In this document: piece after piece, positions 1 through 64,000 of the stretch
Layout of the letters: each line of letters begins with the position of its first letter
Position numbering within the stretch: the first letter of the stretch is position 1
Source: Halogeometricum limi
GTDB taxonomy: Archaea; Halobacteriota; Halobacteria; Halobacteriales; Haloferacaceae
Direction of reading: 5' to 3'
DNA: 64,000 bases
Assembly: GCF_900115785.1 (NCBI RefSeq)
Contig: NZ_FOYS01000007.1
Span: 62,001 to 126,000, forward strand
Notes under the pieces: generated by a model
Told to the model about the DNA's origin: nothing
Database searches by the model: none
The model's input: the letters and a program-made list of their open reading frames with translations, nothing else
Position numbers and translations under genes: made by a program

Positions 1-176
1 GGATGCGTATTTGAGCCATGATTCACCTTGACACGCCGAGGAGGTAAAAGCGCGGTGTCGGGGCATCGGCGACGCGAATCCGTCGGTCCGGGGCGGTGCC
101 GCGTCGACCGTGGACGTTCGAGAGCGCGGCGCGCACTCCGAAACCCACAAGCGGCCCCCTCGGGTAGAAGCGTGCA

Positions 177-1115
177 ATGAACCCCTTAGAGCGGTACGCG
201 CCGCTCGTGGACGACGAGGAGGCGTTCTTCGAGGCCTGCGACCGGCCGCTTCCGTCCGTCGTTCGCGTCAACGGCATCAAGACGACGGTAGAGCGCGCGC
301 GTTCGGCACTCGACGCCGGCGACGTCGGCTACGAGGCGACCGACTGGCATCCGGGAATCCTGAAACTGGACGAACGCGGCCCCGGGACGACGTGGCCCTA
401 CTTCCACGGGTGGCTCCACGGCCAAGAAGAAGTGTCGGCGCTCCCCGCACTCGCACTCGACCCGCAACCGGGAGAGGTCATCTGGGACGCCTGTGCCGCC
501 CCCGGAAGCAAGACGACGCAACTCGCGGACCTGATGGACGACACGGGAACGCTCATCGGCAACGACAACAACCTCGGCCGCCTCTCCGCTCTGCGGCACA
601 ACGCCGAACGCCTCGGCGTGAGCAACCTCGTCGTGACCAATCAGGACGCGCGAAACTACTCGCTGAAGCCGTTCGGCGAGGACACGGACGACCCCGAAGC
701 GATAGACGCGTTCGACCGGGCACTCGTGGACGCGCCGTGTTCCTGCGAGGGGACGATTCGGAAGAACCCCGACGCGCTGGACCGGTGGACGATGAACCAC
801 GTCCACAGCGTCGCCGGAATCCAGAAAGGCATCCTTCGCCGCGCGGTGCAAGCGACGCGCGAGGGCGGCACCGTCGTCTACTCGACGTGCACGTTCGCGC
901 CCGAGGAGAACGAAGCCGTACTGGACCACGTGCTCGGCGAGGAGGACTGCCAGATGGTCGAATGGGACGCGCCCGACGGCTTCGAGACGGCCCTCGGCGT
1001 GACCGAGTGGGACGGCGACGAGTACGACCCCTCCGTGGAACTGGCACACCGCGTCTACCCGCACCACAACGACACGGGCGGGTTCTTCTGCGCGAAACTG
1101 GAGGTGACCGCATGA
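177..1115 (+). CDS. RsmB/NOP2/Sun-family RNA cytosine-C5 methyltransferase
   Basis: SAM-dependent m5C methyltransferase acting on tRNA or rRNA in the cytoplasm. The 312-residue protein has the family signatures: the SAM-binding segment with CAAPGSKT near residue 105, motif IV DAPCSCEGT near residue 185 (the PC cysteine releases the product) and motif VI STCTFAPEENE near residue 238 (the TC cysteine is the nucleophile). It ends after the catalytic domain, and its stop overlaps the start of the next gene (ATGA, 4 nt), which encodes a PUA-like module. The two probably form a split version of the MTase-PUA proteins seen elsewhere. The family is certain from the motifs; the exact target base cannot be told from sequence. 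Confidence 0.93.
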   Translation: MNPLERYAPLVDDEEAFFEACDRPLPSVVRVNGIKTTVERARSALDAGDVGYEATDWHPGILKLDERGPGTTWPYFHGWLHGQEEVSALPALALDPQPGEVIWDACAAPGSKTTQLADLMDDTGTLIGNDNNLGRLSALRHNAERLGVSNLVVTNQDARNYSLKPFGEDTDDPEAIDAFDRALVDAPCSCEGTIRKNPDALDRWTMNHVHSVAGIQKGILRRAVQATREGGTVVYSTCTFAPEENEAVLDHVLGEEDCQMVEWDAPDGFETALGVTEWDGDEYDPSVELAHRVYPHHNDTGGFFCAKLEVTA

Positions 1116-1645
1116 GCGACGACACCGGCGACCAGAGGCCCGAGAACGACGGCCAGCGGTTCGACCGCCTGCCCGCGACGAGCGACGAACGCGTCGTCGC
1201 CGGGCGACCCACCCGCGAGGAAGTCGTCGGCTGGTGGGAACAGCGCTACGGACTCCCGCCGGAGACGTGGGACGGACACACGTTCTGGGAGAAAGGCAAC
1301 GGGAAGATTTGGGCGTTCGCCGCCGACCTGGTGAGTCCGAACCCCGTCGAGGGTCTCGGTCTGCGCATCCTCCGCGCGCGGCAGGAACACTGGAAACCCT
1401 CGACCAACGCCGTCCAGCGTTTCTGCGGCGCGGCGTCGAAGAACGTCGTCCTGTTGGACGAAGACGAGGCGGAGACGTTCGCCCGCGGCGACGACCAGGA
1501 ACTCGAACGCTGGGAGGGCGACTGGGGCTACGTCGTCGCCGCCCACGAGTTCGAGGGCGCGGTCGAACCCATCGGCGTCGGCCTCTATCTCCACGGCGAA
1601 CTGCGGTCGACGGTGCCGAAAGGGCGGCAGGAAGACCTGTCGTAA
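1112..1645 (+). CDS. PUA-like RNA-binding partner of the upstream methyltransferase (DUF7122-like)
   Basis: A 177-residue protein whose ATG lies inside the last codons of the methyltransferase gene (4-nt overlap), so translation is probably coupled. The body (VGWWEQRYGLP, then GKIWAF, GLGLRILR, STNAVQRF) resembles the C-terminal RNA-binding extension of RsmF/NOP2-type methyltransferases, here as a separate polypeptide. An acidic, Arg-rich N-terminus of about 30 residues precedes it. It would position substrate RNA for the methyltransferase. The role is inferred from gene overlap and resemblance; no catalytic motif is visible. A much longer open frame starting further upstream is only the shadow frame of the methyltransferase gene. 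Confidence 0.8.
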   Translation: MSDDTGDQRPENDGQRFDRLPATSDERVVAGRPTREEVVGWWEQRYGLPPETWDGHTFWEKGNGKIWAFAADLVSPNPVEGLGLRILRARQEHWKPSTNAVQRFCGAASKNVVLLDEDEAETFARGDDQELERWEGDWGYVVAAHEFEGAVEPIGVGLYLHGELRSTVPKGRQEDLS

Positions 1646-1658
1646 GGTCGTCTCTCGG

Positions 1659-3197
1659 TCACTCCTTCTCTCGAAGCGTCCCGCCGCCCAGTCCCTCCCA
1701 CGCCACTCGGTAGCCGAGTCGCGACAACACCGCCGAGGACTCAGTGACCCCTCGGCGCTCCAAAACCGCCTCCGCCTCCGACAGCGACATCCCCGCGTCT
1801 AACTCCTCGGCGAGAGCGTCAAGCACCGCGGGCCGAAAGAGCGTCCGTCCGACGAGTTCGTGGTCGGGGAACGCCACCGCCGAGAGGGCGTTTTCGGCGA
1901 CGCCGTGAGCCTCCGCCAGCGACGCGAGCGAAACCACGTCCTCGTCGGGCGCGAGTTCCGCGGGCAACTCGGCGGCCGCGTCGGCGACTAACTCCGCCTC
2001 GTACCCGCGAAGGACGTCCACCACGTCCTTCACCCGAACCGACCCGGAGTAGGTGACGACGCGGTGGTCCAGTGCCGCGACGTCCTCGGCGACGGCCAAC
2101 GACTCGTCGACGGCGACGACGAGTTCGACGTCGTCGGCGACGGTGGCGAACTGGTCGAGTTTCTTCTCGACGTACTCGGGCGTCCAAAAGCCCATGACCT
2201 CGAAGAAGACGCGGAGCGGTGGGTCCCCCGCACCCTCTCTCTCTCGCCCGCCGGGTCGGTAGTCGAACGCGAAGTCGGGAATCATCGCCCGCGCGCCCGC
2301 AGCGAGCGGTTCCGGTTCGCGCAGGAGTTCCCAGTCGAGGTTCAGCCCCTCGAACCGCGCGGCGAAGTCGGCTTCGACGCCGCTGTCGTAGGTGGGTTCC
2401 GTGACGGGGTCGACGTCCGGAACCGACACGTCCGCCTCCGAGAGCGTCATCTCGCGTTCGGTGCCTCGGTCGTCGATGGTGGCCGTGAGTCGCCACTCGG
2501 CCGTCCCCGCGACGGTCCTGAGGAGGCGGGCGAACGCCGTCCCGTAGCGTCGCGTCCCGGTGAACAGGCCGTCGGGACCGGTGACGACGAGTTCCCGCGT
2601 CTCGCCGTCGCGGCGAATCTCGTACATCAGTCCGAGGCGTTTCACCGCCGAGACGAGTCGCTTCGGGTCGGAGCTTCGGACTCGAACCTCGGTGGCGTCG
2701 AACAACGCGGTCTGTGCCAGAGAGAGGTTGTACTGGTCGAGGAGGGCGTCGGGCGACCAGCGCGGGTCGAACTCGGCGAGGAGTTCGTTCACCGACCGGT
2801 CGGCGTAGAGCGACCGCGCTATCGACTCGCGGTCGGTGGCGAGGCGGTCCGCCGCGGCGTCGAGGACGGCCGTTCGCGCCGCCTCGGTGGTGGGGACGCC
2901 CGCCGCTTCGGCCGCCTCGAACGTCGCTCGACGGACGCGGACGGGCGGGAGCGGAGCCGACACCTCGAACGTCGCCTCCCGTTCCAACAGCGCCGCGAAC
3001 CCGCGGACGAGTTTGAAGTCCTCGGCGTCGCCTTCGAGGGCGGAGAGCGCGTCGTCCAGGCGGTGCCGCGGTTCGCCGACGTGCCCCTGATAGACCCCGA
3101 AGACGCGCGCGGCGAGGGGACGCGACTCCCGGCCGACGAACCGCGGGTGGTAGCCGCCGCCCGCCCGAGAGACGCGCAAGAGGTCTTTCGTCAACAC
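1659..3197 (-). CDS. bax1: Bax1-type nuclease (DUF790), XPB partner
   Basis: Structure-specific nuclease that works with the archaeal XPB helicase in nucleotide excision repair. I place the start at a GTG giving VLTKDLLRVSR, the usual N-terminus of the family, rather than at an ATG nine codons earlier. That gives 512 residues, a normal length. The nuclease core is visible as IPDFAFDYRPGG, then FFEVMGFWTPEYVEKKLDQ, which fits a PD-(D/E)xK active site (D, E, K). The C-terminal part is helical. The xpb gene lies on the same strand upstream, but a lipoprotein gene on the opposite strand sits between them, so the usual xpb-bax1 adjacency is interrupted here. Confidence 0.9.
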   Translation of the reverse strand: MLTKDLLRVSRAGGGYHPRFVGRESRPLAARVFGVYQGHVGEPRHRLDDALSALEGDAEDFKLVRGFAALLEREATFEVSAPLPPVRVRRATFEAAEAAGVPTTEAARTAVLDAAADRLATDRESIARSLYADRSVNELLAEFDPRWSPDALLDQYNLSLAQTALFDATEVRVRSSDPKRLVSAVKRLGLMYEIRRDGETRELVVTGPDGLFTGTRRYGTAFARLLRTVAGTAEWRLTATIDDRGTEREMTLSEADVSVPDVDPVTEPTYDSGVEADFAARFEGLNLDWELLREPEPLAAGARAMIPDFAFDYRPGGREREGAGDPPLRVFFEVMGFWTPEYVEKKLDQFATVADDVELVVAVDESLAVAEDVAALDHRVVTYSGSVRVKDVVDVLRGYEAELVADAAAELPAELAPDEDVVSLASLAEAHGVAENALSAVAFPDHELVGRTLFRPAVLDALAEELDAGMSLSEAEAVLERRGVTESSAVLSRLGYRVAWEGLGGGTLREKE

Positions 3198-3311
3198 GAG
3201 CGAGCGTTGGCCGCGCCGTCTCAAAAGGCCGCCGACGCAGCGTCGGCGAGTGCCCCCGGCGCGGACGGCGAAGGGGAAGGCTCATACCGTCCGACGGGAT
3301 GTTCTGCGTAC

Positions 3312-3716
3312 ATGGCAACGCGCCGCACGTTCCTCCGCGCCCTCCCGGCGAGCGTCCTCGCGGTCGGCGGCGGCTGTCTCGGGTCGCCCCCGCGCGGGAC
3401 CGGCCCCCGTCGCCCGCCGGACGCACCGGCCGGACAGCCCCGACAGACCCCCGAGAAGGACGAACTGTACGTGGAACGGTTCGACTTCGAGGCCACCGAT
3501 TCGGGCGGCCTCCGCGTGTTCGGAGCCGTCGGCAACCGCGGCGACGTCGAACGCGTCGCCACCGTCCGCGTGCGCGTGACGGTCGGCGGTGAGTCGTACA
3601 CCGACGAGGAGGACGTGACCGTCGGCCCGGGCGAGACGGCGACGTTCTCGACGGCGTTCGAGGTGACCGAAAAGCGGTTCGCGAACGGCGGCGAACTCGA
3701 CGTGACGCTCGTCTGA
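3312..3716 (+). CDS. Tat-exported lipoprotein with a beta-sandwich (FxLYD-like) domain
   Basis: A 134-residue exported protein. The N-terminus ATRRTFLRALPASVLAVGGG with a following Cys is a twin-arginine signal ending in a lipobox, so the mature protein would be lipid-anchored on the outer face of the membrane. After a Pro/Arg linker, the domain at residues 55-134 alternates beta strands (RVFGAVGNRGDVERVATVRV, then TVGPGETATFSTAF). This pattern resembles the small FxLYD/CARDB-like extracellular sandwiches. The gene is read opposite to xpb and bax1 and lies between them, so a link to repair is unlikely. Binding partner unknown. Confidence 0.75.
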   Translation: MATRRTFLRALPASVLAVGGGCLGSPPRGTGPRRPPDAPAGQPRQTPEKDELYVERFDFEATDSGGLRVFGAVGNRGDVERVATVRVRVTVGGESYTDEEDVTVGPGETATFSTAFEVTEKRFANGGELDVTLV

Positions 3717-3744
3717 GCGCCGGAGTTCGACGCGGAGAGAGAAA

Positions 3745-5094
3745 CTACCGCCGCCGGTCGGCGACTCGTTCTTCTGCGGTCTCGCTGCTGACGAGTTCGT
3801 ACAGTATCGCGGAGCCACCGTCGACCTTCGGGCGGAGGATGCGCCCGAGTCGCTGCGTGAACTCGCGTTCGGACCCGCTTCCGGCGAGGATGACGGCCAC
3901 GTTCGCATCCGGGACGTCGACTCCCTCGTCGAGGACGTTCGCGGCGACGACGCGCGAGTACGTCCCGTCGCGGAAGCGTTCGAGCAGTTCGCGTCGCTCC
4001 TCGGCACCCGTCTCGCTCGTTATCGCCGGGAGGAGATAGCGCTCGGAGAGGCGGTAGACGAGGTCTGTGTGCGCGGTGAAGACGATGACGCGGTCCTCGC
4101 GGTGTCTGTCGAGGATGCGACCCAGTCGCTCAACCTTCGCGTCGGCGTTCATCATGATGCGGCGCGCGCGTTGCTTCGCGAGGAGGGCCTCTCGCGCCCG
4201 CGGGTCCGACCCCGACCGCATCACGAGTTTCTGGTAGTCCGCTCCGGAGCGAAAGGAGAGATTCGACCGTTTGAGGTAGTCGACGAACGTCCCCTGCGCC
4301 TCCTCGTAACGGTCGCGTTCCTCGGGCGTGAGGTCGACTTCGACCCGTCGGACCTCGTAGTCGGCGAGGTGTTCGCCCGCCAGGTCGTCGACCGACCGGT
4401 CGTACACCTTCGGGCCGACGAGGTCGGTCAGGAGTTCGTGCGCGCCGTCGGGCCGTTCGAACGTCGCCGTCAGACCGAGGCGGGCGGGCGCGGCGAGGAG
4501 TCGCGCCACGTCGCGGTAGCCCGCGCCGCCGAGGTGGTGGACTTCGTCGAAGACGACGAGGCCGAAGTCGCCGCCGACGTCTTCGGCGCGGAGATACGCC
4601 GAGTCGTAGGTGGAGACGGTGATGGCCTCCTGCGTCTGCTCGCCGCCGCCGAACTGACCGACGGAGACGCCGAACTCCGTCTCCAGTTCGCGTCGCCACT
4701 GGCCGACGAGGTCCACCGTGGGAGCGACGACCAGCGTCGGCACGCCGAGTGCGGCGATGGCGGCGACGGCTATCACGGTCTTTCCGGCCCCCGTCGGGAG
4801 TTCGAGCACCCCCCGGTCGCCGTTCTCGCGCCACGCGTCGAGCGCCGCCCGCTGGTAGTCGCGGAGGTCGTACGCGTGCGCGAGGTCCAGCGTCGTCTCC
4901 GGGAGGACGCGGTCCTCGTAGTCGACGCCGCGCCGGTCGAGCGTCGCCCGGAGGTCACCGTAGCGGTGGGCGGGCGCGCGGGCGACGAGTCCCCTGTCGT
5001 CCCACGTCACCCCCGGGAGGTCGGACGCGGCGACGTCGGACTTCGAGAGACCGCCGACGCGGACCGTCCCGTCTTCGAACGTCAGCGTGAGCAC
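3745..5094 (-). CDS. xpb: XPB/Rad25-type DNA repair helicase
   Basis: SF2 DNA helicase/translocase of nucleotide excision repair, paired with Bax1 in archaea. The GTG start gives 449 residues, the usual archaeal XPB size (no large eukaryotic N-terminus). An N-terminal damage-recognition-like domain (residues 1-70) precedes RecA domain 1, with Walker A LPTGAGKT (99-106), DEVHH (183-187) and TAT (209-211). RecA domain 2 has VIVFTAHTD (337-345) and the arginine-finger motif QRLGRILRP (414-422). A TATA-like ATTTATAC lies about 36 nt upstream of the start on the minus strand. Identity is secure from the ordered motifs. Confidence 0.94.
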   Translation of the reverse strand: MLTLTFEDGTVRVGGLSKSDVAASDLPGVTWDDRGLVARAPAHRYGDLRATLDRRGVDYEDRVLPETTLDLAHAYDLRDYQRAALDAWRENGDRGVLELPTGAGKTVIAVAAIAALGVPTLVVAPTVDLVGQWRRELETEFGVSVGQFGGGEQTQEAITVSTYDSAYLRAEDVGGDFGLVVFDEVHHLGGAGYRDVARLLAAPARLGLTATFERPDGAHELLTDLVGPKVYDRSVDDLAGEHLADYEVRRVEVDLTPEERDRYEEAQGTFVDYLKRSNLSFRSGADYQKLVMRSGSDPRAREALLAKQRARRIMMNADAKVERLGRILDRHREDRVIVFTAHTDLVYRLSERYLLPAITSETGAEERRELLERFRDGTYSRVVAANVLDEGVDVPDANVAVILAGSGSEREFTQRLGRILRPKVDGGSAILYELVSSETAEERVADRRR

Positions 5095-5196
5095 ACAGAA
5101 GTCTGGGTCGGCATCGGGTATAAATCGACGGACGTGCGGTACTGCGGATTTCGATACGAATCGCTACCGTAATACAATGTTCAACATGACAGAATA

Positions 5197-5207
5197 TTTT
5201 AATTATA
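5197..5207 (+). promoter_or_regulatory. TATA box of the small membrane protein gene at 5227
   Basis: TTTTAATTATA centred 25 nt before the ATG at 5227. This is the spacing expected when transcription starts at or just before the start codon, and it supports that small gene as real. Confidence 0.55.
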
Positions 5208-5226
5208 GGGAGAGAACTAACATCCG

Positions 5227-5409
5227 ATGAATCGGTGGACTCAGACTGGATATCTCGTTACTGTGGGGGTGTTTCTAGCAGTTTTTGTAGCCGTGTCCGG
5301 AGACGCGCACGGCACAGTCGTTGATTTGCGTACCCTCGTCGACACATACCACCTCGCTCTCGGCGTCTCGGGAGTGGGGGTGTTTCTCTGGCTGTGGCCT
5401 GATTGGTGA
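5227..5409 (+). CDS. Small two-helix membrane protein
   Basis: A 60-residue hypothetical protein. Two hydrophobic segments (about residues 8-25 and 43-58, ending FLWLWPDW) are joined by a short polar loop, so it should be a hairpin in the cytoplasmic membrane. The frame is short and its codon use is less GC-rich than that of its neighbours. Support comes mainly from a well-placed TATA box 25 nt upstream and the coherent membrane topology. No family recognised. Confidence 0.55.
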   Translation: MNRWTQTGYLVTVGVFLAVFVAVSGDAHGTVVDLRTLVDTYHLALGVSGVGVFLWLWPDW

Positions 5410-5496
5410 TTTAGTCGCTGAGTTCTGTGTTCACCAACAACCCGTGGCTCACGCGACGACGAGGCGTTTTTGACTGTCCGACCACATCTGACGGAT

Positions 5497-5655
5497 ATGG
5501 CAGACGAACTCGAAGACGCGGTCGGAACGTTCCTCTCGGACGTGAAGAAGGCGCACAGCGAGTACGAGAAGGGCTACGTCGACGCCGACGCGACGCTGGA
5601 ACTCGTGATGAACCACGTCGAGGACCTCAAAGAGACGTACGAGGACGAAGCGTAG
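5497..5655 (+). CDS. Short acidic helical protein
   Basis: A 52-residue protein starting ADELEDAVGTFLSDVKKAHS after its Met. It is almost entirely amphipathic helix with heptad-like hydrophobics, rich in Asp and Glu, without Cys or membrane segments. I chose the ATG at 5497 over one nine codons upstream because the acidic, haloarchaeal-looking sequence begins there. It lies upstream of, and on the same strand as, the aminotransferase gene, about 115 nt away. Function unknown; it may be a small cytoplasmic scaffold or regulator. Confidence 0.6.
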   Translation: MADELEDAVGTFLSDVKKAHSEYEKGYVDADATLELVMNHVEDLKETYEDEA

Positions 5656-5770
5656 TCGATACCGACGCGACGACTCGTCGGTGAGTCGTCGACCGGTCCG
5701 CGGAGTCGGCGAACGTCGGCACCGCCCATGTGAGGGAAGAACTATCCCGGCGGGCGACTCGGGGTAGTGT

Positions 5771-6892
5771 ATGACGGACTTTTCCGACAGAGTCGAGAAG
5801 GTGTCGATAAGCGGAATCCGCGAGGTGTTCGAGGCCGCGGGCGCGGACGCGATAAACCTCGGCATCGGGCAACCTGACTTCCCGACGCCGAAACACGCCC
5901 GACAGGCCGCCATCGACGCCATCGAGGACGGCCGCGCGGACGCGTACACCGAGAACAAGGGCATCTACTCGCTCCGCGAGGCCATCGCGGCGAAACACGA
6001 ACGCGACCAGGGAATCGACCTGCACCCCGACGACGTCATCGCGACGGCCGGGGGGTCCGAAGCGCTCCACATCGCGATGGAGGCGCACGTGAACCCCGGT
6101 GACGAGGTCATCATCCCCGACCCCGGATTCGTCTCCTACGACGCCCTGACGAAACTGGCGGGGGGGACGCCCGTTCCCATCGCCCTCCGCGACGACCTGA
6201 CGCTCGACCCGGCCGCGGTGGAGGCGGCCATCACCGAGGACACCGCGGCGTTCGTCGTCAACAGTCCCGGTAACCCGACGGGGGCGGTGTCGCCGCCGGA
6301 AGATATCCGCGAGTTCGCGCGCATCGCCGACGAACACGACGTGCTCTGCATCTCCGACGAGGTGTACGAGTACACCGTCTTCGACGGCGAGTTCCGCTCT
6401 CCCATCGAGTTCGCCGAGACGGACAACGTCGTCGTCGTCAACTCCGCGTCGAAACTGTTCTCGATGACCGGGTGGCGTCTCGGGTGGGTGTACGGCTCCT
6501 CGCGCCGCGTCGAGCGTATGGTTCGCGTGCACCAGTACGCGCAGGCCTGCGCGTCGGCCCCGTCGCAGTTCGCCGCGGAGGCGGCACTCACCGGCCCGCA
6601 GGACATCGTCGACGAGATGACGGAGTCGTTCCGCCGTCGCCGAGACATCGTCGTCGAAGGCCTGCGAGACATCGGCCTCTCGGTGCCGACGCCGACGGGG
6701 GCGTTCTACTGTATGCCCGAAGTGCCCGAGGGGTTCGTCGACGAGTGTCTCGAACGCGGCGTCATCGTCGTCCCCGGCGAGGCGTTCGGCGCGAACGGCG
6801 CGGGCTACGCGCGACTCTCCTACGCGACGGACGAGGACTCTCTCCGGGAAGCGCTGGACGTGATGGGCGACGCCTACGACGCCGTCGTCTGA
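5771..6892 (+). CDS. Pyridoxal-phosphate aminotransferase, class I/II (aspartate aminotransferase-like)
   Basis: Fold-type I PLP aminotransferase of 373 residues. Visible signatures are NLGIGQPDFPTP near residue 29, the substrate-loop Tyr in ADAYTENKGI, NSPGNPTGAV near 163, SDEVYEY near 195 (Asp and Tyr contact the cofactor) and NSASKLFSMTGWRLGW near 225, whose Lys forms the Schiff base. The C-terminal Arg in GYARLSYA binds the substrate carboxylate. It probably transaminates aspartate or an aromatic or branched amino acid with 2-oxoglutarate. Substrate choice within this family cannot be read from sequence. It appears to be a single-gene unit. Confidence 0.9.
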   Translation: MTDFSDRVEKVSISGIREVFEAAGADAINLGIGQPDFPTPKHARQAAIDAIEDGRADAYTENKGIYSLREAIAAKHERDQGIDLHPDDVIATAGGSEALHIAMEAHVNPGDEVIIPDPGFVSYDALTKLAGGTPVPIALRDDLTLDPAAVEAAITEDTAAFVVNSPGNPTGAVSPPEDIREFARIADEHDVLCISDEVYEYTVFDGEFRSPIEFAETDNVVVVNSASKLFSMTGWRLGWVYGSSRRVERMVRVHQYAQACASAPSQFAAEAALTGPQDIVDEMTESFRRRRDIVVEGLRDIGLSVPTPTGAFYCMPEVPEGFVDECLERGVIVVPGEAFGANGAGYARLSYATDEDSLREALDVMGDAYDAVV

Positions 6893-7197
6893 GACGACGC
6901 ACCACGCTCGCCGACGGCCCGGTTCGTCGGCGTACGCAGGACGACCAGTTCTGATAGCGGTACGTTAATCTTCACTCTCGGGCGTTCGCACCGATTTCGG
7001 GCCGAACCGCGTACAAAATTCACATACACAGTACAGTCAATATTTCGTACTGGTAGCAAAATTTTGGTATATTCTCGTGATAATTTAGCGATTCTAGCTC
7101 AGTCCTAATCAGTTAGGCCGGGTGCTGAATACGGAACCGTGTCTCCGAGAGAGTACAGCAGGGGACGAACGAAACCCCGCGCACTCCACCACGAACG
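6893..7197. other. Intergenic AT-rich promoter region
   Basis: About 305 nt without a gene. The right half is markedly AT-rich for this genome, with several TATA-like stretches around 7045-7095 and a short dyad CCTAA-TCAG-TTAGG near 7107-7120. It probably holds the promoter of the HTH gene at 7198. No RNA gene is visible. Confidence 0.4.
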
Positions 7198-7500
7198 ATG
7201 AACGATACAATCGCAACCCTCGCCGACCGCGACCGCAGAACCGTGCTGTCCTGTCTGGACGACCACTCCGCCGCAGTCGACATCGAGACGTTGGCCGCCG
7301 ACGTGGTCGCCGCCTGTGACGGCACGTCCCGCGACGAGGTTTCCGAAGAAGACCGCGACGCCGCGATGGTCCGTCTGCACCACGTCGACCTCCCGAAACT
7401 CCAGAACGCGGGATTCGTCGACTTCGACCACGAGACCGGAACAGTTCGCCGTCGCCGCCGTGGTGGAACGGCCCGACCCTCGCCCGCGCTCTCGGACTGA
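7198..7500 (+). CDS. Winged-helix DNA-binding protein (DUF7344-like)
   Basis: A 100-residue protein with the pattern of the haloarchaeal DUF7344 family: ALADRDRRTVLSCL-type first helix, a DIETLAADV recognition region, then RLHHVDLPKLQNAGFVDFD, a helix followed by the wing. It is probably a transcriptional regulator acting as a dimer. The 6.9-7.2 kb region upstream is AT-rich and includes a small dyad that could be an autoregulatory site. The C-terminus is Arg-rich (RRRRRGGTAR). Regulatory targets are unknown; it stands alone, flanked by a convergent gene. Confidence 0.8.
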   Translation: MNDTIATLADRDRRTVLSCLDDHSAAVDIETLAADVVAACDGTSRDEVSEEDRDAAMVRLHHVDLPKLQNAGFVDFDHETGTVRRRRRGGTARPSPALSD

Positions 7501-7696
7501 GCGCGTCGAGGTAGACTTATACGGTATCGGCACGAAATAAAATACGACCGGGACGTACGCAGGACTCTGCCATGGACACGTAGGTCCTCATACCCGGTTT
7601 ACGGACACTACACCTCCGAGCGACGGCCCTCGTCGCTCGCTTTTCGTGTCGCACTCGCGACGACGAGTCGCGACGCTGTGAACCGCCTTCAGCCCG

Positions 7697-8872
7697 CTAC
7701 TTCGCGGTGCTGACTATCTTGATGACGTCGGCCTCGTCCAGTTCGTAGTCCTCGGCGATACGGCGCGTCGACCGCGCGTCGACGGCGTGGAGGTAGCCGT
7801 CGCCGATGTCGGAGTGGACGGCGTAGGCGAGGTCACGCGGCGTCGACCCGCGTTCGAGTAAGAACGCGTCGGGGAGCATCTCGCCGGTGCCGTCGGTCCA
7901 TCGCGTCTCGTTCTGGACCGGGTAGGCGGTGACCATGTCGAGAACGTCGTAGACGGCCGTGTTGAGGGCCGTCTGGACGCCGGTGCCGCCGTTCGCTTCG
8001 ACAACCTCGCGAATCTTCTCTAAGCCCTTCTCCTGCGCCGCCGAGACGTCGCCGACGATGTCGAAGTCGTCGTCGCCGGGGAGGTAGTCGACGATGCCCG
8101 CCTCGGCCGCCTTTCGAAGGCCGAGTTCGCCGTCGGCGGTGGCGGCGACGACGGGTTTGTCGCTCTCGCGGAGTCGTTCGAGGTTCTCCGGCGGGGCCAC
8201 GTCCGCCTTGTTGGCGACGAGGACGATGGGTTTCGTCCGCGCTCTGACGTCGCGCGCGAGTGCCTCGCGATGCTCGTCGGTCCACTGTTTGGGGTCAGCG
8301 GGGTACTCCAGTGCGCGGAGCGAGGCGGCCACCTCGTACTCCGTGGCGCCGAACCCCGTGAGCATCTCGGCGAGCGCCTCGTCGATGTCGAAGTCGGGCG
8401 ACCGAGACTTGCGGACGACCGACTCCCAGTTCTTCTCGATGATGCCCGCGAGCCACTGCTCTAACTCCGCTTCGACGAAGTCGGCCTCTTCGACGGGGTC
8501 GTACGTCCCTATCTCGACGGGTTCGCCCTCCTCGTTCGTTCCGCCGGAGGCGTCGACGACGGCGAGGATGACGTCGGCGTTCGTGAGGGCGTCCAGGAAC
8601 TGGTTCCCCAGTCCGCGGCCCTCGTGCGCTCCGGGGACGAGTCCGGCCACGTCGAGGAGTTCGACGCCGACGTACCGGACGCCGTCCTCGCAGTTCCCGC
8701 AGCGTTCGTCTCGGTCCAGACACGGACACCGGGTCCGCGCGTAACTGACGCCGCGGTTCGGGTCGATGGTCGTGAACGGGTAGTTGCCCACGTCCACGTC
8801 GGCCATGGTCGCCGCCTTGTAGAAGGTGGACTTGCCCGCGTTGGGCTTGCCCGCGAGTGCGATAGAGAGCAT
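7697..8872 (-). CDS. ychF: YchF/OBG-family P-loop NTPase with TGS domain
   Basis: Cytoplasmic TRAFAC-class NTPase associated with ribosomes and stress. The 391-residue protein has G1 GKPNAGKST (8-16), G2/switch FTTIDPN, G3 DVAGLVPGAHEGRGLGNQF and G4 VANKAD (near 220). A C-terminal TGS-type domain ends DEADVIKIVS. A CPCLDRDERCGNC cluster near residue 50, four Cys in the CxC...CxxC pattern, lies in the insert between G2 and G3 and would suit a zinc or redox site. The start ATG is immediately followed by the P-loop strand, as in the family. Called by database convention a redox-regulated ATPase; the cellular role in archaea is unproven. Confidence 0.9.
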   Translation of the reverse strand: MLSIALAGKPNAGKSTFYKAATMADVDVGNYPFTTIDPNRGVSYARTRCPCLDRDERCGNCEDGVRYVGVELLDVAGLVPGAHEGRGLGNQFLDALTNADVILAVVDASGGTNEEGEPVEIGTYDPVEEADFVEAELEQWLAGIIEKNWESVVRKSRSPDFDIDEALAEMLTGFGATEYEVAASLRALEYPADPKQWTDEHREALARDVRARTKPIVLVANKADVAPPENLERLRESDKPVVAATADGELGLRKAAEAGIVDYLPGDDDFDIVGDVSAAQEKGLEKIREVVEANGGTGVQTALNTAVYDVLDMVTAYPVQNETRWTDGTGEMLPDAFLLERGSTPRDLAYAVHSDIGDGYLHAVDARSTRRIAEDYELDEADVIKIVSTAK

Positions 8873-8950
8873 GGTTGCAGAACGAGTGACGGTCGGAACA
8901 TCCTTTCGGTCCCGAGAGTTCTCGAACGGCCCGGAGACGCGGCGTCCCGA

Positions 8951-9868
8951 CTACGAGTGCGGCAACAGTCGGTGCCGGAAGCGCCACGCGAGGCCGGCGA
9001 GGAGGGCGACGGGGAGGACGAACGCCAGCACGTACGGGAGGGCGAACGCCACGCCGACGACGACGGCGCGGGCGACGACGGCGACGCCGTCGACGGACTG
9101 AAGGAACGCCGAGAGGACGGGCGTGTCGTACCACCGGTCGGGCGCGATACGCTGCGGCGTCGGCCGCGGTTCGTTCAGTTGGACGGTGAGCGTCGAGTAG
9201 GCGACGCGGTCCTCCAAGGACTGTTTCTGTGCCTCCAGACGCTCTATCTCGCCCTGAACGTCGGAGAGTTCTCGCTGGACCGCCAACACGTCCTCGGTGG
9301 TGTTCGCCTCGTCGTACAGTTCGCGAAGTTGGTCCCGTTGCGCGCGGAGGTTCTCCAAGCGCGCGTTCAGGTCGACGAGTCGGTCCGTCACGTCCTCGGT
9401 GTTCGTCTCCACCACCTGCACGTCGCCCTCGGCGCGCGCGTCGTCGACGAGTGCGTCGAACCGGTCGGCGGGGACGCGCAGGACGAGTCGCCCCGTCGTG
9501 TACGTCTCGTTGCCGACGCTGTGTCGCTCTTGGGTCGTGTCCGAGACGAACCCGCCGTACTCCTCGACGTGGGCCGTGAGGTTCCGTTTCGACGCGTCGA
9601 ACGAGTCGACTTCGACGCGCATCCGACCGGTCTTGATGAGTTGCCGCGTCTGCACGTTCGCCTGTACGGAAGCGTCGCCGTTCGACCCGCCGGACCCGCC
9701 GCTCGTCGCCTCGGCTTCGACTGCGGTGGCCGACGCGCCCGCGTCTGCACGACTCTGTGACACTGCCTCGCCCCCGTCCCCACCACCGCTGTTCGCCGCC
9801 CCGTTACACCCGGCGAGGGCGACGAGGACGACGACGGCGACGAGGACGAGCGTTCGTCTCTGTGACAT
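8951..9868 (-). CDS. DUF4349-family lipoprotein
   Basis: A 305-residue envelope protein. A Sec-type signal ends in the lipobox LAGC near residue 21, followed by a Gly/Ser/Asp-rich linker (22-70). The core (about 72-235) matches DUF4349: RQLIKTGRMRVEVDSFD, then RLVLRVPADRFD, then a long heptad coiled coil (about 150-210, NARLENLRAQRDQLRELYDE). A membrane helix near residues 262-295 is followed by a short basic tail. So the protein is anchored at both ends, with the coiled coil outside. It lies between ychF and the halofilin-like gene on one strand. Function in archaea unknown; an envelope or scaffold role is inference. Confidence 0.82.
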   Translation of the reverse strand: MSQRRTLVLVAVVVLVALAGCNGAANSGGGDGGEAVSQSRADAGASATAVEAEATSGGSGGSNGDASVQANVQTRQLIKTGRMRVEVDSFDASKRNLTAHVEEYGGFVSDTTQERHSVGNETYTTGRLVLRVPADRFDALVDDARAEGDVQVVETNTEDVTDRLVDLNARLENLRAQRDQLRELYDEANTTEDVLAVQRELSDVQGEIERLEAQKQSLEDRVAYSTLTVQLNEPRPTPQRIAPDRWYDTPVLSAFLQSVDGVAVVARAVVVGVAFALPYVLAFVLPVALLAGLAWRFRHRLLPHS

Positions 9869-9937
9869 CCTGACACACCGTACGACTACGTATCAAAAAG
9901 ATTTGACGTTGGCACAAACGGTCGTTTGACATACCGC

Positions 9938-10789
9938 CTACTCGGCGTCGCGGGACACGTCCGCGCGGACGATTCGCATGTCGCCTTTCGCGCGCATCGT
10001 CCCGTCGACGGCGGCGCTCTCGTGGAGTTCGAGTTCCGCACAGGAGACGTCGCCGAGGATTCGGGCGTCTTCCGCGATGGTGACGGTGCCGTTCCGCGTC
10101 GTCACGTCGCCGTGGATTCTCGTTCCCGACCCGACGGCGACGTCGCCCCGCGCGCGCAGACTGCCGAAGATGTTGTCGTCCTCGCCGACGGTGATGGACT
10201 CCGCGCGGATGTTGCCGTGGATTCGACACTCGTCGCCGATGTGGGCGGGCGTCGAGGCGCGCCACGCGTCGTCGGAGACGGTGGAACCCCGGGGTATCAC
10301 GAGTGGGTCCACCTCGCTGCTCCCGGAGAGCGAGTCCGCCAACTCGCCCGCCGCCTCGTTCTCGCCCAACCGAAGGAGTTGCGAGAGGACGATGAAGTAG
10401 AAGACGAGCGTCGGGACGGGGTTGCGGATGACGATCCAGCCGCTGGCCTCGAACCCCTGTTCGATGTCCACGTCGTCGCCGATGTCGAGGTCGCCGGAGA
10501 CCATGAGACGGCCGCCGACGTGGACGCGTTCGCCGAGGTAGGCGTCCTCGCCGACGAGGACGTTCCCGGCCACGTCGCACCAGACGTCGAGTCGGCAGTC
10601 GCCCTCCGCTTCGATGTCGCCGCCGAATCTGACGCGTTCGCCGGCGACGACGTTTCGGCCGCGAACCCCGAACTCGACGGTGCTCTGCCCGCCGACGATG
10701 ACGTCCCCGTCGGTCACCAAGTCGTGCTCTTCGACGGTCGTGCCGTCGGGGATTTCGAGCGCGTCGAGCGGGTCCGAACCGAGTGACAC
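9938..10789 (-). CDS. Bactofilin-like (halofilin) polymer-forming protein with internal membrane helix
   Basis: A 283-residue protein built from two runs of short beta-helix repeats rich in G-D-V (residues about 15-115 and 160-275, e.g. IVGGQSTVEF, VGEDAYLGERVHVGG, DVAVGSGTRIHGDV). These flank one hydrophobic segment at about 118-140. This is the architecture of bactofilins, and of the halofilins that control cell shape in Haloferax; the HalA/HalB choice is not settled by eye. Start chosen at the GTG giving VSLGSDPLDALEIPDG: the open frame extends 64 codons upstream, but that part is low quality and runs across a TATA-like TTATAA about 25 nt before the GTG. Divergent from the DUF5800 gene. 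Confidence 0.8.
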   Translation of the reverse strand: MSLGSDPLDALEIPDGTTVEEHDLVTDGDVIVGGQSTVEFGVRGRNVVAGERVRFGGDIEAEGDCRLDVWCDVAGNVLVGEDAYLGERVHVGGRLMVSGDLDIGDDVDIEQGFEASGWIVIRNPVPTLVFYFIVLSQLLRLGENEAAGELADSLSGSSEVDPLVIPRGSTVSDDAWRASTPAHIGDECRIHGNIRAESITVGEDDNIFGSLRARGDVAVGSGTRIHGDVTTRNGTVTIAEDARILGDVSCAELELHESAAVDGTMRAKGDMRIVRADVSRDAE

Positions 10790-10889
10790 ACCTCTCTGTG
10801 ATTCGTCCGAGGTTATAAGCGCCCCGCAAGACAGACGGCTGACGAGAGAGGGAGACGCTCTTTTGTACCCCGACGGATTATCCGGCAGT

Positions 10890-11090
10890 ATGACTGTTTT
10901 GTCGTTCGACGACAAGGGCGTCGACGTCGAGTACGAAGGGACCGAGTTCCGACTGGAGAAGAAACTCATCGAGGACGCCACGGAGAAGTCCTACCCCGAC
11001 GTGACCGACCACGAGGTCCTGAAGATAGTCGAGAAGAACCCCACGCTGAGCGGCGAACCCCGGCGGATTCGAGACATCTTGAACACCTGA
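10890..11090 (+). CDS. DUF5800-family small protein
   Basis: A 66-residue cytoplasmic protein (TVLSFDDKGVDVEYEG at the start, DHEVLKIVEKNPTLSG in the middle). I recognise the pattern as the short haloarchaeal DUF5800 family, but with moderate certainty. No Cys, no membrane segment; predicted as a small alpha/beta fold. It is transcribed away from the halofilin-like gene, sharing the ~100-nt intergenic region. Function unknown. Confidence 0.72.
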   Translation: MTVLSFDDKGVDVEYEGTEFRLEKKLIEDATEKSYPDVTDHEVLKIVEKNPTLSGEPRRIRDILNT

Positions 11091-11170
11091 ACAGCTGAAC
11101 GGCGGCGAATCTCTCCTCCCGTCCGCCCCTTCGGTCGCCCCGGGCTGACCGTCCAGTCGGTCTCGGACGG

Positions 11171-12334
11171 CTACTCGCCGTGTATCTCCGTCTCCGGGAA
11201 GAAGTCCGCCCACGCGAACCAGAACATGGGAGAGCGGTCGTTCGCGCGCGCGAGCGTCGCCCCCTCCCGTGCCCCGTCGACGGCCCGGCCGGTGTGGAGG
11301 TCCCACCGCGACCCGCCCGCCGTGAGCACGTCCGCGCCCGGTTCTCGTTCGAACGTCAGCGTCTCGCCGTCGACGCGACGGACGTAGGCGACAAGCGTTC
11401 CCTGCGTGGACGCGGCGACGACGACGGGGAGGCCGTCGACGTCGTCGTTCACGACCGAAGCTTCGGAGACGACCGGGAGCGGGTAGGCGACGGCGGCGTT
11501 TCCGTGAGCGACGCCGACGACGCGCGTCTTCGGGTGGAGTCGGTCGTCCACCTCGTCGTTGTAGCCGATACCGACCCGACTGGACGTGTCGTAGCCGAGG
11601 TACGGGTCGCGGTCGTAGTCGCGGGTCACTCTCCCGGTGACGGTGTCGGAGAGAGGTGGCGGCAGGAGAACGGTCGTCTCGGGACGGGAGTCGCGCCACT
11701 CGCCCCACGACGTCGTCGTCGACGGGAGCAAGTCGAGTTGCGTCCCTGTGAGCGGACCGCGAATCGCCGTCGCGAGAATCTGACTCCACAGCGAGTCGGA
11801 CTCGCTGTCGTACATGACGAGGTCGGACTGCCAGAGGTAGCCCGAGACGCCGAACGTGCGGGTGTCGCCGCCGACGACGCGTTCGGCGACGACGGCGCTT
11901 CCGCAGAGCGGACAGAAGGTGACGAGGACGGGGCGGTCGAACTCGTCGTTGACTATCTCGTGCCAGTTGAGGACGGCGAGGGGGTACGCGCGCGCCTCGC
12001 CGGCGAGTTCGACGCCGACGACGAGTTCGCCGTCGTCCAGCGTCGCATCCACGTCGGCCCAGTCGTCGTCGAACTCGGGGGTTACGATTGCGGGGATGGC
12101 GTCGAGCGGTGCGCCCCGGTTCAACTCGTCCATCGGCACCGGAAGCGACACGTTCGCGAACCCGACGGGGTCTGGGTCGCCCGCCGCGTCGGTCGCGTCG
12201 AACCCCTCGCGCGGCGCGTTCGATGCGTTCGTATCCCCTCCTCCGGAGGGCGCAGACCCCTCACCGCCCACGCATCCGCAGAGACATCCGGTCGCCCCCA
12301 CGCCCGCCGCCGAGAGAAACTGTCGTCGGTTCAT
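11171..12334 (-). CDS. Tat-exported DUF3179-domain lipoprotein
   Basis: A 387-residue exported protein. Its N-terminus NRRQFLSAAGVGATGCLCGC combines a twin-arginine motif with a Cys-rich lipobox region. The DUF3179 domain fills the rest; typical features are AYPLAVLNWHEIVND, VTFCPLCGSAVV (CxxC pair), VSGYLWQSDLVMYD and a W-S-Q-I-L-A motif. The start was set at the twin-arginine ATG, since the open frame upstream (91 codons) is non-coding in character. The family is widespread but has no agreed function. The conserved CxxC and the surface location suggest a redox or metal role, which is inference. Confidence 0.85.
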   Translation of the reverse strand: MNRRQFLSAAGVGATGCLCGCVGGEGSAPSGGGDTNASNAPREGFDATDAAGDPDPVGFANVSLPVPMDELNRGAPLDAIPAIVTPEFDDDWADVDATLDDGELVVGVELAGEARAYPLAVLNWHEIVNDEFDRPVLVTFCPLCGSAVVAERVVGGDTRTFGVSGYLWQSDLVMYDSESDSLWSQILATAIRGPLTGTQLDLLPSTTTSWGEWRDSRPETTVLLPPPLSDTVTGRVTRDYDRDPYLGYDTSSRVGIGYNDEVDDRLHPKTRVVGVAHGNAAVAYPLPVVSEASVVNDDVDGLPVVVAASTQGTLVAYVRRVDGETLTFEREPGADVLTAGGSRWDLHTGRAVDGAREGATLARANDRSPMFWFAWADFFPETEIHGE

Positions 12335-12420
12335 GGGGGTAGTTCGCACGACAGTGATAAAGCCGCAGTTCGGTCGTGCGAGAGCGACACACGCGAGAAG
12401 AACGCGAAGAGCGACCGACG

Positions 12421-13107
12421 TCAGCGGAGACGCTCTTCGAGACAGACGGTGACGATGGACGCCGCGATGGCCGCACCGCCGTGGAACGGGTCGAGTTTCG
12501 TCTCGCCCGCGCGTTCGCGGTACGGTATCCCGACTTCCGTCACGTCGTACCCCCGCATCAGCGGACGGATGAGCAGTTCCGCGGAGAGGCCCGTGTTCTC
12601 CGTCCACGTGATGTCGTGGAGGAGTTCGCGACGGTACGCGCGCATCCCCGTCGTGGTGTCGTGAACGCGACGACCCATCAGGAGGGACGCGAGGAGGGCG
12701 AACGCGTGGTTGCCGTAGCGGTTGAGCGTCGGCATCGCGTCCGCGCCGCGAGCGAGTCTGTCGCCGGACACCACGTCGTCGCCATCGTTGATTCGCTCGA
12801 GAAACTCCGGGAGCATCTCCATCGGGTAGGTGTCGTCGCAGTCGGTGGTGACGACGACGGGGCGGTCCGGCGTCAGCACCGCCTCGCGGACGGCGACGCC
12901 GTACCCCTGCGGTTCCTGTTCTATCACCGTCGCGCCCATCTTCCGCGCTATCTCGGGGGTTCGGTCGTCGGACCCGTCGACGCAGACGACTTCCGCGCGC
13001 CCGTCGGTCACGCGGTCGATATCGGCGAGTACCGCTCCGATGGCCTGTTCTTCGTTGTACGTTCCCATGACGACGGCGACGTCGTCGAACGTGAACTCGT
13101 CGGTCAT
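12421..13107 (-). CDS. GT2 glycosyltransferase, dolichyl-phosphate hexose synthase type
   Basis: Family-2 glycosyltransferase of 228 residues, expected to move a hexose from a nucleotide sugar to dolichyl phosphate for N-glycosylation or lipid glycosylation at the cytoplasmic membrane face. Motifs: VVMGTYNEEQAIG (12-24), VCVDGSDDRT (41-50), VVTTDCDDTYP (the metal-binding DxD position, near 85-95) and VVSGDRLARG (near 112). No transmembrane helix is evident, as in soluble Dpm1-like enzymes. Its start codon lies at one edge of a perfect 9-bp dyad that also covers the TATA region (13106-13131), suggesting operator control. Confidence 0.86.
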   Translation of the reverse strand: MTDEFTFDDVAVVMGTYNEEQAIGAVLADIDRVTDGRAEVVCVDGSDDRTPEIARKMGATVIEQEPQGYGVAVREAVLTPDRPVVVTTDCDDTYPMEMLPEFLERINDGDDVVSGDRLARGADAMPTLNRYGNHAFALLASLLMGRRVHDTTTGMRAYRRELLHDITWTENTGLSAELLIRPLMRGYDVTEVGIPYRERAGETKLDPFHGGAAIAASIVTVCLEERLR

Positions 13108-13131
13108 ATCCGGCGTTTATCGGCCGGATAT
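13106..13131 (-). promoter_or_regulatory. Perfect 9-bp dyad spanning TATA region and start codon of the glycosyltransferase gene
   Basis: ATATCCGGC, an 8-nt spacer, then GCCGGATAT. On the minus strand the outer arm overlaps the TATA-like AAATATCC about 26 nt before the start, and the inner arm contains the AT of the ATG. A bound dimer would block the promoter and leaderless start together; as RNA the dyad could only form if transcription began upstream. The sequence symmetry is directly visible; its regulatory role is inferred. Confidence 0.5.
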
Positions 13132-13157
13132 TTGAGCTTTTAGGTTCGCCAAAAAGT

Positions 13158-13547
13158 TTAGCTCAGGCCGCGGTCGTCGGGTCGCTCCTCCAGTTCTTCG
13201 GCCCGGTCGATGAGGTAGTCCATGAGGCGCTTGGCCGAGTCTTCGACCGTCTTCAGGTCGTCGTCGGAACGGCCGCTCACGCGCACGGAGAGTTGGTACA
13301 GACCCAGTTCCACGTTCGGGACGGTGTCGTCGTACGCGCCGTTCATCTCGGCGTCGTCCGCGCCGTCGTCCCCGCTCCCGTCCTCGGCGTCGTCCACGCC
13401 GCCGTCTTCCACCGCCGCGTCCGGGTCTTCGCCGTCCGCTCCGGCGGCGTCTGACGTCCCGTCGGATGGGTCGCCGTCGGTCGCGTCCGACTCGGCCGGG
13501 TCCCGTTCGGGGTCGGCCGTCTCCTCGGCGTCCGCGTCGTCGGTCAT
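13158..13547 (-). CDS. Acidic protein with C-terminal helical domain
   Basis: A 129-residue hypothetical protein. Residues 1-75 are a very acidic, Asp/Ala/Gly-rich, probably disordered tail. Residues 78-125 form a conserved-looking domain: a beta segment VPNVELGLYQLSVRVSG, then the amphipathic helix DDLKTVEDSAKRLMDYLIDRAEEL. The ATG at 13547 begins the acidic tail; an ATG nine codons earlier is less likely. Possible regulatory or partner-binding protein; I do not recognise the family. It lies between the glycosyltransferase and the exonuclease on the same strand. Confidence 0.7.
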   Translation of the reverse strand: MTDDADAEETADPERDPAESDATDGDPSDGTSDAAGADGEDPDAAVEDGGVDDAEDGSGDDGADDAEMNGAYDDTVPNVELGLYQLSVRVSGRSDDDLKTVEDSAKRLMDYLIDRAEELEERPDDRGLS

Positions 13548-13606
13548 GTCTCTCGCCTCAGTACGGCGGTACAAAAGCGTCTCGCCTCCGAGACGAGCGA
13601 CGAGGG

Positions 13607-14398
13607 TCAGGACGGGGGAGGAGAGGCGTCGTCGGATTCGGTCGCGTCGACGAACGGACCGAGCGAGTCGTCGTGGAGCGACGAAACGACGACGTCCATC
13701 AGGTTCGCGAGGTTCTCGGTGTCGTCGCGGTTGTACGAGACGAGGGTGTCCAACGCCTCCTCGTCGCCGTCGCGGTCGTACCGGTGCCAGAGGCGCACCG
13801 CGTCGCGCCCGGACAGGTCCGGTCGGTCGCGGTCGATGCCGACGTCCTTCTCGATGGTCTTCAACCCGCCGGTCAGGTCCAGACGGCGACAGGGGTACAT
13901 CAGGTCGAGGTGCGGCGCGTCGACGGAGACGCCGAAGTTGTCCTCCAGGAACGGCACGTCGAAGCGCTTGCCGTTGAACGAGGCGACCAGGGAGGCGTCG
14001 GTGAACTGTTCGCGGAGGGCCTCCGTCGTCAGGTCCTGCCCGCGGACGAGCGTCGTCGTCTCACCGTCCCGGTAGAACGAGACGGTCGTCACGTCGTTTC
14101 GAGACGAGTCCAGACCCGTCGTCTCGATGTCGAAAAAGAGCGTGTCCTCGCGGAAGTTCTCGTACAGTCGCCAGCGTTCGCCGGAGGGGAACACCTCGCC
14201 GAAGTACCGAGCGTCGCCGTCGTCCAACCGTTCCAGCGAGTCGGCGACGAACGTCTCGATACTCTCTGCGGTCTTCTCGCCGACCGGCGCCGACGAGGGG
14301 TCGAACGACTCCCAAGTGAGCACTCCAGCGTCCCACAGCGACCGTTCCGTCCGTTCGCCCACGCCGCGGACGGGGATGAAACTGTTCTCGATACGCAT
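13607..14398 (-). CDS. Ribonuclease H-like (DEDD) exonuclease, YprB-type
   Basis: Predicted 3'-5' exonuclease of 263 residues. An N-terminal helix-hairpin-helix-like part (FIPVRGVGERTERSLWDAGV) may bind nucleic acid. The catalytic domain from about residue 85 shows LFFDIETTGLD (first Asp/Glu pair), ASFNGKRFDVPFLE (second Asp) and VSYNRDDTENLANL (last Asp), the DEDD series. A short hydrophilic tail ends the protein. Activity on DNA or RNA cannot be distinguished by sequence. The divergent neighbour encodes the SRAP protein, and both may serve DNA repair. Confidence 0.85.
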   Translation of the reverse strand: MRIENSFIPVRGVGERTERSLWDAGVLTWESFDPSSAPVGEKTAESIETFVADSLERLDDGDARYFGEVFPSGERWRLYENFREDTLFFDIETTGLDSSRNDVTTVSFYRDGETTTLVRGQDLTTEALREQFTDASLVASFNGKRFDVPFLEDNFGVSVDAPHLDLMYPCRRLDLTGGLKTIEKDVGIDRDRPDLSGRDAVRLWHRYDRDGDEEALDTLVSYNRDDTENLANLMDVVVSSLHDDSLGPFVDATESDDASPPPS

Positions 14399-14508
14399 GT
14401 CCGAACCGCGGGCACGCCGACGCCTAAACCCTTCGAGTGGCGCGTTTCACCCGGAGGAGGGGCGACCCCCGGGCGCACGGTTTTCACGCCGCCGCGCGTA
14501 GTGAGCGT

Positions 14509-15219
14509 ATGTGTGGCCGCTACAGTCTGTTCACCGCACCCGAAGCCCTGGAGACCCGGTTCGACGCGACGTTCGAGACGACTCCCGAACCGCGGTACAA
14601 CTGCGCCCCGGGTCAGTTCCTCCCCGTCGTGACGAACGACGACCCCGAGCGGTTCCGGTCGCTGAAGTGGGGTCTCGTCCCGCCGTGGGCCGACGACCGA
14701 TCCGTCGGGAGCAGACTCATCAACGCCCGGTCGGAGACGGTCAGAGAGAAACCGAGTTTCCGCGAGGCGTTCGAGCGTCGTCGCTGTCTGGTGCCCGCCG
14801 ACGGGTTCTACGAGTGGGTCTCCGAAGCGGGCGGCAAGCAACCGTACCGCGTCGCGTTCGCGGACGACCGGCCGTTCGCGATGGCCGGCCTCTGGGAACG
14901 CTGGAAGCCGAAACAGACGCAGACCGGCCTCGGTGACTTCGCGGGGGGCGGCGGTCCGACCGACCCCGAACCGGAGGTGCTGGAGACGTTCACCGTCGTC
15001 ACCGCCGAACCGAACGAACTCGTCTCGGACCTCCACGACCGCATGTCGGTCATCCTCGCGCCCGACGAAGAGGAGACGTGGCTTCACGGCGACGACGACG
15101 ACGCCGCCGCCCTCCTCGACACCTTCCCGGACACGGAGATGCGAGCGTATCCGGTCTCGTCCCGCGTGAACAGTCCGGCGAACGACGATGCGGACATCGT
15201 CGAACCGGTCGACGTCTGA
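14509..15219 (+). CDS. SRAP/HMCES-family DNA-protein crosslink protein (YedK-like)
   Basis: Protein that covalently captures abasic sites in single-stranded DNA through its N-terminal cysteine. The ATG at 14509 places Cys at position 2 (CGRYSLF), which the mechanism requires, so an upstream start at 14437 is rejected. Other active-site residues are present: the Asn in LINARSE (near 75), Glu in DGFYEW (near 104) and His in DLHDRMSVIL (near 180). The 236-residue length is typical. It is divergent from the DEDD exonuclease gene, 110 nt apart. Confidence 0.93.
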   Translation: MCGRYSLFTAPEALETRFDATFETTPEPRYNCAPGQFLPVVTNDDPERFRSLKWGLVPPWADDRSVGSRLINARSETVREKPSFREAFERRRCLVPADGFYEWVSEAGGKQPYRVAFADDRPFAMAGLWERWKPKQTQTGLGDFAGGGGPTDPEPEVLETFTVVTAEPNELVSDLHDRMSVILAPDEEETWLHGDDDDAAALLDTFPDTEMRAYPVSSRVNSPANDDADIVEPVDV

Positions 15220-16800
15220 CCCCCACCGAAGCGTATTTGACCAGATCTGGACGACGAAGTTGGATGCAGATTCGATATAGCGATATAGAGTATACGCGTC
15301 TGAGGCGCGGCAGTCGTCACGGGGTGTGATACCATTTCTGAACAGCTATTCAGTCGGGATATCGTCGATAGCGCACTTTGCGGTTCACACGACGGATAGA
15401 CAGCCGAGAAGACGCAGGAGAGACAGAGTCTCCCGACCGACGGGGGTCGGCGTTTTCCACGGAGTCGAAGCCCCCACTTCCCACCGAGTACGAGAGACGA
15501 GCGAAGCGACCTGACGGAGAGACGACCACGGCCGTCGGCCGGGACGGAACGCCTGAGGCGGGACGGATCATCGGTCGAGACGAGATGCCTGAGGAAGAAG
15601 GGTCGCCTGGCAGAGCGTTCACCGTCGTGCCGGAGGCGAATCGTCGACTCGAAAGAGCGACGCGACTGCCGCACCGACGGAGAGGACGCCGGTAGTCGGT
15701 GACAGACTTCGCGGTGCGAACGAGCGACGAGGGTCCGATGCGTAGCGCCGATGTCGGCACGCAACTCCGGGGGTTCAGCCGGTGAAGAAGGGTGTCGCTC
15801 ACGGCACTGGCAAGCGTACCATCGAGGGCGTGTCGTCGGGACGAGACGAGACGCTCCGGTACGACTCGGCGGCCCTCTCAGCGTCGGACGGCCAGTCGGA
15901 GACTCGCAGACGAACGAGCGCGTCGCCCCCTATCTCTTCCCGTCGGTCTGCCGCGTCCGGCGTCGCTGGCCCGCCGGAGGGAACCGGTCGCTACGCACGT
16001 GTTCTCCCCCCGGTGCGTCGGGACTGTCGGGGCCGTCGCTCTTCTGGAACGGCCCACCTCTCGTCGCGCAGAGGTATGACAACTCCCCGACACACACCCG
16101 CGCTGTCGGGGGAGACGCGTCCGACCGAGGGCGCTGACGACTCGGGTCGTGAGAGACCTCCACAGAGAGTTGCGGAAACTTTTGCTTGTTTCTGGAGCCG
16201 GCTTTCGGGCACACAACCCCAGGGGTAGAGAGGGCGAGAACGGTACTGCAAGAGAGATATTTTCATGCCGTTCTTTCGAGATATATTCGAGCGGTGCGAC
16301 CGACTTCTGTTCGAGTGACTCCCCCATCACTCGCCACTCACGAGTCAACGTCGTCGAAATTCGTCGTCGGGCATCCGACTGGAGCGGCAAAATTATTATT
16401 TGTGTGTGTGCATCCTAAGCCACGAGTACGATATCACGAATACAGATAACTTATCGAAATTTACCGCCATAGGACAGTATAAGTGGAGTTATACTGTTCG
16501 ATGCAGGTGTTCAAACCGAAGGGAGAGACCGGAGACTGAACGGGAGGCGAGCGACGAGACGGCGGCGTCGAGAGCCCGATTCGGCGTGCTGAACGCGGTT
16601 CGACGCGCGCCGTTGGAAAGCCGGTGGGCGAGCGAAAACCCCCGGCTCGCTCGCCGACCGAAACCGACACCGAACTCGGCCGAGACAGCGCGTTCGTCCA
16701 CCCTGCACCGAACGGGATGGTTCGTATCGAACGTCCTCTCACGGCGGCCGAGAGAAACTGACACGAAACCGAGAAGACGACCACCAGCGAGACACGAGAC
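15220..16800. other. 1.6-kb region without recognisable genes
   Basis: No frame here has the codon pattern of the neighbouring genes: the open frames give Arg/Ser-rich products without any domain. Base composition is mixed, with AT-rich islands at about 15240-15300, 16245-16290 and 16385-16500. It contains the dyad at 16474-16497. It immediately precedes the DUF5805/recombinase pair, so it may be decayed mobile DNA or a site acted on by that recombinase. I see no tRNA, CRISPR or intact insertion sequence. Confidence 0.5.
16474..16497. promoter_or_regulatory. Perfect 9-bp dyad overlapping a TATA-like sequence
   Basis: ACAGTATAA, spacer GTGGAG, TTATACTGT. Each arm reads as a TATA element on one strand, so it could be a bidirectional promoter, a regulator operator or a recombinase half-site pair. 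The nearest gene on the right begins about 300 nt away (DUF5805 at 16801). Confidence 0.45.
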
Positions 16801-17223
16801 ATGCCCACAGACGATGGAGAGACGGAGCGAACGACCGTACAGACGTACGTCCCAGCGTACCAGAAAGACGAGTGGAAGCGCCACGCCGAACGCCTCGGAA
16901 TGAGCCAAAGCGAGTTCGTCCGAACGATGGTGCAGGCGGGCCGTCGCGACTTCGAGATACCGGAGCGAGGCGCGGAGCCGACAGCGTCCGAAGACGCCGA
17001 CGAGGCGGCCGGGAGAGGAGAGTTCGAGCGACGCGTCCTCGACGCGCTCTCGGCCGCCGAGCACCGGTCGTGGGACGACCTCATCGAGTCGCTGACCGAC
17101 GACATCGAGGACAGACTCGACGAGACGCTACAGGAGCTACAGGCGTCGAACGACGTCCAGTACAGCGGCCGCCACGGCGGGTACGCACTCGCACCGGGGA
17201 CGGGAGGCGACAGTGGCCGTTGA
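16801..17223 (+). CDS. DUF5805-family protein with ribbon-helix-helix-like N-terminus
   Basis: A 140-residue protein. Residues 10-45 (TTVQTYVPAYQKDEWKRHAE, then LGMSQSEFVRTMVQAGRR) have the strand-helix-helix pattern of DNA-binding RHH domains. The C-terminal part (about 75-135) looks like a winged helix (RSWDDLIESLTDDIEDRLDE, then GGYAL). Its last 11 nt overlap the recombinase gene. This coupling suggests it is an accessory or regulator of the recombinase, for instance a directionality or architectural factor, which is inference. The DUF5805 name is from memory. Confidence 0.82.
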   Translation: MPTDDGETERTTVQTYVPAYQKDEWKRHAERLGMSQSEFVRTMVQAGRRDFEIPERGAEPTASEDADEAAGRGEFERRVLDALSAAEHRSWDDLIESLTDDIEDRLDETLQELQASNDVQYSGRHGGYALAPGTGGDSGR

Positions 17224-18268
17224 GACGGCGGACGGCGAACGGGTCGAAGACCCCGTTGCGTACTTCCTGCAGGACATGACGTACCACGGGAAGACCGACC
17301 GGACGAGAGACGCCTACGAGCGCGTCCTGCGACGGTTCGAGGCATTCCTTCGTGACGGCGAAGAGAACCCGACAGAGACCGAGAGAGTCGTCTCAGACGC
17401 CTCTCACCGCGACTGTATGGCGTGGATACACTCGCTCCGACGGGCGGACGCCGCAGACAGCACCGTCGCGACGTACGCCTCCTACCTGCACCGGTTCTAC
17501 GCCTACATGACGCAAGTGGGCGCGTTCGAGGCCAACCCGATGGCACTCGTGATGGAGGAGATGGACGAGCAGATAGACACCAACCCCTCGCGCCGCGAGA
17601 TATCCATTCCACAGATGCGCGCGTTCCTCGCGGAGATACACCACCCGCTGGACCACGCGGTGGTGTTCACCCTCCTCAAGACGGGGATGCGCGTCGGCGA
17701 ACTGTGCAACCTCGACCTTCGAGACCTGTCGTTTGCGGACGGTACACCTTTGGACGGTGTATCGAGTCGTGCCCAACTCGACGGCCGTGGACCCTCGCTC
17801 TACATCTCGCCGGAACCGAGCGTCGGGTCGGCGACGAACGGCGAGGTACGGACGGCGGCGAACAAGCGAAAGCGCTCCACCGTCGTCCCCGTCGACGACG
17901 AGTTAGAGGCCGTCCTCACGCGGTGGCTCGCGGTCAGACCCGACGTCACCTCGCCCGCGAACCCCCTCTTCGTCAGTACGTCGGGGAGTTGGGGCGAACG
18001 CCTCACGACCGACATGGTTCACCACCTCGTCGAACGACACGCCGCCGAACGTGGGTGGCACCGCGCGGGCGGCGACGCCGAGGAGAACGTCACGCCCCAC
18101 TACTTCCGGCACTTCTTCACCACCCACCTCCGGGACCGGACGGGTGACCGCGGCATCGTGAAGTACCTCCGCGGCGACGTCGGCGGCGACATCATCGACA
18201 CCTACACCCACAACTGGGGTGACCGGGTCAGAGAGACGTACGAACAGCACATCTATTCGCTACTCTGA
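17213..18268 (+). CDS. Tyrosine-family site-specific recombinase (XerC/D-like)
   Basis: A 351-residue integrase-type recombinase starting at a GTG inside the upstream gene. A SAM-like N-terminal core-binding domain (about 20-115: TRDAYERVLRRFEAFL, STVATYASYLHRFYAYM) precedes the catalytic domain with Arg160 (KTGMRVGEL), a beta-hairpin Lys near 218-220, the HxxR motif His296/Arg299 (PHYFRH) and Tyr331 (DTYTH). The position that usually carries the second His (LGH motif) reads LRGD (319-322), so the usual catalytic His/Trp is not where expected. It may be a chromosomal resolvase or a domesticated phage-type integrase. The overlap with DUF5805 indicates one transcript. Confidence 0.88.
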   Translation: MAVETADGERVEDPVAYFLQDMTYHGKTDRTRDAYERVLRRFEAFLRDGEENPTETERVVSDASHRDCMAWIHSLRRADAADSTVATYASYLHRFYAYMTQVGAFEANPMALVMEEMDEQIDTNPSRREISIPQMRAFLAEIHHPLDHAVVFTLLKTGMRVGELCNLDLRDLSFADGTPLDGVSSRAQLDGRGPSLYISPEPSVGSATNGEVRTAANKRKRSTVVPVDDELEAVLTRWLAVRPDVTSPANPLFVSTSGSWGERLTTDMVHHLVERHAAERGWHRAGGDAEENVTPHYFRHFFTTHLRDRTGDRGIVKYLRGDVGGDIIDTYTHNWGDRVRETYEQHIYSLL

Positions 18269-18472
18269 CAGGACCGGCGCTCGCTGGCAGACAAATAAAT
18301 CATATGTTGCTATACAAAATGGCCGTTGGCCCTCCGACCCTATTCGAGGTCAGAACCACCCCGAGAGTCCCGCTCTCGTCTGAGTCTCGGCCACGACGGA
18401 CTTCGCGTCCCGACAGCGAGGTGAACCGACGGAACTGCTATCTCTCGCGGCGTCCTACCTATTGGGTGACAG

Positions 18473-20056
18473 ATGAGCACAGAGAGCACGGGCGGTTCGG
18501 AACGACCGGACCCGGCAGTCGGGGGACGGTGGGCGGTAGCAGACGCCCGATTCGACGCACTTCCAGTCCACGCGGCGATGCTCCACACGGGGGAAGTTCT
18601 CGCGTTCGGCGGGTCCGCGAACGACGAACGGCGCCACGACGACCCCCACCCCGCCGAACTGTGGAACCCGGTCGCAGACGAGGTGCGAGTAGTCGACCAG
18701 ACGGTGGGGGGCGACGTGTTCTGCGCGGGCCACTCGTTTCTCGCGGACGGGTCGCTCCTCGTCGCCGGCGGGACGCACGCGTACGACGGTGACTTCGAGA
18801 TAGGGGGAGTGACGCTCCCCCCGTTCAGCGGTCTCGACCACGCCTACGCGTTCGACCCCGAAACCGAACGGTGGGAACACCGGGGTTACACGCGGCACGG
18901 GCGGTGGTACCCGACGCTCGTCACGTTCGGCGACGGACGAGTGTTGACGGCCGCGGGACTGACGAAACACGTTCCGTGGGTCGCCCTCCGTGAACTCGAA
19001 CTGTACGACCCCGAGTCCGGGTGGAGACGGCTCCGCGGGGCGGGTCGGTGGCTTCCGCTGTATCCGCGACTGTTCCTCCTCCCGAACGGCGACGTGTTCT
19101 ACGCGGGGTCGTACAACACCCACTACACGTTCCCGTTCTCTTTGCGGGGGTTCCCGACGGCCATCCTCGACGTGGAGAACCGCCGGTGGATAGACCTCGG
19201 CCTGCCGAACCAGTCGCAACGAGAGGAGGGCGCGGCCGTCCTGCTCCCGTTCCGCCCCGGCGACGACTATCGGACGCGCGTCCTCCTCGTCGGTGGCGGG
19301 ACACCGGGCGGCGACGTCGCCGTCGCGGCCGCGGAGGTGATGGACCTCGGAGCCATCACGCCGAAGTGGCGGTCCGTCCCGTCGATGGCGCACGCCCGGT
19401 ACCACGCCTACGCGGTGCTCCTCCCGGACGGGACGGTGCTCGTCGTCGGCGGACACGGCGGGCAGTCGGGTCACAGCGACGGCGACGGCGACGACGGCGA
19501 TAGCGGCTTCGACGACTCCGACCGAGAGGAGGGCGCGGTTCCGCCGAGTCCGAACGCCGTGCGCGAGGCGGAACTGTTCGACCCCGAGACCGAGTCGTGG
19601 ACGACGCTCGCGCCGATGGGCGTCGACCGACTCTACCACTCGAACGCCCTCCTCCTCCCCGACGCGCGCGTGGTGGCGATGGGGAGCAACCCCGCGCGGA
19701 GAGTCGACGAACTCCGCATCGAGACGTTCGAACCGCCGTACCTCTTCGCCGGCGAGCGTCCGGTCGTGGCGTCGGTCGCAGAATCGGTCGCGTGGGGCGA
19801 CGAACTCGCCGTCGAGACGCCGGACGCCGATACCGTCGACAGGGTGGTCCTGATTCGGCAGTCCTCGACGACGCACTGTCTCAACACGGACCAACGGCTG
19901 GTGGAACTCGCGTTCGACTCGCGCGCGGGCGAAGAACTCCTCGCGTCGGTGCCCGACGAACCGAACCTCCTCCCGCCGGGGTACTACATGTTGTTTCTCC
20001 TGCGGGACGGCGTCCCCTCGGAGGCACCGTTCGTTCGGGTGGAACGGACCGAATAG
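18473..20056 (+). CDS. Galactose oxidase-like copper-radical oxidase (kelch propeller)
   Basis: A 527-residue seven-bladed kelch-type protein with a C-terminal early-set domain. All copper and cofactor ligands of galactose oxidase have counterparts: Cys84 in DVFCAGHS and Tyr146 in RWYPTL (the thioether pair), Tyr388-His389 in DRLYHSNALLLPD, and His468 in SSTTHCLNTDQR. It should oxidise a primary alcohol or aldehyde with O2, making H2O2. No signal peptide or membrane anchor is seen, unlike most secreted relatives, and an Asp/Gly-rich loop lies at 331-355. It may be intracellular, or exported by an unrecognised route. Stands alone. Confidence 0.85.
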   Translation: MSTESTGGSERPDPAVGGRWAVADARFDALPVHAAMLHTGEVLAFGGSANDERRHDDPHPAELWNPVADEVRVVDQTVGGDVFCAGHSFLADGSLLVAGGTHAYDGDFEIGGVTLPPFSGLDHAYAFDPETERWEHRGYTRHGRWYPTLVTFGDGRVLTAAGLTKHVPWVALRELELYDPESGWRRLRGAGRWLPLYPRLFLLPNGDVFYAGSYNTHYTFPFSLRGFPTAILDVENRRWIDLGLPNQSQREEGAAVLLPFRPGDDYRTRVLLVGGGTPGGDVAVAAAEVMDLGAITPKWRSVPSMAHARYHAYAVLLPDGTVLVVGGHGGQSGHSDGDGDDGDSGFDDSDREEGAVPPSPNAVREAELFDPETESWTTLAPMGVDRLYHSNALLLPDARVVAMGSNPARRVDELRIETFEPPYLFAGERPVVASVAESVAWGDELAVETPDADTVDRVVLIRQSSTTHCLNTDQRLVELAFDSRAGEELLASVPDEPNLLPPGYYMLFLLRDGVPSEAPFVRVERTE

Positions 20057-20073
20057 AAGAGCGAACCCGAGTC

Positions 20074-20970
20074 TCAGACGACGAGTTCGGTCTCGACGTC
20101 GTCGCCGGCGATGGCCCGTTTCACGCGGTCGGCCACCGCCGTCGTCTCCGACCCGTTCTCCATCAGCACCGTCTCGGAGGGGAACAGATGGTCGCCGAGG
20201 ACGAGACCGTAGTCGCGGGCGGTCGACCCGGTCATCGTGAGGTAGACGCCGAGGCCGGTGTCGGCGATGGCGGCCTCCTCCTCTGCGGACTCGTCGGGGT
20301 AGGCGAACGACACACCGTCCAACGGCCCGGTTCCGAGGACGGCTTCGACGAGTCGTTCGTAGCGCGGCGAGATGCAGAGCGGTCCCTCGTAGTCGGCGAC
20401 GAACTCGCGGTCCAACGTCGCCCCCGGCGGGAGAATCTCCGGCTTGGCCATCAGCGTGTGGTAGACGGTGTCGCCGAGGCCGCTCACGACGCGCACGTCG
20501 GTGTCCATCGGGTCGATTCGGGCGTTGATGTCGGCGAGAGAGCCGACGCCCTCCTCCCGCAGTTGGACGACTTCTTCGAGGACCAGGTCGGCGCTGTCGA
20601 ATCCGAGACCGAACTCGTGCGTTCGGAGCGCGCGGAACGGTTCCTCGCGGCCGACGAGTTGGACGGCGACGCCGTCGACGTCGACGGTGACGCTGTCGAA
20701 GACGATGCGTCGGGGCATCCCCTCTCTGTCGTCTCGGAGGAGCGTGTACTCCGGAGCGGCCGGGTCGGAGAGGTCCGAGTAGGCCGCGAGTCGGTCGTAC
20801 ACGTCGTCGTCCGGATGTGCCTTGCCTTTCGTGACGGACTTCTCGTGACGAAGCGTCGAGGTGATTTCGTCTGCGACCTGCGCCGCGTCGGCACTCGCGG
20901 CGAATCTATCGAGTACGGCTTCGAGCGGTCGCCCCTTGCGCGGAACGGCGACGCGCACCGTCTCAGTCAT
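20074..20970 (-). CDS. HisG-like (ATP phosphoribosyltransferase fold) protein of unknown substrate
   Basis: A 298-residue protein. The start TETVRVAVPRKGRPLEAVLD resembles the first strand and helix of HisG, and the segment LTMTGSTARDYGLVLGD near 260 resembles the PRPP-binding loop that ends the HisG catalytic domain. The middle (PRRIVFDSVTVDVDGVAVQL, then GLGFDSADLVLEEVVQLREE) differs from true HisG. I read it as a divergent periplasmic-binding-like fold enzyme, perhaps a phosphoribosyltransferase, but not the histidine enzyme itself. The ATG at 20970 was preferred to one four codons earlier. No histidine genes are nearby. Confidence 0.6.
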   Translation of the reverse strand: MTETVRVAVPRKGRPLEAVLDRFAASADAAQVADEITSTLRHEKSVTKGKAHPDDDVYDRLAAYSDLSDPAAPEYTLLRDDREGMPRRIVFDSVTVDVDGVAVQLVGREEPFRALRTHEFGLGFDSADLVLEEVVQLREEGVGSLADINARIDPMDTDVRVVSGLGDTVYHTLMAKPEILPPGATLDREFVADYEGPLCISPRYERLVEAVLGTGPLDGVSFAYPDESAEEEAAIADTGLGVYLTMTGSTARDYGLVLGDHLFPSETVLMENGSETTAVADRVKRAIAGDDVETELVV

Positions 20971-21016
20971 TGTCGGGTGCACGGGGGCGGAGAGTAAACA
21001 GGTTGCGCTTCGGTTC

Positions 21017-22708
21017 TTACTCGCCGGGGCCGAACGCGTCGTTCAAGCGGTCACGGAACTGCATCAGCGTCTCGATGTCGTCTTCGATGCTGTCGACGCG
21101 CGCCTTCGTCGCCTCCAGTTCGGCGAGTTCGGAGCGAACCTCCTCGACGTCGCCTTCGAGCGACTCGCGGGTCGAGACGATTTCGCCGTCGAGGTCGGCG
21201 ATGTCCTCTCGCACGTCGCCGAGTTCCTCGTCCAGTCCGGCCGCCGCGGAGGCGGTCTGACTCAGGTCGTTCGAGAGTTCGTCGATGTCTTCTCGGACCG
21301 CGCCGAGTTCCTCGTCCAGCGTCGTGTTCAGTTCCTCGACGCCGGCGATGGCTTCGGTCGCCTGGTCGTCGACCTCGCCGACGCGTTGTGCGGTGTCTTC
21401 GACGCGTTCGTCGACCGCGGCGAGGTCGCCTTCGAGCGTCGAGAGGTCGTCTCTGAGGTCCTCGCGTTCTGCGTCGGCGGCGGTCACTTCGGCGTCGAGC
21501 GCCGAGAGTTCCTCGCCGAACGAGTCGAGTTGCTCGTCCAGCGACGCCACCTCGCGCCGCAGACCGTCGACCAACTCTTGGCCCGTCCCCTCCTCGTCGA
21601 TGAACTCCGCGAGGGCGTCGCTGTACGCCTGCAGGTCGTCCATCTGCGCTTGGAGACGCCGGATGCGGACGTCGGCGCTACGCGGGATGCCGAGGTCCAG
21701 TTCCGAGCGGAGGAGTTCCAGGTCCTCTTCGGGCACGTCGCCCGAGCGGAGTTCCGCCGCCAGCGTCGTCGCCAGCGACCCCGACACCGCCGCCGCGGCG
21801 GGAGCGTCGTCGTCGACGGTGTCCTCGTCGGGAGCGTCCGCCTCGACGGCGTCTTCGACGTCGACGTAGTCGTCGGTGTCCGTCGTCTTCGCGGCCGCGT
21901 CGGCGTGTTCGGCCTCGGAACCCTCCGTCTCGACCGTCTCGGCCGCGTCGGTGTCGGCCTCGCCGGAGCGCGTGATGGCGGGCGTCGCCTCCGTCGCGAG
22001 TTCGCGGGGGACGGACCCCTCCACGTCGGCGTCCTCCTCGCCTTCGACGTCGTGTTGTTCGAGTGCGGCCTCCACGTCGGCCGCGGACGCTTCCGACTCG
22101 GCTTCGACGGCCACGTCGACGGCGGTGTCTTCCGCGTCCTCGACGGGGTCGGCGAGCGGGTCCGCCCCCTCGTCGGCCTCCGCCTGCAGGACCGCGCTCG
22201 CGGCGTCTTCGGCCGCGACGGCGTCCGTCTCCTCCGCGAGGCTACCGTTTCCTTGGAGGGCGTCGCGGACGAGTTGGCTCCGGTCTTCGCCGAGGATGTC
22301 TTCGACGCCGTCGTCTCGGTCCGGGGCCTCGCCGTCTTGCGGCGCGGGCGGTCTCTCCAAGACGGGTTCGACGAGGAACGACTCGGCCTCGCTCACCTGG
22401 TCGAGGCGGATTCCGTACACTGTCACGACCTCTTCGTTCGGAGCGAGGGTGCGTTCGTACTCGACGCGGTGGTCTTTGTACGCCGCCCAGTTGTCGCTCT
22501 CGTAATCCGGGTGGAACCCGACGCCTTCCATCGGGAACTCGTCCGGAATCTGGTCGACGATACGCACGTGTTGTGACTCTCCGCTCTCGGAGGTAATCTG
22601 GAACTTGATCGCAGGCACCGGGAACTCGTCGGCGACGAACGATTTCTCGACCGTGACGTCCCCGTTCGAGACGGACACCGGTCCCCCAACTTCGGACTCG
22701 CGACTCAT
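21017..22708 (-). CDS. Large acidic coiled-coil protein with N-terminal beta domain
   Basis: A 563-residue protein. An N-terminal domain (about 10-115: VTVEKSFVADEFPVPAIKFQ, then RVEYERTLAPNEEVVTVYGI) looks like a beta sandwich. Residues 120-310 are an extremely acidic low-complexity linker. Residues about 345-563 are one long coiled coil (repeats such as LSTLEGDLAAVDERVEDTAQ), with no break apart from Gly-Asp kinks. No membrane segment or nucleotide-binding motif is visible, so it is not an SMC. It could tether or space a complex. Function unknown. It sits between the HisG-like protein and an MBL hydrolase on the same strand. Confidence 0.8.
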   Translation of the reverse strand: MSRESEVGGPVSVSNGDVTVEKSFVADEFPVPAIKFQITSESGESQHVRIVDQIPDEFPMEGVGFHPDYESDNWAAYKDHRVEYERTLAPNEEVVTVYGIRLDQVSEAESFLVEPVLERPPAPQDGEAPDRDDGVEDILGEDRSQLVRDALQGNGSLAEETDAVAAEDAASAVLQAEADEGADPLADPVEDAEDTAVDVAVEAESEASAADVEAALEQHDVEGEEDADVEGSVPRELATEATPAITRSGEADTDAAETVETEGSEAEHADAAAKTTDTDDYVDVEDAVEADAPDEDTVDDDAPAAAAVSGSLATTLAAELRSGDVPEEDLELLRSELDLGIPRSADVRIRRLQAQMDDLQAYSDALAEFIDEEGTGQELVDGLRREVASLDEQLDSFGEELSALDAEVTAADAEREDLRDDLSTLEGDLAAVDERVEDTAQRVGEVDDQATEAIAGVEELNTTLDEELGAVREDIDELSNDLSQTASAAAGLDEELGDVREDIADLDGEIVSTRESLEGDVEEVRSELAELEATKARVDSIEDDIETLMQFRDRLNDAFGPGE

Positions 22709-22774
22709 GTCGGACCGTACCGGTAGGGATACCATAAAACAACCGGGGAAAATACGAAATTTGAGAAACAGAAG

Positions 22775-23614
22775 CTACAGTTCGACCCGGTCGCCGACCT
22801 CGACCACTTCGAGGCGTTCGGGGAACGCGTAGCTCTGTGCGTGGTGGTGAAGCACCGTCGGGTCCGCCGTCATCCCTTTCCACATGTCCCAGTGGCTCGG
22901 GAGGAATCGGTCGAACTGGAGGTCGGAGGCGGCCTTCACGGCCTCGTTCTCCGTCGAGTACCACTTCGTGCGGACGGGTTCGCCCGTCTCTTTGTCGGGG
23001 ATGTTTCCGACGGCACCGAACGCGAGGACGCCCAGGTCGATGTCGTACGTCTCGCCGAGTTCGACGAACTCCTCGCCGGGCGCGGGCTTGGTGTCGCCGC
23101 CGTGGAAGATAGTGCCGGAATCGTGCTCTATCACGTAGGAGACGGGGTGCGTGGAGTCGGGGTCGTGCGCGAACTCGACGTGAATCGTGAACTCGCCCAC
23201 CTCGAAGCTGTCGCCCTCGGTGACTTCGGTGAACTGGTCCTCCGAGAGGTCGTAGTCGTCCAACCACGCTTCGTCCTCGAACGCCACGTCCAGCGAGTCG
23301 TCCGGGGCGTAGAACTGCGCGCCCGTCGATTCGAGGATGGGTGCCTGACTCGGCCCGTGGACGTGGTCTGTGTGTTCGTGCGTCGCGAGGACGGCGTCCA
23401 TCTCGGTCACGTCCTCGGGGTCGAACGGCACCGGAATCATGCGGACGGTCCGCGGCGGGTCTCCGAGTCCCACGTACGGGTCGATAGCCAGCGTCGTCCC
23501 GTCGCTTCCCTTCAAGAAGAATCCGTTGCAGCCGAGATACCAGACGGAGACGGTATCGGGGTCTGCGTCTTCGACCGCACGAGGCAGCCAGTCGGCCCAG
23601 TCGCTCACGCTCAT
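22775..23614 (-). CDS. MBL-fold metallo-hydrolase (UlaG-like)
   Basis: A 279-residue metallo-beta-lactamase fold hydrolase. Metal ligands are visible: ATHEHTDHVHGPSQ (HxHxDH type) near 80-95, His in DSTHPVSY near 155, Asp in FHGGDTKPAP near 172, and a terminal His in LPSHWDMW near 240. The N-terminal WYLGCNGFFLKG strand pair is typical of the UlaG/L-ascorbate-6-phosphate lactonase branch, which also contains nucleases and phosphodiesterases. The start at 23614 is the ATG before SVSDWADWLP; the frame extends further upstream without coding character. Substrate not predictable. Confidence 0.88.
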   Translation of the reverse strand: MSVSDWADWLPRAVEDADPDTVSVWYLGCNGFFLKGSDGTTLAIDPYVGLGDPPRTVRMIPVPFDPEDVTEMDAVLATHEHTDHVHGPSQAPILESTGAQFYAPDDSLDVAFEDEAWLDDYDLSEDQFTEVTEGDSFEVGEFTIHVEFAHDPDSTHPVSYVIEHDSGTIFHGGDTKPAPGEEFVELGETYDIDLGVLAFGAVGNIPDKETGEPVRTKWYSTENEAVKAASDLQFDRFLPSHWDMWKGMTADPTVLHHHAQSYAFPERLEVVEVGDRVEL

Positions 23615-23932
23615 GGAGGTGGCTGCGTCCGGGCGAAGGCTAAGTGTTGCGGACCGCGAGTTTCGGGCGGAGCCGTCGCGGCGGCAAAAAGATTCATATG
23701 GTGTGATATTGAAACAAAGAGAGACGGTGGTCGGATGACCGCGAGTGCCGCCCGACATGTTGGTTGAAAAACACACTCCCGTCGGGGAGACACTCATTGA
23801 AGAACACAACATTTGTCGGCGGTAGGCGCTCTATAACGCACATTATTCTAAATAAACTACCGAGCCATCGAGGTTAGCAAACCTATATCGGGCATAAGGT
23901 ATTTATTCTTTACCGACGAGTCTTAGTTCGTT
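23615..23932. other. Intergenic region with two promoters
   Basis: About 318 nt, AT-rich, between the divergent MBL-hydrolase gene and the short ORF at 23933. A 10-nt element TTGAAAAACACA/TTGAAGAACACA is repeated imperfectly near 23763 and 23797. TATA-like sequences occur near 23899-23909. No RNA gene seen. Confidence 0.4.
23899..23909 (+). promoter_or_regulatory. TATA box before the 34-residue ORF
   Basis: GTATTTATTCT is centred about 29 nt before the ATG at 23933. This places a predicted transcription start within a few nt of the start codon, the leaderless arrangement usual in haloarchaea. Confidence 0.5.
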
Positions 23933-24037
23933 ATGTCAGTTCATCGCAGGCAGACCGCCGATTTCTCGGAGATGGACGCGACGATGCGCTTGCTCGGGTC
24001 GTGGGAGCCGGAACCGCCGGCCCCCGACTTAGACTGA
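23933..24037 (+). CDS. Possible 34-residue micro-protein
   Basis: Short frame starting SVHRRQTADFSEMDATMRLL and ending EPPAPDLD before a TGA. The support is a correctly spaced TATA box, codon use with C/G at most third positions, and a composition like haloarchaeal small proteins (acidic, Pro-rich tail). The N-terminus is a basic amphipathic helix. No family recognised and no Cys. It could be a false positive, since the frame is very short. Confidence 0.45.
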   Translation: MSVHRRQTADFSEMDATMRLLGSWEPEPPAPDLD

Positions 24038-24187
24038 GCGCAACGGACAGTCGCGCCGCGGCGAAGAGCGGCGCACCGCCCACCCCTCCCCGCATCCGAA
24101 CCGTCTCGGTCCCCGACCAGCGACGTTCCGCCGTCGCCCCGTTTTCCGGAGCGAAACACGTACCACAGACCCCGACGACGGGTGAGT

Positions 24188-24652
24188 ATGCGAATCAGTA
24201 TCATCGGTGGGGGTGTCGTCGCCGAGGACGTCCGCGAGACGGCCGTCTCGACCGGTCGCGTCGTCGCCCAACGGGGCCACACCGTCGTCTGCGGCGGCCT
24301 CGGCGGCGTCATGGAGGCGGCCTGCGAGGGCGCGAAAGACGCGGGCGGCGACACCATCGGCATCCTCCCGACGGACCGCCGCGCGGACGCGAACGAGTAC
24401 GTCGACGTCGCCATCGCGACGGGGATGGGTCACAGTCGCAACGCGCTGGTCGTGATGAACGGCGACGCCGTCGTCGCCGTAGACGGCGGCGGCGGCACGC
24501 TCTCGGAAGTCGGGTTCGCGTCCGTCTACGACCGGCCTATCGCGGGGCTGGGGACGCACGACGTGCCGGAGATACGAGCGTGTGAGACGCCGGAAGAAGC
24601 GGTGAGGTACGTCGAATCGAGCATCGGCGAGGGACGCACCGCGCCGCCGTAA
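24188..24652 (+). CDS. TIGR00725-type Rossmann protein (LOG/DprA-like fold)
   Basis: A 154-residue protein of the nucleotide-binding LOG-related superfamily. The ATG at 24188 begins RISIIGGGVVAEDVRETA; a GTG two codons earlier is possible. Signatures: TVVCGGLGGVMEAACEGAKD near 36-55, GHSRNALVVMNGD near 87, and DGGGGTLSEVGFA near 105, comparable to PGGxGTxxE of LOG phosphoribohydrolases. In this family the Glu of GTLSE may act in phosphoribosyl cleavage, but no archaeal function is established. It is convergent with dph2. Confidence 0.85.
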   Translation: MRISIIGGGVVAEDVRETAVSTGRVVAQRGHTVVCGGLGGVMEAACEGAKDAGGDTIGILPTDRRADANEYVDVAIATGMGHSRNALVVMNGDAVVAVDGGGGTLSEVGFASVYDRPIAGLGTHDVPEIRACETPEEAVRYVESSIGEGRTAPP

Positions 24653-24667
24653 CGAGAAGAAAGGAAG

Positions 24668-24711
24668 GAGAGCAGAGACCGGAGAGAAAGAGAGAGCAGA
24701 GACCGGAGAGA
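24668..24711. repeat. Purine-rich 20-bp direct repeat between convergent genes
   Basis: GAGAGCAGAGACCGGAGAGA occurs perfectly at 24668-24687 and 24692-24711, inside a purine-only-biased stretch (about 24653-24725). On the minus strand this is a long pyrimidine tract right after the dph2 stop, so it could act as its terminator. Probably a local slippage duplication. Confidence 0.6.
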
Positions 24712-24733
24712 CTGGAAAGGCAGATAGCGTCGC

Positions 24734-25768
24734 CTACCAGGTGCCGTGGAACGTGTCGAACTCCAGGGAGTCCAGCGGTTCGTCGCCGACGGCGATGCGG
24801 TACTCCTGCGGCGTCAGCATCGGCTTGTGGAAGCGCGGGCCGTCGTCGGTGGTGATTCGCGGACAGCCGGTGTTGACGAACGCGTCCATGGCGAAGTTGC
24901 GGAGGCGGTCCGGCGTCACCTCGTCCATCGTGATGAGGTAGGCGTTCGGGTTGTCCTCGATAATCTTCTCGGCTATCTCCATGCGGCCCTGTCCGATCTT
25001 CGTACAGAAGATGACGCCCCACTTCTCGGCGTCCATCGCCTTGTGGACGGAGGCGTAGCGCTGTTTCATGAACTTGCGCGTGTCCGCGATGGTGACGACG
25101 TTGTTCACGGGGTCGGCGATGACGACGTTCTTCTCGGGGTGTTCCATCGCGAGTCCGAGCGGGTGGAACTTCCCGCCGCCGACGTACAGCACTTGGTCGG
25201 CGTCGATGTCCGCGGAGGCGTAGTTACAACCGAGGACCTGCCCCTCGTACGTCAGTCGGTCGTCGCCGCGGCGGGTGTGCACGTCGTAGCCGCGTTCTTC
25301 CAACCAGTCGCACATGTCCTCGAAGCGGTTCATGTGCTGGGCCGTCGTCACCAGACCCACCTCGTCGCCTTCCAACTCGTCTAAGGCGTCTTCGAGGATG
25401 GGGAACGGGTCGACGTTCGAGAACAGGGGGACGTAGATTATCTTGTCCGACTCCTTCATCGGCGAGTGGCCGAAGTGAACGAACACGTCCGTCCGGCGCA
25501 TCAGGTAGGTGTCGAGGTCGCACGCGCCGTAGCAGGGTTGCCCCGACAGCATGAACGTCACGTCGTCGTCGCACAGTTCGCGCAGGTCGTCGGCGACGGC
25601 CGGGCCGCGGCGTTTCAGCCCTTCCGGGAACTGCAGACCGACTCTGCTCGCGTCTCGCTCCTCGACTTCCTCGACGATTCGTTCGAGTTCGTAGTCCCAC
25701 TCTCGGTCGTGCCGCAGGGACATGCCCGTGTTTCTGAGGTCCCCCTCCGACGTCGCGTCTTGGCTCAT
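24734..25768 (-). CDS. dph2: Diphthamide biosynthesis enzyme Dph2
   Basis: Non-canonical radical-SAM enzyme that starts diphthamide synthesis on the histidine of elongation factor 2, by transferring the aminocarboxypropyl group of SAM. The 344-residue protein has the three cluster cysteines in their expected places: Cys83 (CYGACD), Cys181 (LGCNYA) and Cys302 (NTGCPRI). Other family blocks include GLQFPEGLKRRG (44-55) and YVGGGKFHPLGLA near 195-207. The ATG at 25768 was chosen because the upstream extension lacks coding character. An acidic tail is absent. The neighbouring zinc-ribbon gene runs divergently. Confidence 0.94.
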   Translation of the reverse strand: MSQDATSEGDLRNTGMSLRHDREWDYELERIVEEVEERDASRVGLQFPEGLKRRGPAVADDLRELCDDDVTFMLSGQPCYGACDLDTYLMRRTDVFVHFGHSPMKESDKIIYVPLFSNVDPFPILEDALDELEGDEVGLVTTAQHMNRFEDMCDWLEERGYDVHTRRGDDRLTYEGQVLGCNYASADIDADQVLYVGGGKFHPLGLAMEHPEKNVVIADPVNNVVTIADTRKFMKQRYASVHKAMDAEKWGVIFCTKIGQGRMEIAEKIIEDNPNAYLITMDEVTPDRLRNFAMDAFVNTGCPRITTDDGPRFHKPMLTPQEYRIAVGDEPLDSLEFDTFHGTW

Positions 25769-25870
25769 TGCACCTCTCTTGAAAGTGGGGAGGGATAACG
25801 TCGGCGGTTCCCCGACATCCACGAACCGACCGTTGCGGGGTCGTGCGTGCCGTTCGCAGTCCGCAGGTCG

Positions 25871-25878
25871 GTTTATCA
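25871..25878 (+). promoter_or_regulatory. TATA box of the zinc-ribbon gene at 25904
   Basis: GTTTATCA is centred about 29 nt before the ATG at 25904, consistent with a leaderless transcript. Confidence 0.45.
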
Positions 25879-25903
25879 GGGACGCTCGCGTACGTTCGCT
25901 TCT

Positions 25904-26107
25904 ATGTCTTCGGACCAACACGACCACGGCGGCGACGAACTGACCGAGTGCCCCGACTGCGGCGCGGAGATAGCGGGCGAAGCGTCGGTGACCGCGAAGT
26001 CGGTTCCCGAACTGACCGTCGAGCGACGGCACGCGTACGTCGGGCGTCGCGGAACCGACCTCTGGATGTGCAAGCAGTGCGGCGCGACCTTGGGCGTGAA
26101 ACGGTAG
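25904..26107 (+). CDS. Small zinc-ribbon protein
   Basis: A 67-residue protein with two CxxC knuckles, ECPDCGAE (residues 16-19) and MCKQCGATLG (near 56-59), separated by about 36 residues: a classic rubredoxin-like zinc ribbon. The linker (EASVTAKSVPELTVERRHAY) would form strands. The start at 25904 fits the TATA box; an earlier in-frame ATG does not. Such mini zinc proteins are common in haloarchaea and may bind nucleic acid or protein. No partner evident. Confidence 0.8.
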   Translation: MSSDQHDHGGDELTECPDCGAEIAGEASVTAKSVPELTVERRHAYVGRRGTDLWMCKQCGATLGVKR

Positions 26108-26114
26108 CACGCGG

Positions 26115-27572
26115 TCACGTCGCCGGCGTCTCCGTCGCGGTGGCAGGCGTCGTCGTCTCCGCGGCCGTCTCCGTCGCGGTTCCCGCCTCGTCGGCCGACT
26201 CGTTCGACGTCTCCGATGACCGCGTCGACGGAGACTCCGTCTCCCCCACCGCGCGGTCGTACCAAGTCGGACGCGAGACGTTCACGCGGTCCATCGTCGC
26301 GTACTCCAGCCGATAGGTCACCGTTCGCGTCTCGTTGCCGCGCGTCCGGTCGTAGGAGACGATGAGAAGCGAGACGAATCCGTCCGTTCCGACGGTGGCC
26401 TCCGCGCGGTAGTCGCTGACGTTCTCCGCGTCGGGGAGCGAGGGGGGCGTGCCGGTGGCGACGACGTGGAACGGGTACAGGTCGCGCGGTTCGCGAGTGA
26501 CGGTCGTCTCCGGAGCGTCGAGGTAGCGTTCGACGTTCCGGGCGGCGCGTCGCTCGAACAGTCCGTGGCCGTTCTCGTCCGTGTAGACGGGGTAGCGGTA
26601 GAACGACTCGTTCCGGAGTTCGGTCCTGACGTAGACGAGTTCGCCGTCGGCGTAGGCGGTGTACTGGACGAGTTCGTCGCCGTCGCCGTCCGTGTCGCCC
26701 GCCGATTCGGCGGTGCCGTTCTGCACCCCCCGAGCGGAGTCGTTCTCGGCCGCGCTCTCGACGTATCCCGTCACCGTGTAGCGGAAGTGCCGGGGGTTCT
26801 CGACCTCCGCTTGCTGCCAGACGCCGCGCCAGACTCGGTCGTTCCACCCGCGGGTGCCCGACTCGTGGACGATGAGGCGGTACGACCGTCCCGCGACGCT
26901 ATCGGCGTGCGCGGCGGCCAGCGTCTCGGCGTCGACGACGCCCGTTGCACCGATACCCGGCGGGAACAACTCGTCTTCGGACCCGTCGGACGCGGGGTCG
27001 GACGCGCCGACGACGACGGGACCCGACCCCGCCCGCGCGGCGTCGTCGTCCGCCGGGGCCACGCCGGGACCGAACGGACCCAACAGTGCGGCGACGACGA
27101 GGCCGACGAGGACGACGGCGGCGACGCTCGCGGCGGAGGTGTCGCCGACGCGAGCGAGACGGGACGCCGCGGAGTCCGTGGGTTCCGGGGCGGCGACGAC
27201 CGGCGACGCGTCGAAGTACTCCGCGAACAGTCGTTCCGTCTCCGAGCGGTCGATACCGTACAGGGCGAGGTCTCTGAGGTCCGACGCGTCGACGACCGCC
27301 AGGTCTCGTCGGGCGGCGAGACGGGCGAGGCGCGGGGAGACGGTGGCCGCGACGACGGCGTCAGCGTCGGCGGCGACGCGCGGCGTCCGGAGTCGTCGCC
27401 GCCCCGAGACGGTCGCGAGCACTCGGCCGTCGTCGAGGGCGACCGTCCCGTCGTCCCGGACGGTGGCCCCGACGCCGCGAGTCGCGTGCAGGTCGGCGAC
27501 GAACGCCGCGAAGCGAGGCCCGTCGAGTCGACGAAGCCACCCGGCGAACGTCCGCGTCGGGACGACTGGCAT
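26115..27572 (-). CDS. Single-pass membrane protein with large extracellular domain
   Basis: A 485-residue protein. The N-terminal cytoplasmic part (about 1-150: RTFAGWLRRLDGPRFAAFVA, then VVDASDLRDLALYGIDRSE) has an alpha/beta pattern that loosely recalls restriction-endonuclease-like or NERD-type sensor domains. One TM helix lies near 160-182. The outer part (about 235-440) is Tyr-rich with beta-strand character (RSYRLIVHESGTRGW, FRYTVTGYVES, TVTYRLEYA) and ends in a Thr/Glu-rich tail (to 485) likely to be glycosylated or disordered. I chose the second ATG as start. No family recognised. Confidence 0.72.
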   Translation of the reverse strand: MPVVPTRTFAGWLRRLDGPRFAAFVADLHATRGVGATVRDDGTVALDDGRVLATVSGRRRLRTPRVAADADAVVAATVSPRLARLAARRDLAVVDASDLRDLALYGIDRSETERLFAEYFDASPVVAAPEPTDSAASRLARVGDTSAASVAAVVLVGLVVAALLGPFGPGVAPADDDAARAGSGPVVVGASDPASDGSEDELFPPGIGATGVVDAETLAAAHADSVAGRSYRLIVHESGTRGWNDRVWRGVWQQAEVENPRHFRYTVTGYVESAAENDSARGVQNGTAESAGDTDGDGDELVQYTAYADGELVYVRTELRNESFYRYPVYTDENGHGLFERRAARNVERYLDAPETTVTREPRDLYPFHVVATGTPPSLPDAENVSDYRAEATVGTDGFVSLLIVSYDRTRGNETRTVTYRLEYATMDRVNVSRPTWYDRAVGETESPSTRSSETSNESADEAGTATETAAETTTPATATETPAT

Positions 27573-27663
27573 GTGTAGTCGTATCATCCGAGAGACAACG
27601 ACTCTTTCCCCTCCCCGACGGCGTCGTCGCGGTCGAGGCCGCCGCGGGCGACCGCAGACGCCC

Positions 27664-28908
27664 CTACCCTCCGTTCTCCACGCGGCAGGCGAAGTGCCTG
27701 CCGCGGTTGTCCGCGACGTACCGATAGACGCGGCGACCGACCGCCCGAACGGGTCGGCGCGCCATCACCCACGCCAGGGGGTGGAACAGTCGGTTCTGCC
27801 GGAGCAGTTCGCGGAAGGCGTCGTAGCCCTCGTGCGCGTCGTCGCCGTCGAAGACGTACATCGCCCGGCCGAAGTCGACGCCGGGTCGGTCCTCGTAGCC
27901 GTCCGGCGCGTCGTACTGCGAGTAGAACGTCACCGACCCCTCGACGTCGAAGAGGTCGACGGGATACAGCGACCGGGCACAGAACAGGCAGTGCTCGTCG
28001 AAGACGAGGTCCAAGTCGCGGTCGACCGCGAGTCGCGCGTAGGCGCGGTCGAACGCGGCGAACAGCGTCAGGAAGAACAGGTTGTCGACGAAGAATATCC
28101 CCAGTAAGACGACGTTCGACAGCGTGAACGCGACGAGGCCGAGGACGAACGGCGTGACGGTGGCCCCGGCGAGCACCGCGACGAGGAGTCCGAATTCGAG
28201 AGCGAGCGTTCCGATGCCACCGAGGACGCCCAGTAGGGGGTAGTCGACGACGACCAACTGGACGTCGTGCCAGGGATAGACGTACGAGCGAACGAGGACG
28301 AGGCGTGCCAGGTTGCTGGGAGCGACGAAGCCGAGTCCGCCGCCGTCGACGACTTTGCTCGCGGCGGTGCTGAAGAACAGTATCGCGAGTGTCAGCAGCG
28401 CGTACTTCATCGACGGCATCCGGTACGAGCGGTCGTCGTCGGATTTCAGTCGAGCGACGAGCCAATCGAGCGACTTCGACCGCACTCTTCGGAGTCCGTC
28501 GACGGAGAGCACGTCGTCGTCGGAGTACAGCGCGACGAACACGAGAAACACCGACCCGATGAACAGGCTGCTGACCTCTCCGGAACTGGTCACCGTGTTC
28601 CGGACGGTTCCCAGATGGGTCGCCAGCGCCGCACTGGCCAACGCCGTGAACCGAATCCGATATCCCACGACCACCAACAGGACGAGCGCTATCAGGAGCC
28701 ACTTCTCGACGGTCAGAATCCACGGGGCCGAGACGGGGAGTATCGCGTCGTACCCGTTGTACGCCATCGACCGACTGATGCCCGAGAACAGCAGCGACCA
28801 ATCGTAGTGCACCGTCTTCCACACCAGCCACCAGCCGAGTACGAACCGCCCGACGGCGAGGTTGACCGGCGACGACCGCGCGTCGTCGGCGAAGTAGTTG
28901 ACGAACAT
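27664..28908 (-). CDS. HTTM-type membrane protein fused to a DCC thiol-oxidoreductase-like domain
   Basis: A 414-residue protein. Residues 1-300 hold about eight hydrophobic helices of the HTTM type (related to vitamin-K-dependent carboxylase-like membrane proteins). Residues about 305-400 form a DCC domain with DLVFDEHCLFCARSLYPVDL: the DxxCxxC signature at the start of a thioredoxin-like fold, followed by VTFYSQ and FGRAMYVFDG. The start codon overlaps the upstream stop (TGATG), so the pair is translated together. It probably acts in membrane redox chemistry on an unknown substrate; HTTM and DCC genes are often neighbours, here fused. Confidence 0.82.
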   Translation of the reverse strand: MFVNYFADDARSSPVNLAVGRFVLGWWLVWKTVHYDWSLLFSGISRSMAYNGYDAILPVSAPWILTVEKWLLIALVLLVVVGYRIRFTALASAALATHLGTVRNTVTSSGEVSSLFIGSVFLVFVALYSDDDVLSVDGLRRVRSKSLDWLVARLKSDDDRSYRMPSMKYALLTLAILFFSTAASKVVDGGGLGFVAPSNLARLVLVRSYVYPWHDVQLVVVDYPLLGVLGGIGTLALEFGLLVAVLAGATVTPFVLGLVAFTLSNVVLLGIFFVDNLFFLTLFAAFDRAYARLAVDRDLDLVFDEHCLFCARSLYPVDLFDVEGSVTFYSQYDAPDGYEDRPGVDFGRAMYVFDGDDAHEGYDAFRELLRQNRLFHPLAWVMARRPVRAVGRRVYRYVADNRGRHFACRVENGG

Positions 28909-29699
28909 CAGCCCGTCACCCCCGTCCGGGCGAGGCCCGCCCCGGCGACGACGCGACTCCGCTCTCGCGGACCCGTCCGGTTCATCGACCTCGTCGGCAT
29001 CGAACTCGCCCGCGCCGGTATCGACTCCGCGTCGGCCAGCGGGAACGACTCGAAGACGACGGCCTCCTCGTACCGGACGACGTGGGTCCCGTCCTCCGAG
29101 GTGACGAACGTCATCTCGTACACTCTGACGCCGACGAACCGCTCGTAGCCGTCGAGCAGTTCCGGCGTCCACCTGCTCGTCAACCCGTGGTGGGGGAACC
29201 GCTCGATGCGTCCGGTCTCTCCGCGCCCGACCGCCTCGCGGTACTGCGACGCGCGGGCGAGAAGACGCCGAGCCTCCGTTTCGTTCCTCGCGTCGCTCTG
29301 TCCCCCGCGCACGTGTCTGATTAGCTGTCGCTCCGACACCGAGTCGAACGCGAGCGTCAACCCGTCGTCCATCTTTATCTCGTGGCCGGACTCGTCCACG
29401 AGGCGAATCTCCCGGTAGGTTTCCACCTCGGAGGTCGGTTGGGAGAAGTGACCCCACGAGACGAACGGCAACGGCGACACCGGGAGGAGGAAGTTAGACA
29501 GGAGCAAGCCGACGAAGAAACACAGAACGAACGCCCGCCGCGCGTGCCACCGGTCCGAGAGGACCACTGCGGCGGAAGCCGCGACGAAAAACAGCACCAG
29601 AACCCCCGGAAGGACGAGCGACGCGTACGGTCGAAGGAGCGTCACCAACTGGTCCGAGAGGCTCAGCGGAACGGTCGAGACGAGTCCGGAGACGTTCAT
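28908..29699 (-). CDS. Membrane protein partner of the HTTM-DCC protein
   Basis: A 263-residue hypothetical protein with two TM helices near residues 25-45 and 55-75, followed by an extracytoplasmic-looking domain of about 170 residues (EIRLVDESGHEIKMDDGL, GLTSRWTPELLDGYERF, VVRYEEAVVFESFPL). Its stop overlaps the start of the HTTM-DCC gene (TGATG). The ATG at 29699 begins NVSGLVSTVPLSLS; the frame upstream is Arg-rich and non-coding. It resembles the partner that accompanies HTTM proteins in haloarchaea, but no fold is recognised. Confidence 0.75.
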   Translation of the reverse strand: MNVSGLVSTVPLSLSDQLVTLLRPYASLVLPGVLVLFFVAASAAVVLSDRWHARRAFVLCFFVGLLLSNFLLPVSPLPFVSWGHFSQPTSEVETYREIRLVDESGHEIKMDDGLTLAFDSVSERQLIRHVRGGQSDARNETEARRLLARASQYREAVGRGETGRIERFPHHGLTSRWTPELLDGYERFVGVRVYEMTFVTSEDGTHVVRYEEAVVFESFPLADAESIPARASSMPTRSMNRTGPRERSRVVAGAGLARTGVTG

Positions 29700-29930
29700 C
29701 GAACCACCGCTTCGACCCGAACCGACAGCCAGGCCACCCGCCGGCGACCGCTTTCGTCTGCATTCATACGCTCTGGAAAGAATGTAAACACAACCACACA
29801 TAGATACGAGCCGACTAATGCGGTGTAATCAGCGGTTACGAGAAATCGCGCGGGAGAGCGACCGGAAGCGACCGGGAGACGACCCCGCCGCCTCCGGCAG
29901 GTTGAAACGAATCCACACCCAAACGCGTGT

Positions 29931-30305
29931 ATGAGCATCCAGACGGACCGACTCGAAGAACTCGGGCACGAACTCGGCGAGGCAATCGCGGAGACGCCCG
30001 AGTACGAGGCGTTCGAAGAGGCGAAGGCGGCCGTCGAGAACGACGACGAGGTGCAAGCGCAGATTCGCGAGTTCCACCGACTCCGCGACGAGTTCATGGT
30101 CGCCCGCCAGAGCGGCAAGGCGACCCAAGAGAGCCTCCAGAAGGTCCAGTCGGCGCAAGAAGACCTGCACTCGGTGCCCGTGATGGCCGACTACCTCGAC
30201 GCGCAGGACGAACTGCAGGACCGACTCGAAGCCGTCAACGAAGCCATCTCCGACCCCCTCTCCGTCGACTTCGGCGGCGAGGCGGGTGGCTGCTGTCAGG
30301 ACTGA
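29931..30305 (+). CDS. YlbF/YmcA-family helical protein
   Basis: A 124-residue protein with the Com_YlbF pattern: helices EELGHELGEAIAETPEYEAF (9-28), AQIREFHRLRDEFMVA (43-58) and QSAQEDLHSVPVMADYLDA (74-92). It ends in GGCCQD, where the Cys pair resembles the C-terminal cysteines of some YmcA/YlbF members that bind an iron-sulfur cluster. In bacteria these proteins work with RNase Y; that partner is absent in archaea, so the role here is open. It precedes the MinD-like gene by about 43 nt. Confidence 0.82.
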   Translation: MSIQTDRLEELGHELGEAIAETPEYEAFEEAKAAVENDDEVQAQIREFHRLRDEFMVARQSGKATQESLQKVQSAQEDLHSVPVMADYLDAQDELQDRLEAVNEAISDPLSVDFGGEAGGCCQD

Positions 30306-30348
30306 GACCGACCGCGACTTTTTGTAGGGTGACGCGGCCAGACGCCCC

Positions 30349-30960
30349 ATGCTCGCGATAGCCGGTGGCAAGGGCGGTTGTGGAAAGACGACGACGACGC
30401 TCGGCCTCGCGACGGCCCTCTCGGACCGAACCCTCGTCGCCGACGCCGACACCGACATGCCGAACCTGCACTCGCTGGCGGGCGTCCCGCGCCGCGTTCC
30501 CGCGGGCGACGTCGGCCACGTCCACCCCGACGACGACGGCGTCGTCGTCTGCCCCGCGCCACCGACGGACGCGAACGAGTGCCGCGACGACGGCGCGTAC
30601 CTCGACGGCGTCCGCGACGCCGCCACCGGACCCGTCCTCGTCGACTGCCCGGCCGGTGCCGGACCGGACGCCGTCGCTCCCCTCCGGCGGGCGGACGGCG
30701 CTGTGCTCGTGACGCCGCCGTGCGCCCCCGCACTCCGCGACACGGTGAAGACGGCCGCCATGGCCGACGCACTGGGGACGCCCGTCGTCGGCGTCGTCCT
30801 CGTCCGAACGAGCGTCGCCCCGCCCGAGATAGCGTCGCTGTTCGGTTGTCCCATCCTCGGCGTCGTTCCGTCCGTCGAGGCACCGGTGCTCGAACACGAA
30901 CGCGTCCGGCGAGCCTACCGGAACGTGGCAACTGAGTTACACGCTGGCAAAGAGCTATGA
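30349..30960 (+). CDS. MinD/ParA-type ATPase
   Basis: A 203-residue deviant-Walker ATPase. The N-terminus LAIAGGKGGCGKTTTTLGLA has the signature Lys (K8) and Walker Lys (K13); VADADTDMPNL holds the next Asp, and VLVDCPAGAGPDA the Walker B Asp. The length is short, and the C-terminal amphipathic membrane-targeting helix of bacterial MinD is not obvious, though the last helix (RRAYRNVATELHAGKEL) could serve. From memory, Haloferax has four MinD homologues, and this may match one of them by gene context. Downstream is the RAD55-like gene, 24 nt away, probably co-transcribed. Confidence 0.86.
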   Translation: MLAIAGGKGGCGKTTTTLGLATALSDRTLVADADTDMPNLHSLAGVPRRVPAGDVGHVHPDDDGVVVCPAPPTDANECRDDGAYLDGVRDAATGPVLVDCPAGAGPDAVAPLRRADGAVLVTPPCAPALRDTVKTAAMADALGTPVVGVVLVRTSVAPPEIASLFGCPILGVVPSVEAPVLEHERVRRAYRNVATELHAGKEL

Positions 30961-30984
30961 TGCTCGACTGTCTCTAGATATGAT

Positions 30985-31605
30985 GTGTCAGGACGACTGA
31001 CGACCGGCATCACGGTCCTCGACCGCGAACTCGGCGGCGGCCTCCCCGAGGGGAGCATCGTCGCGTTGCTCGCAGACCCGGCCAGTCAGTCCGAACTGTT
31101 CCTCTACGAACTCAGCGCCGTCCGCGGGACGCTCTACTTGACGACCATCCGGTCGGGTCAGGCGGTGAACGACGCCATCGCGCGGGCGCCCCGGTCCGGC
31201 AGTCCGACCGTCCGCGACGTGGGCGGCGAAGCGCCCCTCGACGCCGCGAACAAACTCGTTCACGACCTCCCGGAACGGTCGAACCTCGTCGTCGACGTCG
31301 TCGACGTGTTGGAGTCGACCGACCCCGTCCGGTACCGCCAGTTCCTGAACAGTCTGCAGACCCACATGGTCAACACCGGCGGAATCGCCGTCCTCCACGG
31401 CATGAAGGGCGACGCGCACGCCAACCGTCGCTACACGAAGCACATGTCCGACGTGGTGTTCGACCTCCAGACGAGCATCGACGGCGCGGAGATAGAAAAC
31501 CGCCTCGCTGTCCCGAAGTTCCGGGGCGGCCGCGCCCTCGAAGAGACCATCAAACTCCGCCTGAGCGAGGCCGTCACCGTCGACACCAGTCGCGACATCG
31601 CCTGA
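30985..31605 (+). CDS. RAD55/KaiC-like RecA-superfamily protein lacking a Walker A motif
   Basis: A 206-residue protein starting at a GTG (the nearby ATG frame stops after six codons). The beginning, GITVLDRELGGGLPEGSIVALL, is the standard RAD55/GvpD/KaiC entry, but the P-loop that should follow is replaced by ADPASQSELFLYEL, without the GKT/S. Strand SNLVVDVVDVLES near 95 is the Walker B position, and GIAVLHGMKGDAHANRRYT near 132 follows. It is likely a non-ATP-hydrolysing regulator that binds another RecA-like or MinD-like protein. It sits directly downstream of the MinD-like gene. Confidence 0.78.
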   Translation: MSGRLTTGITVLDRELGGGLPEGSIVALLADPASQSELFLYELSAVRGTLYLTTIRSGQAVNDAIARAPRSGSPTVRDVGGEAPLDAANKLVHDLPERSNLVVDVVDVLESTDPVRYRQFLNSLQTHMVNTGGIAVLHGMKGDAHANRRYTKHMSDVVFDLQTSIDGAEIENRLAVPKFRGGRALEETIKLRLSEAVTVDTSRDIA

Positions 31606-31659
31606 GCGTCGGAGTCGGTCGAGACGGAACAGAGCGGGACGAAACGAGGCCTCCGAGAG

Positions 31660-31929
31660 TCAGACGGCGGCGTACACGAGGACGCCGAGCGTCACGGAGA
31701 CCGTGAGCACCGACCAGTTGCGAACGGAGTCCAGTTTCCCGGAGCGGACGGGCCGGGAGAAGAGATAGACGAAGTACGGCACGAGGGGAACCAGACGGAC
31801 GAGAAAGGAGACGTCCCGCGAGAGTCCGTACTCCAGTGCGAGCGTCAGTCCGACCGTGCACGCGGCGGCGACGGCGGCGAGTTTCAGGTCGTCCGGGACG
31901 GGGAGTTCGGCGGTCGAGTCGTCGGACAT
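31660..31929 (-). CDS. Small membrane protein
   Basis: An 89-residue hypothetical protein with an acidic N-terminus (SDDSTAELPVPDDL) and three hydrophobic segments (about 17-34, 40-57 and 69-88). Basic loop residues (SRPVRSGKLDSVRNW) suggest one cytoplasmic loop between helices 2 and 3. The ATG at 31929 is preferred over one eight codons earlier. It lies between the RAD55-like gene and the FKBP gene, and opposite to the former. Family not recognised. Confidence 0.68.
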   Translation of the reverse strand: MSDDSTAELPVPDDLKLAAVAAACTVGLTLALEYGLSRDVSFLVRLVPLVPYFVYLFSRPVRSGKLDSVRNWSVLTVSVTLGVLVYAAV

Positions 31930-31990
31930 GCGTCTGTCTGGAGTCTGGCGCAACCCGCAAAAGAATGTGTGGATACCGGACTGCAGGCGG

Positions 31991-32974
31991 TTACTCTTCG
32001 TCGCCTTCGAGTTCTTCGACGAGTTCGTCGGCGTCGACGTCGACGTCCTCGATGGCCTCTTCGATGTCGGCCGCGTCGGCGCCGCCGCCCATGCCGCCCA
32101 TCATACCGCCCATACCGCCCATCATGCCGCCCATCCCGTCGATAGTCTCCTGCACGATGACGCGGTCGAGGTCGAGACGGTCCATCAGGTCCTGTGCGAT
32201 CTGCTGTTTCGAGAACATCCACTGTTGGTTCATCGTCATCTGCGGCGTGGCCTCGATGTACAGCGTCTCCTTCTCGACCGTGACGGTCTCGGTCTCGGGT
32301 TCTGCGTCCTCGTCGTCCTCGTCGGACTCGACGACCTCTTCCTCTTCGACCTCGTCCGTCTCTATCCAGACCTCGGGGACCTGCTGGAGGTACATCCCGA
32401 GGAGACCGGCGGCTTGCTCCTCACGGTCGTCGACGAGTTCGAGAATCTCGTACTCGTACTCTAAGTCCTCGCCCGCGAGGGGGTGGTTGAAGTTGACGCG
32501 GGCGCGGCCGCCGATGATGGTCTCGACGCGACCCTGTTCGCCGTCGACCTGCACCTGCGCGCCGGGGTAGCGGTCGTCCTCGCCGATTTTGTTCGCGCTG
32601 ACCGTGCGAACGTCGTCGTCGTCGAACTCGCCGAACGCCTCGACGGCCGGAATCTCGACCGTCCCGGAGTCGCCGACTTCCGCGCCGATGAGGGCGTCGT
32701 CGACGGACTCGAAGATGTGACCCGCACCGACGATGATGGTTCGAGGCTCGAACTCGTACTCGTCGGTGTCTATCTCGGCCTCTTCGGCCACTTCTTCGTC
32801 GGTCGTGTCGACGACGGTGTCGTCCTCGACGGTTCGGACCGTGTAGGCGAGTCGGACGAAGTCTCCGTCCTGAATCCCGCCCTCGGTCTCCTCCTCGGCG
32901 ACCTCTTCTTCGACGTCCTCCGTTGCATCGGCGTCTGCCTGCTCTGCGGCCTCCGCCTGCTGTTCGTCACTCAT
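31991..32974 (-). CDS. SlyD-type FKBP peptidyl-prolyl isomerase with Gly/Met-rich tail
   Basis: Archaeal long-type FKBP, acting as prolyl isomerase and chaperone in the cytoplasm. After an acidic N-terminus (1-33), the FKBP domain (35-115, DFVRLAYTVRTVEDDTVVDTT and PRTIIVGAGHIFE) is interrupted by the insert-in-flap region, and VNFNHPLAGEDLEYEYEIL (160-178) closes it. A C-terminal domain (230-275) follows. The end, residues 280-298, alternates GG and MM (GMGGMMGGMGGMMGGMGG), as in thermosome and GroEL tails, then a 25-residue acidic end. It has 327 residues. The tail is unusual for an FKBP. Confidence 0.88.
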   Translation of the reverse strand: MSDEQQAEAAEQADADATEDVEEEVAEEETEGGIQDGDFVRLAYTVRTVEDDTVVDTTDEEVAEEAEIDTDEYEFEPRTIIVGAGHIFESVDDALIGAEVGDSGTVEIPAVEAFGEFDDDDVRTVSANKIGEDDRYPGAQVQVDGEQGRVETIIGGRARVNFNHPLAGEDLEYEYEILELVDDREEQAAGLLGMYLQQVPEVWIETDEVEEEEVVESDEDDEDAEPETETVTVEKETLYIEATPQMTMNQQWMFSKQQIAQDLMDRLDLDRVIVQETIDGMGGMMGGMGGMMGGMGGGADAADIEEAIEDVDVDADELVEELEGDEE

Positions 32975-33192
32975 ATCCGGTACATCATCCGTGCGACCCT
33001 TAAGAATCACGTTTCGCGGATGGCGACTGTGAGCGTCTCAATCTCGCACACGTGCCCGTCTCGGGCCGTCGCCGCCGCGAGCGTAACTGTCGGGAGACCG
33101 ACGGAGCGACCGTGAGTCGGTGGTCTGTCGGCCCCGCCCGCTCAACCGCCGCGTCGCGACCCCCCGAATCGAACGGTTTATGTCACCAACAG

Positions 33193-33203
33193 TAATAATT
33201 ATT
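33193..33203 (+). promoter_or_regulatory. TATA box of the membrane protein gene at 33224
   Basis: TAATAATTATT is centred 26 nt before the ATG at 33224. It supports the ATG over the GTG at 33212 as the start. Confidence 0.55.
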
Positions 33204-33223
33204 CGTGATAGGTGAGTGTTGAC

Positions 33224-33664
33224 ATGGTACAATCCGCGCTGCTCGTCAGTTTCGTGCTCGGACTCGGCTTGCTCTCGGTCGTCGTCTTACTCACGGGACG
33301 CGGATGGCGGACCTACTCCGTCGCCGGTGGGTGGACCACGCGGCCGAGACCGTCGGCGCTCGCTCGGGGTGCGGACAGCCCCGCGGTGTGGACCGCCGCG
33401 TTCGTCGCGGTTACGCTCGCGTTCGGCGGCGCGGCCATCCTGTTCGTCGGCGGAACCGAGATTCCGGAGGGGATGGCCGCGATGGGCGGCGTCGTCCTCG
33501 TCGGCCTCGCGACGCTGGTGTTCGGCTCCTACGTCTTCTACGGCACGTTCGTCTCCGCGCGGAATCGCGGGTTGAAGAACTCGCAGGCGGCCCTCCTCGG
33601 CGCGTGGGCCATCGGTGCGCTGTTCCTCGTCGCCGTCACGCTCAAACTGTTCGGCCTGTTCTGA
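33224..33664 (+). CDS. Four-helix membrane protein of the oxidase locus
   Basis: A 146-residue polytopic membrane protein, starting VQSALLVSFVLGLGLLSVVV. Hydrophobic segments lie near 5-27, 55-77, 83-103 and 122-143, with a positively charged loop between the first two (GRGWRTYSVAGGWTTRPRP) expected to face the cytoplasm. It precedes a second, larger membrane protein by 14 nt and opens a convergent operon facing the cytochrome oxidase genes. Probably an assembly or accessory factor of the oxidase; inferred from position only. Confidence 0.72.
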   Translation: MVQSALLVSFVLGLGLLSVVVLLTGRGWRTYSVAGGWTTRPRPSALARGADSPAVWTAAFVAVTLAFGGAAILFVGGTEIPEGMAAMGGVVLVGLATLVFGSYVFYGTFVSARNRGLKNSQAALLGAWAIGALFLVAVTLKLFGLF

Positions 33665-33678
33665 GGCCTCCCTCCTCG

Positions 33679-35061
33679 ATGACCCGCTCTCTCCCCCGCC
33701 GTCTCGCCCTCGGCTGTTCGGTCGCAGTCGGAGTCGCGCTGTTCTCTCGCCCCGCCCTCGCGCACGCCGGGTCGCTCGCCGGGTCGCTCCGCTCGGTTCC
33801 CGTCCCCTTCTGGCTCGTGCTCCTCTCCGGCGGCGGCGTCGTCGGCGTCTCCTTTCTGTTCTCCAGTTTCGTCACCGACGCGGAGACGCTGGACGCGTTG
33901 GCGCGGACCAGACTGCGCCTCGCTCTCGCCGCGGGACGATTCCGCGGACTGCTCCGGTGGGCAGGCGTGCCCGTCCTCGTCGTCGTCGTCTGGGCCGGAT
34001 TCGCGGGGCCGAGCGTCCCGCTCGTGAACCTCGCCGTCCTCGTCGTCTGGGTCGGTTGGTGGGCCGGGTTCACGATGCTCACCTACCTCGTCGTCGACCT
34101 CTGGCCCGTCGTGAACCCGTGGCGGACGCTCGCGGCGGCCGTTCGAGACGCGCTGTCTCGTGAGCCGTCGTCGCTCCCCGACCGATTGGGGTCGTGGCCG
34201 AGCGTCGTCGGCCTCCTCGTCCTCGTCTGGGTGGAAGTCGTGAGCCCCGTCGCCTCCGACCCGCCCGCTCTCGCCGTCGCCGTCCTCGCGTACACCGCCG
34301 TCACCGTCGCCGGCGCGGCGTGGTTCGGGTCGGCGTGGTTCGACCGCGTCGACCCCGTCTCGCGCGTCTTCCGGCTGTACGGCCTGCTCGCGCCGATTCA
34401 GCGGAGCGAGCGGGGACTCTCTCTGTCAGTCCCGGGGTCGGCGCTCGTCCGGTACCCCGAGTCGATGCGCGAGGACGACGCGGCGTTCGTCGTCGCCCTC
34501 CTCTGGGTGACGACGTACGACGGCTTCGTCGCCACCGTCGCGTGGCGGGGCGTTCGGGAGTCCGTCGCCGCCGTCGGCGTCCCCGGGTGGCTCCTCAGCC
34601 TCGCTCTCGCGTTCGTCGGCTTCGCCTGCTTTCTCGGCGTCTACCGCCTCGCCGCTCGACTCGCCCGTCGAACCGCGGACACCTACGTGACGGCCCGGTT
34701 CGTCGCCGGGTGGTTCGCGCCCGCCCTCGTCCCCATCGCCGCGGGCTACCACCTCGCGCACTTCCTCGGCTACCTACTCGGACTCTCGTCCGCGTTCGCC
34801 GCCGTCGTCTCCTCGCCGTTGTCGCCGCCGACGACGGTCCAACTGTTGCTGCTCCCGTCGTGGTTCGGCGCGGTTCAGTTGGCGCTCGTCGTCGGCGGTC
34901 ACCTCGTCGCCGTCTGGGTCGCGCACACGCGGTCGTTCGACGTGTTCCCCGGGCGACTCCAACCGCTCCGGAGCCAGTACCCGTTCGTCGCCGTCACCGT
35001 CCTCTACACGATGACCAGCCTGTGGGTCGTCGCCCAACCCGTCTCGCAGGCGCTCACCTAA
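33679..35061 (+). CDS. Polytopic membrane protein with cleavable-type signal, near the oxidase genes
   Basis: A 460-residue integral membrane protein with about 11 hydrophobic stretches. The N-terminus has a signal-like segment ending PALAHAGSLAGSL, reminiscent of CopC/CopD-type proteins where the mature chain begins with His-Ala. Motif-like stretches include WWAGFTMLTYLVVDLWPVVN (near 140), with conserved Trp/Pro, and HLAHFLGYLLGL near 370. Together with the preceding membrane protein and the following zinc-finger/TM protein it forms a close operon (14 and 3 nt gaps). Possible copper or heme handling for the terminal oxidase, but no ligand motif is proven. Confidence 0.72.
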   Translation: MTRSLPRRLALGCSVAVGVALFSRPALAHAGSLAGSLRSVPVPFWLVLLSGGGVVGVSFLFSSFVTDAETLDALARTRLRLALAAGRFRGLLRWAGVPVLVVVVWAGFAGPSVPLVNLAVLVVWVGWWAGFTMLTYLVVDLWPVVNPWRTLAAAVRDALSREPSSLPDRLGSWPSVVGLLVLVWVEVVSPVASDPPALAVAVLAYTAVTVAGAAWFGSAWFDRVDPVSRVFRLYGLLAPIQRSERGLSLSVPGSALVRYPESMREDDAAFVVALLWVTTYDGFVATVAWRGVRESVAAVGVPGWLLSLALAFVGFACFLGVYRLAARLARRTADTYVTARFVAGWFAPALVPIAAGYHLAHFLGYLLGLSSAFAAVVSSPLSPPTTVQLLLLPSWFGAVQLALVVGGHLVAVWVAHTRSFDVFPGRLQPLRSQYPFVAVTVLYTMTSLWVVAQPVSQALT

Positions 35062-35064
35062 CTC

Positions 35065-35352
35065 ATGCACACAGAGATTCACCCCGAGACCGATATCGCG
35101 CCGGACGAGACGCCCGTCGCGACGTGCCCGTACTGCGACCGACCGTTCAGAGCGACGCGACTGCGCGTGTTCCACGTCGCCGGCGCGCACGCGGACGTGT
35201 GGACGCCGGAAGAGAAGGCGGCGTACGAGGCGGCGCTGGAGGAAGAAGAGGACGAACTGTTCCTCTACCATCTGAAAGTCGTCACCGCACTCGGGAGTAT
35301 CTACGCGGTGTTCATCATCCTCGGCATAATCGGGTTCAGCATCGCCGGGTGA
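35065..35352 (+). CDS. C2H2-type zinc finger with a C-terminal membrane helix (DUF7410-like)
   Basis: A 95-residue protein. The segment TCPYCDRPF ... FHVAGAH gives a CxxC...H-x5-H zinc finger (about 20-40). Then an acidic helix EEKAAYEAALEEEEDELFLY and a single hydrophobic anchor near 69-93 (VTALGSIYAVFIILGIIGFS) follow. It begins 3 nt after the preceding stop, so it is translated with that membrane protein. The finger would lie on the cytoplasmic side. I recall this pattern as DUF7410, without certainty. A scaffold role for the oxidase is a guess. Confidence 0.76.
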   Translation: MHTEIHPETDIAPDETPVATCPYCDRPFRATRLRVFHVAGAHADVWTPEEKAAYEAALEEEEDELFLYHLKVVTALGSIYAVFIILGIIGFSIAG

Positions 35353-35397
35353 CAGCGGTGGCGACGGTGTCGCCGTCTCCCGCCGTCGACGGCCCGG

Positions 35398-35598
35398 TCA
35401 GTGCTCGGACTCCGCGCCCTCCGGACGCGGGACGCGGGCGATGTGCGCCGTCAGGATACCGACGCCGACGAGAACGACGATACCGCCCCCGGGGACGAAC
35501 GTCGTCGTGAGGCCGGCGTACTCGCCGTAGAGCAGTGCGAGGAGACCGACCACCATGAGAACCATCGCGATACCGAGCGTCAGCGCCTCTCCCTTCAT
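35398..35598 (-). CDS. Small two-helix membrane protein of the oxidase operon
   Basis: A 66-residue protein with two TM helices (about 3-23 and 33-52, IAMVLMVVGLLALLYGEY and GIVVLVGVGILTAHI) and an acidic tail. The start at the ATG before KGEALTLGI is the most likely. It is the last gene of the coxB-coxAC set, separated from the 74-residue protein by about 32 nt. Likely a minor oxidase subunit or an accessory; family not recognised. Confidence 0.7.
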   Translation of the reverse strand: MKGEALTLGIAMVLMVVGLLALLYGEYAGLTTTFVPGGGIVVLVGVGILTAHIARVPRPEGAESEH

Positions 35599-35630
35599 GC
35601 GCGTACTGTTACCACGAGACAGTATAAACG

Positions 35631-35855
35631 TCACTCCGTCTCCCCGCCCGACGCCGCGACGGCGACGAGGAGGAAGACGGCCAACGCGACGACGAGTCCG
35701 GGTGCGAAGACGATGGGCTTCGACACGGGTCCGCCCACGACGCGGAGCATCATCACCGTGATTCCGAGCGCCATCGGGGCCGAGAACAGCAGGGCGTAGC
35801 CCAGGACCGTGCGGTCGAGGCCGCCCACTGCGGCGGTTCGGGCGTTCGTACTCAT
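35631..35855 (-). CDS. Small membrane protein of the oxidase operon
   Basis: A 74-residue protein with two hydrophobic segments (about 18-40 and 48-68, YALLFSAPMALGITVMMLR and FAPGLVVALAVFLLVAV). Its ATG overlaps the end of the subunit IV gene by 4 nt, so translation is coupled. Both the size and the position suggest a minor oxidase subunit. No metal ligand is visible. Open frames upstream in the same frame are shadows of subunit IV. Confidence 0.7.
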   Translation of the reverse strand: MSTNARTAAVGGLDRTVLGYALLFSAPMALGITVMMLRVVGGPVSKPIVFAPGLVVALAVFLLVAVAASGGETE

Positions 35856-36112
35856 AGGATGGAGTACGACGCCGCGAACGTCAGCGCCAGCGCCGCCGCG
35901 AGGCCGATACCGATGAGATAGGTGACGGAGCGCGGTTCCCATCGCAGATGCTGGAAGTAGGCGGCGACGAGTATCGCCTTCGCCGCCGACAGCACCATGA
36001 TGAGGCCGAACGCCGTCCAGTACTCCAACCCGGCGAACTCCACCAGCACCTGAATCGTCGCCGAGACGAACAACACCACGTAGATTATCGTGTAGAACTT
36101 TGTGTTGACCAT
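35852..36112 (-). CDS. Cytochrome c oxidase subunit IV (COX4/CyoD-like)
   Basis: An 86-residue three-helix membrane subunit of the heme-copper oxidase. Helices lie near 6-23, 31-53 and 62-84; the second carries FGLIMVLSAAKAILVAAYFQ followed by HLRWEPR, the characteristic block of prokaryotic subunit IV. It starts about 12 nt after the coxAC stop and overlaps the next gene by 4 nt. Subunit IV stabilises the subunit I core in bacterial oxidases. Confidence 0.86.
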   Translation of the reverse strand: MVNTKFYTIIYVVLFVSATIQVLVEFAGLEYWTAFGLIMVLSAAKAILVAAYFQHLRWEPRSVTYLIGIGLAAALALTFAASYSIL

Positions 36113-36123
36113 TTTCTGTCACC

Positions 36124-38847
36124 TCACAGGATGTAGAACAGCGGGAAGAGGAACAGCCAGACGATGTCGACGAAGTGCCAGTAGAGGCCGAAGTACTCCA
36201 CCGAACTGTTGTCCTCCAGGTACGCGCCCCGCATCGCGCGCGCGATGAGATACAGCGTGACTATCAGTCCGACGATGACGTGCGCGGCGTGCAACCCCGT
36301 CGTGAGGAAGAACGTCGACGCGCGGATGTTCGAGGAGAGCCACAGTCCCTCGTGGAACAGGTGGTCCCACTCGATGCCCTTGTTGACGAGGAAGCCCACG
36401 CCGAGGACGAACGTCGTCGTCAGACTGGCGACGAGTCCCCACTTGTTCTTCTTCTCGGCGGCGACGAGTGCGAGGACGACGGTGAAACTACTCGTCAACA
36501 GTAGGTAGGTGTTCATCAGACCCGGAATCGGGTTCGACGGGATTGGCTCCCACGCCGTCCACCCGAACGCGACGCGGGTGAACACGTACGCGCCGATGAA
36601 GCCGCCGAACAGCACCACGTCCGAGGCGAGGAATATCCACATCCCCACCTTTCCGTACTCCAGGTCGCCGAACGGCCACGTCTCGCCGTCGACGAGTTCC
36701 GGGCCGGTGAACGGTTCGAGCGCCATCGCGACGAGTGAGCCGAGCGTGACGACACTGCCGAGGACGGTGAGGGAGACGTAGACGCTCCCCATCATCCCTT
36801 CGGGGAAGGCGGCGTCCTGCATCCCGGAGAGGCCGACGAACAGCAGGAACGTCCCGACGCCGACGACGAACGGCCAGATGCTCGCGTGACTCGCGTGGTG
36901 GTCGTCGTGGTCGTGGTCCGTCGGCGTCGCCGTCGCGGACGCGGTGACGCCACCGTCGGAGCGAACCTCCGACGAGTCTCGCAGACAGTCAGTCTGCTCA
37001 CCACCGTCGGAGCGAACCTCCGACGAACCGCCGTCCGTCGCGGTGCCGCCCTCGATGGCGCGGCGTTCGCTCCGGAACGCGAGCGACCCGTCGCGGTACG
37101 TCGGCAGACCCGGGAAGTTCTCCAACGGCGGCGGCGAGGGGACGGCCCACTCCGCCGTCGTCGCGAACTCCCAGGGGTTGTCGCCGACCGGTTCGCCGGA
37201 GAACGCGCTCTTCGCCAGGTTGTAGAACATGATGGTGAACGACAATCCGAGGACGAACGCGCCGATGGTCGCGAGTTGGTGCCACGGAATCAGCGCGGGC
37301 GCGTAGTCGAACACGCGGCGCGGCGTCTCCCAGGCGACGAACAGCGGGAAGTACAGCAGGTTGAACCCGACGAAGTAGATGGCGAAGTGGAGTTTGCCGA
37401 GGAACTCGTCGTACATTCGTCCGGTTATCTTCGGGAACCAGTAGTACAACCCGCCGACGAGCGCCGTCACGCCGCCGACCATCACGTAGTGGAAGTGCGC
37501 GACGACCCAGTAGGTGCCGCGGAACTCGTAGTCGAGCACGATAGCGCCGAGGAAGACGCCCGTGATTCCGCCGATGATGAACAGCAAGAGCGCGCCGAAC
37601 ACGAACAGGAACGGCGTCTTGAACTGTATCTTCCCCTTCAGCATCGTGTAGATGAGCGCGAACACCATCAGGTCGAACGGCAGCGAGATGCCGATGGTGG
37701 TGATCATAAAGAGCGTCTTTATCTGGAGGTTGATGGTCGTGAGGAACATGTGGTGCATCCAGACGACGAAGCTCTGGAGCGCCACCAAGACCATCGCCGC
37801 GATGAACCACTTTCTCCCGACGATGCGGCGGCCGGTGAACGTCTGGAACACCTCGGCCATCACGCCCAACGCGGGGAAGAAGACGATGTACACCTCGGGG
37901 TGACCGAAGAACCAGAACAGGTGCGCCCAGAGCATCGACCCGGCGGGCGACTCTAAGGTGAAGTACGTCGTTCCGAGCAGTCGGTCAGACGAGAGGATGA
38001 TGAGCGCCGCCAGCAACGCGGCGAACGCGAACAGCATCATCCAGACGGTGAGGAGGATAGACCACGTGAAGAGGGGCAGTCGCCGGAGCGTCAACCCCTC
38101 CGCCCGCATCTTGTGCATCGACGTGAGGAAGTTCACGGAGGAGACGGTGACGCTGGCGACGAACAGCGTGAGCGCCAACACCGCCGTGCTCGCCCCCACG
38201 TCGGGCGTGAACGTCGGCACGTTCAGCGGCGCGTACATCGTCCACCCGCCCGCGAACGTCCCCCCTTGGAAGAACGAGACGCCGAACAGGATGCCCGAGA
38301 ACAGGTAGAGCCAGTAGGAGAGGGCGTTCAGTCGCGGGAACGCGAGGTCTTTCGCCCCTATCTGTAAGGGGACGATGTAGTTCGCGAAGCCGAACGCGAA
38401 CGGCGAGAGGAACCAGAACACCATGATGAGGCCGTGCGCGGAAACGGCCTGATTGTACGCCAACGGTTCGAGCACCGTCGTTGTCGGCGTCCGCGGGGCC
38501 CACAGTTGGATGCGGAGCAACCACGCGAGGACGCCGCCGAGGACGAGGAAGAACAGCGACGTGACGATGTAGAGGATGCCCACGTCCTTGTGGTTGGTCG
38601 TGACGAACCAGCGGCGAATCGTTCCCATGCCGGGGAAGTCGTGGTCCGAGTCGTCCTCGTAGTCGGCCTTCCGCGCGGGAACGGTCAGTTCGGTGCCGAC
38701 GGCCGTCCCACCGTCCGAGTGGACGTCCGTCCCGCCGTCGGACTCAACGGCCGTTCCACCGTCGGGTCGGCGGTCCGTCGCGTCGGACCGCACGTCCGAC
38801 TCGTCTCGGCTCTCGGTTCTGTCGTCGTTTGGACTCTCGTCGGTCAT
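36124..38847 (-). CDS. Fused terminal oxidase subunits I and III (CoxA-CoxC)
   Basis: Catalytic subunit of an A-type heme-copper oxygen reductase fused to subunit III, 907 residues. After an acidic repeat-rich N-terminus (1-70), the CoxA part has His138 (SAHGLIM, low-spin heme), CuB ligand His316 with Tyr320 and the gating Glu318 (GHPEVYIVF), the HHMF pair (365-366), and HFHYVM with heme ligands His451/His453. A linker of about 65 residues (590-655), Asp/His-rich and containing two identical SSEVRSDGG units, leads to the subunit III domain (about 655-907). It overlaps coxB by 4 nt. It pumps protons while reducing O2 at the cell membrane. Confidence 0.92.
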   Translation of the reverse strand: MTDESPNDDRTESRDESDVRSDATDRRPDGGTAVESDGGTDVHSDGGTAVGTELTVPARKADYEDDSDHDFPGMGTIRRWFVTTNHKDVGILYIVTSLFFLVLGGVLAWLLRIQLWAPRTPTTTVLEPLAYNQAVSAHGLIMVFWFLSPFAFGFANYIVPLQIGAKDLAFPRLNALSYWLYLFSGILFGVSFFQGGTFAGGWTMYAPLNVPTFTPDVGASTAVLALTLFVASVTVSSVNFLTSMHKMRAEGLTLRRLPLFTWSILLTVWMMLFAFAALLAALIILSSDRLLGTTYFTLESPAGSMLWAHLFWFFGHPEVYIVFFPALGVMAEVFQTFTGRRIVGRKWFIAAMVLVALQSFVVWMHHMFLTTINLQIKTLFMITTIGISLPFDLMVFALIYTMLKGKIQFKTPFLFVFGALLLFIIGGITGVFLGAIVLDYEFRGTYWVVAHFHYVMVGGVTALVGGLYYWFPKITGRMYDEFLGKLHFAIYFVGFNLLYFPLFVAWETPRRVFDYAPALIPWHQLATIGAFVLGLSFTIMFYNLAKSAFSGEPVGDNPWEFATTAEWAVPSPPPLENFPGLPTYRDGSLAFRSERRAIEGGTATDGGSSEVRSDGGEQTDCLRDSSEVRSDGGVTASATATPTDHDHDDHHASHASIWPFVVGVGTFLLFVGLSGMQDAAFPEGMMGSVYVSLTVLGSVVTLGSLVAMALEPFTGPELVDGETWPFGDLEYGKVGMWIFLASDVVLFGGFIGAYVFTRVAFGWTAWEPIPSNPIPGLMNTYLLLTSSFTVVLALVAAEKKNKWGLVASLTTTFVLGVGFLVNKGIEWDHLFHEGLWLSSNIRASTFFLTTGLHAAHVIVGLIVTLYLIARAMRGAYLEDNSSVEYFGLYWHFVDIVWLFLFPLFYIL
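36950..36975. repeat. 26-bp palindromic repeat, copy 1, in the coxAC linker
   Basis: Identical to the copy at 37001. Each contains a hairpin GTCGGAG-CGAAC-CTCCGAC (7-bp arms, 5-nt loop) and is in frame, coding for SSEVRSDGG in the linker between CoxA and CoxC. Confidence 0.8.
37001..37026. repeat. 26-bp palindromic repeat, copy 2, in the coxAC linker
   Basis: Perfect second copy, 51 nt from the first. The spacer holds another small dyad, GCAGAC-AGTCA-GTCTGC. The 51-nt period is a multiple of three, so the frame is kept. Confidence 0.8.
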
Positions 38848-39590
38848 AGTGAGACACGCTCCTGTGTGGTGTTCGACGTGCTGTTCGACCCGCCGGTGGT
38901 CTCGTACCACGCCTCGTACTCCTCGGGTTCCATGACGACCACGGTGGCCCGCATGAACGAGTGGCCGGACCCGCAGAGTTCGTAGCACTGTGCGCTGTAG
39001 TTACCCGTCTCCTCGGCGCGGAACCACGTCTCCGTCTCCGTGCCGGGGATGGCGTCCGTCTTCACCCGCAACTCGGGGATGCCGAAGTTGTGGAACACGT
39101 CGTCGGAGGTGACGACGAGTCTCACGGACTGGTTCTGCGGGACGCGGAGCGTCCCGTCCTCGGCGTAGCCGTTCGGGTAGACGAACCGCCACCCGAACTG
39201 GTAGCCCTCGACGCGGACCTCCATCGTGTCCTCAGCTTGCGGGCCCTCCTCGACGAAAAGCAGCGTCCCGTACGTCCACGAGACGAGAGAGACGACGACG
39301 ACGGTGCTCAACAGAAACGAGGTGAACAGTTTCTTGCCGCCGCCCCCGCCCGTGGGGAGTTCGCCGAGCACCGGCCTGTCGACGTCCAGGTCGCTGCCGC
39401 GCCCGCTTCCGACGCGGTACTTGTACGCGTTGTACAGCATGTACCCGATGACGACGACGCCGACGAGTGTCCCGAGGACCAGAAACACCTCGAAGATACG
39501 CTCGAAGACGAACGCGCGCGTCCCTCGCGGGACGATACCGGTCTGGAGGACGTGAGCCGACAGTTCGTCACGCACGGTAACAATAAACAT
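38844..39590 (-). CDS. coxB: Terminal oxidase subunit II (CuA)
   Basis: Subunit II of the heme-copper oxidase, 248 residues. Two TM helices lie at about 30-57 and 85-112. The extracellular cupredoxin domain carries the binuclear CuA site: the His in SDDVFHNFGI (near 165), then the cluster CYELCGSGHSFM (near 202-213) giving two Cys, His and Met. The start is the ATG before FIVTVRDEL; a GTG two codons earlier is possible. A strong TATA box lies at 39611-39622. It is the first gene of the oxidase operon and receives electrons from a blue-copper protein or cytochrome. Ends in a Ser/Thr/Asn-rich tail. Confidence 0.93.
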   Translation of the reverse strand: MFIVTVRDELSAHVLQTGIVPRGTRAFVFERIFEVFLVLGTLVGVVVIGYMLYNAYKYRVGSGRGSDLDVDRPVLGELPTGGGGGKKLFTSFLLSTVVVVSLVSWTYGTLLFVEEGPQAEDTMEVRVEGYQFGWRFVYPNGYAEDGTLRVPQNQSVRLVVTSDDVFHNFGIPELRVKTDAIPGTETETWFRAEETGNYSAQCYELCGSGHSFMRATVVVMEPEEYEAWYETTGGSNSTSNTTQERVSL

Positions 39591-39610
39591 GGACACACCT
39601 GTTGCTAATT

Positions 39611-39622
39611 ATTATTTATACT
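39611..39622 (-). promoter_or_regulatory. TATA box of the cox operon
   Basis: On the minus strand TATAAATAAT is centred about 26 nt before the coxB ATG (39590). This is a near-ideal archaeal TATA box in an unusually AT-rich stretch, and suggests a strong, leaderless operon promoter. Confidence 0.65.
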
Positions 39623-39725
39623 ATTTATCTATTTCGCGGATGTCACTAGCGAACAGAGAGACACGCGAGAGAGACGGAGAGCGGAAACGAGGAACGGAGA
39701 GTCGACAGTCAGGAGACGAGACGGT

Positions 39726-40244
39726 TCAGACCTGGTGCTGGGGGATGCCCGTCGTGCGGTGGAGGACGGTGCCGAGAGTCAGGCCGTACACCCAGTGGGC
39801 GACGAGCGAAGAGACGAGGTACGACGCGACGACGAGGAGGCCGCCCTCCGGCCAGAACGCCGGGGCGAACCCCGTCCAGAAGAACGTCGCGAACGTCGCA
39901 CCGCGGAGGTATCGCGGTTCCTCCGGCGGGAGGAACGCCCCGAGGACGAGGAACGTCAACGGGAGGGCGACGGTGCCGCCGAACCCGAAGAGTAAGATAC
40001 CGAGCGTCAGCGTCGGTTGGAGACCGAAGAACGCGGCGAAACCGGCGAACTCGGTTATCGGCGTCGTCTGAAACAGACCCAGCAGTTCGGGGACGCCCAC
40101 CAAGATGGGCATCATGAACACGGTGCCGACGAACCCGCCGAACATCGCCATCGCGACGACGCGGGCGGTGATGGGTATCTCGAAACTCTCGACTATCGAC
40201 TCCTCTACCGTCGTCACCTCTCGCTCCGCTAGTTCGCTACTCAT
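39726..40244 (-). CDS. DUF6789-family membrane protein
   Basis: A 172-residue polytopic protein with four hydrophobic segments (about 27-53, 66-92, 96-108 and 140-160: VVAMAMFGGFVGTVFMMPIL, FFGLQPTLTLGILLFGFGG). A recognisable DUF6789-type Gly-rich first helix follows a charged N-terminus. Read from memory, this family occurs beside haloarchaeal terminal oxidases. It is immediately upstream of coxB but has its own TATA-like element about 33 nt before the ATG. Probably an accessory of respiration; no ligands seen. Confidence 0.78.
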   Translation of the reverse strand: MSSELAEREVTTVEESIVESFEIPITARVVAMAMFGGFVGTVFMMPILVGVPELLGLFQTTPITEFAGFAAFFGLQPTLTLGILLFGFGGTVALPLTFLVLGAFLPPEEPRYLRGATFATFFWTGFAPAFWPEGGLLVVASYLVSSLVAHWVYGLTLGTVLHRTTGIPQHQV

Positions 40245-40356
40245 GGTATTCGTTCACATCCTACACAGCGAACCATTATAAACTATTACATAGAGAGGCT
40301 GATATTCGGAGCGGAGAGCGCGTAGTCTTTTACCCCGGCCCCGCCACCGACTCAGC

Positions 40357-40905
40357 ATGTACGAAGTGGAGGTCAAACTCCCCGCAGACCACGAGACGGT
40401 GCGGGCGCGACTCGCCGAGACGGACGCCGTCCACGACGCGCGTGTCACGCAGGTAGATACGTACTACGGCGCGCCGCACCGCGACTTCGCGGAGACGGAC
40501 GAAGCGCTCAGACTCCGTCGCGAGACGCACCGCACCGACGGCGAGGCGGACGAGACGACGACGAAGATGACGTACAAGGGACCCCTCGTGGACGCCGAGT
40601 CGAAGACGCGGACGGAACACGAGACGGCCGTCGCGGACGACGAGAGCGCGATGGGCATCCTCTCGGGACTCGGCTTCGACCCCGTCGCCACCGTCGAGAA
40701 AGACCGAGACTTCTACAGTCTCGACGGCTACACCGTCACGCTCGACGCGGTGACCGGACTGGGCGAGTTCGTCGAAGTCGAGACGGAGACGGAGGACGGA
40801 ATAGACGCCGCCCGCGAGGGCGCGTTCGCCGTCCTCCGCGAGTTGGAGTTGGACCCGGACGACCAGATTCGGACCTCGTATCTCTCGCTCCTCCTCGACG
40901 AGTGA
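40357..40905 (+). CDS. CYTH-domain protein (class IV adenylate cyclase / triphosphatase type)
   Basis: A 182-residue CYTH enzyme. The N-terminal YEVEVKL is the ExExK signature, and the beta-barrel basic residues follow (ALRLRRETHR, TKMTYKGP, then EKDRDFYSLDG and EFVEVETE with acidic metal ligands). The family hydrolyses triphosphates such as thiamine triphosphate or inorganic triphosphate, or makes cAMP; CyaB-type annotation is usual for archaeal members. Because the polyphosphate kinase gene lies nearby, a polyphosphate/triphosphate role is attractive, but that is inference. The start was set at the first ATG. Confidence 0.88.
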   Translation: MYEVEVKLPADHETVRARLAETDAVHDARVTQVDTYYGAPHRDFAETDEALRLRRETHRTDGEADETTTKMTYKGPLVDAESKTRTEHETAVADDESAMGILSGLGFDPVATVEKDRDFYSLDGYTVTLDAVTGLGEFVEVETETEDGIDAAREGAFAVLRELELDPDDQIRTSYLSLLLDE

Positions 40906-40986
40906 CGACGTATATAACTTTCAGTAATTAGAGACGCCTCGATTTTTTCCGTAAGTTATAGCACGCCGTGCGGCGGAGGATGGGTA

Positions 40987-42192
40987 ATGACCGAGCGGAA
41001 CATCAAGATCGAGGCGGTCGAACGACTCGCCGTCGAAGATCAGAGCGTCGAAATCGTCGAGCGGAAGGGTATCGGTCACCCCGACTCTATCGCCGACGGC
41101 ATCGCAGAGAGCGTCTCCCGAGCGCTCTCGAACCTCTATCTCGACCGTGTCGGGAAGGTCCTCCACTACAACACCGACGAGACGCAACTCGTCGCCGGCG
41201 AGTCCTCGCCCGCCTTCGGCGGCGGCGAGGTCATCGAACCCATCTACATCCTCCTCGTGGGCCGCGCGACGAAGAAGTACGACGGAGAGAAACTCCCCGT
41301 CGACGCCGTCGCACTCGAGGCCGCACGCGACTACCTCGCCGAGAACATCCCCGAACTGGAGTTCGGCACGGACGTCATCGTCGACGTGAAACTCGGCGAA
41401 GGCTCCGGCGACCTCCAAGACGTGTTCGGCGAGGACAACGTGGAAGTCCCGATGTCGAACGACACCTCGTTCGGCGTCGGCCACGCGCCCCTCACCGAGA
41501 CCGAGAGCATCGTCCTGAACGTCGAACGGCAACTCAACGGCCCCTACGCCGAGCGACACCCGTATCTCGGTCCCGACGTGAAGGTGATGGGCAAGCGCGA
41601 GGACGACCAGATAGACATCACCGTCGCCGCCGCGATGGTGGACGCGCACATCGCCGACATCGGCGAGTACAAAGACGCCGTCGAACACGTCCGCGGCTAC
41701 GTCTCCGACGTGGCTCGAGAGTACACCGACCGCGACGTGAACGTCGACGTGAACACCGCCGACGACTACGACGACGGCTCTATCTACCTCACCGTCACCG
41801 GCACGAGCGCGGAGATGGGCGACGACGGGTCCGTCGGCCGCGGGAACCGCGCGAACGGCCTCATCACGCCGAACCGACCGATGAGCATGGAAGCCACCTC
41901 CGGAAAGAACCCGGTCAACCACATCGGGAAGATATACAACCTCCTCTCGACGGACATCGCGGAGTCCGTCGTCGCCGACGTCGAGGGCATCCGCGACCTG
42001 CAGGTCCGACTCCTCTCGCAGATCGGTCGCCCCATCGACGAACCGCACGTCGCCGACGCGAAAGTCGTCACCGAGGACGGCGTCGAACTCTCCGACATCG
42101 AAGCCGACGTGCAGGCCATCATCGACGAAAAACTGGCCGACGTGACGAACGTCACCCGTCGCGTCATCGACGGTGAACTGACGACGTTCTAG
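40987..42192 (+). CDS. mat: Archaeal S-adenosylmethionine synthetase
   Basis: Archaeal-type methionine adenosyltransferase, 401 residues, making SAM from methionine and ATP. Signatures of the archaeal family are [19 protein letters not shown] near 20-38, [16 protein letters not shown] near 63, [19 protein letters not shown] near 281 and [17 protein letters not shown] near 302. No relation to bacterial MetK length or motifs. A purine-rich GGCGGAGGAT lies just upstream of the ATG and could serve as a ribosome-binding site. It converges with polyphosphate kinase, and their stops overlap by 4 nt. Confidence 0.95.
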
Positions 42193-44654
42193 TAGTAGCG
42201 TTCGAGTAACGACACGGTGGCTTGCCGTGTCTTCCGGTACTTCCGTTCTCCCCCCGGCGTCCGAACCGCGTACGCGTAGTGGTCGCTGTCGGGGACGTAC
42301 CAGCGGTCGGGGTTCTCGCGCATCACTCGCGGCATCTCGTCGTCTCCTCCGTGACCTGCGGACGCGACGGCGTCTCCCGTCTCGGCGGGCGGCGACTCGA
42401 CCGCTCCACCGTCCTTCGCGACCGGAATCTCGGACGGGGCGTCGGCGTCCTCGCTCTCCTCGTCTCGGGGGGCGACGAGGAGTTCACCCGGCGCGGCGTG
42501 GTGCGTCGCCGGCATCCCCCGCGTCCCGTCTCGACCGTGCGCCGAGGCGGCCTGCTCCATCAAGATACGCTGCATCTGCACGACGGGTTCGCCGTCCGCG
42601 GGATGTCGCTGGTCGTACGTCCCGTCGGCGTTCATCGTCCACCGCTTGCGGTTGTCGTTCAGGCAGAGTTCGAGGATGAATCGAAGTTGTTCGCGGATGT
42701 CTCGGTCCTCGACGGGCGTGATGGCCTCCACGCGCTTGTCGAGGTTGCGCGTCATCCAGTCCGCCGACCCGAGGTACCACTCGGGGTCGCCCGCATTTTC
42801 GAAGTAGAAGATGCGCGAGTGTTCGAGAAAGCGGTCGACGACGCTGTGGACGGTGACGTTCTCGCTGATGCCGTCCAGACCGGGACGGAGTCGACAGATG
42901 TCTCGCACGACGAGGTCGATGTCGACGCCGGCCATCGAGGCGCGGTAGAGTTCTTCGACCATCTCGGGGTCTTCCAGACCGTTCACCTTCGCGACGATGC
43001 GCCCGCCGTCGCCGTTCTGCGCGTGTTCGGCCTCGCGGCGGATGCAGTCGGTGAACTCGCGGCGCATCGTGACGGGCGCGATGAGGAGTTTGCGGAACTG
43101 TTCGTCCAGCGAGGGGCCGGTGAAGAAGTTGAACACCTTCACGAGGTCCTGTCCGATGTCTCGGTCCGCCGTGAGCAGTCCCAAGTCGACGTAGCCCTTC
43201 GCCGTCTCGGAGTGGTAGTTGCCGGTGGCGACGTGCGAGTACAACTGCACGCCGTCCGCTTCCTCGCGGACGACGAGTGCCGTCTTCGTGTGCGTCTTCA
43301 GACCGATAGTGCCGTAGGCGACGTGGATACCTTCCTCTTCGAGGCGACGGACCCACTCTAAGTTGTTCTGTTCGTCGAACCGCGCTTTCAGTTCGACCAT
43401 CACCGCCACCTGCTTGCCGTTCTCGGCGGCGTCGATGAGGCTCTGGATGACCTTCGAGTCCGACGCCGTCCGGTAGATGGCCGCCTTGATGGCGAGGACG
43501 TCCGGGTCCGACGCCGCCTCTTCGAGGAACCGTTGGACGGTGTCGTCGAACGCGTGGTAGGGGTGGTGAAGGAGGATGTCGTCGCGGCGAATCTCCGAGA
43601 AGATGCTTCGCGGGTTCTCCCCGAGGACGTCCGGGCGCTGGTCGCCGTGTTCGAGTCGCGGGTGCAACTGCGGCCTCCACGGGTCGAGTTTCAGGTCGGG
43701 CCGGTCGAGGTCGGTCAGCGACATGAGTTCGCGGTAGTCGAGGGGACCGGGGAGGCGGAACACCTCCTCCTCCGAGAGGTTCAACTGCGACGTGAGCAGG
43801 TCGGTCACCGGTTTCGGTGCGCCCTCCTCGACTTCGAGGCGGACGACGGTGGCGAACCGCCGTTGTTCGATGACCTCCTGAATCATGTCGATGAGGTCCT
43901 CTGCGACCTCTTCATTTCGGCGCACCTCGGCGTTTCGCGTGAGGCGGAACATCGTCGTGTCCACCACCTCCACGTTCGGGAACAACAGGTCGAGATTCGA
44001 GCGGATGACCTCCTCTAAGAGGACGTACTCGCCCGCGGACAGTTCGACCAGTCGGGGCCGGTTCTGCGGAATCTTCACCCGCGTGAACGTCGGGTCGTCG
44101 TCCGCGTCGCGACGCGTCACGACCGCCAGAGAGAGGCTGAGATTCGAGATGAACGGGAACGGGTGTGCGGGGTCGAACGCGAGCGGCGTGAGCGTCGGAA
44201 GCACCGACTGCTCGAAATACTCGCGCATCCGTCTCTGCTGGTCGTCGGTGAGTTCCTCGTACTCTCGGACGGCGATTCCCGCCTCGGCCAACGCGCCGCG
44301 AATCTCGTTCAGGTAACACGACGCCTGCGCGCGGAACATCGGTCGGGCCTTCCGCAGCACGTCCGCCAACTGCTGTTTCGGCGTTCGGCCGTCGACGGTC
44401 TGTTCGGTCACGTCGGCGTCTATCTGCTGTTTGAGGCCGCCGACGCGCTTCATGAAGAACTCGTCCATGTTCTTCGTGAACAACGAGAGAAAGCGGACGC
44501 GTCCGAGAAGCGGTTGCCGGTCGTCCAACGCCTCGTGGAGGACGCGACGCTGGAACTCCATCTCGCTCAGTTCGCGGTTGAGGTAGAACTCCGGGTCGGT
44601 CAGGTCGATATCGCCTTCAGGTTCGTACGGTTCGAACCGGTAAATTTCGTCCAT
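42189..44654 (-). CDS. ppk1: Polyphosphate kinase 1
   Basis: Reversible ATP-polyphosphate phosphotransferase, 821 residues, making polyphosphate at the membrane or in the cytoplasm. Domain order: N-terminal (1-110, YLNRELSEMEFQRRVL, FTKNMDEFFMKRVGG), head, and two phospholipase-D-like catalytic domains. The catalytic His is in GLKTHTKTALVVR (near 430), with HVATGNYHSETAKGY shortly after. The C-terminal side carries a low-complexity insert of about 85 residues (680-770), and ends DHYAYAVRTPGGERKYRKTR-type, absent from short PPKs. Divergent from thiI; the tail overlaps the mat stop by 4 nt. Confidence 0.93.
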   Translation of the reverse strand: MDEIYRFEPYEPEGDIDLTDPEFYLNRELSEMEFQRRVLHEALDDRQPLLGRVRFLSLFTKNMDEFFMKRVGGLKQQIDADVTEQTVDGRTPKQQLADVLRKARPMFRAQASCYLNEIRGALAEAGIAVREYEELTDDQQRRMREYFEQSVLPTLTPLAFDPAHPFPFISNLSLSLAVVTRRDADDDPTFTRVKIPQNRPRLVELSAGEYVLLEEVIRSNLDLLFPNVEVVDTTMFRLTRNAEVRRNEEVAEDLIDMIQEVIEQRRFATVVRLEVEEGAPKPVTDLLTSQLNLSEEEVFRLPGPLDYRELMSLTDLDRPDLKLDPWRPQLHPRLEHGDQRPDVLGENPRSIFSEIRRDDILLHHPYHAFDDTVQRFLEEAASDPDVLAIKAAIYRTASDSKVIQSLIDAAENGKQVAVMVELKARFDEQNNLEWVRRLEEEGIHVAYGTIGLKTHTKTALVVREEADGVQLYSHVATGNYHSETAKGYVDLGLLTADRDIGQDLVKVFNFFTGPSLDEQFRKLLIAPVTMRREFTDCIRREAEHAQNGDGGRIVAKVNGLEDPEMVEELYRASMAGVDIDLVVRDICRLRPGLDGISENVTVHSVVDRFLEHSRIFYFENAGDPEWYLGSADWMTRNLDKRVEAITPVEDRDIREQLRFILELCLNDNRKRWTMNADGTYDQRHPADGEPVVQMQRILMEQAASAHGRDGTRGMPATHHAAPGELLVAPRDEESEDADAPSEIPVAKDGGAVESPPAETGDAVASAGHGGDDEMPRVMRENPDRWYVPDSDHYAYAVRTPGGERKYRKTRQATVSLLERYY

Positions 44655-44900
44655 TATTGTAGGTCGAAGAGAAGTACTGCCAGTGTTTTCGAGAACGAGC
44701 GCATCTTCTTGACTATGTCAAGTGTGGTTGGGTACTAAACGGTTTATATTGGTTGCTCGACCGACACGTGTTGTGATTGGTTCGCATACGGGCAGTATAT
44801 AGTTTCAGGGAGAGGCGTGGCGGCGTCTCGAAACGCCCGCGTTCGAAGGTGGTCGTCGGATACCGAGACGCTGATAGCGGTGGGCGAGCAACCTCGCTCC

Positions 44901-46073
44901 GTGAGAGAAGCGGACGCCGTCCTCGTGGGCTACGGCGAGGTGGGGACGAAGAGCAGCGAAGTCCGAGCGAAGATGGCCGAGCAGTTGGCGGGGAACGTCC
45001 TCGCGTTGCTCCGTTCGCGCGGCGTCGCGGGCGACGTCGAGCGACGGTGGTCTCGGCTCCTCGTCCGCCCGGCGGACGCCGACGACTGCGAGGCCGTCGC
45101 CGAGGCGGTGGCGACGCTCCCCGGCGTCGCGTTCGCACGACCCGTCGTCGTCGCCGACGCGAGGCTCTCCGCCATCTGCGACGCGTTGGCCGAACTCGCC
45201 CGCGACCACGCGCCCGACGAGACGTTCGCCGTAGACAGCACGCGCGTCGGCCCCGACGACGCGCACGACTTCGCGAACACCGACGTGAAAGTCGATGGCG
45301 GCCGTCTCGTCGAGGAGACGACGGGCGCGTCAGTCGACTTAGACGACCCGGACCGGACGTACCGCGTCGAAGTCCGCGGCGACGACGCGTTCGTCTCGGT
45401 GAGTCGGTTCGACGGCCCCGGCGGCCTCCCCCTCGGGACGCAGGGCCGCGTCGCCGTCCTCCTCAGCGGCGGTATCGACTCGCCGGTGGCGGCGTGGCGA
45501 CTAATGCGTCGGGGATGCGTGCCGATTCCCGTCTACGTCGACTTGGGCGACTACGGCGGTGCCGACCACCGCGCCCGCGCGTTCGAGGTAATGCGAACGC
45601 TCGCTGCCCGGGCTCCCGGCGAAGACGTCCGTCCCCGCGTCGTCGACGGGTCCGCCGTCGTGGACCGACTCGTCGCCGACGTCGACGCGACGCGGATGCT
45701 GTCGCTCCGTCGGGCGATGCTCGTCGCCGCGGAGGCGGTGGCGCGGCGAGAGGGCGCGCACTCGATAGCGACGGGCGAAGCACTCGGGCAGAAGTCGAGT
45801 CAGACCGGCGCGAACCTCGCCGTCACGGACGCGGCGGCGACGCTCCCCGTCCACCGACCGCTCTTGACCGCCGACAAATCCGACATCGTCGCCGAAGCCA
45901 GACGTATCGGCACCTACGACGACTCGACGCTCCCCGTCGGGTGCGAGCGAGTCGCGCCGTCGTTCCCGGAGACGAGCGCATCCCTCGACGCCGTTCTCGC
46001 CGCCGAACCCGACGGCGTCCTCGCGTCGGCGCGAGAGGCGGGCGAACGGGCGTCCGTCGTCGACGTCGAGTGA
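44901..46073 (+). CDS. thiI: tRNA 4-thiouridine synthetase ThiI
   Basis: Makes 4-thiouridine at tRNA position 8, and may also supply sulfur for thiamine. The 390-residue protein has a ferredoxin-like/THUMP N-terminal domain (VLVGYGEVGTKSSEVRAKM, then RTYRVEVRGDDAFVSV) and the PP-loop SGGIDSPVAAWRLMRRG (near 193). There is no rhodanese domain, as in most archaeal ThiI; a Cys in STLPVGCERVAPSFPET may be a sulfur acceptor. I start at GTG 44901, where similarity begins; GTG starts at 44817 and 44880 are possible but add unconserved residues. A TATA-like TATATA at 44795-44800 suits a start near 44824, giving a short leader. Confidence 0.9.
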   Translation: MREADAVLVGYGEVGTKSSEVRAKMAEQLAGNVLALLRSRGVAGDVERRWSRLLVRPADADDCEAVAEAVATLPGVAFARPVVVADARLSAICDALAELARDHAPDETFAVDSTRVGPDDAHDFANTDVKVDGGRLVEETTGASVDLDDPDRTYRVEVRGDDAFVSVSRFDGPGGLPLGTQGRVAVLLSGGIDSPVAAWRLMRRGCVPIPVYVDLGDYGGADHRARAFEVMRTLAARAPGEDVRPRVVDGSAVVDRLVADVDATRMLSLRRAMLVAAEAVARREGAHSIATGEALGQKSSQTGANLAVTDAAATLPVHRPLLTADKSDIVAEARRIGTYDDSTLPVGCERVAPSFPETSASLDAVLAAEPDGVLASAREAGERASVVDVE

Positions 46074-46173
46074 GCCGTGGCAACGATGGCGGTTCGTGTG
46101 TGTATATCACAACCATAGCGACACATTCTCACACGAATTTACACGTTGTGAATGAAAGACCGGCCAAAAATGC

Positions 46174-46182
46174 ATTTACATA
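46174..46182 (+). promoter_or_regulatory. TATA box of the gene at 46205
   Basis: ATTTACATA is centred 27 nt before the ATG at 46205. It supports 46205 rather than a start four codons earlier. Confidence 0.5.
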
Positions 46183-46204
46183 GCCCGGACGCGTGCGTTC
46201 ATCC

Positions 46205-46474
46205 ATGGTAGAGATTCGCCGCCCCTCCACATCGGCCGCCGGCGCAGAGTGGACCGTCCGACAGGTGACCCCCCGCGCCCGGTGGCGGACCGGGACCGAG
46301 TCGTGTCCGGCCTGCGGTGCCACCGTCGAACTCGACGGCGCGCACTATCAGGTCGAACTCGACCGCGAACGACCGCCGAACCCGAGCGAGAAACTGACCC
46401 GCGAACGCCGACTCCTCTCGTTTTGCGACGAGTCGTGTGCCGACGAGTGGGTCGTGGCCCGCGACGCCGAGTAA
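46205..46474 (+). CDS. Small zinc-binding protein (DUF7576-like)
   Basis: An 89-residue protein with CPACGAT near residue 34 and FCDESCADEWV near 73-83, a CxxC...CxxxC set suited to one zinc ion, similar to the TRASH/YHS type of treble-clef finger. The remaining sequence is beta-rich (GAHYQVELDRERPP, SEKLTRERRLLSF). A well-spaced TATA box supports the start. The DUF7576 name is from memory. Members of this type are thought to sense metal or bind protein; the role here is unknown. It is about 110 nt before the DUF5804 gene. Confidence 0.75.
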   Translation: MVEIRRPSTSAAGAEWTVRQVTPRARWRTGTESCPACGATVELDGAHYQVELDRERPPNPSEKLTRERRLLSFCDESCADEWVVARDAE

Positions 46475-46583
46475 GCACGCGCGCGCGTCGTCTCGGGTCC
46501 CCGCCCTCCTCCGCGAACCGCCCGCCGCGGCCGCCCCGTCCGCATCGGAACGGATAAAGCGCCCCCGCGTCAGTGTTCATGAC

Positions 46584-47039
46584 GTGACGCGGGTCTGTTT
46601 CGTCGGGTCGCCCGAAGTGAACGTCCAGTACGAACTGCTGTCGAGAGACACCGCGCGGGCCGCCCTCTCGACGTACGAGATTCACGACCCGTTCGAGAAC
46701 TCGCTGGCCGTCGACACCGTGAGCGTCGGGGCCGCCGTCTCGCTCTGTAACGACCTGAACTGGTACCTCGTCCGGTTCGTCGACCACGTCCTCGTCGACG
46801 AACCGAGCATCTCCACCGACGAGTGGTTGTCGCGCCGCCTCGCAGAACAGGTCCGCGACGGCGACGTGCGCCCCGAGGAGACGAAGGAGCGACTGGCCGT
46901 CTACGGCGTCGAAGACGGCCGTCTCGTCGAACCGATGTTCGTCACGCGGCGGCCGGACGGGTCGATTCCGTCGTACGACCTGCGCGACGTGGACGAGACG
47001 GTGGTCGTTCGCGTGGCCGAGTCGGAGTTCGGCGGCTGA
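46584..47039 (+). CDS. DUF5804-family protein
   Basis: A 151-residue cytoplasmic protein. I start at GTG 46584, giving VTRVCFVGSPEVNVQYELLS, since the ATG four nt earlier is in a frame that stops at once. The sequence has the DUF5804 pattern (SLCNDLNWYLVRFVDHVLVD, then LSRRLAEQVRDGDVRPEE, KERLAVYGVEDGRLVEP). It is a mixed alpha/beta fold without Cys ligands or membrane segments. Function unknown; widely conserved in haloarchaea as far as I recall. Confidence 0.82.
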   Translation: MTRVCFVGSPEVNVQYELLSRDTARAALSTYEIHDPFENSLAVDTVSVGAAVSLCNDLNWYLVRFVDHVLVDEPSISTDEWLSRRLAEQVRDGDVRPEETKERLAVYGVEDGRLVEPMFVTRRPDGSIPSYDLRDVDETVVVRVAESEFGG

Positions 47040-47092
47040 GGACGCGCAGACGCGGCTATAGATTTTTCTGCGAGAACGAAGAACGACTCGTC

Positions 47093-47965
47093 ATGCAGGT
47101 CCCCCACGGCGCGACGCGACGAGAGACGACGCTCGACGAACTCGGCCTCTCGTTCCTCGTCGCCGGCGACGAGGGGGACCCGCCGGTGGTCCTCGTCCAC
47201 GGCGGGGGCCTCGACAGCGCCGAACTGTCCTGGACCGAACTGATTCCGGCGCTCTCGAACGACTACCGCGTCTACGCTCTCGACCTCCCGGGCTACGGCG
47301 ACAGCGACCCACCCGAACGCGTCCCGACGACGGACTACTACGTTCGCGTCCTCGAACGGTTCCTCGACGCAGAATCGATAGCCCACCCCGCTCTCGTCGG
47401 CGTCTCGCTCGGCGGGGCCGTCTGTCTCGGCTACGCGCTCGGTCATCCCGACGACGTCTCCGCGCTCGTCCCCATCGACAGTTACGGCCTCGGCGGGTCG
47501 GTGCCGGGGGGTCCGCTGGGCGCACTGTTCGTCCGCCTCCCGTACGTCTCCGAGTGGTCGTGGCGCGCGACGGCGCGGAGTCGGACGGTCGCGTACTTCG
47601 CCGTCCGAGCAATCGTCGCCTACGGCAACGTCAGAGCGGGCGTCGTCGACCAGGTGTACGCCGCGGCGAAGGAGAACGACGGGTCGGCGTGGCGCGCGTT
47701 CCAACGCGCCGAAGTGGGGTTCTGGAGTCTCCGCACGAACTACGTCGACCGGTTGCCCGACCTGTCGGTGCCGACGATGTTCGTCCACGGCGAGGACGAC
47801 AGACTCGTGCCGCCCGCGTGGTCGGTCCGAGCGGGGTCGCTCGTCCCCGACGCCGAGGTGCGAATCCTCCCCGACTGCGGGCACTGGCCGCCGCGAGAAC
47901 GGCCCGACAGGGTGAACTCGCTCGTCCGTCTGTTCTTTCAGTCGAACATCCCGGTCGACATATAG
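47093..47965 (+). CDS. Alpha/beta-fold hydrolase
   Basis: A 290-residue alpha/beta hydrolase. The oxyanion region is VVLVHGGGLDS (32-42), the nucleophile Ser is in GVSLGG near 103 (GxSxG), the acid is the Asp in VHGEDDRLVPP (near 237-247), and the base is the His of LPDCGHWPPRE (near 264). The cap region (140-200) is helical and long, as in haloalkane dehalogenase-like or carboxylesterase relatives. No signal peptide, so it is cytoplasmic. Its 3' end overlaps the convergent cysteine synthase gene by 28 nt. Substrate unknown. Confidence 0.88.
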   Translation: MQVPHGATRRETTLDELGLSFLVAGDEGDPPVVLVHGGGLDSAELSWTELIPALSNDYRVYALDLPGYGDSDPPERVPTTDYYVRVLERFLDAESIAHPALVGVSLGGAVCLGYALGHPDDVSALVPIDSYGLGGSVPGGPLGALFVRLPYVSEWSWRATARSRTVAYFAVRAIVAYGNVRAGVVDQVYAAAKENDGSAWRAFQRAEVGFWSLRTNYVDRLPDLSVPTMFVHGEDDRLVPPAWSVRAGSLVPDAEVRILPDCGHWPPRERPDRVNSLVRLFFQSNIPVDI

Positions 47966-49005
47966 CGCTCGCCGCTGTCCCAGAACACGGTGACCACGAG
48001 GGGACAGTCGTCGGTGCCGGTGCCGGTGTCAGGGGCGGTGCCGGTGTCGCCGCTCCCGTCGGCCGCCGACCCGCCGTCGACGCGGGCGTCGGCGGCCGGT
48101 TCGTCGTCCGCCGCGCCGTCGTCGTTCGCCGGCGCGTTCTCGATGACGTATCCGTCGGGAGACTCCGGGCAGTCCGCCTCGGGCGTCGCGAGTCGTTCCG
48201 CGACGCGTCGGGCCGCGAGGTACGACGCGCCCGAGGACTGGCCGACGAGAATCCCTTCCTCGCGGGCGAGTCGACGGCACTCCGCCTCGGCGTCTTCGAG
48301 GGTGACCGTCTCGATTCCGTCCAAGAGGTCGCGGTCGAGGTTGGGACTGACGAACCCCGGTCCCATCCCCTGAAAGTCGTCGTGCCCGGGTTCGCCCGTG
48401 GAGAGGACGGCGTTCTCGGCGGGTTCGACGGCGACGACGTCCATCTCGGGGAACTCCTCGCGGAGGCGGCGGCCGTTGCCCGAGAGCGTCCCGCCGGTAC
48501 CGACGCCCGCGACGAACGCGTCTATCTCTCTGTCCCCGACCTGTTCGAGAATCTCCTCGGCCGTCGTGCGGTAGTGCGCGCGGGGGTTCGCGGCGTTCTC
48601 GAACTGCCGGAGTTGCGTCATCCCCTCCGCTTCGAGTTCGTCCGCGCGGTCTTTCGCCTCGGAGATGTCGCCCGCGACGAGTTCGATGTCGGCGCCGTAG
48701 GCGCGCATGATGTCGCGTCGCTCCGGCGAGGCGGACTCGGACATCACGATGGTGAGGTCGTACCCCTTCGCCGCCGACACCATCGCGAGACCGATGCCTG
48801 TGTTTCCGCTCGTCGGTTCGACGAGGCTGTCGCCCGGAGAGATTTCTCCGGCGCGTTCGGCCGCCTCTATCATCGCGAGTGCCGGCCGGTCCTTCGCCGA
48901 CCCGCCCGGATTCTTCGACTCTATCTTCGCTGCAATCGTCGCTCCCTCCGGCGACGACACCTCGACTAACGGGGACCCGATGGTTTCGAGGATGGTACCG
49001 TTCAT
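47938..49005 (-). CDS. cysK: Cysteine synthase (PLP, CysK/CysM type) with acidic insert
   Basis: Fold-type II PLP enzyme making cysteine from O-acetylserine or O-phosphoserine and sulfide. The 355-residue protein begins NGTILETIGSPLVEV (49005 start). The PLP Lys is in NPGGSAKDRPA (near 37), the substrate loop is PTSGNTGIGLA (near 66-77), and the phosphate-binding loop is GVGTGGTLSG (near 167-177). An acidic low-complexity insert of about 45 residues (from ENAPANDDGAADDEP to GTGTDD, near 288-333) separates the core from the conserved C-terminal VVTVFWDSGERYMSTGMF. This insert is not seen in classical CysK. The gene is divergent from thioredoxin. Confidence 0.9.
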   Translation of the reverse strand: MNGTILETIGSPLVEVSSPEGATIAAKIESKNPGGSAKDRPALAMIEAAERAGEISPGDSLVEPTSGNTGIGLAMVSAAKGYDLTIVMSESASPERRDIMRAYGADIELVAGDISEAKDRADELEAEGMTQLRQFENAANPRAHYRTTAEEILEQVGDREIDAFVAGVGTGGTLSGNGRRLREEFPEMDVVAVEPAENAVLSTGEPGHDDFQGMGPGFVSPNLDRDLLDGIETVTLEDAEAECRRLAREEGILVGQSSGASYLAARRVAERLATPEADCPESPDGYVIENAPANDDGAADDEPAADARVDGGSAADGSGDTGTAPDTGTGTDDCPLVVTVFWDSGERYMSTGMFD

Positions 49006-49072
49006 TGCCCTCAGTAGAGGACTCGGACCGAAAACGGTGATGGACCGGGGCAAGAGACGCCGATATCGGGTC

Positions 49073-49107
49073 GACGACGACCGGTTCGCGGACGACGACC
49101 GGTTCGC
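49073..49107. repeat. 17-bp tandem direct repeat in the cysK/trx intergenic region
   Basis: GACGACGACCGGTTCGC occurs at 49073-49089 and 49091-49107 (period 18). It lies between two divergent genes; possible regulator site or slippage product. Confidence 0.5.
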
Positions 49108-49192
49108 CGACGGGACTGAACGTCGACGCGTTCGCGCGGCGAACCCGTCCGACACCGCGCGCTTTACGTCGCCGGACTCGCTACCCTGTCGC

Positions 49193-49573
49193 ATGGCCGA
49201 ATCCGAATCTGGAACGCTCAGTACGATGGAACCGAACCCCGCGTGGGACGCCGCCTCCTACGAGGACGTGGTCGAGACGCTCTCGGAAGACGGACTCGTC
49301 TTCAAGGTGTGGGGCGGCGACTGGTGTAAGGACTGCCGCAACCAACTGCCCGACTTCGCCGCCGCCCTCCGCGCCGCCGAGGTACCCGAACATCGAATCG
49401 AACACTACCCGGTCGAGAAGGAAGACGGCGAAAAGGTCGGCCCGGGCGTCGAGGAGTACGGTATCGAACTGATTCCGACCGTCGTCGTCGAACGTCAGGG
49501 CGAGGAAGTGGCCCGGTTCGTCGAGGAGGCGAACGTCCCCATCGCCGTCTATCTCGCCGACGAACTGGCGTAG
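49193..49573 (+). CDS. Thioredoxin-family protein
   Basis: A 126-residue thioredoxin-fold protein with the active-site motif WCKDC (residues about 43-47) after VFKVWGGD, and a cis-Pro motif in GIELIPTVVVE near 90. The charged WCKDC is not the standard WCGPC, so the redox potential is probably different. An N-terminal extension of about 15 residues precedes the fold. The TATA-like TTTACG is about 30 nt upstream. Its stop abuts that of the YyaL-like gene, and it diverges from cysteine synthase, forming a thiol/redox neighbourhood. Confidence 0.87.
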   Translation: MAESESGTLSTMEPNPAWDAASYEDVVETLSEDGLVFKVWGGDWCKDCRNQLPDFAAALRAAEVPEHRIEHYPVEKEDGEKVGPGVEEYGIELIPTVVVERQGEEVARFVEEANVPIAVYLADELA

Positions 49574-51754
49574 TCAGTCGAAGTCCAGTTCCGTCTCGTC
49601 CAGTTCTACCTCGGTCGGTTCGACGTCCACGTCGTCGCCGCCGTCGAACCACCGGAGCGCCTCGTCTATCGAGTGCGCGGGCGGCGAACAGGACCGGCCT
49701 TCACAGGCGTAGACCGTCGGTTCGCCGTCGCGCATCTCTCTTCCCCTCCAGACGGGTGGGGCTTCGTCGAGGCCGAGCGTCTCCAGCCACGACGTCAGTT
49801 TCTCGTCGGTCGGCGGCCGGACGGAGAGAACAGAGTCGGGGAGATACCGCGAGACCAGCGACTCGCGGAACGACTCGGGGAGTCCGTCCGCGGCGACGAC
49901 TACCTCGGACCCGCCGCGGGCGCGCTTCTCAGAGGCGAGTGCGAGCGAGACGTGTTCGAGCGGTCGGCCGCGAATCCGGTTGCCGTGTCTGTCCAGTACC
50001 GCGCCCGCGACGGCGGCGAAGTCGGCGTCCGGGACGAACGAGTCCACATCGAGGAGCAGCGACGTCGCGACGCCGACGCTGGACGGCGTCGACTGGTCCT
50101 GTAACTCCTGCGGACGGGTGACCAGCGCCTCGCCGTCGTCCGGGGTGAAGTACAGCGTCCCCGCCGACTCGTCGTAGAACGAGTCGACGATGCCTTCCGA
50201 GAGGTCGACGGCGAACGCGAGGTGTTCGACCTCACCGGTCGCCTGATAGAGGTCGAACGCGCCGCGCGCGAGGAAGGCGTAGTCTTCGAGGTAGCCGTCG
50301 CCTTTCACGTCGCCGTCCTTGTACCGGCGCGAGAGCCGTTTCGCCGACCCGTCCCACAGGTGTTCGCGGACGAATCCGAGGGCGTCGGCCGCCAGTTCGG
50401 CGTAGTCGTCGCCGAGGACGAGCGACCCCTGCGCGAGACTGGATATCATGAGGCCGTTCCACCCGGCCAGCACCTTCTCGTCGCGGGGTGGTCGCGTCCG
50501 CGACTCGCGGGCCTCGAACAGCGTCTCGCGGGCGGCGTCGAGATGTTCGACCACCTCCGCTTCGCTCAGGTCGTGCTCCGCCGCGACCTGTTCGACGGAC
50601 GCCGAAACGGTGAGTACCGTCGTCCCGTTCTCGAAGTTGCCGCCGGAGGAGACGCCGTAGTAGTCACAGAACACGTCGGCGCGCGTCTCGTCAGAGAGCG
50701 CGTCGTGGACCCCCTCGGGCGTCCAGACGTAGAACGTTCCCTCTTCGCCGCCGCTCTGGGCGTCGAGGGTGCTGTAGAACCCGCCGTCGGGGTGGCGGAG
50801 TTCGCGCGCGACGAAGTCGAACGTCTCGCGGGCGACTTCGGCGTAGTCTGGACGACCGGTGAGGCGGTGTGCGGCGAGGAAGACGCGGGGAATCTCGGCG
50901 TTGTCGTACAGCATCTTCTCGAAGTGCGGGACGGTCCACTTCCGGTCCGTGACGTAGCGGTGGAAGCCGCCGCCGACGTGGTCGTACAGCCCGCCGTTCG
51001 CCATCGCGTCCAGCGTCTCCATCGCGACGGTGACCGGTTCCTCCTCGCCAGAGTGGACGTACGACCGCAGGAGCGCTTCGATGCGGCCGGGTTGGGGGAA
51101 CTTCGGTCCGCCGCCCGAACCGAAGCCGCCGTACTCCCGGTCGGCCCCGCGAAGCACTCCTTTCGCCACCTCGCCGAGGATTTCGGTCCCCGGCGACTCG
51201 CCGCCCGCCTCGGGCGTCGACTCCAGTTGGTCCTGTAGCGCCGACGTCCACTGCTGGGCGCGGTTCTCTATCTCCCGGCGGTCCTCCTCGTCGCGCCACG
51301 TCTCGGCGAACGACCGACAGAGGTCCAGAAAGCCGGGGACGTTCCCCCTGTCTCGACGCTCGTGCTTCGGGAAGTAGGTGCCGACGTAGAACGGCTTTCC
51401 CTGCGGGGTGAGCCAGACGGAGAGGGGCCACCCGCCGCCGCCGGTGACGAGTTGGCAGATGGTCTGATAGATGCGGTCCAAGTCCGGTCGTTCCTCTCTG
51501 TCGACTTTCACCGGAACGAACGACTCGTTGAGGACCTGCGCCACCTCCTCGTCCTCGAAGCTCTCGTCGGCCATGACGTGACACCAGTGACACGCCGAGT
51601 AGCCGACCGAGAGGAAGATGGGTTTGTCCTCCTCGCGCGCCGTCTCCAACGCCGTCTCGTCCCACGGTTGCCAGTTGACCGGGTTGTCGGCGTGTTGCTG
51701 GAGGTACGGACTCGCTTCGTCGTCCAACCGGTTACGCCCCGTCGCGTCGCTCAT
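49574..51754 (-). CDS. YyaL/SPATA20-type protein (DUF255 thioredoxin domain + six-hairpin barrel)
   Basis: A 726-residue protein. The thioredoxin-like N-terminal domain begins LDDEASPYLQQHADNPVNWQ and has the SACHWCHVM motif near 54-62 (Cys-His-Trp-Cys), then VKVDREERPD and GGGGWPLSVWLTPQGKPF. The remainder (about 215-640) is an alpha/alpha six-hairpin-type barrel similar to cellobiose epimerase/N-acyl-glucosamine epimerase folds. The C-terminus has GREMRDGEPTVYACEGRSC (near 678), and an acidic end. The function is debated across life; a protein-disulfide or sugar-binding role is possible. Its stop is adjacent to the thioredoxin gene. Confidence 0.92.
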   Translation of the reverse strand: MSDATGRNRLDDEASPYLQQHADNPVNWQPWDETALETAREEDKPIFLSVGYSACHWCHVMADESFEDEEVAQVLNESFVPVKVDREERPDLDRIYQTICQLVTGGGGWPLSVWLTPQGKPFYVGTYFPKHERRDRGNVPGFLDLCRSFAETWRDEEDRREIENRAQQWTSALQDQLESTPEAGGESPGTEILGEVAKGVLRGADREYGGFGSGGGPKFPQPGRIEALLRSYVHSGEEEPVTVAMETLDAMANGGLYDHVGGGFHRYVTDRKWTVPHFEKMLYDNAEIPRVFLAAHRLTGRPDYAEVARETFDFVARELRHPDGGFYSTLDAQSGGEEGTFYVWTPEGVHDALSDETRADVFCDYYGVSSGGNFENGTTVLTVSASVEQVAAEHDLSEAEVVEHLDAARETLFEARESRTRPPRDEKVLAGWNGLMISSLAQGSLVLGDDYAELAADALGFVREHLWDGSAKRLSRRYKDGDVKGDGYLEDYAFLARGAFDLYQATGEVEHLAFAVDLSEGIVDSFYDESAGTLYFTPDDGEALVTRPQELQDQSTPSSVGVATSLLLDVDSFVPDADFAAVAGAVLDRHGNRIRGRPLEHVSLALASEKRARGGSEVVVAADGLPESFRESLVSRYLPDSVLSVRPPTDEKLTSWLETLGLDEAPPVWRGREMRDGEPTVYACEGRSCSPPAHSIDEALRWFDGGDDVDVEPTEVELDETELDFD

Positions 51755-51829
51755 ACCGGAGATACCGTCCGCGGCGACTAAAGGGCCGTGGAGACGGCGA
51801 CGCGAGCGGAGTCGGAGGGGCCGTTGACC

Positions 51830-53215
51830 TCACGGCGGCGTGAACGCGCGGAGCGTCGAGTCGCCGTCGGCGAGGTAGGCGGTGTCGCCGACGCCCACGG
51901 CGTCGAAGACGGTGTCGACGCCGAACGACGCCGTCGCCTCGCCGGCCGAATCGACGGCGTAGACGGTCAGGAACGGGTCGGAGGCGTGGTCGCCGGTGAT
52001 GGCCGAGACGACGAGCGAGTCCGTCGTCGCCGTCTCCGGCCACGCGTCGTTCGACGGGGGGTCGAACGTCCACCGTTCGTCGCCGTCGACGGCGTACGCC
52101 GTCGCGGCGTCCGCACCGACCTGCGAACGCGTGTACAGCGTGTCGCCGTCGGGGTCCACGAGGAGCCACTGGCCGTAGTCGTCGTCGCGCCAGACCACGC
52201 GTCCGTCCGACTCGACGGCGACGACGGCGTCGCCGCCCGCGTACAGTCTGTCGTCGTGGAGGAGCAGTTCGTGGACGGGGAGTTCGCGCCGCCACTCCAC
52301 CGTTCCGTCGGGGGCGACGCCGCGGAGCGTTCGCCGGTCGTCGTCGCCCGTCAGGACGAACAGTCTCTCGCCCGCGACTTCGACCCACGTCGCGGGACCG
52401 ACGTCGAGGGAGAATCGCTCGCCGCCGTCGCGGCCGAGGGCGGTGACACCCTCGTCGGTGGCGACGAACGCCCCCCGGTCGCCGACGGCGACGTCCGCGA
52501 CGGCGGTGAACTCGCGCTCCCACCGGACCGACCCGTCCGCGGCGTCGAGGGCGTAGACCACCGTCGTCAGCGGTTCCTCCGGGGTCTGGTGACTCGTCGG
52601 CGTCACGTCCGGCGGCGGGAAGAACTCCAGTCCGGCGGCGACGACGAGGCCGTCCGAGACGCCCGCGACGGCGAGTGCGCGGTCGCGGCGGACCGACCAG
52701 CGAGCGTCGCCACTCTGTCGGTCGAGGGCGTGTAACGCCGTCCACTCGCGCTCTTCGGCCATCCCGGCGACGGCGTAGACGGCGTCGCTCGCGAGCGTGA
52801 CGCCCCACTGCCCGCGCGAGATGCGCTGGAACGAGGCGTGAGAGTGTGCGACCGCTTCGCCCGCCATCTCGGTTCGCCACCGACTCGACTGAGAGGCGGG
52901 GTCGACGGCGACGACCGACGAGGGGCCGTCTTGGGTGCTGACGGTGGCGAACAGCGTTTCGCCGTCGGCGGCGGCGTCGAGGCCGAGGACGTTTCGGCCG
53001 CCGAACGAGAGCGACCAGTCCGGACTCCACGCGGGCAGTCTGTCGGGCGTCTCCGTGGCGGCGTCCGACGCATCGGCCGGTGACGGCGAAGCGGACGTCT
53101 CGTCGGCCCGGTCGGTCCGGTCGCGACGCCGTTTCGGCGCTGAGTCGCCGACACATCCCGTCGCCGCGAGAACCGCGCCGACGCCGAGGTGGAGGAATCG
53201 TCTCCGTGAGACCAT
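51830..53215 (-). CDS. Tat lipoprotein with PQQ-like beta-propeller
   Basis: A 461-residue exported protein. VSRRRFLHLGVGAVLAATGC is a Tat signal with lipobox, so the mature chain is membrane-anchored outside. A disordered Ser/Asp/Ala linker (22-60) precedes a WD/PQQ-type beta-propeller with about seven repeats (WSLSFGGRNVLGLDAAADGE, ALDRQSGDARWSVRRDRALA, ALDAADGSVRWEREFTAVAD, GVAPDGTVEWRREL). No PQQ or metal ligand motif is obvious, so it likely serves as a scaffold, as BamB does in bacteria, or binds an unknown ligand. ATG 53215 was preferred over 53260. Confidence 0.85.
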   Translation of the reverse strand: MVSRRRFLHLGVGAVLAATGCVGDSAPKRRRDRTDRADETSASPSPADASDAATETPDRLPAWSPDWSLSFGGRNVLGLDAAADGETLFATVSTQDGPSSVVAVDPASQSSRWRTEMAGEAVAHSHASFQRISRGQWGVTLASDAVYAVAGMAEEREWTALHALDRQSGDARWSVRRDRALAVAGVSDGLVVAAGLEFFPPPDVTPTSHQTPEEPLTTVVYALDAADGSVRWEREFTAVADVAVGDRGAFVATDEGVTALGRDGGERFSLDVGPATWVEVAGERLFVLTGDDDRRTLRGVAPDGTVEWRRELPVHELLLHDDRLYAGGDAVVAVESDGRVVWRDDDYGQWLLVDPDGDTLYTRSQVGADAATAYAVDGDERWTFDPPSNDAWPETATTDSLVVSAITGDHASDPFLTVYAVDSAGEATASFGVDTVFDAVGVGDTAYLADGDSTLRAFTPP

Positions 53216-53710
53216 ACTCGTCGTCTCGGAGACCGAACGATGGGTCTTCCGGTGGGTCAAACGAGCGTTTGAGAGAGCGTCTTCGGAGGACGAGCCGTCA
53301 GAATTCAGACCGGGTAGTGGTGATTGGATGGGTCACCCGGTCACTCTCGCGTCGCGGCAAGTCAGAGGCACGGACGCCGGACGGGTTCGAGAGCTACCGG
53401 TAGCCACGTAGTCGTCACTCTTGAGTAATCACCGCACACCCACGAGTATCTGAACGTTATCGCAGATAGTCGGGGGGACAGATAGGACACTCGTCTGCGT
53501 CTCTATTCGCCCGAATAGACCCGTTTCGGGAGTTAACACGCGACTTCCGCTCGAACGGCGAGTCGAACCCGACCGGTCGGCGAGGACGGTCCCCTCGGTT
53601 CGGTCGTCGGCCCGTCGACGCTCGCCGGGCGAGCGGTGTGTGCACGTCTGTGGTCAGAATCGTTCGCTCGAAGAGCAACCTTTACACTCTCGTGCTGAGG
53701 TCTCCCCACT
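53216..53710. other. Intergenic region upstream of purD
   Basis: About 495 nt with no frame of coding character; frames here read Arg/Ser-rich. A TATA-like TTTACACT at 53681-53688 sits 27 nt before the purD ATG. No tRNA or repeat is seen. Confidence 0.45.
53681..53688 (+). promoter_or_regulatory. TATA box of purD
   Basis: TTTACACT is centred 27 nt before the purD ATG (53711). Confidence 0.45.
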
Positions 53711-55003
53711 ATGACGGAGACGGCGCTTCTCGTCGGCGGTGGCGGCCGCGAACACGCTATTTCGCGTGCCCTGACCGCGGATTCCGACTGCGAACTGTAC
53801 GCCTGCGCGAGCAACCGAAACCCCGGAATCGCGTCGCTCGCGGCGGGGTTCCGACAGGTGGACGAGACGGCGGTAGACGACGTCGTCGCCTACGCCACGG
53901 AGGTGGGCGCGGACGTGGCCGTCGTCGGCCCCGAGTCCGCCCTCGAAGCGGGCGTCGCGGACGCTCTGGACGACGCCGGCGTCTACACGTTCGGTCCGCG
54001 GGCGGACGACGCGCGCATCGAGACGGACAAGGCCTTCCAGCGAGAGTTCATGGCGGCCGAGGCGATTCCGGGGTGCCCGGAGTTCGCCGTGTTCGAAGAC
54101 ACCGACGAGGCCTGCGCGTACATCGACGACTACGACGGTGACCTCGCGGTCAAACCCGCCGGACTGACGGGCGGGAAGGGCGTGAAGGTGACCGGCGACC
54201 AGGTGACCAAAGAAGAGGCCAAAGCGTACCTCCGAGACTCCGAGTACACGGAAGTCGTCCTCGAAGAACGCCTCGTCGGCGAGGAGTTCACGGTGCAGGC
54301 GTTCGTCGCCGACGGCGAGGTTCGGCCGACGCCCGCCGTACAGGACCACAAGCGCGCCTACGAGGGCGACGAGGGGCCGAACACCGGCGGGATGGGCAGT
54401 TACAGCGACGCGACGGCGGAGTTGCCGTTCATGTCGTTCGACGACTACACGGCGGCCGTCGAGATTCTCCAGGCGACGGTCGACGCGTTGGACGACTACA
54501 AAGGAATCCTCTACGGGCAGTTCATGCTGACCGCCGACGGAGTCAAAGTCGTCGAGTTCAACGCTCGATTCGGCGACCCCGAGGCGATGAACACCCTGCC
54601 CGTTCTCGAAACCCCGTTCCTCGACGTGGTGACGGCCGCCCGCGACGGCGAGACGCTTCCCGAACTCGAATTTTCGGGGAAGGCGACGGTGTGCAAGTAC
54701 GCCGTCCCCGACGGCTACCCGACGGACCCCGACTCGGGCGCGCGAATCGAAGTGGACGAGGAGAGCGCGGGTGACGCACTCCTGTTCTACGCGAGCGTCG
54801 ACGCCCGCGAGGACGGCCTGTACACGACCACGTCTCGGTCGTTCGCCGTCGTCGGCGTCGAAGACACCATCGAGGCCGCAGAGGAGTCCGCCGAGGCCGC
54901 ACTCGCCGCCGCGGGCGACGGACTCCGCGTCCGCCACGACATCGGCAAACCGGAACTCGTCCAACGGCGTATCGACCACGTCGCCGACTTGCGCGACGAG
55001 TAG
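53711..55003 (+). CDS. purD: Phosphoribosylamine-glycine ligase
   Basis: GAR synthetase of purine synthesis, 430 residues: joins glycine to phosphoribosylamine using ATP. An ATP-grasp protein; N-terminal LLVGGGGREHAISRAL is the nucleotide/phosphate-binding start, and KPAGLTGGKGVKV (near 152) is the ATP-grasp glycine loop. GPNTGGMGSYSDA (near 222) and EFNARFGDPEAMNTLPVLE (near 280, with the metal-binding Glu and Asn) complete the signature. Single-gene unit; other pur genes are not in the window. Confidence 0.96.
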   Translation: MTETALLVGGGGREHAISRALTADSDCELYACASNRNPGIASLAAGFRQVDETAVDDVVAYATEVGADVAVVGPESALEAGVADALDDAGVYTFGPRADDARIETDKAFQREFMAAEAIPGCPEFAVFEDTDEACAYIDDYDGDLAVKPAGLTGGKGVKVTGDQVTKEEAKAYLRDSEYTEVVLEERLVGEEFTVQAFVADGEVRPTPAVQDHKRAYEGDEGPNTGGMGSYSDATAELPFMSFDDYTAAVEILQATVDALDDYKGILYGQFMLTADGVKVVEFNARFGDPEAMNTLPVLETPFLDVVTAARDGETLPELEFSGKATVCKYAVPDGYPTDPDSGARIEVDEESAGDALLFYASVDAREDGLYTTTSRSFAVVGVEDTIEAAEESAEAALAAAGDGLRVRHDIGKPELVQRRIDHVADLRDE

Positions 55004-55097
55004 CGTCTCCGGGAACGACGGACGACGCCGGCCCCGACCCGAACCCGACCGCGAGCAGACGCGGAGCCTTTTGTACGAACGCGACCAACCTCTCGCC

Positions 55098-55634
55098 GTG
55101 AGCGACGACACCGACGACGCGCCGGGGCGGCGACACCACCGGGTCCAGCGCCACGCGACGCCCGGCCCGCTGAACTCCCTCCAGTACTGGACCGACGCGA
55201 AACCCGTCTGGCGCGTCACGCTGAACTACCTCCTCGTCTGGGTGGCGCGCATCGCGCCGTTCCTCCGGTGGAAGAATTGGGCGCTTCGCCGCCTCGGCGT
55301 CACCGTCGGCCGCGGCGTCTCGTGGGGTCTGGAGGCGACGCCGGACGTGTTCTGGCCCGAACTCATCACGCTCGGCGACGACGTCATCGTCGGCTACGAC
55401 TCGGTCATCCTCTGTCACGAGTTCCTGCAGGAGGAGTACCGGACGGGCGAAGTCGTCGTCGGCGACAGGGCGATGATCGGTGCGAAGGCCGTGATTCTCC
55501 CGGGCGTCGAAATCGGCGCGGACGCGCAGGTGGCGGCGAACTCGCTCGTGACGCGCGACGTGCCGCCGGGGACGACGGTGGCGGGCGTCCCGGCGCGGCC
55601 GATGTCGAGCGCGGAGTCCGCGGACGAGGAGTAG
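55098..55634 (+). CDS. Left-handed beta-helix acyltransferase
   Basis: A 178-residue hexapeptide-repeat transferase starting at GTG (VSDDTDDAPGRRHHRV). After a helix near 30-60 (SLQYWTDAKPVWRVTLNYLL), the LbH domain shows ITLGDDVIVGYDSVILCHEF, VVVGDRAMIGAKAVILPGVE, IGADAQVAANSLVTRDVPPG, then VAGVPARP, all classic hexapeptide coils. His in ILCHEF takes the place of the catalytic His. It resembles maltose/galactoside/serine acetyltransferases; in haloarchaea it may acetylate surface sugars. The acceptor is unknown. Longer upstream frames are non-coding (overlap with purD). Confidence 0.82.
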   Translation: MSDDTDDAPGRRHHRVQRHATPGPLNSLQYWTDAKPVWRVTLNYLLVWVARIAPFLRWKNWALRRLGVTVGRGVSWGLEATPDVFWPELITLGDDVIVGYDSVILCHEFLQEEYRTGEVVVGDRAMIGAKAVILPGVEIGADAQVAANSLVTRDVPPGTTVAGVPARPMSSAESADEE

Positions 55635-56018
55635 TCAGTCCCGGAAGAACGCGAGGTACGCGAGCGGTGTGGTGACGGCGAGCGTCGGGAGGAACCACCG
55701 AATCTGAGAGATTGGGTCGGGCGGTGCGAAGAGGGACCCGACGACGACGGCGGCGAGAACCCCGGCGGCGACCGTTCTGGCCCCTCGCTCCTCGGGCGTC
55801 GGCGGCCCGCGCGAACCGAGTCGTCGGCGGACGACGAAGTACGCGACGAGCGACGGCGGGACGACCACCGCGAGGACGCCCCACCGAACCGGGTGGTCGC
55901 TGCCGCGTTCGCCGGCGTCCCACAGCGTCGCCAGTCCGAGTGCGACGCCCCCGAGAGAGAGCGCGAGCGCCATCGCGACGACACCGAACGCGTCGAGCAG
56001 TCCGAGTTGGAGAGTCAC
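55635..56018 (-). CDS. Membrane protein coupled to the sensor kinase
   Basis: A 127-residue protein with four TM helices (about 8-30, 45-62, 83-98, 107-124), starting at a GTG (VTLQLGLLDAFG). The GTG follows the kinase stop after one nucleotide, so both are on one transcript. A positively charged loop [18 protein letters not shown] lies between helices 2 and 3. It may present a signal to the kinase or share its regulation; only the gene order suggests this. Family unrecognised. Confidence 0.68.
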   Translation of the reverse strand: MTLQLGLLDAFGVVAMALALSLGGVALGLATLWDAGERGSDHPVRWGVLAVVVPPSLVAYFVVRRRLGSRGPPTPEERGARTVAAGVLAAVVVGSLFAPPDPISQIRWFLPTLAVTTPLAYLAFFRD

Positions 56019-56019
56019 G

Positions 56020-57816
56020 TCAGGACCGTTCGAGTCGCATCTTGAAAACCGCACCGCGGGGGTCGTTGTCTTCGACCCAGATGTCGCCGCCGTAGCTGTC
56101 GAAGACGCTGTCGGCGAAGAACAGACTGATTCCCGTCCCGTGGTGGAGTTGGTCGTACTCCTCGCGGCCGAAGATGAGGTCGCGTTGGGCCGGCGAGACG
56201 CCGGGTCCGTCGTCGCCGACTTCGAGGACGACGTCGTCCTCTCGCACGTCGACGGCGACGGTGACCTCCGCCTCGTCGGTGTCGTTGTGGACGACGGCGT
56301 TCTCCAGAACGGCTTCGACGGCCGCGGACAACAGGTCGTCCGCCCGGACGACGGCTTCGGGGAACACGCCGAAGCGGAACTCCGCGTCGGGGAACTCCTG
56401 CATCACCTCGACGAGCGTGTTGTTGAGCACGATATCGAGGCGAACGGGACGGTTCGACGCGGTGTACGACCGTTCTAACAGTTCTCGCAAGTCGCGGGCA
56501 CGCTCGGTCTTGTGGACGATTTGGAGCACCTTCTCCTGTGCGCTGTCGAGAATCTCCGCGGCGTCCGCCTGCGACGACGCCGACTGCGCGCGTTGGATGT
56601 GGCCGTACATCACGTTCAGTTCGTTTCGCAAGTCGTGTCTGAGGAGGCGGTTCAGCACCTCCGAGGCGTTCTCGTACTGCTGTTGCTTCGTCGTGTCGAC
56701 GAAGACGGCGACGGCCCCCTCCACGTCGTCGTCGACGACCAGTGGGGCCGCAGAGCCTCGTCCGTACACCTTGTTGCCCTCGCTCGTCCGCGCGACGAAC
56801 CGCCCGGTCCACGTCTCGCCGCGGACGAGGTGGTCGACGATGTCTTCGTAGATGCGGTCGTCTCCCGAAATATCCGCGGCGGAGCGTCCGACGAGTTCAC
56901 CGAACTCGTGTCCGAGAAACGTCAACCCCGCCGCGTTGACGTCGCGGATGACGAAGTTCGGGTCGGTGATGAGGGCGGGGGCGTCCGCACTGCGGAACGC
57001 TTCCCGGTAGATGTCACCGTCCAGACGATAGCCGTCGGAGCTCCACTTCACGGCGCTACCTCGTTCTCCCACTATATCATTCTCGGGGGTCGAAGCGACC
57101 GGACAAACGGACGGCACGTGTCCGCGGAGGTCGAACACTCGCTGGTAGTAGGCGGCGACGACGTCTCGAACGTCCTCGAAGTCGCGTCGGGGGTCGGTCC
57201 GTTCCCACTGGTCGTGGTGTTCGACGCCGAAGAGGAAGTAGCTCGCGAGGGTGTCTACGTCCGCGTCGGCACAGTTCGGCACCATCGCGTCGATTTTCAG
57301 CCGGTGAGCGTCGAGCGCGGTTTCGTGCCACTCTCGCTCCCGGAGTCCGTGTTGCCGCCAGAACTCGGTCTGTCGGCGACCGTACGCGGAGTCGATGCCG
57401 ACGTCCGCGCAGACCCGTTCGAGGAGTTCCTGCACGTCGTCCCACCGTTCGTCGTTCGACACCTCGAACGCGTACGGTCTCGACGGGTCGCTCACGAGCA
57501 GGTCGTCGGGGATTCGGTCGCGGTGCGTGTCGAAGACGCGCCAGTTCTCTATCTCGTCCTGTAAGAAGAGCGCTCGGGTGAACGTCGCTCCCGCGCGGGC
57601 GGCGCGGCGTCCGGGGCGGCCGGGGAACTCGGCGCGGAACACCTCCGACATCGCCTCGACGGCCGTCGCCGCCGCCGCTCTCGACCCCGCTTCATCTCCG
57701 CGGGCGAGACGCTCTTCGCGGAGGTCCTGCTGGAAGAACGCGGTGAGAAGTCGCTCGGCGGTGTCGCGGGCAGTCTGCGAGACGCAGACGTCCATCGATG
57801 GAAGCTCTCTTCTCAT
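56020..57816 (-). CDS. PAS-domain sensor histidine kinase with a novel N-terminal domain
   Basis: A 598-residue soluble sensor kinase. Residues 1-255 form an uncharacterised region (WRVFDTHRDRIPDDLL, FRQHGLREREWHETALDAHR-like), which is all-helical and has Cys182, Cys238 and several His. Then PAS (about 265-385, DAPALITDPNFVIRDVNAAG), the H-box LLRHDLRNELNV with His394, and the HATPase with Asn506 (ENAVVHN), DDGPG (535-539) and GTGISL (560-565). The N-terminal part could bind a metal or heme. No TM helix, so it senses a cytoplasmic signal. The start is 57816 or the ATG at 57795; no response regulator is adjacent. Confidence 0.85.
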   Translation of the reverse strand: MRRELPSMDVCVSQTARDTAERLLTAFFQQDLREERLARGDEAGSRAAAATAVEAMSEVFRAEFPGRPGRRAARAGATFTRALFLQDEIENWRVFDTHRDRIPDDLLVSDPSRPYAFEVSNDERWDDVQELLERVCADVGIDSAYGRRQTEFWRQHGLREREWHETALDAHRLKIDAMVPNCADADVDTLASYFLFGVEHHDQWERTDPRRDFEDVRDVVAAYYQRVFDLRGHVPSVCPVASTPENDIVGERGSAVKWSSDGYRLDGDIYREAFRSADAPALITDPNFVIRDVNAAGLTFLGHEFGELVGRSAADISGDDRIYEDIVDHLVRGETWTGRFVARTSEGNKVYGRGSAAPLVVDDDVEGAVAVFVDTTKQQQYENASEVLNRLLRHDLRNELNVMYGHIQRAQSASSQADAAEILDSAQEKVLQIVHKTERARDLRELLERSYTASNRPVRLDIVLNNTLVEVMQEFPDAEFRFGVFPEAVVRADDLLSAAVEAVLENAVVHNDTDEAEVTVAVDVREDDVVLEVGDDGPGVSPAQRDLIFGREEYDQLHHGTGISLFFADSVFDSYGGDIWVEDNDPRGAVFKMRLERS

Positions 57817-57909
57817 TCGGGCGTCGCGAGTCGTGACACGCGCGTTCGAGAGAATATCCGAGGTGTAGTGTAAAACTGTTTTCGTGGCCGGACAGTCAGT
57901 ACCCGAGTC

Positions 57910-58740
57910 TCATCTGAGTCGGACGAGGCCCTCCTCGAACACCTTCTGGTTCGGGATGATGTACTCCTCGCCGTCGCTCTCGACGCGGGTGACGAACAGG
58001 TCCACCTCCTGTACGATGCCGTCCGTCTCGGCGAGTCTGACCTCGTCGCCGATGGCGTACGGTTGGGTCAAGAGGAGGTACGTCCCCGCCGCGCCCGACT
58101 TCAGCATGTCGCCGAAGGCGATACCGCCGAGGAACACCACGGCGAACAGGTAGGCGGCGAGGAGGACGACCAACGCGAGCGTCGCGACGCCGAGTTGCGA
58201 GAGGGCGATGAGTGCCGCGAGGTAGAACACGGTGAACTTCGCGGCCGAGGGGATGATACCCACCTGCGGGAGTTTGACGCCGCGGAGGCGTTCGGCGACG
58301 AGCAGTCCCACCTTGTCGCCGACGACGACGCCGACGATGAGGATGATGACCGCGAAGAACAGCATCGGGAGGAAGCCGACGACCTGACTCCAGAAGCGGT
58401 CGGCGTAGTTCACGTTCGCGATAGACAGGGCCGCGAGGATGGCGACGCCGACGACGAAGTAGCGAACCAACCAGCCGAGGAGTTCGACCGTCGACGTCTC
58501 GAAGTTCCGCGCCGTTCGCTCGAACGCCGTTCCCTCTATCGCCTCCGGAACGCCGAGGCCGTCGAGAACGCGACGCGTGAGCGTTCCGAGGACGATGGCG
58601 ACGACGACGCCCGCGACGAGGACGGCGAGAGCGAACCAGACGTCCCGCGGGAGGAGGTCGTAGAGTCCCCCGAGAAACGTTCCCTCGGGTGCGGGTTCGG
58701 ATGGGACTGCCGTCTGCAACGGTGTGCCCGCGGCGGCCAT
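57910..58740 (-). CDS. Mechanosensitive-channel-like membrane protein (MscS-type)
   Basis: A 276-residue protein with hydrophobic helices near 33-53, 86-105, 124-146 and 170-210, and an MscS-like pore/vestibule segment (GIAFGDMLKSGAAGTYLLLTQPYAIGDEVRLAETDGIVQEVDLF), in which the beta domain begins. This is a short MscS, and opens on membrane tension to release solutes. The start overlaps the dacZ stop by one nt (TGATG), so the two are translated together. That arrangement ties the channel to c-di-AMP, known to govern osmotic adaptation. Confidence 0.84.
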   Translation of the reverse strand: MAAAGTPLQTAVPSEPAPEGTFLGGLYDLLPRDVWFALAVLVAGVVVAIVLGTLTRRVLDGLGVPEAIEGTAFERTARNFETSTVELLGWLVRYFVVGVAILAALSIANVNYADRFWSQVVGFLPMLFFAVIILIVGVVVGDKVGLLVAERLRGVKLPQVGIIPSAAKFTVFYLAALIALSQLGVATLALVVLLAAYLFAVVFLGGIAFGDMLKSGAAGTYLLLTQPYAIGDEVRLAETDGIVQEVDLFVTRVESDGEEYIIPNQKVFEEGLVRLR

Positions 58741-59555
58741 CAGTAGTCCTCCGGGTCTATCTCCAGTATCATCTTGCCGCCCTTGAACGAGCGAACGAGA
58801 CCGTCGGACTCCGAGAGCACGATGGTCGTCGAGTTGGTGTCGCGGGTGATTGCCGCACCGGCCATGTGCCGCGCCCCGAGTCCCTTCGGGATGTCGACGC
58901 CCTCGGCGGCGGGTTCGAGGTAGCGGTACGCGCTAACTATCTTCCCCGAGTCGGAGATGATGAACGCGCCGTCCAGTCGCGAGAACTCCTTGAGCATCAC
59001 GTTCACGATGGGGTCGCCGACGTGGACGTGCGACTTCTCGAACGGGTTGTACGACAGCGGACGCGACTTGTTCATCACCTTGCCCGCGTCGCCGACGACG
59101 AACAACGCGCCGACGGGCTTGCCCTTCTGTCCCTTCTTTCCGAGTTCGATGGCCACCTCGAAGACGTCGCGGATGACGCTCGGGTCCGCCCGCGAGTTCG
59201 CGAACAGGTCGTAGATACCCGAACGCATCTCCTCGCCGACGCGGACGCGGACCACGGCGTCCTGGTCGCCGTCGAACACAGAGACGTTGCACGCCACCGC
59301 GTCACCTTCCTCGACGATGTCGTTCTCCATCGCCCCCTCGATGCCGAAGCGGATGCGGTCGCGGACGTTGTCGAACTCCAAGGGGAGTTCGACGTACGTC
59401 TCCGCGTCCACCACGTTCTCGGGCGCGACCACCACCACCGGGATGTCGAGGTCGGCGTCCGCGTACCGTTCGTAGTACGAACTACTCGGCGAGAAGATGA
59501 ACAACGCGTCCACGTCCGCCACGACGTCTCCGAGGAGGTCCGATAGCGCCACCAT
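58740..59555 (-). CDS. dacZ: Diadenylate cyclase DacZ
   Basis: Makes c-di-AMP from two ATP. The 271-residue protein has an N-terminal domain (1-125) and a C-terminal DAC domain with Asp195-Gly196-Ala197 (LDGAFII) and Arg229-His230 (GARHMAGAAIT), the two catalytic motifs. In Haloferax c-di-AMP made by DacZ is essential and its level responds to salt (established for the family). It is co-translated with an MscS-like channel, so the second messenger and a probable effector membrane protein are encoded together. ATG at 59555 begins VALSDLLGDVVADV. Confidence 0.93.
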   Translation of the reverse strand: MVALSDLLGDVVADVDALFIFSPSSSYYERYADADLDIPVVVVAPENVVDAETYVELPLEFDNVRDRIRFGIEGAMENDIVEEGDAVACNVSVFDGDQDAVVRVRVGEEMRSGIYDLFANSRADPSVIRDVFEVAIELGKKGQKGKPVGALFVVGDAGKVMNKSRPLSYNPFEKSHVHVGDPIVNVMLKEFSRLDGAFIISDSGKIVSAYRYLEPAAEGVDIPKGLGARHMAGAAITRDTNSTTIVLSESDGLVRSFKGGKMILEIDPEDY

Positions 59556-59755
59556 CAGTTATTCGTCAACTGCAGTGAGAAAAAGGCTTGTGGGACGTTC
59601 TCTGGGGTGATAACCGCTGACGCGCGTCAGACAACTGTCTGCGGGTTGTGACGGGACGGACGCCAGAGCGGATTCGGAGTGCGACGACGAACTGCCACGG
59701 GCGGGACGTCTCCGAGAGTGCTGTTCGTTTCCACCCGGGCCGGTGGTCGGTTCGG

Positions 59756-59816
59756 GGCTCGGATTCGAATCGAGAGAATCCCGCTCCGCTCGCACTCTGG
59801 CCCGTGAATTCGGTCT
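59756..59816. repeat. tRNA-derived hairpin unit A
   Basis: Most diverged unit. GGCTCGGATTCGAATCGAG retains the T-arm loop (TTCGAAT) with a changed stem; the distal arm GTGAATTCGGTC is partly complementary. Confidence 0.55.
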
Positions 59817-59835
59817 GTACCCTCGTTCAGTATGT

Positions 59836-59896
59836 GGGACCGGATTCGAACCGCGAGGACTTCGCTTCGCTCGTCCTCTGGGCCGCGAATCCGGCC
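59836..59896. repeat. tRNA-derived hairpin unit B
   Basis: GGGACCGGATTCGAACC, then a stem with GAGGAC and GTCCTC around a loop TTCGCTTCGCTC, closed by GCCGCGAATCCGG. Its left flank AGTATG is shared with the flank of the tRNA 3' end (60063-60068). Confidence 0.6.
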
Positions 59897-59935
59897 ATTG
59901 CGATGGCTCTCCTCACTGACGTTCGGAGAAGCCAT

Positions 59936-60030
59936 GCGCGGGACCGGATTCGAACCGGAGTGAGACATTCCGGGCGTGCGGCCCTTCGGGCCGTTCCGGG
60001 CTGTGACTCACAGGGTTCTCTCCGGCCGTT
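59936..60030. repeat. tRNA-derived hairpin unit C
   Basis: The first 23 nt (59936-59958) match the tRNA 3' end (60068-60090) at 22 positions; the difference is C/T in the T-loop. It then contains GTGAGAC with GTGACTCAC, and an inner hairpin CGGCCCTTCGGGCCG. Confidence 0.65.
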
Positions 60031-60066
60031 GCGCATACATGCCTCTCACGTTCGTTCAAGGCAGTA

Positions 60067-60151
60067 TGCGCGGGACCGGATTTGAACCGGCGGACTCCTA
60101 TGAGACAGCGTCCTAAGCGCTGCGCCGTTGGCCAGGCTTGGCTACCCGCGC
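60067..60151 (-). tRNA. trnL-UAG: tRNA-Leu (anticodon UAG)
   Basis: Type II cloverleaf on the minus strand, 85 nt. The acceptor stem is GCGCGGG with CCCGCGC (7 bp), discriminator A at the 3' end. The anticodon stem is CAGCG/CGCTG around a CTTAGGA loop, giving anticodon UAG, which reads CUA leucine codons. A long variable arm with a short hairpin (TCTCATAGGAGT) fits leucine. The T-arm is GCCGG/CCGGT with TTCAAAT. CCA is not encoded. Its 3' half was copied several times into the downstream region. Confidence 0.95.
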
Positions 60152-60298
60152 GCAGTACTCAGTATCAGCAAACGAGGTAAGAAGGTGTCGTTCGTCTCGC
60201 AGCACACCGTCGCCTCGGGAGCCTCGACGGCGGTCACGACGGAATCGTCGACACCGGGGCGGAGCAAGCGTCAAGTGCGGCCCCCGCGGAGGAGGCGT

Positions 60299-60607
60299 AT
60301 GTACAGCGCCCGGGACAGGGTGGACAACGAGGAGTGGTTGACGCGCATCGAATCGGCGGCGGACCGCTTGGGCCTCGGGTCCGAAGCGCGGTCGTACGCG
60401 AGCGATATGTTCCTCTCGCAGGTGCCCGAGACGGACCGTTCGAAGCGGGCCGTCGCGGCGGCGAGTCTCTACGCCGGCGCACTCATCGCCGGCGAGGAAC
60501 GCTCGCAGTCGCGCGTCGCCGACGCGATGGACGTGACGCGACTCAGTATCCAGCAACGGTGGAAAGACATCTTAGAAGACGCCGGGTTCCGGCCGCCGAC
60601 GTGGTGA
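60299..60607 (+). CDS. Short TFIIB-type cyclin-fold protein
   Basis: A 102-residue protein starting YSARDRVDNEEWLTRIESAA, with one cyclin-like repeat and a C-terminal HTH-like end (DAMDVTRLSIQQRWKDILED). Whole TFB proteins have a zinc ribbon and two cyclin repeats; here only about one repeat remains. Sequence ASLYAGALIAGEERSQSRVAD matches the second cyclin fold of TFB and contains the recognition helix pattern. It may bind DNA or modulate TFB. The ATG at 60299 is preferred; the frame upstream crosses the tRNA gene. Function unknown. Confidence 0.82.
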   Translation: MYSARDRVDNEEWLTRIESAADRLGLGSEARSYASDMFLSQVPETDRSKRAVAAASLYAGALIAGEERSQSRVADAMDVTRLSIQQRWKDILEDAGFRPPTW

Positions 60608-60666
60608 ACGGTCGGCGCACCCCGAGGTAGCGAACGGCCGTCCGGAGAGCGGTCGGACGGACCGGT

Positions 60667-61191
60667 TCAGGCGTCGTCGGCGTCGGCCGTCCCGTCCGCG
60701 GACGGCCGCGTCGCCCCGCGGCCCTCTCTGTCGGGCGTGAGGTTGCCGTGTCGGTCTATCTCGCCGCGGACGATTCGCGTCGAGGAGATTCTGTCGCCGT
60801 CCTCGGCGGCGACGTGGTCGACGACTTCGATGTCGAGTGGCGGAAGGTCGCGTTCGGCGCGAATCTCGTTGATGCGTGCGCCGCCGTCCTGCGTCTCCGG
60901 CGAGACGATGAGGACGTCGAACCCCGGTTCGGTGGCGATGCCGGTCGGTTCGGTCAGTTTCCGAATCTCGAACGTCCGGTCGTGTTCCTCGGCGAGGGGC
61001 GTCAACTCCCGAACAAGGTCGCGCTTTCGCTCCTCGTACGGGCGGACGTAGCGGTCCACGTGCCGGGTCTTCGGTGCGAGTTCGTCGCTCGTGAGACCGA
61101 CGGTCACGTCACCGAGTTCGAAGGCTCTCGCGAACAACGCGAGGTGTCCGTCGTGGACCGGGTCGAAGGTCCCGCCCAACGCGACGTGCAT
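60667..61191 (-). CDS. coaD: Archaeal phosphopantetheine adenylyltransferase
   Basis: Joins ATP and 4'-phosphopantetheine in coenzyme A synthesis. The 174-residue nucleotidyltransferase fold protein has GGTFDPVHDGHLALF (6-20, the HxGH-type motif), RPYEERKRD near 50 and ISSTRIVRGEID near 137, all as in the archaeal CoaD family. An acidic Asp/Ala-rich tail follows residue 150. The start ATG sits directly before HVALGGTFDP, as usual. Downstream (minus strand) nothing is linked. Confidence 0.93.
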   Translation of the reverse strand: MHVALGGTFDPVHDGHLALFARAFELGDVTVGLTSDELAPKTRHVDRYVRPYEERKRDLVRELTPLAEEHDRTFEIRKLTEPTGIATEPGFDVLIVSPETQDGGARINEIRAERDLPPLDIEVVDHVAAEDGDRISSTRIVRGEIDRHGNLTPDREGRGATRPSADGTADADDA

Positions 61192-61269
61192 ACCCGGGCG
61201 TCGGCGTCTCGTAACTTAAAAAGGTCGGCTTTCGAAGGACGAAGCGGAGACGGGAGGCGCGCGGCGGAG

Positions 61270-61797
61270 TCAGTCGTCGCCGTCGGCGCGGACGGTGATA
61301 GAGACGGGTTCGACGTCGCCGTCCTCGTCGTCGCCGAGGAGTCGTCGGTCGAGGTTGAACACCGTGTTCAACTGCGATTGGACCTGCCCGACGGCGTTCT
61401 GGACGAGAGCGCTCGGGGCGATGGAGGTGTACTCGTAGGGGTTGTTGCCCGCGCCGGAGTTCTTGCGCTTGCGACGGGAGACGGTCTCCTCGTCGTGGAG
61501 TTCAGCGAGCGCCTCGCGAACCGTACTCGGGTAGAGGCCGGTTCCGTCGGCGACTTCCTCGCTCGTCGAGTGAGGGTGCTGACGGAGGTAGACGAAGATG
61601 CGGGCGCGCGTCTCCGTGTCGAGCAACCACGCGAGGAGGTCGACGATGTTCTCGTCGAACTCCGAAACGGCGCGGTCGGCCTCCGCTTCGAGTCGGTCTC
61701 TGGTGGATCGTTCGGGCGATTCGTCCGCCGGGTCCGCCACGTCCGTGTCGGCGGATTCGTTCTCCGTTGCGTCGTCGAGGCTTTCGTCCGCAGACAT
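61270..61797 (-). CDS. Winged-helix transcriptional regulator
   Basis: A 175-residue protein. An acidic, Ser/Ala-rich N-terminus (1-45) precedes a winged-helix domain at about 55-110: DTETRARIFVYLRQHPHSTSEEVADGTGLY, then PSTVREALAELHDEETVSRR for the recognition helix, and KRKNSGAGNNPYEYT for the wing. This resembles TrmB/ArsR-type HTHs. A short helix and SITVRADGDD end it. It lies 51 nt downstream of the gshA stop, transcribed in the same direction; a role in thiol control is possible but not shown. Confidence 0.8.
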   Translation of the reverse strand: MSADESLDDATENESADTDVADPADESPERSTRDRLEAEADRAVSEFDENIVDLLAWLLDTETRARIFVYLRQHPHSTSEEVADGTGLYPSTVREALAELHDEETVSRRKRKNSGAGNNPYEYTSIAPSALVQNAVGQVQSQLNTVFNLDRRLLGDDEDGDVEPVSITVRADGDD

Positions 61798-61848
61798 ACT
61801 GTTCTGTCACACAGGTCAAAACTATGCGGTGAAAAACCTTTCCGAAGC

Positions 61849-62925
61849 TCAGTCGAGACAGAGCCTCTCACACAGGGTTTCGACGCCGGACTCCTCGCGG
61901 ACTCGTCGCTGACGGGTCGCCCCGCTCTCGGCGTCGAACACGTCGCGCAGGCCGGAGACGCCGAGTCGGTCCGATTCTCGGGTGACGAACTGTTCGAGCG
62001 AGACGACGCTCTCACCGTCCGTGCCGACGAAACTCGCGTCGTGGCCGTGCCGCGTCGCCCGCCACTTGTTCTCGTCTAGCAGTTCGCGTCGAATCTCGGT
62101 GCCGGACTCGCCGTCTTCGTATCGCTCGGCCAGTTCGAGGACGAGGGCGTGGACGTACTCGACGAACGCGAGCGTCACGTCCGGGTCCGACTGCGCGTCC
62201 GGCGTCCGAACCTCGACCGTGCCGTGGCCGGTGTGCGGGCGCACGTCGTACCAGAGTTCGCCCCGGTCCTCGATAGAGCCGTACTCCACCATCCGACGCT
62301 CGAACGTCTGGTACGCCTCGAAGTCCGCGAAGTGCGAGGGCATCCCCGTGTTCGGGAGGTTCTCGAATATCTTGGCTCGCGCCGACGAGAGACCCGTGTC
62401 GAACCCGTTCCAGAACGGCGAGTTCGCAGAGAGCGCCAACAGCGGAGGCAGATACCACCGGACCTCGTTCGCGACCCACGTCGCCTTGTCCGCGTCGTCG
62501 ACGCCGACGTGGACGTGCAGGCCTGCCGTCGTGTTGCGGTGCTGTGGGTACTGGATTCGGTCGAGTTGCGATTTGTACCGCGGTTTCGTCGCGTGGTCGA
62601 GTTCGCGCCACTTCGCCGCCGGGTGGAGACCCGCGGCGGCGACTCGGTAGCCGTGGTCCGCGGCGTGGTCGACGAGGGCGTCGCGGACGGCGCGGACGAG
62701 TTCGTCGGCGTCTGCCGGGTCCTCGATGAGCGGTGTCTGCGTCTCGACGGTGAACTTGAACAGTTCGTGGTCGATTCTGTCGCCGAGGAGGCCCTCCGGC
62801 GGGTCGTCGTAGACGAGGTCCGAGATGCCCGACGCGGGGTACCCGTCGCCGTCGACGACGTAGAACTCCTCCTCGACACCGAGGGTGCCCATGCGGTCGA
62901 AGGCGTCTGCCGACCCTAGTTCCAT
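61849..62925 (-). CDS. gshA: Glutamate-cysteine ligase (gamma-glutamylcysteine synthetase)
   Basis: First and, in haloarchaea, final enzyme for gamma-glutamylcysteine, their main low-molecular thiol. 358 residues of the GCS2 type. [19 protein letters not shown] (13-31) holds the metal-binding Glu; [17 protein letters not shown] (near 137) is the nucleotide/metal block; [17 protein letters not shown] (near 233) is the C-terminal signature. Consistent with established biochemistry of Halobacterium and Haloferax. Followed by a winged-helix gene on the same strand. Confidence 0.94.
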
Positions 62926-63033
62926 CGCACGGTCGTTCGCGGCGGCCCTTTAAATAGGTCGTGGACCCCGGCGACCCGTGCAGGGGGGTGTCACGGCGGT
63001 GACGTGCGTCGGTTCGGGACGACGACGCGCCGA

Positions 63034-63669
63034 CTATCTCGGCCGGGCGACGACGCCGAGATGGTCGTCGTGGAACCGGTCGAGTCGCGTCGTCTCCAGT
63101 ATCTCGTACGCCTCCGAGAGTTCGTCGAGGACGCCCTCGAACACCTCGTCCGGGTCGGCGACCACGTCTTCGCTTCGCGCTTTGAACGCGGCGAGGAGGC
63201 GGCCGTCGTCCGCGAGGAACTGCCGATTGCGGTTCGCGACGGTGGCCTGCCCGCGCGTCGCGACGTCCTGGACGATGCAGTCGAGGTCGGACTCGACGAC
63301 GTGCGCGTACGTCTCCGGTTTGCGAGCGTCCTTCAAGAGCGGAAAGAGGTTCGCTCTGGCCTCGGCGACGCCGACGAGGTCACGGACCGGGCGCGCCGCG
63401 AACTCGACGGCGTACGTCGGCCCCGCGAAGTCGGCGACGTGCGAGACGGTCGTTCCCGAGGCGGCCCCGAGGTAGAGGACGGACTCGCCGCCCGCGAGAC
63501 CGGTGTCCATCTCGTACTCGAACATCGCGCCGAGTTTCGAGCGTCCGGCGTCCCACGCGCGCCACCCGTCGTCGTCGCGCGGTTCGCCGTACACCGTCTC
63601 GCCGCGGGTGGCGAGTCGCTCTCGACCGTCGAAGGTGCGGCGTTCGACGCCGGCGGGAAGGTCGGTCAC
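63034..63669 (-). CDS. flpA: Fibrillarin-like rRNA/tRNA 2'-O-methyltransferase
   Basis: Catalytic subunit of the C/D box sRNP; methylates ribose 2'-OH using SAM under guide-RNA control. The 211-residue protein has the Rossmann start ESVLYLGAASGTTVSHVAD near 64-80, then YAVEFAARPVRDL and DCIVQDVA (near 133, catalytic Asp), ending HDDHLGVVARPR. It overlaps the nop5 gene by 4 nt (ATGA), the typical operon order nop5-fib. Length is normal for the archaeal family. Confidence 0.95.
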   Translation of the reverse strand: MTDLPAGVERRTFDGRERLATRGETVYGEPRDDDGWRAWDAGRSKLGAMFEYEMDTGLAGGESVLYLGAASGTTVSHVADFAGPTYAVEFAARPVRDLVGVAEARANLFPLLKDARKPETYAHVVESDLDCIVQDVATRGQATVANRNRQFLADDGRLLAAFKARSEDVVADPDEVFEGVLDELSEAYEILETTRLDRFHDDHLGVVARPR

Positions 63670-64000
63670 TCGCCCACCTCCCGCGCTCGAATCGTCTCCA
63701 TGCGCTCACGGAGTTCCTCGTGGACCTCCGGTTTGAACTCGCCCGAGTAGTGGTCGATGCGGGCGGCGATGGAGAGTTTGCCCGCGAACGCGCGTGCGGC
63801 GGACCCGCGGTGTTCGGGGTGCGTCCCTCGCACGTAGTCGTGGACGTAGATGATGCCGTGCTTCGGCGACGACCCGCGCCCCTTCAGGTGGGCGAACAGG
63901 GCGTCTTCCGCGCCGAGCACCTGCACCGTCCCCGAGGGCTTCTTCGCCAACGGTTCGAGGCCGCCCGCGAGGGCGACGAGGCGCGCCGCGAGGACGGGAC
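63666..64000 (-). CDS. nop5: Nop5/Nop56/58 C/D sRNP scaffold, C-terminal part (cut by window edge)
   Basis: Only the C-terminal 111 or so residues are in the window; the 5' part lies beyond the right edge. Read from there: ARLVALAGGLEPLAKKPSGT, then VQVLGAEDALFAHLKGRGSS, PKHGIIYVHDYV and GKLSIAARIDHYSGEF. These are the Nop-domain signature (ALAGGL and GAEKALF, which contact the K-turn and L7Ae) and the conserved IYVHDYV block. It bridges fibrillarin and L7Ae on guide RNA. Its stop overlaps the flpA start by 4 nt. Confidence 0.94.
   Translation of the reverse strand, partial: PVLAARLVALAGGLEPLAKKPSGTVQVLGAEDALFAHLKGRGSSPKHGIIYVHDYVRGTHPEHRGSAARAFAGKLSIAARIDHYSGEFKPEVHEELRERMETIRAREVGE

Follow-up and report, generated by a model that had tools for sequence, protein, structure and literature searches.

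Probable small insertions, each about 100 bases long, folding into hairpins and ending in the tRNA's own tail, trail about 40% of the tRNA genes of Halogeometricum limi

The stretch of DNA analysed here, 64,000 nt of the genome of Halogeometricum limi (hereafter the window), carries a tRNA-Leu(UAG) gene on the − strand, so that its 3′ flank runs toward lower coordinates. This flank consists of three tandem units of ~80–130 nt each. Read on the tRNA strand, a unit comprises a first hairpin (hairpin 1), a short inverted copy of the T-loop, a conserved hairpin that we call the top, and a direct copy of nt 53–73 of the tRNA. Their boundaries coincide exactly with the 3′ end of the tRNA, and an extra hairpin lies between the tRNA and the inverted arm. 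The features of the array are the following.

60067..60151, − strand: tRNA-Leu(UAG) gene, host of the array (ARAGORN; Rfam RF00005, 49.1 bits)
59935..60066, − strand: unit 1, tRNA-proximal and complete, 132 nt, bounded by the tRNA 3′ end and the direct copy (1 mismatch in 21)
60036..60066, − strand: hairpin 1 of unit 1, TACTGCCTTGAACGAACGTGAGAGGCATGTA (from the fold and from comparison, the same hairpin 1 being found in unit 2 of a congener, G004)
59959..60035, − strand: degenerate inverted arm of unit 1, GGCCGGAGAGAACC, and its T2/T3-type top, CCCTGTGAGTCACAGCCCGG...GCCCGGAATGTCTCACTCCG (alignment)
59935..59958, − strand: direct copy of the tRNA 3′ end in unit 1, CCGGTTCGAATCCGGTCCCGCGCA, previously called unit C (sequence match)
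59831..59934, − strand: unit 2, 104 nt (comparison and unit extraction)
59901..59934, − strand: hairpin 1 of unit 2, TGGCTTCTCCGAACGTCAGTGAGGAGAGCCATCG, in similar form in all four congeners
59836..59896, − strand: T4-type hairpin of unit 2, made of the inverted arm, the top GCCCAGAGGACGAGCGAAGCGAAGTCCTCGCGG and the start of the direct copy; these 61 nt are 100% identical in a genome of another family (G284)
59831..59851, − strand: direct copy of unit 2, 4 mismatches in 21, previously called unit B (unit extraction)
59749..59830, − strand: unit 3, distal and decayed, with a T4-like top, previously called unit A (comparison)
59749-59771, − strand: worn direct copy of unit 3 (sequence match)

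The inverted arm of unit 2 reads GGCCGGATTCG, and the top module of unit 1 is matched at 79% by a T3 query. A first-pass annotation of this DNA had described repeats of the T-arm and acceptor end downstream of the tRNA, and we find these copies at 59936-59958, 59831-59853, and 59749-59771. The match of 22 of 23 nt that it gave for the first of them (59936-59958 versus 60068-60090) is exact, the AGTATG that it saw in common between flanks is present at 60063 and 59829, and the palindrome that it ascribed to each unit corresponds to a hairpin with a partial inverted T-arm, which precedes each direct copy on the tRNA strand. Short open reading frames cross the array on both strands between 59559 and 60085 (e.g., 59627-59968 on the − strand and 59648-60085 on the + strand). 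The earlier advice to leave such peptides unannotated is sound: the frames spanning the array are almost surely not genes. The units, at 60–200 nt, are too small to hold a gene, and among the open reading frames of the window no large one suggestive of an integrase adjoins the array. Around the arrays, the tRNA is the sole match in Rfam 15 (a sub-threshold miRNA match lies elsewhere in one locus); since the units match none of its models, we rejected their membership in a known structured RNA family.

The array of tRNA-Leu(UAG) has many counterparts in the same genome. We scored the last 30 nt of each of its 46 tRNA genes, taken with 600 nt of flank, against all the downstream regions of the genome. 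At a score of at least 14, 21 of the 46 genes (3.8 expected) have downstream a copy of their own 3′ end that outscores the copy of any other tRNA; at a score of at least 20, this is the case for 16 of the 46 (0.11 expected). The own-copy scores sum to 686, and the maximum in 100,000 permutations is 522, which places the P value at the limit of the procedure. The own-tRNA copies are thus far beyond chance, and hairpin-folding, probably inserted units of ~100 bases that end in the tail of their own tRNA trail about 40% of the genome's tRNA genes. To these the intron-containing tRNA-Trp adds two full units in tandem plus a third trailer, and its adjacent units are near-identical tandem duplicates. 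From H. limi and two congeneric genomes we extracted 97 units, and the direct copy spans G53 to the discriminator base in most of them.

The top modules sort into families. The T1 top is CAGGGAGCGAACGNAGTGAGCGACCG, with tandem G-A mismatches, the T2/T3 top is CCTGNAAGTCACAGCCCGCGCAG...GAGCAGGAATGTCTTNC, and the T4 top is the one of unit 2 in the window. T4 is found behind tRNA-Leu, Val, Gln, Glu, and Met, and T3 behind tRNA-Leu, Gly, Met, Arg, Ile, Pro, Lys, and Phe, with an outer stem that in both fits whichever tRNA carries the unit. Across families, the same T1, T3, and T4 tops are met again behind one tRNA after another. The 61-nt T4 identity with another family is a single case and no proof of recent transfer, because it combines a conserved top with arms that are fixed by the tRNA.

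The fold of these modules is conserved. In an alignment of 29 T3 sequences, double changes occur at 13 of 27 pairs, amounting to 62 double-change cells versus 17.1 ± 2.9 in shuffles. The covariation of 0.258 is lost when the structure is slid along the alignment (at most 0.074). A T2/T3 alignment drawn mostly from tRNA-Leu loci covaries likewise, and internal-loop nucleotides are conserved. The sense strand folds better than the antisense in 70 of 86 units, DNA-parameter energies point in the same direction, and the tandem-GA apex occurs 82 times on the sense strand and nine times on the antisense. It is thus the folded tRNA-sense strand that matters, either as RNA or as single-stranded DNA. 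We dropped an excess of G-U pairs as proof of selection at the RNA level, since it comes mostly from two motif positions.

The two copies of the tRNA end within a unit differ in their extent. The direct copy is specific to its tRNA over its whole length. The inverted arm tracks its own T-loop and the first T-stem pairs (own sum 768 versus a permutation maximum of 682), and beyond the T-loop it has no own-tRNA specificity (P = 0.38). This led us to abandon the idea that all 22 nt of the tRNA end are present in inverted form, and with it a circular "dumbbell" with a 22-bp stem. The limited specificity accords better with an element that bears a complement of the T-loop and duplicates about 21 nt of its target than with a duplicated palindrome.

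Similar units are widespread among the Halobacteria. A covariance model of the T1 hairpin has matches in 24 of 26 sampled genomes of the class, with two to 22 per genome. Elsewhere in the phylum it gave only seven single borderline matches (E about 5e-4 to 1e-3), which we rejected as tRNA-like noise; units were not convincingly found outside the class. Exact T1 matches come from Haloferax, Halobellus, Halorarius, Halogeometricum, Salinigranum, Halegenticoccus, Halalkalirubrum, and unclassified Haloferacaceae; in the named genomes, 17 of 20 sit 28–118 nt behind a tRNA gene on the same strand, and the tRNAs are many and different. Among 243 genomes of the order, 82 have the T4 hairpin (with unit 2 of the window as query) and 111 have T3. 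Units follow 22 of 30 orthologues of tRNA-Leu(UAG); in one genome of the same family (G009; locus L111, G009:C3) there is neither a unit behind this tRNA nor a T1 match. The search of haloarchaeal genomes and the folding that had been proposed earlier thus returned similar units near other tRNAs and in relatives, together with a conserved fold. This supports the suggestion of a tRNA-derived palindromic family, whose members stand behind many tRNAs in most Halobacteria and have conserved, covarying hairpin sequences. The initial observation is confirmed and greatly extended, and its interpretation is partly right.

The comparison of close relatives shows how units are gained and lost. Five congeneric tRNA-Leu(UAG) loci have one to three units each, with common hairpin-1 modules whose order is kept, and G004 has an extra proximal unit before two equivalents of units 1 and 2 of the window. 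When three congeners are compared tRNA by tRNA, the presence of units differs, with zero to three at the same tRNA and many tRNAs without any. Empty sites can be recognised. At tRNA-Arg(TCT), the flank directly behind the tRNA of G004 aligns just past the tRNA-end copy of the unit in H. limi (G000). The same is seen at tRNA-Ala(CGC) and Asp, and tRNA-Thr(GGT) has this pattern with a weaker alignment. At tRNA-Val(TAC), an extra proximal unit is present in G002. The distal copy is more diverged than the proximal one in 12 arrays, and the reverse holds in three (P = 0.035). Empty sites, extra units next to the tRNA, and distal decay therefore point to units inserted serially at the tRNA 3′ end. 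Unequal crossing-over between copies could account for part of the tandem gain and loss.

Some units seem to have been inherited for long. The nearest relative of hairpin 1 lies at the same tRNA in another species in 22 of 56 cases (2.7 expected), and that of the top in 16 of 56 (2.7 expected), which makes the top less faithful to the tRNA than hairpin 1. Hence, some units would be old residents with tops that turn over. Part of the unit population may thus be old and kept by selection, which counts against a reading by insertion alone.

We think it moderately probable that the array in the window results from three serial insertions of a family of miniature, non-autonomous elements of Halobacteria. 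The observations behind this reading are the own-tRNA copies, the exact boundaries, the empty sites, the proximal gain, the sharing of modules across tRNAs and families, the covariation, and the strand asymmetry. An element of about 55–125 nt, made of hairpin 1, a T-loop complement of 9–12 nt, and a conserved top hairpin, would insert immediately after a tRNA gene's discriminator base. The gene would stay intact, with about 21 nt of its 3′ end (nt 53–73) duplicated. The element would be mobilised in trans as a folded single strand, of DNA or RNA, presumably by a tyrosine recombinase or an HUH-type enzyme, and the T-loop complement could aim it at tRNA genes. A bolder and rather unlikely possibility is that these elements form a new class that finds tRNA genes by base pairing: a folded strand with a complement of the universal T-loop would insert behind the matching tRNA, copy its last 21 nt, and so build harmless arrays. 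If true, insertion into tRNA genes would be guided by nucleic acid throughout a class of archaea. Against the insertion reading, no mobilising enzyme came to light, and searches of phages, plasmids, and viral contigs for a carrier or an autonomous relative gave no real matches beyond chance; a Natrinema megaplasmid had one weak partial match.

Miniature tRNA-targeting insertions are the most likely explanation in our ranking, followed by a functional RNA in the tRNA trailer, which we consider rather unlikely. Hairpins in the tRNA precursor would then bind a protein or aid its termination, processing, or stability. The fold would be kept by selection, and the need for pairing in the outer stem would yield the copies of the tRNA end. 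The covariation of T3, the conserved internal-loop nucleotides, the sense-strand bias, and the location, mostly 28–118 nt behind tRNAs on the same strand, agree with such a role, as does the ability of hairpins to terminate transcription in Haloferax volcanii (PMC7237163). The conserved sequence within T3 also exceeds the needs of a passive insert and counts against insertion. A trailer RNA, however, requires neither that 21 nt of the tRNA end be copied exactly nor that empty sites be clean, and it sits poorly with congeners that hold zero to three units at the same tRNA, with the many tRNAs that have none, and with the decay of distal units.

Integrative elements use some of the same tRNAs, and one of the two readings offered by the first-pass annotation was that the units are serial attachment-site scars left by them. 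The congener G003 has at its tRNA-Leu(UAG) a 10-kb element (locus L094, G003:C1:80700-95000; positions 146-10250 of the locus) with a Pfam Phage_integrase gene at the tRNA-proximal end (218-1378). Its attR, at about 10.2 kb, resembles the tRNA from the anticodon arm onward and has neither an inverted arm nor a hairpin before it, and a normal, intact unit lies beyond it. At the same tRNA in G012, a 2.2-kb interval ends in a 57-nt partial copy of the tRNA (29-85) without inverted arm or hairpin. The attR of both is thus similar to the tRNA from the anticodon arm onward, the unit copies start at nt 53, and the two kinds of direct repeat are not equal. In H. limi, a 3′-end remnant of tRNA-Pro adjoins the end of an integrase-like gene and is followed by a T1 unit (locus L011, G000:C8:370000-372500, about 1200-1500). 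The gene scores below Pfam's cut-off and is likely an integrase; the body of the tRNA-Pro is elsewhere, and an element seems to separate it from the unit. Where an integrase is present, the units sit outside the element.

That integrases target these tRNAs, and that attR carries the tRNA 3′ end, would suit scars of integrase-borne elements that lost their interior. A few haloarchaeal prophages also leave a tRNA duplication of only 22 nt, according to one study (PMC3119063), and the length of the duplication alone is therefore not decisive; the hairpins and the empty sites decide. Against scars, the units fall into one size class with conserved, covarying modules at dozens of tRNAs, and at tRNA-Leu(UAG) the attR duplicates differ from the units in start and structure. 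We regard this origin as improbable. The serial part of the earlier proposal stands, with proximal gain, distal decay, and empty sites; simple integrase scars are not supported as stated. Replication template switching at the T-arm, which would make palindromes that recombination between tRNA-end repeats then spreads or loses without any dedicated element, would suit the near-palindromic T-loop, the tops at tRNA-Arg(TCG) that vary fast yet stay paired, and the tandem duplicates at tRNA-Trp, but we give it little credence, as local switching would not produce conserved tops that recur behind different tRNAs in many families.

If the units are miniature insertions, several known systems offer comparisons. 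Like REPs and REPINs, which RAYT (TnpA-REP) mobilises, they are short, conserved, palindromic, extragenic, non-autonomous, and structured as hairpins, with several families per genome and many copies (two to 22 T1 matches per genome, T4 in 82 and T3 in 111 of the 243 genomes). REPs, however, are scattered over the genome and carry a GTAG-type tag, whereas the units are nearly confined to the 3′ flanks of tRNA genes and close with a direct copy that is specific to the tRNA. Among the T1 matches listed for H. limi, 20 of 21 lie downstream of a tRNA gene on the same strand, and the other lies behind a tRNA-end remnant. The PATEs, SMRs, and MITEs of Haloquadratum walsbyi are also small, transposase-free, mobile haloarchaeal repeats, some with near-terminal palindromes; in the relevant parts of their description they are not presented as tRNA-targeted, and PATEs make no target duplication (PMC3119063), whereas the units duplicate about 21 nt of the tRNA. 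MITEs in general would have terminal inverted repeats in common with an autonomous transposon and a target duplication of fixed length; in the units the inverted arm complements the duplication and not the other terminus, and no parent transposon is known. Integrase-borne elements and CIMEs likewise insert at tRNA 3′ ends, restore the gene, and leave a direct repeat of its end, but they are kilobases long and carry genes, and their attR at tRNA-Leu(UAG) is longer and without hairpins. Integron cassettes, in tandem and each ending in an imperfect hairpin (attC), could by analogy provide a model of recombination on a folded strand; the units differ in that they have no cargo, that no integrase gene adjoins the array, and that arrays are separate for each tRNA. 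In Escherichia coli, 178-bp tandem repeats lie behind the tRNA gene tyrT, each with the last ~19 nt of the tRNA. They concern one locus and are nearly identical, whereas the units occur at many tRNAs across a whole class and have conserved hairpin modules.

In the literature covered, which lies outside subscription journals, tRNA fragments were regarded in a 2023 survey as by-products of integration or CRISPR (PMC9897764), the relevant part of a review of archaeal tyrosine recombinases describes a preference for tRNA 3′ ends and mentions no such units (PMC8371274), and a survey of palindromic repeats mentions neither haloarchaea nor tRNA genes (PMC12306157). The class-wide family looks undescribed. 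The archaeal class is well sequenced, and yet almost half of the tRNA genes in one of its genomes carry a structured repeat that is taken by annotation pipelines for tRNA fragments or for spurious short proteins. The short repeats of tRNA 3′ ends that the units add can mislead the annotation of tRNAs as well as the mapping of tRNA fragments and integration sites. If mobile, the units would rank with the smallest known insertions that target tRNA genes and would point to a new enzyme; if functional, they would add a conserved RNA layer to tRNA expression. Both readings are testable in Haloferax species with standard genetics.

A second layout occurs behind tRNA-Ala, Arg(CCT), and Arg(CCG) (loci L031, L034, and L043 in G000; L182 and L214 in G002 and G004). 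There, the T-loop is missing from the copy, the inverted arm is complementary to the acceptor strand, and the opposite strand bears the tandem-GA hairpin. We rejected tandem-GA hairpins as a general terminator motif, as they have no enrichment elsewhere in the window. Four contig ends of the H. limi assembly (C3:615700, C5:420419, C6:742236, and C8:939509) also have such motifs at a distance of no more than about 90 nt, and there a repeated element of the tandem-GA hairpin type may break the assembly.
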